A stretch of 35,678 nucleotides of DNA from Gemmatimonadota bacterium (GTDB lineage: Bacteria; Gemmatimonadota; Gemmatimonadetes; Gemmatimonadales; Gemmatimonadaceae). Under the pieces are notes generated by a model. It saw only the letters and a program-made list of their open reading frames with translations, had not been told where the DNA came from and did not search any database. The DNA is taken from assembly GCA_025362095.1 (NCBI GenBank), contig JANYIJ010000071.1, positions 1 through 35,678 of the forward strand. Reading direction: 5' to 3'. Position numbers and translations under genes: made by a program. Positions 1 to 35,678 of this stretch are shown here, one piece after another (within the stretch, counting starts at the first letter, position 1; each line of letters opens with the position of its first letter).

Positions 1-803
1 GCGTCCGCATTCCACGAGACGAGCGCCGCAAACGTGGCTCCGCTCGCCTCGAGCATTCCGTCGATGATGCGCTTCTCCAGCGCCTGGTGTTCACTCGATG
101 AATCGAGTTCCTGCACGCTCCGGACCAGTGAACGCATGCGAAGATTCGCGCGCGCCACTTCGTTGCGCGTGACTTGCAGCTCGACGAACTGCGCGAGGCG
201 TTCGCCGTGCCGCGGAAGCCACAGCTTGAGATCACCGCGCGAACCTCGCACGCCTGTGGGCGAGTGCAGTACGAGAGCGCCGACGACTTGCCCCGTCGCA
301 CCGAGAGCCGCAACCCGGTCCAGCGGCACTCGCGCTGCCGCGAGCCGGAGTTCTTCGTCGTCGTCCTCAAAACTGACGACGCCTTCTGTTGCGGCCCATG
401 CGACGAGCGCGCGCTGCTTCGGGGCGCCCCACGGCGAACTCGGCGGAGCTCCCGGGTGATTCCACGCGATCGGGAGAAACTCCACCGTCTCACTCACCCG
501 CATCCAGAGCATGACGTCATCGGCGCCATGCTGTGCGCCGATATCGCCCAGATATCCCCTCAGTTCGTCGGCCAGCTCGCGTTCGCGCGCTTCGACGCGA
601 TCGTTGGGATTGACCGGTTCGCGAATCGATCGCAGCAGCGAGGCACGAACGCCTCGCTGCGGAGATCCGCGATCGGCCGCGCGGTCGTACGCAACGCCCG
701 GCGGCAGAGGTTGTGGGTGGTTTCTGCGCCACCGGGCGCGAAAATAATTGTTCGCGATGACGGCCAGCGCTCCGGCCAAAAACACCGCGATGGTCTTGAT
801 CAC
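1..803 (-). CDS. membrane-anchored GAF-like domain protein, C-terminus off the window
   Basis: Reading the minus strand from a GTG at 803-801 gives an uninterrupted frame of about 267 codons to the window edge, so the gene is partial. Residues 2-18 (IKTIAVFLAGALAVIANN) form one hydrophobic N-terminal segment, followed by an Arg-rich stretch typical of a cytoplasmic face. Residues about 75-210 alternate helices and strands in a GAF-like way (VMLWMRVSETVEFLPIAW, then VVGALVLHSP). A likely helical linker (about 212-250) follows, and then IIDGMLEASGATFAALVSW, which looks like the start of a second sensory domain. The GTG overlaps the larB stop (GTGA), so the two are probably translated together. 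It could be the sensor part of a kinase or cyclase, but the output domain is not visible. The reading frame is secure; the domain assignment is by eye. Confidence 0.6.
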   Translation of the reverse strand, partial: MIKTIAVFLAGALAVIANNYFRARWRRNHPQPLPPGVAYDRAADRGSPQRGVRASLLRSIREPVNPNDRVEARERELADELRGYLGDIGAQHGADDVMLWMRVSETVEFLPIAWNHPGAPPSSPWGAPKQRALVAWAATEGVVSFEDDDEELRLAAARVPLDRVAALGATGQVVGALVLHSPTGVRGSRGDLKLWLPRHGERLAQFVELQVTRNEVARANLRMRSLVRSVQELDSSSEHQALEKRIIDGMLEASGATFAALVSWNAD

Positions 804-1555
804 GGCGCGTTCAAGATTCTCGCAGCCGCCATTGCCGCGCCGAAGCCGTTGTCGATGTTGCACACCGTGACGCCGGCGGCGCAGCTGTTGAGCATCGCGA
901 GAAGCGCCGACAAGCCTTCGAAACTCGCACCGTAGCCAACGCTCGTCGGAACCGCGATCACGGGCACGCGAACAAGTCCGCCCACAACCGACGGCAGCGC
1001 GCCGTCCATTCCCGCCACGACGATGACGACGGCCGCGTCTCGCAGCGCGTCGTGTTGCGCGAGAATGCGGTGGATGCCAGCAACGCCGACGTCGGTGAGC
1101 CGCGCCACGCCCAGGCCAAGTGCAAGAAGTGTCTCCACCGCTTCTTCGGACACCGGCAGATCGCTCGTGCCCGCCGTGACGATAAGCGCCTTCTTCACCA
1201 CAGATGACGCCGGCGTCGCCGACCCGGCGAGCCGAGCGGTTCTCGCGAGCGCATTCAGGCTGACCGCCGGGAACTTGGCGGCGAGCGCGATCCGCTGTGC
1301 TTCACTTGAACGCGTGACGAGGAATCCATCGCCCTGTGCCGTGAGCCGTTCGCAAATGATCACGGTTTGCTCGACGGTCTTCCCTTCGCCGAACACGACT
1401 TCGGGATAGCCCGCGCGCAGCGCGCGATGGTGATCGATATTGGCGAATCCGAGGTCCTCAACGGGCGCGGCATCGAGATGCGCGAGTGCCTGGTCGATCG
1501 ACGCCCGTCCCGCTGCAACATCCTCGAGCAGCGCGCGGACCCGCTCGCGCCTCAT
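800..1555 (-). CDS. larB: LarB, pyridinium-3,5-biscarboxylic acid mononucleotide synthase
   Basis: LarB carboxylates and hydrolyses nicotinic acid adenine dinucleotide, the first step towards the nickel-pincer nucleotide cofactor of lactate racemase and related enzymes. The 251-residue product has the PurE-like C-terminal domain. Visible family motifs are GEGKTVEQ, TAGTSDLPVSEEA, and the long conserved tail with PTSVGYGAS, LLAMLNSC and CNIDNGFGAA. I chose the ATG at 1555 rather than an upstream in-frame start because the upstream residues would lie inside dusB and are low-complexity; the ATG follows the dusB stop by 7 nt. It forms a tight unit with dusB and the GAF-like gene. larC and larE are not in the window, so the cofactor pathway cannot be confirmed here. 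Confidence 0.93.
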   Translation of the reverse strand: MRRERVRALLEDVAAGRASIDQALAHLDAAPVEDLGFANIDHHRALRAGYPEVVFGEGKTVEQTVIICERLTAQGDGFLVTRSSEAQRIALAAKFPAVSLNALARTARLAGSATPASSVVKKALIVTAGTSDLPVSEEAVETLLALGLGVARLTDVGVAGIHRILAQHDALRDAAVVIVVAGMDGALPSVVGGLVRVPVIAVPTSVGYGASFEGLSALLAMLNSCAAGVTVCNIDNGFGAAMAAARILNAP

Positions 1556-1562
1556 TGAGGCG

Positions 1563-2603
1563 TCACGCGTGTTCGGCCTCGATGAGATCCATCTCGAGTT
1601 CGCGTCCGTCGCCCGGAAGATCGCCGCGCGATCCCAGCGCGAGGTAGTCGCTGAAGATCCCCTCGACTTCATCGAAGCTGTTCACCTGGTGCAGGCGCTT
1701 GCGCAGGTCGGCCGAGCCCGGCAGTCCTTTCACATACCAGCCGAGATGTTTGCGGAACTCGAGCGCCGCACCGACGGGATCGATCTCGTATTCCTGCACC
1801 ATGCGGGCGTGCTGCAGCGCCGTCTCGAATCGAATCGCAACGGGCGGCGCAGGCGGAAGCGGCTTGCCCGCGAGCAGCGCGCGCGTTTGATCGAAGATCC
1901 ACGGCTGGCCGAACGAACCGCGCGCGATCATGACGCCCGCGCATTTCGTTTCGCGATACATCCGGTACGCATCCGACGCGGTCTTGATGTCGCCGTTGCC
2001 GATTACCGGAATTTCCAGCGCGTCGACCAGCTTCGCGATTTCCTCCCAGCGCGCGGCGCCCGAATACATCTGCGTTCGGGTGCGCGGATGCAGCGCGATC
2101 GCCTTCACGCCGGCATCCTGGCAGCGAAGGCCAATCGTGACCGGGTCGCGCATCTCTTCGTTCCAGCCGCTCCGAATCTTGCACGTGACCGGCAGGTGTG
2201 TGGAGCTCGCGACGGAGCGAATGACTTGCTGCACGAGGCCGAGATCTCTCAGGCAGCCGGATCCGCCGTTGCGCTTCACCACCTTCTTTACAGGGCAGCC
2301 GAAGTTGATGTCAATGAACTCGGGCTGGAATACATCTGTCACGAGCGCGGCGGCCTCTCCCATGGGGCCGGGCTCTCCACCGAAAATCTGCACGCCGATC
2401 GGCCGCTCATCAGGGCCAAACCGCAGCTTGCTCAGCGTCGCCTCGTTCTCCCGGCGAATCCCCTCTGCCGACAAAAACTCCGTTACGACCACGTCGGCGC
2501 CAAAGCGGCGACAGAGACGCCGGAACGGCGACTCCGACACGCCCGCCATCGGCGCCAGAAACAGCGGCACTGTGTGGGAAACGGGATAGGGGAAAACAGG
2601 CAT
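1563..2603 (-). CDS. dusB: tRNA-dihydrouridine synthase (DusB type)
   Basis: This FMN- and NADPH-dependent enzyme reduces uridine to dihydrouridine in tRNA. The product is 346 residues with a TIM-barrel N-terminal part. LAPMAGVSESPFRRL begins the FMN site, and INFGCPVKKV carries the expected catalytic cysteine at about C103. CKIRSGW, ALHPRTRTQMYSG (His) and VIGNGDIKT line the flavin site, and a helical C-terminal domain follows. I chose the ATG at 2603: a longer in-frame extension exists but would run through the divergent promoter into ptsN. The last 35 or so residues, after the usual end (FSDYLALG), are acidic and not conserved in families I know. It is the first gene of the leftward dusB-larB unit and is divergent from ptsN. 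Confidence 0.93.
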   Translation of the reverse strand: MPVFPYPVSHTVPLFLAPMAGVSESPFRRLCRRFGADVVVTEFLSAEGIRRENEATLSKLRFGPDERPIGVQIFGGEPGPMGEAAALVTDVFQPEFIDINFGCPVKKVVKRNGGSGCLRDLGLVQQVIRSVASSTHLPVTCKIRSGWNEEMRDPVTIGLRCQDAGVKAIALHPRTRTQMYSGAARWEEIAKLVDALEIPVIGNGDIKTASDAYRMYRETKCAGVMIARGSFGQPWIFDQTRALLAGKPLPPAPPVAIRFETALQHARMVQEYEIDPVGAALEFRKHLGWYVKGLPGSADLRKRLHQVNSFDEVEGIFSDYLALGSRGDLPGDGRELEMDLIEAEHA

Positions 2604-2648
2604 GATTTGCAAAGTAAACTTCGCGGCAAATGCTTGCAACATCACGAT

Positions 2649-2677
2649 TTGACGCATCTTGGCGCAGGGAGTAACAT
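2649..2677 (+). promoter_or_regulatory. sigma70-type promoter for ptsN
   Basis: TTGACG (2649-2654) is separated by exactly 17 nt from TAACAT (2672-2677), a good match to housekeeping -35/-10 hexamers. Transcription would start near 2684, leaving a leader of about 67 nt before ptsN. A purine-rich ribosome site (AGAGGA) lies about 7 nt before the ptsN ATG. The promoter sits in the dusB/ptsN divergent gap. Confidence 0.6.
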
Positions 2678-2750
2678 AGGATAACCTTAAGCCCTTACCC
2701 TGCGCCCACATGACGCGCCGCCGGCGCGCGACAGCGACTAGAGGAACTGT

Positions 2751-3203
2751 ATGGAACTGCGCGAGTTTTTCTCGGAAGATGCGGTCAAGCTCGACCTTCA
2801 AGGGACCACCAAGGACGACGTTCTTAAAGAACTCATCGCGCTGCTCGGTCTCGACGAGAAGAACGAAGCAATGCTCTTCAAGATGTTGAAGCGGCGCGAG
2901 AATCTTGGATCGACCGGCATCGGACGCGGCATCGCGATTCCCCACTGCCGCTCGCTCGTCGTCAATAAACTTCGTGTTGCATTCGGAAGAAAACGCGATG
3001 GCGTGGACTTCAAAGCGATCGACGAGAAGCCGGTGTTCTTCTTCTTCCTGATTGTCGCGCCGCCGCTCGAAGTCTCAAATCAGTATCTGCCCGTGCTGGG
3101 CAAGATCGCCCAGTTTTCGAAAGAGACTGACGTCCCCGAGCGGCTGCTGAGCATCACGCAGCCCGGCGAGTTCATGAAGCTCCTGGTCGAGAAAGGCGTT
3201 TAG
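2751..3203 (+). CDS. ptsN: PTS EIIA-type regulatory protein (EIIA-Ntr/fructose family)
   Basis: This is a 150-residue single-domain PTS EIIA type-2 protein. The phospho-accepting histidine is H65 in GIAIPHCRS, preceded by the typical REN(L)GSTGIGRG loop. FLIVAPPLEVSNQYLPVLGKIA is the family's second signature. Proteins of this kind receive phosphate from NPr/EI and mostly regulate (nitrogen, potassium, envelope stress) rather than transport sugar. No PTS permease is nearby, which favours the regulatory role. A good promoter and ribosome site precede it. Its TAG overlaps the GTG of the next gene (TAGTG), so the two are probably co-translated. The symbol follows family usage; the physiological target is unknown. 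Confidence 0.85.
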   Translation: MELREFFSEDAVKLDLQGTTKDDVLKELIALLGLDEKNEAMLFKMLKRRENLGSTGIGRGIAIPHCRSLVVNKLRVAFGRKRDGVDFKAIDEKPVFFFFLIVAPPLEVSNQYLPVLGKIAQFSKETDVPERLLSITQPGEFMKLLVEKGV

Positions 3204-4285
3204 TGCGCTGGCTCGGCGCGGCATGCCTCGCGATCGCGCCGCTTCTACATGCGCAGGGCGCTGATCCGCGCGCGACGGTCACGGTAGGGTCGGCCACCGC
3301 AAAGCGCGGCGAACGCGCGTACGGCGCGCTCGTGGTCCCCGCAGGCAGCGATTCAGGAACAACGATTCAAGTCGCGGTGATCAACGGCGCGAAGCCCGGC
3401 CGCGTGGTGGCGTTCATATCTGGTGCGCACGGAACGGAGTACACCTCGATTGTCGCGCTCACGAAACTCATCGAGCGCGTTGATCCCAAGAAACTCAGCG
3501 GCACCGTGATCGTCGTCCCGCTCCTCAACGTCGCGTCGTTCGAGCAGATGGTTCCGCACATCAATCCGGTCGACCGCAAGGGAATGAACGCGTCGTATCC
3601 GGGAAATCCCTCCGGGAGCCAGACGGAACGTGCGCTCGCGATGGTCGCCGAGCAGGTCGTGAAGCCCGCTGATGTCGTCGTGGATCTGCACGGCGGCGAT
3701 CTCGACGAAGATCTGCGCCCCTACAGTTACTGGATGCGCAGCGGGAACAGCGCACAGGACAGCGCGGGCCGCGCGCTCGGAATCGCCTTCGGGCTCGACA
3801 TGGTGATCGTGAGCGATGTCGACATTACGAACCCGGCCCGCACCAGGAGTCTGAGCGGCTACTCACTCTTGCTCGGAAAGACCACGTTCGTCGCGGAAGC
3901 GGGCCGGTCGGGACTCGTGACGGCCGAAGAGACGGGGATGCTCGTCACGGGATCACTCAACGTGCTCGCCGCGCTCAAGATGATCGATCGAGTCGTTCCT
4001 CCTGCGCCGAAAATCAATTGGGTCGGTCACGATCAGCGCGTTCGCGCGGACAGCGGCGGGATGTTCTACGCGATGGCGGCGCGCGGGAGCCGCGTGGTGA
4101 AGGGCGCGAAGGTCGGCACCATCACGGACTATGTCGGGCGAAAACAGGTCGATGTGCTTGCGCCGCAGTCAGGAGTGGTGAGCTTCATTCGCGGCGTTCC
4201 CTCGCTCGCGAAAGGCTCGACGATCGTGACGATCGTGGAAGTGTTCGACGGCGCCCCGCCGCCGTGGGCGAAACCCGCGCCGTAG
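3203..4285 (+). CDS. secreted succinylglutamate desuccinylase/aspartoacylase family zinc enzyme (M14-like)
   Basis: The 360-residue product starts with a short basic-hydrophobic N-terminus ending in HAQGADPR, consistent with a cleaved signal peptide, so it is probably periplasmic. The M14/AstE-AspA zinc site is complete: GAHGTEY supplies H76 and E79, and DLHGGD supplies H163. NPVDRKGMN is the substrate-binding Arg/Asn region. VAEAGRSG carries a Glu in the place of the family's general base. The last 90 residues (GGMFYAMAARGSRVVKGAKVG onward) resemble the beta-rich C-terminal domain of these deacylases. The family removes acyl groups from amino acids or cuts peptide bonds; the substrate here cannot be read from sequence. 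The GTG start overlaps the ptsN stop. Confidence 0.8.
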   Translation: MRWLGAACLAIAPLLHAQGADPRATVTVGSATAKRGERAYGALVVPAGSDSGTTIQVAVINGAKPGRVVAFISGAHGTEYTSIVALTKLIERVDPKKLSGTVIVVPLLNVASFEQMVPHINPVDRKGMNASYPGNPSGSQTERALAMVAEQVVKPADVVVDLHGGDLDEDLRPYSYWMRSGNSAQDSAGRALGIAFGLDMVIVSDVDITNPARTRSLSGYSLLLGKTTFVAEAGRSGLVTAEETGMLVTGSLNVLAALKMIDRVVPPAPKINWVGHDQRVRADSGGMFYAMAARGSRVVKGAKVGTITDYVGRKQVDVLAPQSGVVSFIRGVPSLAKGSTIVTIVEVFDGAPPPWAKPAP

Positions 4286-4291
4286 CACGGT

Positions 4292-4509
4292 GTGAGCAAG
4301 ACGCGCCTTGAGGCGTTCAGCGATGGCGTGATCGCGATCCTAATCACGATCATGGTTCTGGAACTGAAGATTCCCGCAGCATCGTCCTCTATCTCACCGC
4401 AATCGGCTCAGCGTTCGTCGAGCCGCGGTTGAGCGCGGCGCTGTACGTCACGGTGGCGCTGATGTGGTTCGTTCCGGACCGCAGAATTGAACGGACTGTG
4501 AAAGTCTGA
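4292..4509 (+). pseudogene. TMEM175/DUF1211-family potassium channel gene, internally deleted remnant
   Basis: Starting at GTG 4292, the translation begins VSKTRLEAFSDGVIAILITI and continues MVLELKIP. This is the hallmark first transmembrane helix of bacterial TMEM175 channels, with the FSD motif that lines the pore. About 27 codons in, similarity stops. Reading resumes in another frame with AIGSAFVEPRLSAALYVTVA and LMWFVPDRRIERTVKV, then TGA at 4507-4509, which is the typical last helix and C-terminal tail of the same family. The family is normally about 200 residues, so roughly 130 residues are missing and the two ends are out of frame. In the first frame a stop occurs at about codon 49. 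The remnant sits 6 nt after the M14 gene, in the same direction, just before the convergent minus-strand unit. Confidence 0.8.
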
Positions 4510-4513
4510 CCAA

Positions 4514-4996
4514 TCAGGGCGAGATCACGACCGGAATTTCTCTGATCGTTGGCGGCGGCACGCGAAGCCACTGCATGCTCCCCGTGGCGGTTGCTCTGAC
4601 GAGAGCCGGCCCGGGCTGGAAGTGCGCGAGGAACTCCCCCGTGAACGACGGCGTCATCGTCCCCTGCCGGGTTCGCGGATCGTAGAAGCCGTCGCGGCTT
4701 CCGGCGACCCGCAGATTTGCGAGAAGCTCGGAGTGCGTGCCCTGAATCAATTCGAGTCGAACGGTGGCCGACGTTCGTCCCGATGTCACGACGTGAACGA
4801 ACGCGGGCGTCCCAGAGCGAAGATTCGTGCTCACGATGTTGAGTTCGAGCGTGACGATTTGCACGATCGCGCGATAGCCTGACCAGAGCGCGATCGATAG
4901 CTGGAGCAGCGCGCCGATGATCAACACGCGCCGCACCACCCGCATGAGTCGTGATGGCTTCGCGCGATCGACGAACGATTTCTTCGTGCCAGCCAT
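4514..4996 (-). CDS. small membrane-anchored protein of unknown function
   Basis: I do not recognise a family. The 160-residue product has a basic N-terminus (KKSFVDRAKPSRLMRVVRR), one transmembrane segment at about residues 25-46 (VLIIGALLQLSIALWSGY) and a roughly 110-residue domain predicted to be outside the membrane, rich in beta-prone Val/Thr. It contains no Cys, and no catalytic motif stands out. I chose the ATG at 4996 because it lies 2 nt after the MATE stop, and the longer frame upstream would overlap the conserved MATE coding sequence. It is the last gene of the guaA-MATE unit and ends 4 nt from the convergent TMEM175 remnant. Confidence 0.6.
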   Translation of the reverse strand: MAGTKKSFVDRAKPSRLMRVVRRVLIIGALLQLSIALWSGYRAIVQIVTLELNIVSTNLRSGTPAFVHVVTSGRTSATVRLELIQGTHSELLANLRVAGSRDGFYDPRTRQGTMTPSFTGEFLAHFQPGPALVRATATGSMQWLRVPPPTIREIPVVISP

Positions 4997-4998
4997 GT

Positions 4999-6390
4999 CT
5001 ATGCCTCCATGACGACGAACTCGTTGGTCTCGTCGATCTGCAGCCGGTAAATATCCTGGCGCAGGCGCCAGCGCACGCGCAGTAACTGAAACGTCGCAGC
5101 AGCCGCAAGGGCGATCACATATCCCCACCACACACCCTGCGGCCCCAGACCGACCCAGAAAGCAAGCGCGAGGCAAATCGGAATTCCGATTCCCCAGAAA
5201 GCGGCAAAGTGGAGCAGCATCGGAACACGCGTGTCGCCGGTACCTCGCAGAACGCCAGTCGCGACCGCCTGCGCTCCGTCGAACAACTGAAAAAGTCCGC
5301 CGATCCAGATGAGCGATGCCGCCGTTGCGACCGTCGCCGGATCATGCACGAAGAGCATCGCGAGCGCGCGAGGAATCGTGAGAAAGAGAATCGCGGCGAT
5401 CGTCATGAACCCGGTTCCCACGGCGAGCGCGGCCACGGCGTCACGTTTGGCAGCGGAGAGATCCTCGCGCCCGATGGCGCGGCCGACCATCGCCGCTGCC
5501 GCGGCGGAAACGCCCAATGGAAACATGAACGTGAGCGCGGCGAGATTGATGGCGATCTCGTGCGCGGCGAGCGGCACCGCGCCGAACCAACCGAGCGCGA
5601 CCGCGCCGCCCGAAAACACCGCAATCTCCAGCCAGTTTTGAAGCCCCACGGGCACACCGATCTTTAGCATGCGAAGCATCGGCGCGACGCGCGACGATTC
5701 CGGGCGCCAGGGCACGATCGCGCCATGCAGCTGCTTCCAACCGAGCCAAAGCAGCAGGCCGAACATGAGCCAGCGGCTGAGCGCGGTCGCGATCGCCGAC
5801 CCCTGCGTTCCGAGCGCGGGGAAACCAAAATGTCCGTAGATCAGCGTGTAGTCGAGCGCGAAGTTCACGAAGTTCGAGACGACGATCGCGACCACGACCG
5901 GCATGACCTTCGCCATCGCCTGCAGCGATTGCCGCATGGCGAAGAACAGATAGTACGGCACAACGCCCGCGATGGAGATTCGCGAGAATGTCGCCGCGAT
6001 CGGCGTCACGTCCGCCGGCTGCTTGAGAAAACCGAAGACGAGCTCGCCCGGGATCAGCAGCAGCGCTGTCGGCACGCTGAGGACGAGCGCCATGAGGATG
6101 CCGCGTTGGACGCCGCGAGCGACCGCGTCGTGATCCTGAGCGCCGGTCGCCTGCGACACGACAGGATCGAGCACCATCAGGATCCCCACGCCGAAGATCG
6201 TGACGTTGACCCAGTAGATGTGGCCGAGTGCAACGGCGGCGACTGCGGAAGTGCTCACACGGCCGACCATCGCCGTGTCGACCACGCCCATGAGCATGAT
6301 CCCCACTTGGGCGAGGACGACGGGCCAAGCGAGCCGCAGCATTTCACGCAGCTCGCCTCGCGTCGGGCGGAGCTGCGCGAGTCGAGACAC
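4999..6390 (-). CDS. MATE-family multidrug/toxin efflux transporter (NorM-like)
   Basis: The 463-residue inner-membrane protein has about twelve hydrophobic segments in two homologous halves. The first helix region reads LAWPVVLAQVGIMLMGVVDT followed by AMVGRVS, the MATE signature, and helix 7 repeats the pattern (KIGVPVGLQNWLEIAVFSGG). MATE proteins exchange Na+ or H+ for cationic drugs or metabolites; the substrate cannot be inferred. Translation starts at GTG 6390, about 10 nt after a GGGGA ribosome site, 42 nt after guaA. A small unknown membrane protein follows 2 nt downstream. NorM in the strict sense is not claimed. Confidence 0.9.
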   Translation of the reverse strand: MSRLAQLRPTRGELREMLRLAWPVVLAQVGIMLMGVVDTAMVGRVSTSAVAAVALGHIYWVNVTIFGVGILMVLDPVVSQATGAQDHDAVARGVQRGILMALVLSVPTALLLIPGELVFGFLKQPADVTPIAATFSRISIAGVVPYYLFFAMRQSLQAMAKVMPVVVAIVVSNFVNFALDYTLIYGHFGFPALGTQGSAIATALSRWLMFGLLLWLGWKQLHGAIVPWRPESSRVAPMLRMLKIGVPVGLQNWLEIAVFSGGAVALGWFGAVPLAAHEIAINLAALTFMFPLGVSAAAAAMVGRAIGREDLSAAKRDAVAALAVGTGFMTIAAILFLTIPRALAMLFVHDPATVATAASLIWIGGLFQLFDGAQAVATGVLRGTGDTRVPMLLHFAAFWGIGIPICLALAFWVGLGPQGVWWGYVIALAAAATFQLLRVRWRLRQDIYRLQIDETNEFVVMEA

Positions 6391-6432
6391 TACCGTATTC
6401 CCCTGTCCAATTCCGGAATCCGCATCACGAGA

Positions 6433-7974
6433 CTATTCCCACTCTATCGTGGCCGGCGGCTTCGAGCTCACGTCGTAAACTACTCGGTTGACACCCGTAA
6501 CCTCATTGATGATCCGGCTCGACATTCGCGCGAGCACCGCGTGCGGGAACCCGAACCAGTCGGCGGTCATGCCGTCGGTGCTCGTGACGGCGCGCAGGGC
6601 GATGGCATTCTCGTACGTCCGGAAATCGCCCATCACGCCAACCGAGCGAATCGGGAGGAACACCGCGAACGCCTGCCAAATGTCATCATACAATCCCGCG
6701 GCGCGAATTTCCTCGAGATAAATCGCATCGGCTTTGCGGAGCGCCTCGAGCGATTTCTCATCGACGGCGCCCAGCACGCGAATCGCGAGACCGGGGCCGG
6801 GAAACGGATGCCGGCCGACCATCTCCTCGGGGAGGCCGAGCTCGCGCCCAACCTTGCGCACTTCATCTTTGAACAGCTCGCGCAGCGGCTCGATCAGCTT
6901 GAACTTCATTCCCGGCTTCAGGCCGCCCACGTTGTGGTGCGTCTTGATCGTCGCGCTGGGACCGCCCTTCGCGCTCACACTCTCGATGACATCGGGATAG
7001 AGCGTGCCCTGCACGAGGAACGCGGCGTCCTTCCCCGCCGCGGCGGCCGCATCTTCGAACACATCGATGAACGTGTGGCCGATGATCGTGCGTTTCTTCT
7101 CCGGTTCGGCTTCGCCCGCGAGCGCGTTCAGAAAGCGCTCCTCGGCGCGGATCGTGACGAGCTTAATCCCCAGATGAGCCTTGAACGTCTTCTCGACCTG
7201 CTCGCGCTCGCCGAGCCGCAGCAATCCCGTATCTACAAAAATGCAGGTGAGCTGGTCGCCGATCGCGCGGTGAACGAGCGCAGCGGCCACCGATGAGTCG
7301 ACACCGCCGGACAGACCGCAGATCACATGCTTATCACCGACGAGCTCGCGGATCTGAGCGATCTCGCGATCGACGAACGAGCCCGGCGTCCAGTCGGCAG
7401 TGGCGTTGCACACACCGAACAAAAAGTTGCGGATGATCTCGGCGCCGCGCGTCGTGTGCGCGACCTCGGAGTGGAACTGTACGGCGTAAATCGATTTGGT
7501 TTTATGACGAAATCCAGCGACGACGTTTCCGCTCGACGCCGTGAGCACGTACCCGGGCGGCGGCGTGTCGACGTGGTCGCCGTGGCTCATCCATACCTGC
7601 GTTTGCTCACCGGCCTTGAAGCCGGCAAACATACCCGACGGTTCGTTCACGGTGATCATCGCGCGGCCATACTCGCGGCCGCCTCCGGCGATCACCTTGC
7701 CGCCTTCAGCGTGCGTGATCCACTGCAGGCCGTAGCACACGCCAAGCACCGGCGCGATGTCGAGGATGCCCTTGTCGAAATCCGGAGCGCCCTCGTCGGT
7801 GACGGAGTTAGGGCCGCCGCTGAGAATTATCCCGGTCGGGTTCCAATCCTTGATCCACTGCAGCGAACGCGTCGGCGGATGGATCTCAGAATAGACATTC
7901 GCTTCGCGCACCCTTCTCGCGATGAGCTGGGTGAACTGGGAGCCGCAGTCGAGGATCAGGATACGAGAGGACAT
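6433..7974 (-). CDS. guaA: GMP synthase (glutamine-hydrolysing)
   Basis: This enzyme converts XMP, ATP and glutamine to GMP, the last step of guanine nucleotide synthesis. The 513-residue product has the class I glutamine amidotransferase domain first, with the triad C80 (GVCYGLQ), H168 and E170 ([10 protein letters not shown]). The ATP-pyrophosphatase domain follows, with its PP-loop [14 protein letters not shown] at about residues 220-233. The C-terminal dimerisation/XMP-binding domain ends with the invariant [16 protein letters not shown]. Length is normal. The ATG at 7974 has no obvious Shine-Dalgarno, but a small CAGCTT/AAGCTG hairpin (7976-7988) lies right before it. It is probably the first gene of a unit with the MATE gene. 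Confidence 0.97.
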
Positions 7975-8005
7975 TCAGCTTTAAGCTGTGAAAAGATGAA
8001 CTGCT

Positions 8006-8099
8006 AGTGAAACTGTTAACCACTAACTGTTGGTTAGTTAATGGTGAACTAATTCGTCAACTATTAACCAACCAACAGTTAGTAGTTAACGGTTCCACT
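8006..8099. repeat. 94-bp AT-rich palindrome after the yfcE stop codon
   Basis: The left arm 8006-8046 and right arm 8059-8099 are 41 nt each, pair with about six mismatches, and are separated by 12 nt. The arms are built from short TTAAC/GTTAG-type words and are far more AT-rich than the neighbouring genes. The right arm ends 4 nt from the yfcE stop codon. The element could act as a terminator or mRNA 3' stabiliser for the upstream operon. On the minus strand only a short T run (TTTT) follows the hairpin, so a textbook intrinsic terminator is not evident. It shares no sequence with the palindromes at 21415 and 26649. Confidence 0.85.
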
Positions 8100-8103
8100 C
8101 GTT

Positions 8104-8613
8104 TTAGAATTGCCAGCGAGCGTCAGAAAGGTTCAAGAACTCGACATGCTTCGTGTCGAGATCGAGCACCGCCGCGGTAGGCGCCCCGTTGATCCAGCCG
8201 CATGCCTCGCCGGGATTGATAATCAAGGATTCGCCGCGCGTCTTCATCGACTGCTGATGTTCACTGCCATGCACGACCAGATGATGCGCTTTGATCGAGC
8301 GCGCGCTCACGTCGCCGATATCGTGCACGAGCAGAATCTTCACCTCGCCAATGGTGAGGCTGTGCGGCGATTCGAATAGCTCGTGCCCCATTCCCTGCTC
8401 CGCGAACGCCTTGAGCCCTTCGGGATCGCCATCGTTGCGCCCGAACACTCCGGCGAGCGCGACATTCGAGTCCTGAAACGGCTTCAGCGCAAACGGAGAG
8501 CAAAAATCTCCGGCGTGCAGCACCATGCCCACGCCGCGGTCCGTCATCTGCTTCAGCAGCTCAGCGATCGCGGGAATGCGATCGTGGGTGTCCGACATGA
8601 GTCCCACCAGCAT
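8104..8613 (-). CDS. YfcE/MJ0936-type metallophosphoesterase
   Basis: The 169-residue calcineurin-like phosphodiesterase has D8 and H10 (LMSDTHDR), D36 (LHAGDF), N60 (GVFGRNDGD) and H97 (LLVHDIG), all expected metal ligands or catalytic residues. The last motif, usually GHTH, reads GSEH (H115-G-S-E-H119), so one ligand position is Ser. LIINPGEACGWINGAPTAAV matches the family's C-terminus. Members cleave artificial and cyclic phosphodiesters; the cellular substrate is unknown. The start ATG at 8613 overlaps the lysA stop (ATGA), which fixes the start and implies translational coupling. Longer upstream frames run inside lysA. It is the last gene of the accD-lysA operon and is followed by a long palindrome. 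Confidence 0.88.
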   Translation of the reverse strand: MLVGLMSDTHDRIPAIAELLKQMTDRGVGMVLHAGDFCSPFALKPFQDSNVALAGVFGRNDGDPEGLKAFAEQGMGHELFESPHSLTIGEVKILLVHDIGDVSARSIKAHHLVVHGSEHQQSMKTRGESLIINPGEACGWINGAPTAAVLDLDTKHVEFLNLSDARWQF

Positions 8614-9896
8614 CAGGCATCCCTCCAGTCCGGGTGGGCCTGCTCGAGCCGCACGAGATCGTCGTACGTTTCGCGCGCGGTGACGACGGCGAACTTCGCG
8701 CCGTCGACCATCACCTCCGCCGCCTTCGGCCGAGCGTTGTAGTTCGACGACATCACGTAGCCATACGCTCCAGCGGTGTGGACCACGAGCAGATCGCCCG
8801 GCTCCACACTGTCCATCTCGCGATCCTGCGCCAGAAAATCTCCGCTCTCGCACACCGGCCCGACGACGTCCACCACAGCGCGCTCGCCGCTGGGCGTCGC
8901 GGATTCTATCAGATGGTATGCATCGTAGTGCGACGGCCGGAGAAGCTCCGTCATCCCCGCGTCGGCGATGACATAATCCTTGCCGCCGCTTCGCTTCCGG
9001 TAGAGCACGCGCGCCAGCAGCACGCCGCTCGCCGCGGAGAAAAAGCGGCCGGGCTCCACGATCAATTCAGCGTTCAGTTTCTTCAGCACAGGCGCGATCA
9101 CTGCGGCGAACGCGTCGAGGTCCGGCTCCGGATCGCCATCGTCGTACCGAACCGGCAATCCGCCGCCAACGTCCACATAGCGGATCTTCGTTCCCATCGC
9201 TGCGATTCGCCCAGCCAGTTCCATCAAACGATCGAGTCCTGCGCGATACGGCTCCAGCGTCGCGAGCTGCGATCCCACATGCATATCGAGACCGATCAGT
9301 TCGATGTGCTCCAGCCCGCGCGCGATTTTCACAAGCGCAAGTGCCTCATCGTGCGGAATGCCGAACTTGTGCCCGCGCGACCCAGTCGCGATGTACGCGT
9401 GAGAGTTTTCTACCGTTACGTCGGGATTGATGCGCAATCCAACCTGAGCAACGACGCCCAGTTCTCGCGCGACCGCCTCGAGCATCAGCAGCTCCGCCTC
9501 AGACTCGACGTTGATCAGCTTCACGCCGGCCTTCAATCCTTCGCGCAGTTCCCGGATGGTCTTGCCGACACCGCCGAAAATGATATCGTGGCCTTTGAAG
9601 CCCGCTCGCTGCGCGCGATGCAGCTCGCCGCCGCTCACGACATCCACTCCCGACCCCAGTTCGCGCAGCAGCGAGAGTATCGCCCGATTCCCATTTGCCT
9701 TCATCGCGTAGTGCACGCGGTGCTTCACGCCGGCAAGCGCGGCAGTCAGTCGCGAGTAGCGATCGCGAATGACGGCAGAGCTGTACACGAACACAGGCGT
9801 CCCCGCCTCCCGCGCGATCACCTCGGCGGAAACGTCTTCGCAGTAGAGCGCGCCGTCGCGGCGCGTGAACGCCGCCGTCAGTACGCTTTGGCCCAC
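8613..9896 (-). CDS. lysA: diaminopimelate decarboxylase
   Basis: LysA is the PLP enzyme that decarboxylates meso-diaminopimelate to lysine. The product of about 427 residues begins the family pattern at DGALYCEDVSAEVIARE. The PLP lysine is K66 in HYAMKANGN. The barrel continues with SGGELHRA, GLDMHVGSQL and VDVGGGLPVRY. The C-terminal beta domain carries EPGRFF, GPVCESGDFLA (active-site Cys) and GAYGYVMSSNYNARP. I chose the GTG at 9896, which overlaps the end of proS by 19 nt; the only other nearby option is a CTG at 9881. Longer in-frame extensions run through proS and are not LysA-like. It is coupled to the phosphoesterase gene downstream by ATGA. Confidence 0.93.
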   Translation of the reverse strand: MGQSVLTAAFTRRDGALYCEDVSAEVIAREAGTPVFVYSSAVIRDRYSRLTAALAGVKHRVHYAMKANGNRAILSLLRELGSGVDVVSGGELHRAQRAGFKGHDIIFGGVGKTIRELREGLKAGVKLINVESEAELLMLEAVARELGVVAQVGLRINPDVTVENSHAYIATGSRGHKFGIPHDEALALVKIARGLEHIELIGLDMHVGSQLATLEPYRAGLDRLMELAGRIAAMGTKIRYVDVGGGLPVRYDDGDPEPDLDAFAAVIAPVLKKLNAELIVEPGRFFSAASGVLLARVLYRKRSGGKDYVIADAGMTELLRPSHYDAYHLIESATPSGERAVVDVVGPVCESGDFLAQDREMDSVEPGDLLVVHTAGAYGYVMSSNYNARPKAAEVMVDGAKFAVVTARETYDDLVRLEQAHPDWRDA

Positions 9897-11347
9897 ACGA
9901 CCTCGTACTTGGCGGGCTGGCCCGTGACCAGACAGGTCCTGGGAGCCTCGGGCGAACGGAACTCCGCGTCGGGAATCACGCGAATCGTCGCCTTCGTCTC
10001 TTCTTTCACCTGCGCCTCGACGGCCGGATCGCCGTTCCAGCCTGCGTACACAAACCCGCCCGGCCCTTCCATGATTTCCTTGAAGCGATCGTATGTGATC
10101 GGCCCGCGATGCGACGCCGCTTCGCGCCGTGCGAGCGCGGCCGCGAACAAGTCGGACTGAATCGTCGCCAGCAATTTCGCCACAGACTCGGCGACCCCCG
10201 CCATCGGGATCGGCGCCTTCGCGCGAGTATCGCGGCGCGCGGAGAACACAGATTGTTTCTCGAGATCCTTCGGCCCGAGCTCGAGGCGCAGCGGAATACC
10301 GCGCAGCTCCCACTCGTAATACTTCGCACCCGAGCGCATGCCGTCACGAGCATCCACGTGCACTCGAAGGCGATCGTCGGGGCGGCCGGTCCAAGACGTG
10401 AGTTCCGCCTTGAGGCGATTCGCCGCTTCGATCATCTTCGCGCGCTCATCGTCCGTCTTCCAGATCGGAATGATCACAACTTCGATCGGCGCGAGCTTTG
10501 GCGGCGTGATCATCCCGTTGTCGTCGCCGTGCGACATCACGAGCCCGCCAACCATGCGCGTCGACACGCCCCAGCTGGTATTCCACGCGTGTTCGATCGA
10601 TCCCGATTCTGACTGAAACTTGAGATCGAAGGCTTTCGCAAAGTTCTGACCAAGATTGTGCGACGTGCCGGCCTGCAGCGCCTTGTTGTCCTGCATCATG
10701 GCCTCGATGCAGTACGTGCGCAGCGCGCCGGCAAATTTCTCGTTCTCGCTCTTGAGGCCCGTGAGCACGGGCATCGCCATCCACTCCTCGGCGAAGCGGC
10801 GATAAATGCCGAGGATCAGCAGCGTCTCAGCTTCCGCCTCATCGTGCGTGGCATGCGCCGTGTGCCCTTCCTGCCAGAGAAACTCGAGCGTGCGCAAGAA
10901 AAGGCGAGTGCGCATTTCCCAGCGGACGACATTCGCCCACTGGTTTATGAGAATCGGCAGGTCGCGATACGACTGCACCCACTTCGCGTACATGTGGTAA
11001 ATGATCGTCTCGCTCGTGGGGCGCACGACGAGATTTTCTTCGAGCTTCTTGCCGCCGCCATGCGTAACCACCGCGAGCTCCGGCGCAAATCCCTCGACAT
11101 GCTGCGCCTCCTTCTTCATGAAGCTCTCGGGAATGAAGAGCGGGAAGTAGGCGTTCTGATGTCCCGTCGCCTTGAACATGTCGTCGAGCGCGCGCTGCAT
11201 CCGCTCCCAAATTCCGTAGCCGTTGGGACGGATAACCATCGACCCTTTCACGGGCGAGTAATCAGCGAGCTCGGCGCGTAGAACAACCTCGTTGTACCAG
11301 GCGCTGAAATCTTCGGTGCGGGTGGTGAGCTTCTTGTCGTCAGCCAT
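9878..11347 (-). CDS. proS: prolyl-tRNA synthetase, archaeal/eukaryote-like (short) type
   Basis: ProS charges tRNA-Pro with proline in the cytoplasm. The 489-residue protein lacks the roughly 180-residue editing insertion of typical bacterial ProRS and matches the short archaeal-like type. Class II motif 1 lies around GSMVIRPNGYGIWERMQ, motif 2 is RTLEFLWQEGHTAHAT, and motif 3 lies around VMSHGDDNGMITPPKLAP. An anticodon-binding domain follows. The C-terminal extension ends in a terminal Tyr (WAKAY), as expected for this type. The ATG at 11347 overlaps the hisS stop (ATGA), so hisS and proS are translationally coupled. Bacteria with this type usually lack the long form; that cannot be checked here. 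Confidence 0.95.
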   Translation of the reverse strand: MADDKKLTTRTEDFSAWYNEVVLRAELADYSPVKGSMVIRPNGYGIWERMQRALDDMFKATGHQNAYFPLFIPESFMKKEAQHVEGFAPELAVVTHGGGKKLEENLVVRPTSETIIYHMYAKWVQSYRDLPILINQWANVVRWEMRTRLFLRTLEFLWQEGHTAHATHDEAEAETLLILGIYRRFAEEWMAMPVLTGLKSENEKFAGALRTYCIEAMMQDNKALQAGTSHNLGQNFAKAFDLKFQSESGSIEHAWNTSWGVSTRMVGGLVMSHGDDNGMITPPKLAPIEVVIIPIWKTDDERAKMIEAANRLKAELTSWTGRPDDRLRVHVDARDGMRSGAKYYEWELRGIPLRLELGPKDLEKQSVFSARRDTRAKAPIPMAGVAESVAKLLATIQSDLFAAALARREAASHRGPITYDRFKEIMEGPGGFVYAGWNGDPAVEAQVKEETKATIRVIPDAEFRSPEAPRTCLVTGQPAKYEVVWAKAY

Positions 11348-12726
11348 CAGTCGTTACTTGGTGTCTTGAGGGAAATGTTCTCGCGGAACCAGCTCTTCAG
11401 TGCGGCGATCGCGGTGGCATCGTTGCCGAGCAACGGTCGGGCGGCGAATTCGTGCTTCGGTGCCTCCTTCAGCTTGCCGATGATTCCCTGCACCAAGACC
11501 TTCGATCCCGGTTGGAACAGCATGACCGCGCGGGCGCCGGACTTCTTCGCGTTGTCCACCTGATTGCGCTCGGGCTGCGTCTGGTACTTCTCGGCGCTGA
11601 GCGCGTAATCCACGCTGAAACCTGCGTCGCGGAGCACATGCACGAGGCGGAGCGCGTCGCCGATTGGATGTTCGAGCGCGCCGTTTCCGCCAACGAAGAA
11701 CAGATCCGCGCCGGTGCCCGCGCTTTCCGGCATCAAATGACGCTCTTTCAGCAACTCGCCGAGCACGACGTCTCCCATGCCGAATCCGAGCGCGGGGAGA
11801 TCGGCGCCGCCGAGATCGTTTAACAGATTGTCGTAGCGCCCGCCGCCGCAGATTGCGCGGAGTTCGCCTTTGGCATCGAACAGCTCGAACACGATTCCCG
11901 TGTAGTATGCGAGACCGCGGACGATCGAAAGATCGATATCAACCCAGTCACGCACGCCGAGCGATTGCAGGTGCGCGAGGTATGTCGTGACGCGCGCGAT
12001 GTGCGGTTTGACAGCGTCGGCGTTCGCAAGTTCGGCTCGCAGACTGGCGAGGTCTTTCACTGTCGCGAGCTCAAGCACGGCTTCGACCATCACCATTGAA
12101 AGCCCTGCCTCGGTCAGTTTCGTGACTGCGACGTCGCGGGGTTGCCGCGCGATCTTGTCGAGCACCCCGTAGGCCGCGGCCTGCGCGCGTTCGTCGCGTA
12201 CGCCGATCTCAATGAGAAGCGCATTGAGCAGCCGGCGATCAGAGACCCGCGCCCGCACATCGTTGGAATCGAGCCCGAGCTCTTTCATGATCGAAATCGC
12301 AACCGTAAGCAGCTCGGCATCGGCCAGTTCGCTCGCCTCGCCGACGATATCGACGTTCAACTGAAAGTGTTCGCGAAGCCGTCCGCGTTGCGCCCGCTCG
12401 TACCTGAACAGCTGCGGAATCGAGAACCAGCGCACGGGCTTCCGGAGCGCGTTCGCGCGTTCCGCGACCATGCGCGCGAACGTGGGCGTCATCTCGGGAC
12501 GCATCGCGACCTCGCGGCCGCCTTTATCCGTGAAGTTGTAGAGCTGGCCGGCGATCTCGTCGCCGCTCTTCCTGGTGTAGAGATCCAGCGGTTCGAGTGG
12601 GGGGCCATCGTATTCCACAAACGCGAAGCGACGGGCGACTTCACGCCAGGCCTCAAAAATGTGGGCCCGCTGCGCGAACTCGTCTGGATAGAAGTCTCTG
12701 AACCCGGGAAGCGCTCCGCCTGCCAT
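11347..12726 (-). CDS. hisS: histidyl-tRNA synthetase
   Basis: HisS charges tRNA-His. The 459-residue protein has the class II catalytic core: GALPGFRDFYPDE at the N-terminus, the motif 1 region, AMRPEMTPTFARMVAER, and motif 2 FRYERAQRGRLREHFQLNVD. The histidine-specific loop is VRGLAYYTGIVFELF, where most homologues read LVRGLDYYTG, and motif 3 is CGGGRYDNL followed by GFGMGDVVL. The anticodon-binding domain occupies the last 100 residues or so. I chose the ATG at 12726, which lies 8 nt after the folC stop; a longer in-frame stretch upstream is inside folC. The gene is coupled to proS by ATGA. Confidence 0.95.
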   Translation of the reverse strand: MAGGALPGFRDFYPDEFAQRAHIFEAWREVARRFAFVEYDGPPLEPLDLYTRKSGDEIAGQLYNFTDKGGREVAMRPEMTPTFARMVAERANALRKPVRWFSIPQLFRYERAQRGRLREHFQLNVDIVGEASELADAELLTVAISIMKELGLDSNDVRARVSDRRLLNALLIEIGVRDERAQAAAYGVLDKIARQPRDVAVTKLTEAGLSMVMVEAVLELATVKDLASLRAELANADAVKPHIARVTTYLAHLQSLGVRDWVDIDLSIVRGLAYYTGIVFELFDAKGELRAICGGGRYDNLLNDLGGADLPALGFGMGDVVLGELLKERHLMPESAGTGADLFFVGGNGALEHPIGDALRLVHVLRDAGFSVDYALSAEKYQTQPERNQVDNAKKSGARAVMLFQPGSKVLVQGIIGKLKEAPKHEFAARPLLGNDATAIAALKSWFRENISLKTPSND

Positions 12727-12734
12727 CCCTAAAG

Positions 12735-14012
12735 CTAGCCGCCCGTCGGACTTACCTCCAGACGGGCCATGGCGTCGCCCACTGTGTGAAACGACCCAGT
12801 AATGAGCACTGTGGCGCCCTCCGCCGCCCCTCTTACGAGCGCCCGCTCGAAGTCCCGGATCACCTCGGCGTTCCACCCCCGCTCCAAGGCGTAGTTCAGC
12901 GGCTCGGGAATGCTCCAGGCCCGGCTCGACGGCGCTGTGGGCGCGTTGGTGAGGATGAACCGCTCAACCGAGGGCGCGAGCGCGTCCATGATGCCACGCC
13001 AGTCTTTGTCCGAGAGGACGCTTAGCACGGCGACAATCGGCTTTGGCGGAGCGATCGCCGCGAGGGTGCTCGCAAGCACCGCGGCGCCGGCCGGGTTGTG
13101 CGCGACGTCGAACAGGTACTTCCCCACGCGCTGGAATCGCCCTGGCAGTCGCACCCGTGGCAGTCCTGCCTGAATCTCGGCGTCGCTTGCCGCGAATTCG
13201 GGAGGCAGTGCGCGCAGCATGGCTATCGCGACGGCGGAGTTGCCCGCCTGGTGTGCGCCGAGCAGCGGCGTGGTGAAGGTGCGCTGCCCAAGAGTAAACG
13301 TCGTGCCGTTCGCGCCGACATGAATGTCCAGCGGCCCGCCGTCGTCATAGACCACATGGATCGGCGCCGCGCCATGCCTTCGCGCGTGCGAGGCGAGCAG
13401 CGCGCGAATCGTGGGATCGGGATCGCCGACGATCGCGGGGACGCCGCGCTTGAAGATCCCGGCTTTCTCGAATGCGATCTCCTCGAGCGTGACGCCGAGA
13501 TATTCGACGTGATCGATGCCGATGGTCGAGACGCCGGCAACAAGCGGAGTGATGACGTTCGTGGCATCGAGCCGGCCGCCGAGCCCAGTCTCGATCACGG
13601 CGACATCGACGTCCGCTTCGGCGAAAAACTCGAACGCCATCGCCGTGGTCGCTTCGAAGAATGTGGCGCCGAGCCGTTCGACTTCGGGCGTCCACTTGTC
13701 GACGAAATCGACGATGCGCTCGGGCGCCACCGGCGCGCCGTCGATCAGAAATCGCTCGCGAAAATCGATGAGGTGGGGCGAGGTGTACACTGCGGTGCGC
13801 AGACCCTTCGCGCGCAGAACGGCTTCGAGCGTCGCACAGACGCTTCCTTTGCCGTTGGTGCCCGCGACGTGGATTGTGCGGATGCGGCGGTGAGGATTGC
13901 CAAGCGATTCGAGGAATGCTTCAACCCGCTCAAGACCAAGCCGCCAGATTCCGGTGGTGCGCGCGTAGAGAAAATCGAGCGCGTCGCCGTACGTTCTCAG
14001 CTCGAGGCCCAC
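12735..14012 (-). CDS. folC: folylpolyglutamate synthase / dihydrofolate synthase
   Basis: FolC adds glutamates to (dihydro)folate in an ATP-dependent Mur-ligase-like reaction. The 425-residue product has the P-loop AGTNGKGSV at residues 50-58, then TSPHLIDFRERF, FEATTAMAFEFFAE, the family stretch VIETGLGGRLDATNVITP, and IGIDHVEYLG. The C-terminal Mur domain includes FDVAHNPAGAAVL. Length is normal. Translation starts at GTG 14012, which lies inside the last codons of accD (16-nt overlap). The accD-folC pairing is common in bacteria. Whether it does both reactions or only the polyglutamylation cannot be told without folP/folA context. Confidence 0.94.
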   Translation of the reverse strand: MGLELRTYGDALDFLYARTTGIWRLGLERVEAFLESLGNPHRRIRTIHVAGTNGKGSVCATLEAVLRAKGLRTAVYTSPHLIDFRERFLIDGAPVAPERIVDFVDKWTPEVERLGATFFEATTAMAFEFFAEADVDVAVIETGLGGRLDATNVITPLVAGVSTIGIDHVEYLGVTLEEIAFEKAGIFKRGVPAIVGDPDPTIRALLASHARRHGAAPIHVVYDDGGPLDIHVGANGTTFTLGQRTFTTPLLGAHQAGNSAVAIAMLRALPPEFAASDAEIQAGLPRVRLPGRFQRVGKYLFDVAHNPAGAAVLASTLAAIAPPKPIVAVLSVLSDKDWRGIMDALAPSVERFILTNAPTAPSSRAWSIPEPLNYALERGWNAEVIRDFERALVRGAAEGATVLITGSFHTVGDAMARLEVSPTGG

Positions 14013-14860
14013 CCGGTGGCGGCGGGCTTGCCGCTCATGTGCCGCAGCAGCTGGCCGACGGTTTGTTTGAGCAGCCCGCGATGCACGACGCTGTCGACCA
14101 TGCCATGATCGAGCAGGAACTCGGCGGTCTGGAATCCTTCGGGGAGATCTTGTCCGAGCGTTTGCTTGATGACGCGGGGACCGGCGAACCCAACCACGGC
14201 GCCCGGCTCCGCGAGAATGGCGTCGCCGAGCATGGCGAAGCTTGCGCTCACGCCGCCGGTAGTGGGATTGGTGAGAATAGAGACGTAGGGAATGCGCCGC
14301 TCGGCGAGCTGCGAGAGCACCGCCGAGGTCTTGGCCATTTGCATGAGCGAGAGCACGCCTTCCTGCATGCGCGCGCCGCCCGAGGCGGAGACGATGATGA
14401 GCGGGAATTTCTTCTCGAGAGAGCGCTGGCCGAGCCGGGCTATTTTCTCGCCGACAACGGAGCCCATAGAGCCGCCCATGAACGCGAAGTCCATTACGCC
14501 AACATTCACGGGCATTTTTTCCATCGTGCCGGTGGCGGTGATGATCGCGTCGCTATCACCGGCGTTGGCGTGCGCCTTTTTGAGGCGGCCGGGATATTCG
14601 GGAAAGGTCAGCGGATCGACCGAGCGGAGGTCGGTATCCTTTTCTTCGATTGAGCCATCATCCAAAAGGATGTTGATGTAATCGATGGCTCTAATGCGGC
14701 GGTGAAAGTCGCAGTTGGGGCAGACGTTATGGGTTTTGTTGAAGTTTTCGCGGATGTCAGTGTGGCCGCAGGATTCACACTTTTCCCAGACGTCGGCGGG
14801 GATTTCTAGCCGGGCGCCTTTGGGTTGTCGGAGTTTCTTTTCTTTTCTGAACCATGCCAT
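13997..14860 (-). CDS. accD: acetyl-CoA carboxylase carboxyltransferase subunit beta
   Basis: AccD with AccA transfers the carboxyl group from biotin to acetyl-CoA in fatty acid synthesis. The 287-residue protein has the N-terminal zinc ribbon with C28, C31, C47 and C50 (CESC...CPNC). The crotonase-like core follows, with FMGGSMGSVVGEKI, the oxyanion-loop region SASGGARMQEG, and TNPTTGGVSASFAMLGD. Length and motifs are standard. The ATG at 14860 is preceded directly by TAAGGA, which is unusually close for a ribosome site. It is the first gene of the accD-folC-hisS-proS-lysA-phosphoesterase unit. The sequence upstream (14861-14902) shows no clear promoter, and beyond it lies the repeat-flanked four-helix-bundle cassette. 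Confidence 0.96.
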   Translation of the reverse strand: MAWFRKEKKLRQPKGARLEIPADVWEKCESCGHTDIRENFNKTHNVCPNCDFHRRIRAIDYINILLDDGSIEEKDTDLRSVDPLTFPEYPGRLKKAHANAGDSDAIITATGTMEKMPVNVGVMDFAFMGGSMGSVVGEKIARLGQRSLEKKFPLIIVSASGGARMQEGVLSLMQMAKTSAVLSQLAERRIPYVSILTNPTTGGVSASFAMLGDAILAEPGAVVGFAGPRVIKQTLGQDLPEGFQTAEFLLDHGMVDSVVHRGLLKQTVGQLLRHMSGKPAATGWASS

Positions 14861-14902
14861 TCCTTAATGTCGCGGATAGGGACTGAACTCACAACTCGTG
14901 GA

Positions 14903-14979
14903 GGGGTGAGATGGGAGGCCAGTCTAGAGGGGCGAGGGCCAGGGGTGAGCGGGGCGATTTAGGGGCGTAGGGGTGAGCG
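14903..14979. repeat. inverted-repeat arm 1 of the four-helix-bundle cassette
   Basis: This G-rich arm is the inverted counterpart of 15641-15717. Over the outer 56 nt (14903-14958 against 15662-15717) 50 positions pair without gaps, including a perfect 30-nt block (14929-14958). Over the next 21 nt about 16 more match. It lies between the four-helix-bundle gene and the accD start. The spacer 14980-15082 holds no gene; it contains a 14-nt near-direct repeat (CTCGGCGCTTCTCG / CTCGGCGTTTCTCG) around 15023-15056. Confidence 0.88.
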
Positions 14980-15082
14980 CGAGAAGCTAGGGGGCAGGAC
15001 TGCGTTGACCTTGCGACGCCTCCTCGGCGCTTCTCGACACTGCTCGGCGTTTCTCGCGACTTCACGACACCGCTGTTCACGG

Positions 15083-15526
15083 CTAAATGAGCTGAGATCG
15101 TGGGGGTTTGGTGGCGAGCCATTTCTGCGCGCCGACTAAAATCCGGCGAAGTTCTGCGAGTTGCTCGAACCGCAGCTCTGCGGCCTCCGGCTCGAGCTCC
15201 TCAGCGATGGCTCGATACCAGGTGAAGCTCTCTCGCAGCGAGCCGAGTGCGATTCCGAAGCAACGAGAGCGATCGGCTGCTGAACTTCGGCCGAACCCTT
15301 CGGCGATATTTGCGCTGATAGACGCGACGGCCCGCAAAAGCTGTTCAGTTTGATGAGGGAAGGCGCGGTGGACTCGCAACGCTTGAACGTCTCGCGTGGC
15401 GAGATCGAGCATGTATAGCGCGACCCGATACGCATGGAATTTCCACATGTGATCTTCGCGCAGGCTCGGCGGAATACAAGCTTCCCAAGCCCGGAAGTGT
15501 TCATCGTGAATGATGGGCATGCGCAA
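15083..15526 (-). CDS. four-helix-bundle protein (23S rRNA intervening-sequence/S23 family)
   Basis: The 147-residue protein matches the four-helix-bundle family first seen encoded in intervening sequences of 23S rRNA. Diagnostic pieces are FPHQTEQLLRAVASISANIA, EGFGRSS, RCFGIALGSLRESFTWYRA and a last helix FEQLAELRRILVGAQKWLA. The related Avd protein works with reverse transcriptases of diversity-generating retroelements, but no such partner is visible here. The molecular role of stand-alone members is unknown; nucleic-acid binding is a family-level guess. The TTG at 15526 has GAGG 7 nt upstream; an ATG at 15520 would give a product two residues shorter. The gene lies in the loop between two long inverted-repeat arms, in the same direction as rodA. 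Confidence 0.85.
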   Translation of the reverse strand: MRMPIIHDEHFRAWEACIPPSLREDHMWKFHAYRVALYMLDLATRDVQALRVHRAFPHQTEQLLRAVASISANIAEGFGRSSAADRSRCFGIALGSLRESFTWYRAIAEELEPEAAELRFEQLAELRRILVGAQKWLATKPPRSQLI

Positions 15527-15604
15527 TGATGAACCTCGCGCGACCCAACAGTGTCACCCCCGCATTGCGTCGAGAATCGTTTTACGCCACGCCGTCGCGA
15601 GGCC

Positions 15605-15650
15605 TCGCCCCTAGTGCTCGCCCCTAGTGCTCGCCCCTAGTGCTCGCCCC
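15605..15650. repeat. 13-bp tandem repeat, about 3.5 copies
   Basis: The unit TCGCCCCTAGTGC is repeated three times without change (15605-15643), followed by half a copy (TCGCCCC). It overlaps the inner end of inverted-repeat arm 2. The remaining upstream gap of the four-helix-bundle gene (15527-15604) shows no gene. Confidence 0.9.
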
Positions 15651-15717
15651 TTCGCCGCTAGATCGCCCCGCTCACCCCTGGCCCTCGCCCCTAGAGCCTC
15701 CCCTCCCATCTCTCCCC
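15641..15717. repeat. inverted-repeat arm 2 of the four-helix-bundle cassette, abutting the rodA stop
   Basis: This is the partner of 14903-14979. Its outer end (15717) coincides with the last base of the rodA TAG, so on the mRNA the arm begins directly at the stop codon. With arm 1 it can close a stem of about 77 bp around a loop that contains the four-helix-bundle gene. Confidence 0.88.
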
Positions 15718-16964
15718 TAAATCACCAGCGTGTCCGCCTTGCCCCTCCCCTCTCCCGAAATCCGAATCTCAATCCCCACCGCAATCCAACAAGCGAGCAA
15801 GAACGACCCCCCATACGAAAAGAACGGCAACGGAATACCAGTGATCGGCATGAGATTCAGCGTCATTCCCACATTCACCAGCACATGGACAAACCACGTG
15901 CTCACCAACCCAAACGCCACCAAGCTGGAAAACGAATCTGTCGCTCGACCTGCAACCCGCACACACCTCATGAACAACCAAAGAAAGAGCAGCAGCGCGA
16001 TCGTAACTCCAACGAAGCCGAGCTCCTCACCCACCACCGGAAAAATAAAATCCGTATGCTGCGCCGGCAGAAACGCGAGTCTCTTTTGCGTCCCCATCGT
16101 AAATCCTTTTCCGAGCCATCCTCCCGATCCAATCGCCACCTGCGACTGAATCACGTGATATCCTGATCGCAGCGGATCTGATCCCGGATCCAAAAACACC
16201 AGCAGCCTTCGCTGCTGATATGGATTCAGCCGTTCCCACACCAGAGGCGCTACAACGCCCATCGCTACGTTCGCAACCACCACGAACACTCCCTCTGCGA
16301 TGTACGGGCGATACCACACCACCAGTGCGATCAATATCAGAAACCACGCACCCCAGATTGTCGTGTTCACGGCGAGCACCAGACTGATTCCAGGGCTGGC
16401 AGCAAGCATCAGCAGCTGCCATGAACATCCGCTCCAGAACAGCATCGCGAAAAAGATGCCGATGAAAACGAGACCGGTTCCCAAATCCGGCTGGAGCATG
16501 ATCAGAATCCAGGGCACTCCAACTACCAACGCGGGCTGCCACAAATCGAGCAGTGACTTCGGCGCATCTCTTCTCGCGGAGAGGACCTTCGCCAGCATCA
16601 GCACCACCACGATCTTGGCGAGCTCCGACGGCTGTCCGAGCCGGAATCCACCGATCATCAGCCAGCTCTTGGTGCTCGCGCCGGTGCCGAATCCCTTTCC
16701 AATGAACACGAGGAGCAAGAGCACGACGCACGTGATCGCGTACACCGGCGGCGTGATGAAATCGAGCATGCGCACCGACGCGCGGCTCGCGATGTAGGCG
16801 GCGCCGAGGCCCATCGCCAGCCACAACAGCTGCCGGTGCCAGAGCGAGGTTACACGCGTGAGGACATCCGTCTGGCCCGCCGAATACACCATCGCGAGGC
16901 CGAACAGCGAAAGCGTGAGTGCCAGCGCGAGCAGCGTAAAATCCGGAATGAGGCGCTGCTTCAC
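15717..16964 (-). CDS. rodA: RodA, SEDS-family peptidoglycan glycosyltransferase
   Basis: RodA polymerises lipid II into glycan strands for side-wall growth, together with the class B PBP encoded just upstream. The 415-residue inner-membrane protein has about ten transmembrane segments. SEDS landmarks are visible: GLAMVYSAG in the first helix, LDLWQPALVVGVPWILIMLQ followed by PDLGTGLVF in the middle, a large periplasmic loop around PGSDPLRSGYHVIQSQVAIG and FLPAQHTDFIFPVVGEELGF, and ending MPITGIPLPFFSYGGS. The start is GTG 16964 overlapping the mrdA TAG (TAGTG). The stop codon abuts the inverted-repeat arm of the cassette. FtsW is the alternative, but the mre-mrdA context supports RodA. Confidence 0.95.
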   Translation of the reverse strand: MKQRLIPDFTLLALALTLSLFGLAMVYSAGQTDVLTRVTSLWHRQLLWLAMGLGAAYIASRASVRMLDFITPPVYAITCVVLLLLVFIGKGFGTGASTKSWLMIGGFRLGQPSELAKIVVVLMLAKVLSARRDAPKSLLDLWQPALVVGVPWILIMLQPDLGTGLVFIGIFFAMLFWSGCSWQLLMLAASPGISLVLAVNTTIWGAWFLILIALVVWYRPYIAEGVFVVVANVAMGVVAPLVWERLNPYQQRRLLVFLDPGSDPLRSGYHVIQSQVAIGSGGWLGKGFTMGTQKRLAFLPAQHTDFIFPVVGEELGFVGVTIALLLFLWLFMRCVRVAGRATDSFSSLVAFGLVSTWFVHVLVNVGMTLNLMPITGIPLPFFSYGGSFLLACWIAVGIEIRISGEGRGKADTLVI

Positions 16965-18748
16965 TAGTTCCCTTCGGTGATGAACGCCTGCTTCGTCGCA
17001 GCCTTAAGGAAGTGCTCGATGATCTTCGCGGCAATCGGCGCGGAGCGTGTGCCATGCCCGCCGAACTCGATCATCACGGCGACGACGATCTTCGGATTGT
17101 CAGCGGGCGCGAAGCCGACGAACCACGCATGGTCGGGCCTGTGCTCGGCCTCGGTACCGTTCTGCGCCGTGCCCGTCTTCCCCGCCATCGTGAGCCCCTC
17201 GATCCGTGATGCAGCCGCCGTGCCATGGCTCACCACGCCGGCGAGTGCCGCACGGATTCCCGCCATGTTCGCGCTGTCGAGCTCGAAGAGCTTCTCCTTC
17301 TCCGATAGTCCGCGCACGACCTGCGGGTGCGCAGCGTTTCCGTCCGTCGCGAGGGCAGAATAGAACCGCGCCATGTTCACCACGGTCTGCGAGTTCTCAC
17401 CCTGCCCGATCGCCATGTTCATAGAAACAGCCGGACTCCAGCCGCGCACACCGTATCGCTTGTTGAAATAGTCGTTCGCGGGTGCGGTCGGAAAATTCGG
17501 CTTCGTCTCGTTCGGCAGGTCGATGCCCGACCGTTCCGCCGAACCGATCGCCACGCCGCCCGCGACGAGGCGGGTGATGCCGAGCTTTAGCCCCAGCTGA
17601 TAGAAATAGACGTCGCACGATTGCTCGATCGCCTGCGCCAGCGTGAGCGAGCCGTGCCCCGTGTGCTTGTGGCACTTGAACGGACGGTTGCCATACGTGT
17701 AGCTCCCCGTGCAGGGGGCGGGCATGTGGTCCTCGAGCTTCACTACGCTGTCCTCGAGCGCCGTGATCGCGGTCGCGAGTTTCCACGTCGAGCCCGGCGG
17801 ATAGGTGCCTTGAATCGCCTTGTTGTACATCGGGCGCCGCTTGTCCGTGTTCAGCGAATCGAAATAGGCGCGCGATACTCCGCCAACAAAACGATTCGGA
17901 TCGAACGACGGCGCGCTGTGCAGAGCAAGCACTTCGCCGGACTTCGGTTCCAGCGCGACCACGGCGCCCTGAAGCGAATCGCCGAAGAGCTTGACGATGA
18001 ACTTCTGCAGGTCGAGATCGATGTTCGTGTACAACGGCGGCGCAGGCCGCGCGCTCAGGTCTTCGCGCGCGCCGGCCTCGCGCACAACTCTGCCGCGCAC
18101 GTCCACTTCGACAAACCGCACGCCTTCCTGTCCGCGCAGGCGCGCCTCGTAACGCTTCTCGATTCCGGTCTTCCCCACTTGCTGCCCCGGTTTGTATCCC
18201 ACGAAATCCTTCGACCCGAGTTCGGTCTCGTTGATTTCGCCCGTATATCCGACCAGCGCCGCGACGGCAGGTCCATCGGGATAGTAGCGCTTGGGTGCTG
18301 CCTGAATGATCAGCCCCGGGAACTCCACCCGATGCTCCTCGAGCACCGAGACGAGATCGAACGACGCATCGCCGAAAATCACGGCGGGCCGGTTCGGCGT
18401 GCGGCGATAGCGCTTCACCACTGCGTCGGCCTGTTCGTCACTCAGCTGAATGGTCCCGCTCAGCCGCGCGAGCGCGGCGCGCAGCGAGTCCTCGCCCGGC
18501 GCGAGCAGCGACACCGTGTATCCCGGAATATTCTCCGCAATGATCTCACCCCTACGATCGTAGATCTGTCCGCGGGGCGCCGGAATAGGAACTTCACGAA
18601 GGCGGTTCTTCTCTGAGGCGAGAGCGTACTGCGAATGTTGCAGCACCTGCGCGCGGAAGAACGACCCGATCAGAAAGACAATCGTGAGAAAAAGCATCCC
18701 CGACGCGACGCGCGCGCGGCGTTGCACATCGTTCGGGTGAAAGTTCAT
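16964..18748 (-). CDS. mrdA: penicillin-binding protein 2 (class B transpeptidase)
   Basis: PBP2 cross-links peptidoglycan in the elongasome. The 594-residue protein has a short cytoplasmic tail and one signal-anchor (residues about 17-35). The pedestal domain begins at APRGQIYDRRGEIIAEN. The transpeptidase domain has S320-T-W-K323 (YPPGSTWK), SCD at 377-379 as the SxN-equivalent, and KTG at 524-526 (MAGKTGTAQNG). C346 and C359 sit in a loop with several His residues (CHKHTGHG) that in some PBP2 proteins binds zinc; that is an inference. It lies 24 nt after mreD and overlaps rodA, its functional partner. Confidence 0.95.
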   Translation of the reverse strand: MNFHPNDVQRRARVASGMLFLTIVFLIGSFFRAQVLQHSQYALASEKNRLREVPIPAPRGQIYDRRGEIIAENIPGYTVSLLAPGEDSLRAALARLSGTIQLSDEQADAVVKRYRRTPNRPAVIFGDASFDLVSVLEEHRVEFPGLIIQAAPKRYYPDGPAVAALVGYTGEINETELGSKDFVGYKPGQQVGKTGIEKRYEARLRGQEGVRFVEVDVRGRVVREAGAREDLSARPAPPLYTNIDLDLQKFIVKLFGDSLQGAVVALEPKSGEVLALHSAPSFDPNRFVGGVSRAYFDSLNTDKRRPMYNKAIQGTYPPGSTWKLATAITALEDSVVKLEDHMPAPCTGSYTYGNRPFKCHKHTGHGSLTLAQAIEQSCDVYFYQLGLKLGITRLVAGGVAIGSAERSGIDLPNETKPNFPTAPANDYFNKRYGVRGWSPAVSMNMAIGQGENSQTVVNMARFYSALATDGNAAHPQVVRGLSEKEKLFELDSANMAGIRAALAGVVSHGTAAASRIEGLTMAGKTGTAQNGTEAEHRPDHAWFVGFAPADNPKIVVAVMIEFGGHGTRSAPIAAKIIEHFLKAATKQAFITEGN

Positions 18749-18772
18749 AGCGTCCTAATCATTGAGTGCTCA

Positions 18773-19258
18773 TCAGCGAGGCGCCCCGAGCACGGGTCTC
18801 ACCGTGAGGAGCACGACCAGCCCTGCGACCGCCGTAGCCGCCGCTGCGAGTGGAGACCAGAGCAGTGCCTGCACGAGAAGATCCGTACCCTGAAGACGAT
18901 GCTCGGCAAGCAGGAAGATCGAGTCGAACGCCCACTTGCCGGCGAAAATAAAAATCCCGTTGAGTGCGATGTTGTCCGCGAAGAACGCCGCCTTCAGCCA
19001 GCTCGCCCCGAATCCGGCAATCGTCATCGCGAGCGCGCCCGCGCCGAACGCCTCAGGCGTGAGCGAATCCGCGAGAATTCCGAGCGCGAATCCGGCGAGC
19101 GCCGCAACTCCCGGTCTCGTGCGCACCGCCACGAGCAGCAGCGCGATCACGAGAAAGTCGATCGACGCCCGCCAAGCGAGCACCGGCCGCAGAGTGAACT
19201 GGAGCACGACCAGCAGCAGGAAGACGATCGTGAGCCACAGCGCGCGCGTGAAGCTCAC
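18773..19258 (-). CDS. mreD: rod shape-determining protein MreD
   Basis: MreD is a small integral membrane protein of the elongasome. The 161-residue product is almost entirely hydrophobic, with about five transmembrane segments. LQFTLRPVLAWRASIDFLVI followed by ALLLVAVRTRPGVAALAGFA and LGILADSLTPEAFGA is the recognisable MreD pattern. The GTG start at 19258 overlaps the mreC stop (GTGA). Assignment relies on both the pattern and the position between mreC and mrdA. Confidence 0.9.
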   Translation of the reverse strand: MSFTRALWLTIVFLLLVVLQFTLRPVLAWRASIDFLVIALLLVAVRTRPGVAALAGFALGILADSLTPEAFGAGALAMTIAGFGASWLKAAFFADNIALNGIFIFAGKWAFDSIFLLAEHRLQGTDLLVQALLWSPLAAAATAVAGLVVLLTVRPVLGAPR

Positions 19259-20220
19259 GGGATCTTCCTCGGCGGCACCTTCAGCGCGCTGTCGCGCCGC
19301 AGTGGCGTCTTGAGCGACGTGTCGCGCTTGGGGCGCAGTGAATCACCGGCTGCCACGAGCGCTTTCCGCGCCGAATCAACGTTCACCCCCGCGGACCAGA
19401 TGTTCTCTACGCCGGAGTGCACACGCTCGGGAGTGAGAATGAACACGGAGGAAATATCCGAAATGCTGACCGTAGGCCGCACGAGATAGCTCTTCGCAAA
19501 GCCCTCTGTCGTCTTGATTTCCGAGACGACGACGCCGATCGGGATGCCGCGTGGGTACACGCCGCCGAGGCCGGAGCTCACGATCGCAGTTCCCGCTTTC
19601 AGCGGGGAGCGAAGTGGCACACTGTGAAGCTCCATAAAGTATTTCGACGCGCCTTCTCCGCGATGTCCCGTCACGATTCCAAATGCGCTGCCGTCCGCAG
19701 CCATCGCGCTCACGCGAAAATCAGAATGCGGCCAGAAGATCGCGAGCGAGAGCGTTTTGTCCGCGCGAACGATTTCTCCAACGAGCCCCTCGGCCGTCAC
19801 CACGGGGGATTCGGCAACTACGCCGGCATCCTTTCCCGCGGAGAGTGTGAAGGTGAAGTCATCGCCGAGCCCCCGCCCTTGCAGCGCTTCGGCGGGAATG
19901 AATCCCCACTTCAGCGCCGATCCGAGGCCCAGCAGCTTCCGCAGGCGTTCGTTCTCTTCTTCGACGCCAGTCAGGCGCTGTGAGCGCAGCGAGACACTGT
20001 CAACAATCCTGAGCGCCGTGTCGTGCGAGAGAAACGCGCGACGCGCGAGTTCCGCCTTCACCTGCATCGACGCGAGGGGCCGCACGAGTGTCGCCCGGAG
20101 CGTCGCTGCGGCGCCGCTGCGCGCCGACGTGGGGAGGATCAAGCAGACGAGGGCGGCGATTCCGCACGCCGCCGCCAGGACGAGATCGACTGTGGGATTG
20201 GTCCGCGCGGGTCGCCGCAC
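19255..20220 (-). CDS. mreC: rod shape-determining protein MreC
   Basis: MreC is a periplasmic scaffold that links MreB to PBP2/RodA. The 321-residue protein has an N-terminal membrane anchor (about residues 12-30), a coiled coil (about 75-97, VEEENERLRKLLGLG) and the two beta domains typical of MreC, with GLVGEIVRADKTLSLAIFWP and SSGLGGVYPRGIPIGVV. Residues after about 285 are extra: a Lys/Arg/Pro-rich tail (LRPKRDTSLKTPLRRDSALK), expected in the periplasm and not part of the core fold. The gene lies 25 nt after mreB and overlaps mreD. Confidence 0.94.
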   Translation of the reverse strand: MRRPARTNPTVDLVLAAACGIAALVCLILPTSARSGAAATLRATLVRPLASMQVKAELARRAFLSHDTALRIVDSVSLRSQRLTGVEEENERLRKLLGLGSALKWGFIPAEALQGRGLGDDFTFTLSAGKDAGVVAESPVVTAEGLVGEIVRADKTLSLAIFWPHSDFRVSAMAADGSAFGIVTGHRGEGASKYFMELHSVPLRSPLKAGTAIVSSGLGGVYPRGIPIGVVVSEIKTTEGFAKSYLVRPTVSISDISSVFILTPERVHSGVENIWSAGVNVDSARKALVAAGDSLRPKRDTSLKTPLRRDSALKVPPRKIP

Positions 20221-20245
20221 GCTGATCTAGCGGCTCAGAGGTTTT

Positions 20246-21283
<1,038 letters not shown>

Positions 21284-21414
21284 TTCGATATGGACTCTTG
21301 CGGTCGCTCGTCTTGCGAGCGGAACGGGAGTGAGGGCTCAACTATAGAGGAACGACTGGAATCTAGGGTTGGTCACTCTCGCCAGCAACGCCCCAACCGC
21401 CGATGGGAGATGGT

Positions 21415-21506
21415 ACTACGGCGAATGGCGAGTCGTCATTAGCGAGAGCGTGGCAACTGGCGAGTGGCCACGCTCTCGCCAATGACCACTCGCCATTCGC
21501 CGAAGT
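21415..21506. repeat. 92-bp palindromic repeat, copy A, after the ald stop codon
   Basis: Arms 21415-21454 and 21467-21506 (40 nt each) pair with three mismatches around a 12-nt loop. The consensus core is ACTACGGCGAATGGCGAGTC then GAGAGCGTGGC. The right arm differs from that of the copy at 26649-26770 at only 3 of 40 positions. It starts 5 nt after the ald stop codon. No T run follows on the minus strand, so if it terminates transcription it does so without a typical U-tract. Confidence 0.92.
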
Positions 21507-21511
21507 TCCGT

Positions 21512-22627
21512 CTATTTGACGAATGTGGAAGGCTCATGAAATGCCATCCCAAACGCCTCCGCAACTCCTCGGTACGTGACTTTGCCGTCAACGACATTCA
21601 GCCCCTTCAACAGCGCCGGCGATTCCGCGAGAGCCTTCTTCCATCCCTTATTCGCCAGCGTCAGCGCATAGGGGAACGTCGCATTGGTCAGCGCCAGCGT
21701 CGACGTGCGCGGCACTCCGCCGGGCATATTCGCGACGCCGTAGTGGATCACTTCATCCACCACGTACGTCGGGTTCTCATGCGTCGTCGCATGGATCGTC
21801 TCGACGCAGCCGCCCTGGTCGATCGCGACGTCCACGATCACGGAACCCGGACGCATGGTCTTGAGATCGCCCTTACGGATCAGCTTCGGCGCCACGGCGC
21901 CCGGGATCAGCACGCCGCCAATGACGAGGTCGGCGGTGGCGATCTGCTCGAGCACGTTGTGACGGTTCGAAAAGATCAGCTGGACGTTCGCGGGCATCAC
22001 ATCGCTCAGATAACGCAGACGCTCGAGGTTCGTGTCGAGAATCGTGACCTTAGCGCCCATGCCAGCCGCCATCTTCGCCGCGTTAATACCGACGATTCCG
22101 CCGCCGAGGATCACGACCTTAGCCGGGGGCACTCCGGGGACGCCGCCGAGCAGCACGCCGCGGCCGCCGTAGAGTTTCTCGAGGTATTTCGCGCCTTCCT
22201 GCACGGCCATGCGGCCGGCGACTTCGGACATCGGAACGAGCAGCGGCAGCTCACGATTGGCCGTCTCGACGGTCTCGTATGCGATGCACACGGCGCCGGA
22301 CGCCATGTGCGCCTTGGTGAGCTTCTCGTCCGCCGCGAAGTGGAAGTACGTGAAGATCGCCTGCCCCTTCTTCATGCGCGGCCACTCGGGAGCGATCGGC
22401 TCCTTCACCTTCATGATCATGTCCGCGTCGGCCCACGTGGCGTCGGCATTCGGCGCGATCTTGGCGCCGACGGCTGTGTATTGCTCGTCGGTGAAGCCGC
22501 TGCCGATTCCGGCGCCGGTTTCGACGAGAACGGAGTGGCCGGCAGCGACGAGCGCTTCTGCGCCGGCGGGAACGAGAGAGACGCGGTTCTCGTTGGTTTT
22601 GATTTCCTTCGGGATTCCGATTTTCAT
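21512..22627 (-). CDS. ald: alanine dehydrogenase
   Basis: Ald interconverts L-alanine and pyruvate plus ammonium with NAD. The 371-residue product begins MKIGIPKEIKTNENRVSL. The substrate/catalytic residues K75 (MKVKEP) and H96 (YFHFA) fall at the same positions as in the characterised enzymes. The Rossmann motif is VILGGGIVGINAAK, and VDVAIDQGGC puts the conserved Asp at 270. Length matches the family exactly. The ATG at 22627 is preferred; 33 extra in-frame residues upstream are not Ald-like. It is the last gene of the rpsO-pnp-M16 unit, 41 nt after the M16 gene, and is followed by palindrome copy A. Confidence 0.96.
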   Translation of the reverse strand: MKIGIPKEIKTNENRVSLVPAGAEALVAAGHSVLVETGAGIGSGFTDEQYTAVGAKIAPNADATWADADMIMKVKEPIAPEWPRMKKGQAIFTYFHFAADEKLTKAHMASGAVCIAYETVETANRELPLLVPMSEVAGRMAVQEGAKYLEKLYGGRGVLLGGVPGVPPAKVVILGGGIVGINAAKMAAGMGAKVTILDTNLERLRYLSDVMPANVQLIFSNRHNVLEQIATADLVIGGVLIPGAVAPKLIRKGDLKTMRPGSVIVDVAIDQGGCVETIHATTHENPTYVVDEVIHYGVANMPGGVPRTSTLALTNATFPYALTLANKGWKKALAESPALLKGLNVVDGKVTYRGVAEAFGMAFHEPSTFVK

Positions 22628-22668
22628 GATTTCAACTCGATGCGGAGTGCGGATGAGGAATGCGGACG

Positions 22669-23910
22669 TTACTGCGGACCCAAGCTTACCAGCGTTTGTC
22701 GCTCGGGAGGAAAGAATTCCGCGCACACGGATTTCGTATCTTCGACCGTGATCGCGTCGATCTTGGCAAGCACTTCATCAATGGGGATGTACGGCTCGCC
22801 GAACAGTTCCACGCCGGCGGCGCGATACATGCGGCTCGAGACGCTCTCCATCGATAGCGTGATCTGCCCCTTCAGCTGCTGCTTCCCCATCTGCAGCTCG
22901 GCGTCGGCGATTCCTTCGCCCGCCACGCGCGCGAGTTCTTCGCGCACCGCCGCTATCGCCTGCTTCGCCGTTTCCGGCGCCGTCGCGACATACACGCCGT
23001 GGACTCCCGCGTGCACGTGGAAACTTTGGAATGTGTACACCGAGTACGCGAGCCCGAGCTCTTCGCGAATCCGCTGGAAGAGCCGCGAGCTCATGCCGCC
23101 GCCCAGCAGCGTGTCGATCAGCATGAGCGGATAGCGGCGCGGGTCGGCGTGCGGGACGGTCGAGGATCCAAACACCAGGTGCGTCTGCTGTGAGTCGCGC
23201 TCGATATGGCGTTCACTCGGCGGCGCGGTGAGAGGCGCGGGCACCGCGCGAGCAGCGACAGCGCCACCCGGAATGCCGCTCCAGCCGGCACGCTCGAGCT
23301 CGGCCAGCAGATCCTTATGCTCGATGTTGCCGCTCGCCGCGATAACGATCTGCGACGGGTGATACGCGCGGGAATGCAGCGCGCGCACCGTCTCGACTTT
23401 CATTGAGCCGACCGTCGCTCGCGTGCCGAGAATCGAATACCCGTACGGATGCGCGCCCCAGAGCGCCTCGTTGTGAAACTCAAAGACAATGTCGTCGGGA
23501 GAATCCTCGACCATCGCGATCTCCTCGAGCACGACCTTGCGCTCCAGGTCGAGATCCGCGGATCGCATGGAAGGCCGGAAGATTAAATCGGCGAGGACGT
23601 CCGCGGCCTGCGGCAGGTGCTCGTCGAGAACGCGCGCCTGAAAACAAGTGTGTTCCCGCGCTGTGTACGCGTCGAGCGAACCGCCGAGCGATTCGAGCGT
23701 CGACGCGATTTCTTTCGCACTGCGGTGCTTCGTGCCTTTGAACACGAGGTGCTCGAGCATGTGCGAGACACCCATCTCGCCAGGTTCTTCGTGCATCGAG
23801 GCCGCGCGAACCCAGGCGCCGATAGCGATCGACCGCACTCCCGGATATGGCTCCGAGAGTACGGTCAATCCATTCGGCAGAACCGTGCGTTCAACTCCCC
23901 GCTCTGACAC
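22669..23910 (-). CDS. M16-family zinc peptidase (processing-peptidase-like)
   Basis: The 413-residue protein has the inverted zinc motif HMLEH (H50, E53, H54, in SHMLEHLVFKGTKHRS) with the downstream Glu in VVLEEIAMVEDSPDD. A second, inactive-like half with a pattern typical of the pitrilysin/mitochondrial processing peptidase group (GGGMSSRLFQRIREELGLAY) follows. There is no signal peptide. Location next to pnp is common for this family in bacteria (as with Bacillus MlpA/YmxG). The substrate is unknown. Translation starts at GTG 23910, overlapping the pnp TAG (TAGTG). Confidence 0.93.
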   Translation of the reverse strand: MSERGVERTVLPNGLTVLSEPYPGVRSIAIGAWVRAASMHEEPGEMGVSHMLEHLVFKGTKHRSAKEIASTLESLGGSLDAYTAREHTCFQARVLDEHLPQAADVLADLIFRPSMRSADLDLERKVVLEEIAMVEDSPDDIVFEFHNEALWGAHPYGYSILGTRATVGSMKVETVRALHSRAYHPSQIVIAASGNIEHKDLLAELERAGWSGIPGGAVAARAVPAPLTAPPSERHIERDSQQTHLVFGSSTVPHADPRRYPLMLIDTLLGGGMSSRLFQRIREELGLAYSVYTFQSFHVHAGVHGVYVATAPETAKQAIAAVREELARVAGEGIADAELQMGKQQLKGQITLSMESVSSRMYRAAGVELFGEPYIPIDEVLAKIDAITVEDTKSVCAEFFPPERQTLVSLGPQ

Positions 23911-26159
23911 TACCGTCCGCGGCCGCCACGTCCGCCGCGACCACCGCGGTCGCCGCCTTCGCGACGCGGGCGCTCTTCGTGCGGCGCAGCCCCTTCGCCG
24001 GCGGCCGGTGCTGCGCCGTCGGAATACGCAGGTGCCTCGGCCGCCGCATCTGCGCCCGGCTTCGGAATCAGCGCCTTCATCGAGAGGCGCAGGCGTCCGC
24101 GTTCGTCACGCTCGATCACCTTCACCTTCACGCGATCGCCCTTCTTCACGACGTCTTCCGTCTTCTCCGTGCGGCCGTGTTGCAGCTCGGAGATGTGCAC
24201 CAGGCCTTCGGAGCCAGGCATGATTTCGACAAACGCGCCGAATGCCGTCGTGCTCTTGACCGGGCCTTCGTAGACCGCGCCGACTTCCGGCTCGACCGTG
24301 ATGGCCTGCACCATCTGCTTCGCGCGCTGCATCGAATCCTGACCGACGGCAGCGATCGTGACCAAGCCCGTGTCGTCGACCGTGATCTCCGCGCCGCTTT
24401 CTTCCTGAATGCCGCGGATGTTCTTGCCCTTGGGTCCGATCAGCTCACCGATCTTCTCCGGGTTGATCTGCACCGTGATGATGCGCGGCGCGTACGGCGA
24501 CATTTCCGGACGAACGGCCGGCAGCGCCTTGTCCATCTCGCCGAGGATGTGCAGGCGGCCTTCCTTGGCCTGATCCAGCGCCTCGGTCATGATCTTGAGA
24601 TCGAGCCCATCGATCTTGATGTCCATTTGAATCGACGTGATGCCGTCCTTCGTGCCCGCGACCTTGAAGTCCATGTCGCCGAGATGATCTTCGGTGCCGA
24701 GAATGTCGGTGAGGATCGCGTACTTTTTGCCTTCCTTGATCAGGCCCATCGCTACGCCGGCCACCGCGCCCTTCAGCGGGATGCCCGCGTCGAAGCACGA
24801 GAGCGATCCACCGCACACCGACGCCATCGAGCTCGATCCGTTCGACTCGAGCACGTCGGACACGATGCGAATCGTGTACGGGAATTCCGCGAAGGGCGGC
24901 AGCACGGCCTGAATCGCGCGTTCTGCGAGATTGCCGTGGCCGATTTCGCGGCGGCTGGTGCCGCGCATCGGGCGCACTTCACCGGTGGAGAACGGCGGGA
25001 AGTTGTAGTGGAGCATGAACGACTTTGTGGTCTCGCCCTTTTCATCGATCGAGTCCATGCGCTGGACGTCGTTCGCGGTGCCGAGCGTCGCGGCGACGAG
25101 CGCCTGCGTCTGTCCACGCGTGAAGAGCACGGAGCCGTGCGCGCGCGGAAGAAGACCTGTGTCGATGGAGATGGCGCGCACTTCGTTCGGCTTGCGGCCG
25201 TCGACGCGGAGACCGCTGTCGAGAACCTGGGCGCGAAGCGTGCTGTATTCGATGTCTCCGAGCACCGAGCCGATGTGGCCGTGCTGCTCGGGCGGCAGTT
25301 CGAGCTTGAGCTTGGCCTTCACTTCTTCCTTCACGCGCTCGACGGCCTGCACGCGCGTCTGCTTGTCTTTCTGGTTGATCGCCGCGAGGACGAGATCTTT
25401 CGCCTCGGCGTTCACGCGATCGACGATGTCGGACGGGGTCTCGGCCTTCTTCCACGCCATTTTATCTGCGCGGCCCTTGGCGAGCAGTTCTTCCTGCATC
25501 GCGATCAGTTCCTTGATGCCGCGCTGCGCAATGCCGAGCGCCTCGACGACGTCGCCTTCGGAGATTTCGTTGGCGCCGCCCTCGACCATCATGATCGAGT
25601 CCTGCGAGCCGGCGACGACGAGATCCATATCCGAGAACTGGAGTGCCTGAAACGTGGGGTTGAGCACCCACGCCGGCTTCGCGCCCTCTTCCGTTGAGAC
25701 GCGGCCGACGCGAACGCCGGCGATCGGCGCCGCGAACGGAATGCGCGAGACGTTCAGCGCGAACGAAGTGGCGACGAGCGCGAGCACGTCGGCTTTGTTC
25801 TCTTGATCTGCGGAGATGACATAGAGGAAGACCTGCACTTCGTTCTTGAATCCTTCCGGAAACAGCGGACGGATCGAGCGGTCGATGATGCGGCAGGAGA
25901 GGATTTCTTCATCGCGCGGACGGCCTTCGCGCTTGATGAAGCCACCCGGGATTTTGCCGGCAGCGTAGGTCTTCTCTTTGTACTCGACGGTGAGCGGGAA
26001 GAACGGCAGCGTGGATTCCTTGTCACTCACCGTGACGGCCGCGAGCACCATCGTGTCGCCGAACTGAACGAGGCAGGAACCGGCGGCCTGCTTGGCCATG
26101 CGGCCCGTCTCGATGATCAGTGGACGTCCTGCGAAGGTGCGTTCGATGCGATGCATCAT
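23910..26159 (-). CDS. pnp: polyribonucleotide nucleotidyltransferase (PNPase)
   Basis: PNPase degrades RNA 3' to 5' phosphorolytically and is a core component of RNA turnover. The 749-residue protein has two RNase PH domains with an all-alpha linker. The second has SNGSSSMASVCGGSLSCFDA and the catalytic-site stretch DILGTEDHLGDMDFKVAGT. A KH domain (about 555-615, VQINPEKIGELIGPKGKNIR) and an S1 domain (about 622-692, TTAFGAFVEIMPGSEGLVHI) follow. The tail of about 55 residues is Ala/Glu/Pro-rich and ends in RGG repeats (DRGGRGGRGGRGR), a possible extra RNA-binding element. It lies 86 nt downstream of rpsO, the classic arrangement, with a strong hairpin between them. Confidence 0.97.
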   Translation of the reverse strand: MMHRIERTFAGRPLIIETGRMAKQAAGSCLVQFGDTMVLAAVTVSDKESTLPFFPLTVEYKEKTYAAGKIPGGFIKREGRPRDEEILSCRIIDRSIRPLFPEGFKNEVQVFLYVISADQENKADVLALVATSFALNVSRIPFAAPIAGVRVGRVSTEEGAKPAWVLNPTFQALQFSDMDLVVAGSQDSIMMVEGGANEISEGDVVEALGIAQRGIKELIAMQEELLAKGRADKMAWKKAETPSDIVDRVNAEAKDLVLAAINQKDKQTRVQAVERVKEEVKAKLKLELPPEQHGHIGSVLGDIEYSTLRAQVLDSGLRVDGRKPNEVRAISIDTGLLPRAHGSVLFTRGQTQALVAATLGTANDVQRMDSIDEKGETTKSFMLHYNFPPFSTGEVRPMRGTSRREIGHGNLAERAIQAVLPPFAEFPYTIRIVSDVLESNGSSSMASVCGGSLSCFDAGIPLKGAVAGVAMGLIKEGKKYAILTDILGTEDHLGDMDFKVAGTKDGITSIQMDIKIDGLDLKIMTEALDQAKEGRLHILGEMDKALPAVRPEMSPYAPRIITVQINPEKIGELIGPKGKNIRGIQEESGAEITVDDTGLVTIAAVGQDSMQRAKQMVQAITVEPEVGAVYEGPVKSTTAFGAFVEIMPGSEGLVHISELQHGRTEKTEDVVKKGDRVKVKVIERDERGRLRLSMKALIPKPGADAAAEAPAYSDGAAPAAGEGAAPHEERPRREGGDRGGRGGRGGRGR

Positions 26160-26195
26160 ACTGGTTGTTTGAATTGCCTCAGTTGAAACACAAAA

Positions 26196-26223
26196 CGCGC
26201 GGGCCGCATTGTGCGTCCGCGCG
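26196..26223 (-). promoter_or_regulatory. rpsO-pnp intergenic hairpin
   Basis: CGCGCGG (26196-26202) pairs perfectly with CCGCGCG (26217-26223), and inside it CGCA/TGCG can pair around TTG. There is no T run after it. In enterobacteria the rpsO-pnp gap carries a terminator and an RNase III site through which PNPase controls its own mRNA; a similar role here is an inference from position. Confidence 0.6.
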
Positions 26224-26245
26224 AATCATGAAATGCGTTGCGAGA

Positions 26246-26506
26246 TTAGTAGCGCAGGCCAAGATCGGAGATGATCTTCCGATAGCTTTCGACGTCTGTG
26301 CGCTTCAGGTAGTCGAGGTGACGGCGGCGTTTGCCGACCATCTTGAGAAGTCCGCGGCGGCCGTGATGATCTTTTGCGTGCTGGCGGAAGTGATCGTTCA
26401 GAAAATTGATGCGTTCGGTGAGCACTCCGATCTGAACCTGCGAGGAGCCGGTGTCGGTGGCGTGCTTACGATGCTTCTCGAGCGCGGGAGTCTTTACGAA
26501 AGCCAT
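26246..26506 (-). CDS. rpsO: 30S ribosomal protein S15 (uS15)
   Basis: S15 binds the central domain of 16S rRNA early in 30S assembly. The 86-residue protein has the family core [20 protein letters not shown], then [20 protein letters not shown] and the ending [20 protein letters not shown]. It is close to the usual 88-89 residues. A clear promoter lies 36-77 nt upstream. It is the first gene of rpsO-pnp-M16-ald. The gap up to rseP (26507-26769) contains only this promoter and palindrome copy B. Confidence 0.97.
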
Positions 26507-26541
26507 TGTTTTGAAGTTCCTAAGTTCTTTTAGGTCAGTTT

Positions 26542-26583
26542 GTTATAGACTGGGAAGATAGTCCGGATAGAAGGCGAAATCAA
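26542..26583 (-). promoter_or_regulatory. rpsO promoter with double -10
   Basis: On the minus strand TTGATT (26583-26578) is followed after 17 nt by TATCTT (26560-26555). Seven nt further on is TATAAC (26547-26542). The block GACTATCTTCCCAGTCTATA is nearly the same as that in front of rplM. Either -10 could be used. Confidence 0.6.
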
Positions 26584-26648
26584 CCCTTCGGAGAGAGGGC
26601 AGAAAGGAGAACAGATGGGACAGGGAGATAGAGGGGGAGACGCCAGGC

Positions 26649-26770
26649 ACTACGGCGAATCGCGAGTCGGTACTGGCGAGAGCGTGGCCAGTCGCGATTC
26701 GCCACGCTCGCGGGTTACGACTCACGATTCGCCACGCTCTCGCCAATAACGACTCGCCATTCGCCGTAGT
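26649..26770. repeat. 122-bp palindromic repeat, copy B, touching the rseP stop codon
   Basis: Arms 26649-26688 and 26731-26770 (40 nt each) pair with three mismatches and are closely related to copy A at 21415-21506. The centre is 42 nt rather than 12 and contains a partial duplication: 26695-26723 and 26725-26755 both run CGATTCGCCACGCTC...ACGACTC. The outer end overlaps the last base of the rseP TGA. No T run follows on the minus strand. Confidence 0.92.
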
Positions 26771-27957
26771 CAGCTGAATATGGATGTAACCAACCCCTTC
26801 AAGTCGTTGAACATCACCACGAGGAAGAGTGCTCCAATGGCGACCAGGCCGACTCTCATGAAATTCTCCCTCGTCCGGTCGCTGAACGCACTCCCCTTCA
26901 CTCCCTCTGCGACCGTAATCAGCACCTGCCCTCCGTCCAGAATCGGCACCGGCAGCAAGTTCAGCACTGCGAGATTGATGCTCAAAAACGCGATTAGGGT
27001 AAACAGCGATTCCAGGCCCGTTTTCGCCGCCTGAACCGAAGTGCGCGCGATCGCTATCGGACCGCCGAGCGTCTTCACGCTCACCGTTCCGCGGAATAGA
27101 CCACCGAGCACATCGAGCACCGACCGGCCCATCGCCCATGTCGCGTACCACCCTGACTGAAACGCGTCGCCGAACGACATCGGGATTCGCACCGCCCGGT
27201 TTCCAATGTTGTCAGGTCCGAGCGACCCTGCGCCGATTTTTCCGACATGCCGGACTTTTCCGGTGATCGGATCCGTCAGATTGACTACTTCCGGCCTAAT
27301 GGAGAACGAGAGCCGCTGGGTGCCGCGCGCGACATCGAATCGCGATGCCTGGCCTGTGTCCGCGCCGACTCGCGCGACGAGCTCGGTCCACGTGCGAACA
27401 GGTGCGCCGTCGATCGCCATGACGCTGTCGCCGCGCTGAAGACCTGCGAGCTGCGCCGGTTTCCCGGCGACGAGCGTGTCGATCACCGTGGGCACATCGC
27501 GCCGTCCGTAAACCGCAAAAATGCTCGTCGCGACGCAGATCGTAAGAATAGCATTCATCGTCACGCCCGCGAGCAGAATCACCACGCGCGCATATGTTGG
27601 CTTCGACTCAAACCAACGATCCGCCGGCACGGGCTTGGGACCGTGCGGCACCATCGCCTCTGGATCCCAATTCGGGTCGAGCTCGGCGCTTTCCTTCAGC
27701 GTCTCGTTGCCGCCCTCGAGCATCGACGACGTCTCATCGTTCTTTGACGCCATGCGAACGTAGCCACCGATCGGCAGCATCGAGATCACATATTCTGTTT
27801 CGGATCCCTTGCGGCGCCACTTGAGCAGCGGTTTTCCCCACCCGAGCGAGAACCGCGGCGCGTAGACGCCAAACGCCTTCGCCGCGAGGAAGTGCCCGAA
27901 CTCGTGCACGAACACCACGATGCCGAGAACAACGAGAGGGGCGAGCCAGGAAAGCAT
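26770..27957 (-). CDS. rseP: site-2 protease RseP (M50 zinc metalloprotease)
   Basis: RseP-type proteases cut transmembrane segments of anti-sigma factors and signal peptides. The 395-residue inner-membrane protein has the catalytic HEFGH (H18, E19, H22) in its first helix. One PDZ domain covers roughly residues 152-225 (AGLQRGDSVMAIDGAPVRTW). The second metal-ligand motif NLLPVPILDG has N333 and D341. Length is slightly below E. coli RseP, which has two PDZ domains. It is last in the rpsB-rseP operon and overlaps dxr (ATGA). The cognate anti-sigma factor is not in the window. Confidence 0.95.
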   Translation of the reverse strand: MLSWLAPLVVLGIVVFVHEFGHFLAAKAFGVYAPRFSLGWGKPLLKWRRKGSETEYVISMLPIGGYVRMASKNDETSSMLEGGNETLKESAELDPNWDPEAMVPHGPKPVPADRWFESKPTYARVVILLAGVTMNAILTICVATSIFAVYGRRDVPTVIDTLVAGKPAQLAGLQRGDSVMAIDGAPVRTWTELVARVGADTGQASRFDVARGTQRLSFSIRPEVVNLTDPITGKVRHVGKIGAGSLGPDNIGNRAVRIPMSFGDAFQSGWYATWAMGRSVLDVLGGLFRGTVSVKTLGGPIAIARTSVQAAKTGLESLFTLIAFLSINLAVLNLLPVPILDGGQVLITVAEGVKGSAFSDRTRENFMRVGLVAIGALFLVVMFNDLKGLVTSIFS

Positions 27958-29111
27958 CAGTTGTTCTCCGCGCGACGAGACACGTGAGCTCGCGCCGCCG
28001 CGTCCGCAGCGAGCAGCGATGCCTTGTCCTTTCCGTTCATCGTGCCGAGCTGCCCGAGCGCCGAATCGATGCTCGCCGTGATATCCGCAAAATTCATTTT
28101 CCCCTCGAGAAATAGCGCGACCGCCTGCTCGTTCGCTGCATTGAATACGGCGGGGGCTGCGCCGCCGTTTCGTCCCGCTTCGAGTCCCAGGCTCAGCGCC
28201 GGAAAATCGGAGAGCCGCACGGGCTCGAACGTCAGCGGCGAATGCGCGACCGGATCAAAGCGTGGTACCCCGTCATCGCGCACGCGTTCAGGGTGCGTGA
28301 GCGCATAGAGGACGGGGAGCTCCATGCTGGGCACTCCCATTTGCGCGAGCACGCTGCCGTCGACGAACTCGACCATCGAGTGCACCACGCTCTGCGGATG
28401 CACCACGACTTCGATGTTCTCGTACGGAATGCCGAACAGAAAATGCGCTTCGATCACTTCGAGCGCCTTGTTCGCGAGCGTCGCGCTGTCGACGGTAATC
28501 TTGCGGCCCATCGACCACGTTGGGTGCCGCAGCGCGTCTTCGAGCGTCGCGCTTCTGATCGCCGCGGACGACCACGTGCGAAACGGTCCGCCGCTCGCGG
28601 TGATGATCAGCCGGCGCACGTCGGTGCGATCGCGTCGGCCAAGGCACTGGAGGATTGCGGAATGCTCACTGTCGACCGGCACGATTTCGCCGCCGGTGCG
28701 CGCGCACGCCGCGGCCGCGAGTTCGCCGGCCACCACGAGCGTTTCCTTGTTCGCGAGCGCCACGCGCTTCCCCGCCTCGAGCGCGGCCAGCGTGGCGTCT
28801 AGACCGGCCGCGCCCACAACGGCGTTGAGGACGATGTCGACGTCGTCTCGCGTCGCAGCCTCAACCAGCGACGCAGCGCCGAGCCGCCAGGACTCCGGCG
28901 GCTTCACGCCGTTCGGGCTGACGAGACCGACGAACGTGGGATTCGTGAGCGTCGCCTGCGATTCGAGCAGCGCGGAGTTCGCGAACGCGGTGAGCGCGGC
29001 GACGTGAAACCGGCCGGGTTGGCGCGCGATCACACGCAGCGCAGTCGTTCCGATCGATCCCGTAGAACCGAGAACCGCTACCCCACGGCTGCGAGCCACC
29101 TCGTCGTTCAT
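27957..29111 (-). CDS. dxr: 1-deoxy-D-xylulose 5-phosphate reductoisomerase
   Basis: Dxr makes 2-C-methyl-D-erythritol 4-phosphate, the committed step of the non-mevalonate isoprenoid pathway that feeds undecaprenyl phosphate synthesis. The 384-residue product has the NADPH loop VLGSTGSIGTTALRV, ALANKETLVVAG, the metal/substrate site PVDSEHSAI, and TASGGPFR. HPTWSMGRKITVDSATLANK is the flexible loop and substrate-binding region. Length is normal. It overlaps cdsA and rseP by ATGA at both ends. The cluster groups it with uppS, its downstream pathway partner. Confidence 0.97.
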   Translation of the reverse strand: MNDEVARSRGVAVLGSTGSIGTTALRVIARQPGRFHVAALTAFANSALLESQATLTNPTFVGLVSPNGVKPPESWRLGAASLVEAATRDDVDIVLNAVVGAAGLDATLAALEAGKRVALANKETLVVAGELAAAACARTGGEIVPVDSEHSAILQCLGRRDRTDVRRLIITASGGPFRTWSSAAIRSATLEDALRHPTWSMGRKITVDSATLANKALEVIEAHFLFGIPYENIEVVVHPQSVVHSMVEFVDGSVLAQMGVPSMELPVLYALTHPERVRDDGVPRFDPVAHSPLTFEPVRLSDFPALSLGLEAGRNGGAAPAVFNAANEQAVALFLEGKMNFADITASIDSALGQLGTMNGKDKASLLAADAAARAHVSRRAENN

Positions 29112-29965
29112 CGCGGTACCGGAATCAACAGCCAGCTCAGCAACGCGTACGACACCGGAAGCGTGAAGAGCAGCGAGTCGATGCGGTCGAGCATACCGCC
29201 GTGACCGGGGATCAGATGCGAGCTGTCCTTCACTCCCGCTTCACGCTTGAGCATCGATTCGACAAGATCGCCGATCTGCCCCGCAGCGCTCACGAGCACG
29301 GCGAAGAGAATCACGCCCTGCAGCAGCATGCCGAGCTGCGACTGCGGCCGCAGCACGAATCGCTCGTACAGCACCGCAATGAGGACAGCCAACAGGAGAC
29401 CGCCTACAGCGCCCGCGACCGTTTTGCCGGGGCTGATCGATGGCAGCAGCTTGCGACCGCCGATCATTCGGCCGAACGTGTAGCCGCCGATATCCGTGCC
29501 CCACGTGAGCAGAAACGGAAGAACCACGAGCGCCGTGCCCGCGGCCGCTCCGATCGCGTACGGGTGATACCGCAGCGCGAACGCAAACGACATCATGCCG
29601 CCGGTGTAGAAAACGCCGAGCACGGTGATGCCCACCGCTTCCAGCGGCCTCCCGTTCGCGCCCCGAACCCAGAGCGCCACAGAGAGAAGCTCGAGGACCA
29701 GCAGCATCACGATGCTCACGTCCGGTACCCACAGCCCCAGCTGCCGCGCGTAGACGAACAACGGGATCGCCGCGCTGAGTATCACGCCGTGACCCCAAAG
29801 CGGTACGCTCCCCGCCGCGATCGCGAGCTTGTAGAACTCATGCGCGGCGATCGCGCTCGCGATGGCCATGAGAATCGCGAGTGGCGCACCGCCGAGCCAG
29901 ATCAGCCAAATGACCAGAGGCACCGCCACGACGGCGAACGCAGTGCGCTTCGAAAGTTCTGACAA
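29108..29965 (-). CDS. cdsA: phosphatidate cytidylyltransferase
   Basis: CdsA makes CDP-diacylglycerol, the precursor of bacterial phospholipids. The product of about 285 residues is a polytopic membrane protein with roughly eight hydrophobic segments. It contains WGTDIGGYTFGRMIGGRKL, then SPGKTVAGAVGG, and ends with the family signature KDSSHLIPGHGGMLDRIDSL. I propose a TTG start at 29965: it gives SELSKRTAFAVV, the usual N-terminus, has AGGA 4 nt upstream, and lies 28 nt beyond the uppS stop. No ATG fits between the uppS stop and the first helix, and longer in-frame extensions run inside uppS. The start is the least certain in this operon. Confidence 0.92.
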   Translation of the reverse strand: MSELSKRTAFAVVAVPLVIWLIWLGGAPLAILMAIASAIAAHEFYKLAIAAGSVPLWGHGVILSAAIPLFVYARQLGLWVPDVSIVMLLVLELLSVALWVRGANGRPLEAVGITVLGVFYTGGMMSFAFALRYHPYAIGAAAGTALVVLPFLLTWGTDIGGYTFGRMIGGRKLLPSISPGKTVAGAVGGLLLAVLIAVLYERFVLRPQSQLGMLLQGVILFAVLVSAAGQIGDLVESMLKREAGVKDSSHLIPGHGGMLDRIDSLLFTLPVSYALLSWLLIPVPR

Positions 29966-29993
29966 TGGATCCTGCGAAGAGGTCGGTTCGAAA

Positions 29994-30749
29994 TCAGGCC
30001 GGAACGCGGCCGAAGCGGCGGTCCCGGTTCTGATAGTCGAGAATCGCGCCGTACAGCTCGCGCCGGTCGAAATCCGGCCAGAGCACACTCGAGATGTAGA
30101 TCTCGGTGTACGCAAGCTGCCAGAGGAGAAAATTCGAAATGCGCTGCTCACCGGAGGTGCGAATAAGCAGATCGGGGTCCGGGCAGCCAACAGTAAACAG
30201 CTTCTCAGCAAACAGCGCGTCGTCGATCTCTTCCGGCTTCAGGCGCCCGGCCGCAACCTCGGCCGCCAGCGTGCGCGCCGCCCGGACGATTTCCGCTCGC
30301 GCTCCGTACGAGATGAAGAGATTCAATCGCAACTTGGAGTTCTTCGCCGTCTGCTTCATGACGCGATCGACCGCCGCGCGCTGTGCCGCCGGAAGTCTGT
30401 CGAGCTCGCCGAGCATAACGACCTGCACGCCCTGCGAATCGAGTTCATCGGCTTCGCGCTGGATGTACTCCTCGAGCAGCGACATCAACGCGGACACTTC
30501 GGTCGCGGGACGCTGCCAGTTTTCCTGGGAGAACGCGAACAGGGAGAGCACCTCTACTCCAACTTCGATCGCACCCTCGACCACTTCGCGCACCGACTTC
30601 ATGCCGCTGCGATGACCCAGCGGGCGCGGCAGCATGCGGTCCTTCGCCCAGCGCCCGTTGCCATCCATGATGATCGCCACATGGCGCGGCACCGCGCCGT
30701 TGACGCGGATCTGCGAGAGGAGATCGGCCGGCGCGGAGGCGGCCATCAC
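29994..30749 (-). CDS. uppS: undecaprenyl diphosphate synthase
   Basis: UppS condenses isopentenyl diphosphate units onto farnesyl diphosphate to form the C55 carrier lipid for cell-wall synthesis. The 251-residue protein has HVAIIMDGNGRWAK with the essential Asp at D29, then LGHRSGMKSVREVV, FAFSQENWQRP and the C-terminal DLLIRTSGEQRISNFLLWQ followed by YTEIYISSVLWPDF. This is a complete set of cis-prenyltransferase motifs. GTG 30749 overlaps the frr stop (GTGA); the ATG three bases later is an equally possible start. Confidence 0.96.
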   Translation of the reverse strand: MMAASAPADLLSQIRVNGAVPRHVAIIMDGNGRWAKDRMLPRPLGHRSGMKSVREVVEGAIEVGVEVLSLFAFSQENWQRPATEVSALMSLLEEYIQREADELDSQGVQVVMLGELDRLPAAQRAAVDRVMKQTAKNSKLRLNLFISYGARAEIVRAARTLAAEVAAGRLKPEEIDDALFAEKLFTVGCPDPDLLIRTSGEQRISNFLLWQLAYTEIYISSVLWPDFDRRELYGAILDYQNRDRRFGRVPA

Positions 30750-31297
30750 ACCTCCATGATTTCTGCTTCTTTGGCCTTCATCAGCGCATCGATCTTGCCG
30801 ATGAATTCGTCGTGGGCCTTCTGCAGTTCCTTCTCGGCGTGCTTCACGTCGTCTTCCGGCGCGCCCGTAAGTTTCTTCAGCGTTTCACGCGCGTGGGTGC
30901 GCGCGTGGCGGATCGCAATGTGCCCGTCTTCCGCGTGCTTGTGCACCTGCTTCGCGAGTTCCTTGCGGCGCTGCTCGTTCATCGACGGAAGCGGCACGCG
31001 AATGATCGCGCCCTGCACCGCCGGATCGAGACCGAGCCCCGATTCGCGAATCGCTTTCTCAACAGCCTTGATCTGCGACTTGTCGAACGGCGTGACCACC
31101 AGCAGCCGCGGTTCCGGCGCCGAGACGTTCGCGACCTGATTGAACGCCATCAGGGAGCCGTACATCTCGACCTTCACGCTGTCGAGCATCGCCGGCGACG
31201 CCTTGCCCGAGCGCACGGAGCCGAAGTCTCGCTTCACGGCCTCGACGGCCTTTTCCATCTGCGCGCGGCAGTCCTTCTGAATGTTCGGAATGCTCAT
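30746..31297 (-). CDS. frr: ribosome recycling factor
   Basis: RRF works with EF-G to split post-termination ribosomes. The 183-residue product has the three-helix-bundle pattern: [20 protein letters not shown], then [20 protein letters not shown] and [20 protein letters not shown], ending in a helix with [19 protein letters not shown]. Length is normal. It overlaps pyrH (ATGA) and uppS (GTGA), the conserved tsf-pyrH-frr-uppS order. Confidence 0.97.
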
Positions 31298-32031
31298 GAG
31301 ACGAGGGTCCCCACCCGTTCGCCGCGGATCGCCTTGATGACGGCGCCGGGCGTATTGATGTTCAGCACAATTAGCGGAAGCGAGTTTTCCTTGCAGAGCG
31401 TGATCGCCGTCTGGTCCATCACGCCGAGTTCTTCGAGCATCACGTCCCGGTAGCTGATGCGCTCGTACATTTTCGCCGCGGGCACTTTTTTCGGATCGGC
31501 GGAATACACGCCGTCGACGCTCGTCGCCTTGATGATGAGATCCGCCTTCATCTGAATGCCACGCAGCACCGCCGCAGTGTCCGTGCTGAAATACGGGTTT
31601 CCGGTTCCTGCGGCGAAGATTACGGCGCGCCCCTTTTCGAGGTGGCGCATCGCGCGGCGGCGGATGTACGGCTCGGCGAGTTCTTCCATGCGAATCGCCG
31701 TCATCACGCGGGTGTCGAGTCCCTCGCGCTCCAGGACATCCTGAAACGCGAGGGCGTTGATCACCGTGCCGAGCATCCCCATGTAGTCGGCGCTGACGCG
31801 ATCGAGCCCCATTTTCGAGAGCTGCGACCCGCGCACGATATTGCCGCCGCCAATGACCATGCCGACCTGCGCGCCGGTCTCGACGATCTTCTTGATCTCT
31901 TTCGCGTACTTGGTGATCGAGTCGAAATCGAATCCGTTGCGATGATCGCCCGCCAGCGCCTCACCGGAGAGCTTGATCAGCACCCGGGGATACTTGAGCG
32001 GCTTCTTTGCGGATCCCTTCGACCCGGTCAT
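31294..32031 (-). CDS. pyrH: UMP kinase
   Basis: PyrH phosphorylates UMP to UDP and belongs to the amino-acid-kinase fold specific to bacteria. The 245-residue product has [15 protein letters not shown] (phosphate loop), [35 protein letters not shown], and [20 protein letters not shown] chose the ATG at 32031, which has GAGG about 10 nt upstream and lies 10 nt after the tsf stop; an in-frame upstream ATG (32082) would start inside tsf. The N-terminal 12 or so residues are Lys/Ser-rich. Confidence 0.96.
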
Positions 32032-32041
32032 GGCGAATGCC

Positions 32042-32926
32042 TCAGGCTTCGCCCATCTGGAAACGCGCGAAGCGGCTGACATCGGCGCCCGGCGTTTCCT
32101 TCACGAGCTGGCCGATCGACTTGGAATCGTCGCGAACCCACGGCTGCTCGAGAAGGGTGATTTCCTTGAAGTACTTGTCCAGACGTCCGGCGACCATCTT
32201 CTCGACGATCGCATCGGGCTTCCCCGATTCTTTCGCCTGCGCGACGAAAATCGCCTTTTCACGGGCGACGAGATCGGGGTTCACATCTTCCTTCTTCACT
32301 GCTACGGCGATCGTCGGCACGCCGGCGGCGATGTGTTCCGCCACCGAGTTGCCGAGCGCAACGGCTGACGGCCCGGTCGCGCCGGTAATCTCGGCGAGCA
32401 CGGCGACTTTCCCGTTGTGGTGCAGATACGATCCGATCGTGCCACTCGATGCATAGCGCGCGACGCGGCGGAGCGTGACGTTCTCGCCCGTCTTCGCCGC
32501 CGCGGCTTTCACCACCTGCGCGAGCGTCAGCGATTTGTCGTGCGACCACTGCTTTTCGAGCAGCGCGTGATCGGCGCCGACTTCGGCGATGCCGTCGAGC
32601 GTGGTGTCGTTGCCGATATGCGCCGCGACGAGCTTCGCCAGCGCGACGAACTCATCGTTGCGTGCCACGAAATCTGTTTCGGAGTTCAATTCGATCATGA
32701 CGCCGAGCGTGCGATCGTCGCTGACCCACGTGACGATCTGACCCTCGGAAGCCGCGCGGTCGGCGCGCTTCTCGGCCTTCATCATCCCCTTGGTGCGGAG
32801 GACGTCGATGGCCTTCTCCTGGTCTCCGCCGGCCTCTTCAAGTGCTTTTTTGCAATCGCCCATCCCGGCGCCCGTGCGGGCGCGAAGGGCGGCGACATCT
32901 TTGGCTGTGATCATTGTGGCGCTCAT
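32042..32926 (-). CDS. tsf: elongation factor Ts
   Basis: EF-Ts exchanges GDP for GTP on EF-Tu. The 294-residue protein starts with the UBA-like domain ([20 protein letters not shown] followed by ALEEAGGD) and contains the EF-Tu-contacting [10 protein letters not shown] at residues 81-90. The core and dimerisation domains follow. It lies 2 nt after rpsB, the universal bacterial pairing. Confidence 0.97.
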
Positions 32927-32928
32927 AG

Positions 32929-33834
32929 TTATTCAGCAACCTCTCCCTCTGGGGCAGCCTCGGCCGCTTCACCTTCTGTCGCCGTGCTATCCTTGATGCG
33001 GAGGGCAATCGCTTCCGGCTTTGCACGACGGCGGCGCGGGCCACGCTTCTTGTTTCTTGCATTGCGGTCTTCCGCGCTCGCTGGCTCGGCGCCGCGGTCA
33101 GACGAGTACGTGTAGCTCTCGCCGTCTTCGCCTTCGTCACGAACCGGCGATTCACGGCGGGCTTCGATGATCGTATCTGCGATCGCGGCAGTGATCAGTT
33201 CCACCGAGCGAATCGCGTCGTCGTTGCCTGCGATCGGAACCGTGATCAGATCCGGATCCGAGTTGGTATCACAGATGGCGATCATCGGGATGCCAAGCTT
33301 GTTCGCCTCGTCAACCGCGATCTTTTCCTTCTTCGCATCCACAACGAAGAGCAGCCCCGGCACGCGCGACATCGCTTTGATGCCGGAAAGATTCTTCGCC
33401 AGCTTGTCGCGCTGGCGCGCCATCAGGAGCTGTTCCTTCTTGGTGTAGTTCTCGAAATCACCGCCGGCTTCAGAGCCCGCCTCGAGTTCCTTCAAGCGGC
33501 GGATCTGCTTCTTGGCCGTGTTGAAGTTCGTGAGCAGGCCGCCGAGCCAGCGCTCGGTGACGTACATCGCGCCGGAGCGCTCGGCTTGCTGCAGAACGAT
33601 CTGCGAGAGCTGGCGCTTGGTGCACACGAACAGCACGTTTTCGCCGCGCGCGATGACTTCACGCGCGAGCTTCTGTGCGATCTCGATCTGCCGAAGGGTC
33701 TTCTGCAGGTCGATGATGTGAATGCCGTTGCGCTCCGCGAAGATGAAGCGGCGCATCTTCGGATTCCAGCGGCGGGTCTGATGGCCGAAGTGAACTCCGG
33801 CCTTGAGGAGATCGTCGATCGTTGGTGTGGACAT
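32929..33834 (-). CDS. rpsB: 30S ribosomal protein S2 (uS2) with a charged C-terminal extension
   Basis: S2 joins the 30S subunit late and helps bind S1. The core is standard: LLKAGVHFGHQTRRWNPKM, TERWLGGLLTNFNTAKKQI and AIADTIIEA. The protein is 301 residues, against about 230-260 in most bacteria. Residues after about 228 form a low-complexity charged tail: acidic (RDEGEDGESYTY), then basic (NKKRGPRRRRAK), then acidic/Ala-rich (ATEGEAAEAAPEGEVAE). It is the first gene of the long rpsB-rseP operon. The 171-nt gap upstream (33835-34005) holds the rpsI terminator-like hairpin; I see no clear promoter in it. Confidence 0.96.
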   Translation of the reverse strand: MSTPTIDDLLKAGVHFGHQTRRWNPKMRRFIFAERNGIHIIDLQKTLRQIEIAQKLAREVIARGENVLFVCTKRQLSQIVLQQAERSGAMYVTERWLGGLLTNFNTAKKQIRRLKELEAGSEAGGDFENYTKKEQLLMARQRDKLAKNLSGIKAMSRVPGLLFVVDAKKEKIAVDEANKLGIPMIAICDTNSDPDLITVPIAGNDDAIRSVELITAAIADTIIEARRESPVRDEGEDGESYTYSSDRGAEPASAEDRNARNKKRGPRRRRAKPEAIALRIKDSTATEGEAAEAAPEGEVAE

Positions 33835-33939
33835 GTTCTGAACTTTCCTTGAGTGGTTAGGCGGCGGCGTTTGTCATCGTTTCTTGCGACCGTCCGCGAG
33901 GACAGCACCCGCTTGAAACTCGAAACGCCTGATTGATGG

Positions 33940-33998
33940 AAAAAAACTGAACTACTCTTACGGCTGTTAGCGAACAGCTGTACGCTAACAGCCGTAAG
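33940..33998 (-). terminator. hairpin and T-run after rpsI
   Basis: CTTACGGCTGTTAGCG (33957-33972) pairs perfectly over 16 bp with 33983-33998 around a 10-nt loop. On the minus strand the stem starts 7 nt after the rpsI stop. A run of seven T (33946-33940) begins 10 nt after it, further than in a standard intrinsic terminator. Placement at the end of rplM-rpsI supports termination. Confidence 0.65.
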
Positions 33999-34005
33999 TT
34001 GGCGC

Positions 34006-34398
34006 TTATCTCTTGCTGAACTGGAACCGTTTGCGTGCTTTCGGACGGCCTGGCTTCTTACGCTCAACCGCGCGTGCATCGCGCGTGAGCAGTCCGAGAT
34101 CGCGCAGCTTGCGGCGATGTGCTTCGTCCATCTTGACGAGCGCGCGTGCGACCGCGAGACGGAGCGCGCCCGCCTGACCGGTGGATCCGCCGCCGTCGAT
34201 GTTCGCCTTCACGTCAAAGCGGCCAAGCGTGTCGGTCGCAGTGAACGGCTGCTGAATGGCAGACACAAGCGCGGGGCGCGGAAAATAATCGCCGAGCGTG
34301 CGTCCGTTGACGTCCCACTTTCCTGAACCCGCCGAGATGTAGACGCGGCAGACGGCTTCCTTGCGGCGGCCGATGGTGTGAATGGTGGTCTCGGCCAT
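34006..34398 (-). CDS. rpsI: 30S ribosomal protein S9 (uS9)
   Basis: S9 contacts the P-site tRNA through its C-terminal tail. The 130-residue protein has GRRKEAVCRVYISAGSGKWD, GGGSTGQAGALRLAVARAL, and ends in the near-universal KRFQFSKR. It lies 1 nt after rplM, the standard rplM-rpsI pair, and is followed by a perfect hairpin. Confidence 0.98.
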   Translation of the reverse strand: MAETTIHTIGRRKEAVCRVYISAGSGKWDVNGRTLGDYFPRPALVSAIQQPFTATDTLGRFDVKANIDGGGSTGQAGALRLAVARALVKMDEAHRRKLRDLGLLTRDARAVERKKPGRPKARKRFQFSKR

Positions 34399-34399
34399 G

Positions 34400-34849
34400 T
34401 TACTTCGCCTCTCTCTTCTTGAAGGTCAGCACGGTGGGCTTCTGCGCGACGTGCGGATGTTCGGCGCCCGGATAAACGCGAAGCTTGAGTCGCAGCGTGC
34501 CGCGGCCCAGTGCGTTCTTGGGGAGCATTCCGAACACGGCCTTCTCGATGATGCGCTCGGGGTGCTGCTTGAGCACCTTGGCGAACGGATCCTGGCGATC
34601 GTGTCCCATGTAGCCGGTGTGCACGAAATACGTCTTCTGTTCGGCCTTGCGGCCGGTCACGCGGATTTTCGCCGCGTTGATGACGATGACGCTGTCGCCG
34701 GTGTCCATGTGGGGAGTGAACGTCGGCTTGTGCTTTCCGCGAATGATTTTTGCGACTTCAGACGCGAGCCTGCCGAGAACCATTCCGTCCGCATCCACAA
34801 TGAACCACTTGTGTTCGATGTCGGAGGGTTTTGCCGAAAACGTGCTCAT
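34400..34849 (-). CDS. rplM: 50S ribosomal protein L13 (uL13)
   Basis: L13 is an early 50S assembly protein. The 149-residue product contains [40 protein letters not shown] followed by [13 protein letters not shown], and the ending [20 protein letters not shown] with GAEHPH. Length is normal. It is the first gene of the rplM-rpsI unit and has a strong promoter 84-125 nt upstream. Confidence 0.98.
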
Positions 34850-34932
34850 GCTGATAACGAGGACTAAAGCGAGTCCAGCGCCTCACCGGTGCGGATTGCA
34901 ACCCGGGTCTTGGCCGCCATTCAAGGCGTTTT

Positions 34933-34974
34933 AGTATAGTCTCGGAAAATAGTCTGTGAGAGAGGGAGAGTCAA
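34933..34974 (-). promoter_or_regulatory. rplM promoter with double -10
   Basis: On the minus strand TTGACT (34974-34969) is followed after 17 nt by TATTTT (34951-34946), and 7 nt later by TATACT (34938-34933). The leader to rplM is about 75-90 nt depending on which -10 is used. The rest of the 165-nt gap shows no gene and no clear terminator for the biotin carrier gene. Confidence 0.65.
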
Positions 34975-35014
34975 TGCTTGCAACAGCTTAGGTAGTGTCC
35001 CCTTCGTCGGATCG

Positions 35015-35518
35015 TCACTCGAACTCCACCAATAGCGCGCCCTTCTCCACTGCTTGGCCGACAGCCGCGTGAACTGCCTTCACCCGGCCGGCTGCGGGGG
35101 CGCGGAGCTCGTTTTCCATCTTCATCGCTTCCATCGCTGCAACTGCTTGTCCGGCAGTAACTTCGTCGCCTGCTTTCACGTTGATTCTCACCATTAAGCC
35201 GGGCATCGGAGCCTTTACCGGCGTTGGACCAGCGGGGCCCGCAGCGGCGGCGGACATATCGCGAATAGCGCGGGTGCGCTCGTCGAGCGCCTCGACGGCG
35301 AACCGGCGACCGTCGATCCGCAGTGAGTAAGAACCGCGCTGTCCGTCCCTGCGCGCCATCACGCGGTGCACGGCATCCCCGATCGTCACCAGGCGCACCG
35401 GCGTGCCCTCCAGTTCGCTCAGACGAGCCGTCTCAGAGGCGCCGCCATCTACCGAGACCTGGTCACCGTCTAAGGCAACCTCGATCCGCTTCCCCGCGAT
35501 ATCGACGATGTACTTCAT
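35015..35518 (-). CDS. biotin carboxyl carrier protein of an acyl-CoA carboxylase
   Basis: The 167-residue protein ends in a biotinyl domain: [20 protein letters not shown], then [12 protein letters not shown], with biotin expected on K133. The first 90 residues or so are beta-rich and resemble the BT/linker part of propionyl- or methylcrotonyl-type carboxylase alpha chains, rather than AccB of E. coli. A short Ala/Gly/Pro hinge (about 90-100) links the parts. It may serve a propionyl-CoA carboxylase whose other subunits lie outside the window. I chose the ATG at 35518, which overlaps the stop of the upstream methyltransferase (ATGA). Confidence 0.88.
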
Positions 35519-35678
35519 GCCAACACCGGAACCAGCTCGCACACGGTCTCGACGTGCGCGGTCTGCGGGAACATGTCGAACGCGGTGAGTCGCGCGATCC
35601 GCCAGTTCGGAAGCCGCGCGATGTCGCGGGCGAGCGTCGCGGGATCGCAGCTCACATAGACGATCGCGCGCACGGCGG
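35515..35678 (-). CDS. C-terminus of an RlmD/TrmA-family uracil-C5 RNA methyltransferase, N-terminus off the window
   Basis: Reading leftward from the window edge, the frame encodes [20 protein letters not shown] and, after a gap, [16 protein letters not shown], ending at TGA 35517-35515. [12 protein letters not shown] carries the catalytic cysteine that attacks C6 of the target uracil. The [10 protein letters not shown] block is the family's C-terminal signature. About 54 codons are visible. Which RNA and position are methylated (23S rRNA or tRNA) cannot be told from this piece. It overlaps the biotin carrier gene by ATGA. Confidence 0.88.

Follow-up and report, generated by a model that had tools for sequence, protein, structure and literature searches.

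A gene of the 23S rRNA intervening-sequence protein family lies within a dispersed palindromic cassette in a Gemmatimonadota bacterium

Introduction

Some intervening sequences (IVSs) of rRNA genes carry an open reading frame (ORF) of the S23p family. The sections of PMC4990558 that deal with these sequences describe the excision of an IVS of such design by RNase III and, in Coxiella, two or three tandem heptamers (depending on the strain) immediately upstream of the S23p ORF. The 23S rRNA IVSs of Coxiella, Leptospira and other bacteria resemble the locus reported here in having a stem, an ORF of the S23 family in its loop and a sporadic distribution. The cassette analyzed here differs from them in that it lies between protein-coding genes, is present in many copies per genome and is accompanied by cognate palindromes that lack the gene.

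The arms of the cassette are also similar to heptameric repeats reported from other bacteria. Intergenic heptamer arrays are described in PMC4692102 for Xanthomonas and Nostoc, with 70 and 75 cases of convergent inverted pairs in Xanthomonas, and PMC4679880 reports 169 sets of TAACTGA repeats in a draft genome of Beggiatoaceae. The main text of the former makes no mention of "four helix" or "23S", and that of the latter makes none of "S23", "four helix" or "23S rRNA". Among the top-ranked matches in the open-access literature, we found no paper tying heptamers to the PF05635 gene family.

Two further kinds of elements are relevant for comparison. REPIN/RAYT and IS/MITE pairs combine a gene-bearing element with dispersed gene-less palindromes that have the same ends, and the cassette is likewise accompanied by dispersed gene-less palindromes with matching ends. 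Eukaryotic foldback elements have long inverted arms assembled from short tandem units, and internal sequence may or may not be present. The likeness to the latter is one of design (long inverted arms made of short tandem units), whereas the cassette is bacterial and encodes its own small protein.

Here we examine a stretch of 35,678 nucleotides from a Gemmatimonadota bacterium of the family Gemmatimonadaceae (assembly GCA_025362095.1, contig JANYIJ010000071.1), referred to below as the window. A previous sequence-only reading of the window had proposed that it contains an IVS-like, possibly mobile cassette, in which a gene of the IVS protein family is enclosed by long inverted repeats.

Results

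The cassette is located between two host genes (Table 1), one of which, accD, is present in 40 of the 41 genomes searched. The inverted arms initially read at 14903-14979 and 15641-15717 are indeed there, with 66 of 77 positions matching without gaps (50 of 56 outer and 16 of 21 inner positions) and a longest run of 31. Local alignment of the flanks of the window cassette gives a score of 100, compared with a maximum of 31 among 500 dinucleotide shuffles. The outer end of one arm meets the stop codon of rodA, as had been noticed from the sequence. The loop gene was correctly recognized as a member of the S23/23S_rRNA_IVP family: its product matches PF05635 with 49.4 bits (cut-off 33.8), over profile positions 32-103 of 106, and TIGR02436 with 61.3 bits (cut-off 24). 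The mechanically derived ORF of this gene begins at a TTG codon at position 15526; the ATG start given in Table 1 appears more likely, because relatives at the same site begin with ATG-Pro-Ile.

Table 1. Features of the cassette and of its neighbors in the window.
Feature	Position	Strand	Remarks
Inverted-repeat arm 1, accD side	14902..14990	.	89 nt, with 83% complementarity to arm 2; also dispersed through the genome
Inverted-repeat arm 2, rodA side	15630..15718	.	Outer end overlaps rodA stop codon
13-nt tandem units, inner end of arm 2	15605..15651	.	Lag-13 match 0.61 over 15605-15718
S23/23S_rRNA_IVP four-helix-bundle gene in loop	15083..15520	minus	145 aa, ATG start
rodA, host neighbor	15717..16964	minus	ORF; name by reading alone; adjoins accD in relatives
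accD, host neighbor, other side	13997..14860	minus	ORF; name by reading alone

The AlphaFold model of the window protein is a helix bundle (pLDDT 92.9). The best PDB folds found with Foldseek are 2gsc_B (E 4.6e-05, TMt 0.82) and 2rld_E (E 1.2e-04, TMt 0.90), and no solved fold other than chains of these two entries, both members of the same family, reaches E <= 0.001; the predicted structure is that of a four-helix bundle like theirs. The minus-strand RNA of 14880-15740, whose folding had been proposed as a check, has a predicted energy of -422 kcal/mol, which corresponds to z -7.2 relative to 20 shuffles. The window cassette thus shows the design of an IVS, a predicted stem with an S23 ORF in the loop. 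The location in rRNA that characterizes an IVS is absent, given that the cassette is found between rodA and accD and that the window has no Rfam match at gathering scores. Therefore, we do not file the element as an IVS, even though its protein is filed in the IVS protein family.

In order to see how regularly genes of this family are enclosed by inverted repeats, we examined the flanks of PF05635 genes in the genus, in the phylum and in other phyla. There are 57 PF05635 matches across 18 congeneric genomes, found in 14 of the 18, with 10 copies each in G000 and G011, 11 in G014 and 0 in four congeners. Linkage was scored for loci with >= 300 nt on both sides, which leaves out 4 of the 57 genus genes and 11 of the 80 loci in the many-phyla sample described below, and the threshold was an inverted-flank score of >= 36. 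This score is reached by 44 of 53 PF05635 genes in the genus and by 0 of 131 control ORFs, which were taken from three 20-kb stretches of G014. Enclosure is therefore shared by other family members, a point that the sequence-only reading had proposed to check, and unrelated flanks in relatives, which it had named as a finding that would speak against the cassette, are not the pattern found. Eight of the nine armless genes (9/53) belong to one old common site, which is found in 12 genomes with a single gene orientation; arms persist in its remaining 4 members.

The association extends beyond the genus. Elsewhere in Gemmatimonadota, 20 of 25 loci reach the threshold in inverted orientation (25 full-length loci were used of 28). 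The many-phyla sample consists of 80 loci, the best matches among those listed in a genome scan; 31 of its 69 usable loci score >= 36, compared with 1 of 101 control ORFs, and 38 of these 69 best-listed loci fall below. When the two congeneric loci are set aside, 30 of 67 best-listed loci reach the threshold in inverted orientation and 5 of 67 in direct orientation. The inverted score is higher than the direct one in 48 of 53 loci of the genus, 22 of 25 of the phylum and 63 of the 67 loci that the comparison covered among the 80 best listed, and direct scores >= 36 are found in 6 of 53 and 2 of 25 loci of the genus and phylum, respectively. Mismatched pairs of flanks, used as an additional control, reach the threshold in 24 of 420 cases in the genus, where the best among those listed are mostly cassettes from the same site, and in 29 of 407 cases in the many-phyla sample, where heptamers in common are the likely cause.

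Relatives of the gene are also present in 28 plasmid records, 8 of which we opened. Five of these 8 loci reach the threshold of 36 when inverted, and in 7 the inverted score is the higher of the two; in the Pseudanabaena plasmid locus (L294) the direct score of 125 exceeds the inverted score of 61. The plasmid loci have varied surroundings. On the plasmids of Anabaena sp. 90 (L287) and Pseudanabaena galeata (L294), the four-helix-bundle gene is found within a CRISPR operon, with cas6 on one side and cas4 on the other; in the former, cas1d of type I-D is annotated further along and the gene flanks are inverted heptamers. On plasmid pNe_5 of Nostoc edaphicum (L291), the gene lies on the opposite strand between two genes for ribonucleotide reductase subunits.

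The arms have a short-period structure. We tested lags from 4 to 13 in 67 of the 80 best listed many-phyla loci and found lag 7 to be the best upstream of the gene in 62 of these 67 loci (17 of 139 control flanks) and downstream in 32 of them (18 of 139). Among the opened plasmid loci, seven have lag 7 as their best upstream lag, and Gemmatirosa has lag 8. Arms from the genus (n=40) peak at lags 7, 14 and 21 (0.448, 0.396 and 0.388), compared with 0.27-0.32 at the other lags tested. In the window's own arms, period 7 is not significant, being reached by 156 and 362 of 2000 shuffles. The heptamer unit varies from element to element. In 39 of 41 genus cassettes, moreover, the upstream arm has a positive GC skew, being rich in G, and each strand therefore enters the palindrome via a G-rich arm. 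Both flanks of the gene on contig C238 of G000 (1240-1429 and 1845-2036 in locus L011) are themselves palindromes of ~190 nt each, so that arms are present there as direct as well as inverted copies.

The arms of the window cassette are not restricted to the rodA-accD junction. The host genome contains 18 further matches to them beyond the window, which group into 6 complete gene-less inverted pairs (~220-250 nt) that align end to end and 6 copies that are single or lie at a contig edge. Another family of palindromes has arms matching those of the cassette on contig C37 of G000 and occupies at least 13 places in the host without the gene, of which one is partial; this count is a lower bound, as 40 of 228 candidates were scored. 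The sequence-only reading had considered that the arms might turn out to be a common genome repeat unlinked to the gene. The first half of this description applies, because the repeat is dispersed in the genome, but the second does not, because the repeat goes with the gene class.

In the stretches sampled, long gene-less palindromes were confined to genomes that carry the gene. Those from the gene-bearing G014, G011 and G016 (460 kb) contain 11 gene-less palindromes of >= 80 bits, compared with 0 in 400 kb comprising one contig from each of two gene-free congeners, where the palindromes are shorter; the binomial p of 0.001 for this contrast is based on length alone and ignores relatedness. 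Nine of the 11 match the arms of a cassette in the same genome (7 of 7 in G014, 2 of 3 in G011 and 0 of 1 in G016), and a comparison of 46 arms with the 400 kb of the two gene-free congeners gave no match at E 1e-4.

We also compared occupied and empty sites. Empty sites, which had been suggested as a check on the cassette, exist: the gene is absent from the rodA-accD junction in nine congeners and present in seven (G000, G006, G009, G011, G014, G016 and, by matching flanks, G017), in a tally that leaves out G010 and G012. Where the gene is missing, the gap measures 20-84 nt in nine congeners; in G018 it is 66 nt. A gene-less short-repeat palindrome is found at this junction in G023 (L055), which belongs to another genus, and in G021 (L058) the gap is 689 nt and holds a different long inverted repeat. 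At other places, the cassette on contig C83 of G009 is also found in G014; G011 and G000, whose flanks match (94% and 82% identity), lack it, and the gene-less C128 element of G000 is absent from G014. The spot of the C83 cassette holds a heptamer hairpin in G011 (L298) and another repeat in G000 (L299).

The gene is found on either strand relative to host genes. At rodA-accD it is co-directional with both neighbors in G000, G009 and G011 and opposite in the other four genomes. At a second site the cassette of G011 is flipped relative to those of G009 and G014, with breakpoints at the arms, and the host flanks of G009 and G011 are 94% and 89% identical. Some of these flips could be independent insertions; between G000 and G009 at rodA-accD, dS is 1.9 for the gene and 0.7 for accD. 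At the four insertion edges that we compared, homology to the emptier relative stops <= 15 nt from the stop codon of a long ORF (rodA and ORFs of 440, 538 and 353 codons). These four hand-picked edges fit a preference for the ends of genes. We saw no target-site duplication at the junctions read, the flanks of which have diverged, and found no clean excision product.

The protein is under purifying selection, with dN/dS of 0.07-0.26 in 10 same-site pairs, several of which have a genome in common, and it therefore matters to the element or to the host. It has no known catalytic domain, and we searched for two families of enzymes that could act on the element, RVT_1 and Y1_Tnp. The structure of the diversity-generating retroelement protein Avd (4dwl) resembles the window protein at a non-significant E-value (Foldseek E 0.19, prob 0.99, TMt 0.62, 17% identity), and phrog_3206 Avd matches one canonical member of the family at E 0.006 and not the window protein. 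This likeness would suggest mobility that depends on a reverse transcriptase. In contrast to such retroelements, 17 of 18 congeneric genomes lack RVT_1, including the gene-rich G000, G011 and G014 (the one match is in G017), which disfavors this possibility. Y1_Tnp is absent from all 18 congeneric genomes, while a control search was positive in 5 of 14 known genomes, and mobilization of the RAYT/IS200 type is likewise disfavored. The cassette thus differs from REPIN/RAYT and IS/MITE pairs in the lack of a Y1 match, in encoding a small helix bundle and, as far as the diverged junctions show, in having no target-site duplication.

Discussion

We propose that the cassette belongs to a dispersed, IVS-like family of palindromic, foldback-type elements as a copy that carries the gene, and that its protein acts on its own palindrome and on gene-less ones; we assign this reading a probability of about 0.55. 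The earlier suggestion of an IVS-like mobile cassette is retained to the extent that the design of an IVS is present outside rRNA and that the element belongs to a dispersed family. Action of the protein on its own palindromes is the simplest account, since it covers the linkage between gene and arms, the gene-less cognates and the selection on the protein. In the mechanism that we infer, the most likely target of the protein is its own arms, bound as hairpin DNA or RNA. The protein may assist the copying or maintenance of these palindromes, in cis as well as in trans where they lack the gene, with the chemistry supplied by host replication or recombination. Arms that recombine with each other would invert the gene between them and, at certain sites, would stay similar. 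As for the copies themselves, our guess is that they could be made by replication across hairpins or by recombination with host enzymes.

An alternative that we regard as improbable, yet worth serious attention, is that the protein is an RNA-binding autoregulator or a passenger, that the arms serve as RNA stems for cleavage by RNase III, and that the palindromes are spread by host recombination or an unrecognized transposase with no help from the protein. It would agree with the strong predicted folding of the cassette RNA and with the excision by RNase III of an rRNA IVS of such design in the part of PMC4990558 cited above. We designed a test of G-U asymmetry to separate an RNA stem from a DNA palindrome. 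Mismatches of the G-U type lean toward the sense strand of the gene (107 vs 80), as expected of an RNA stem, but the lean is borderline and not significant (p = 0.057). The alternative is also at odds with the occurrence of gene-less cognates beside cassettes and their absence from the stretches sampled in two genomes without the gene, and with the presence of the gene on either strand relative to host genes.

It seems less plausible still that the arms originated locally through short-repeat slippage and owe their continued similarity to gene conversion, with cassettes that are immobile, vertically inherited and lost in some lineages. The arms are indeed short-period arrays, the sequence of which is different at each site and between species, and the old site common to 12 genomes has one orientation. 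The arms are 0.82-0.97 identical within an element, and the values between species at rodA-accD are lower, 0.36-0.86 for 20 of the 21 genome pairs. The contrast is partial at the second flipped site (0.85-0.97 within, 0.79-0.87 between), and at three other compared sites the arms are as alike between species as within elements, or more so; homogenization of the arms is therefore not general. Loss would fit the accD tree, in which the empty G005 and G007 are nested within the occupied group; this placement is weakly supported, and therefore both loss and repeated gain are possible. Against slippage, one arm sequence recurs at unlinked places within a genome, and the copy number varies between 10 or 11 (G000, G011 and G014) and 0 (four congeners).

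Two other explanations are very unlikely. That an ordinary repeat or terminator family encloses the gene by chance would suit a dispersed repeat, which the arms truly are, but we reject it given the contrast between genus genes and control ORFs (44/53 vs 0/131) and the linkage outside the genus; that the gene is a defense or toxin-antitoxin gene within a repeat island would suit the mobile-looking context and the cas6-cas4 position in two cyanobacterial plasmids, but the cas location is only one among several observed and neither of the two family members tested has a PADLOC match, which leaves a defense gene without support.

Returning to the proposed foldback-type element, we put forward, tentatively and with clearly less confidence than for the cassette itself, that PF05635 proteins in general may be trans-acting factors of an unrecognized, widespread class of bacterial foldback elements that would move or multiply without a known transposase or reverse transcriptase, each protein recognizing its own heptamer-built palindrome. 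The IVSs of rRNA would then be a special case, and the class could be a main source of the unexplained heptameric repeats in many bacterial genomes. The recurrence of this design around the gene in many bacterial groups, together with gene-less copies of the arms, suggests a little-recognized mobile hairpin element. A protein family of unknown function thereby gains a concrete partner, namely its own inverted short-repeat arms, and three unexplained things are joined: rRNA intervening sequences, orphan four-helix-bundle genes and heptameric repeats. Should the palindromes indeed owe their spread to the protein, this would be a mobility system without a recognized recombinase.
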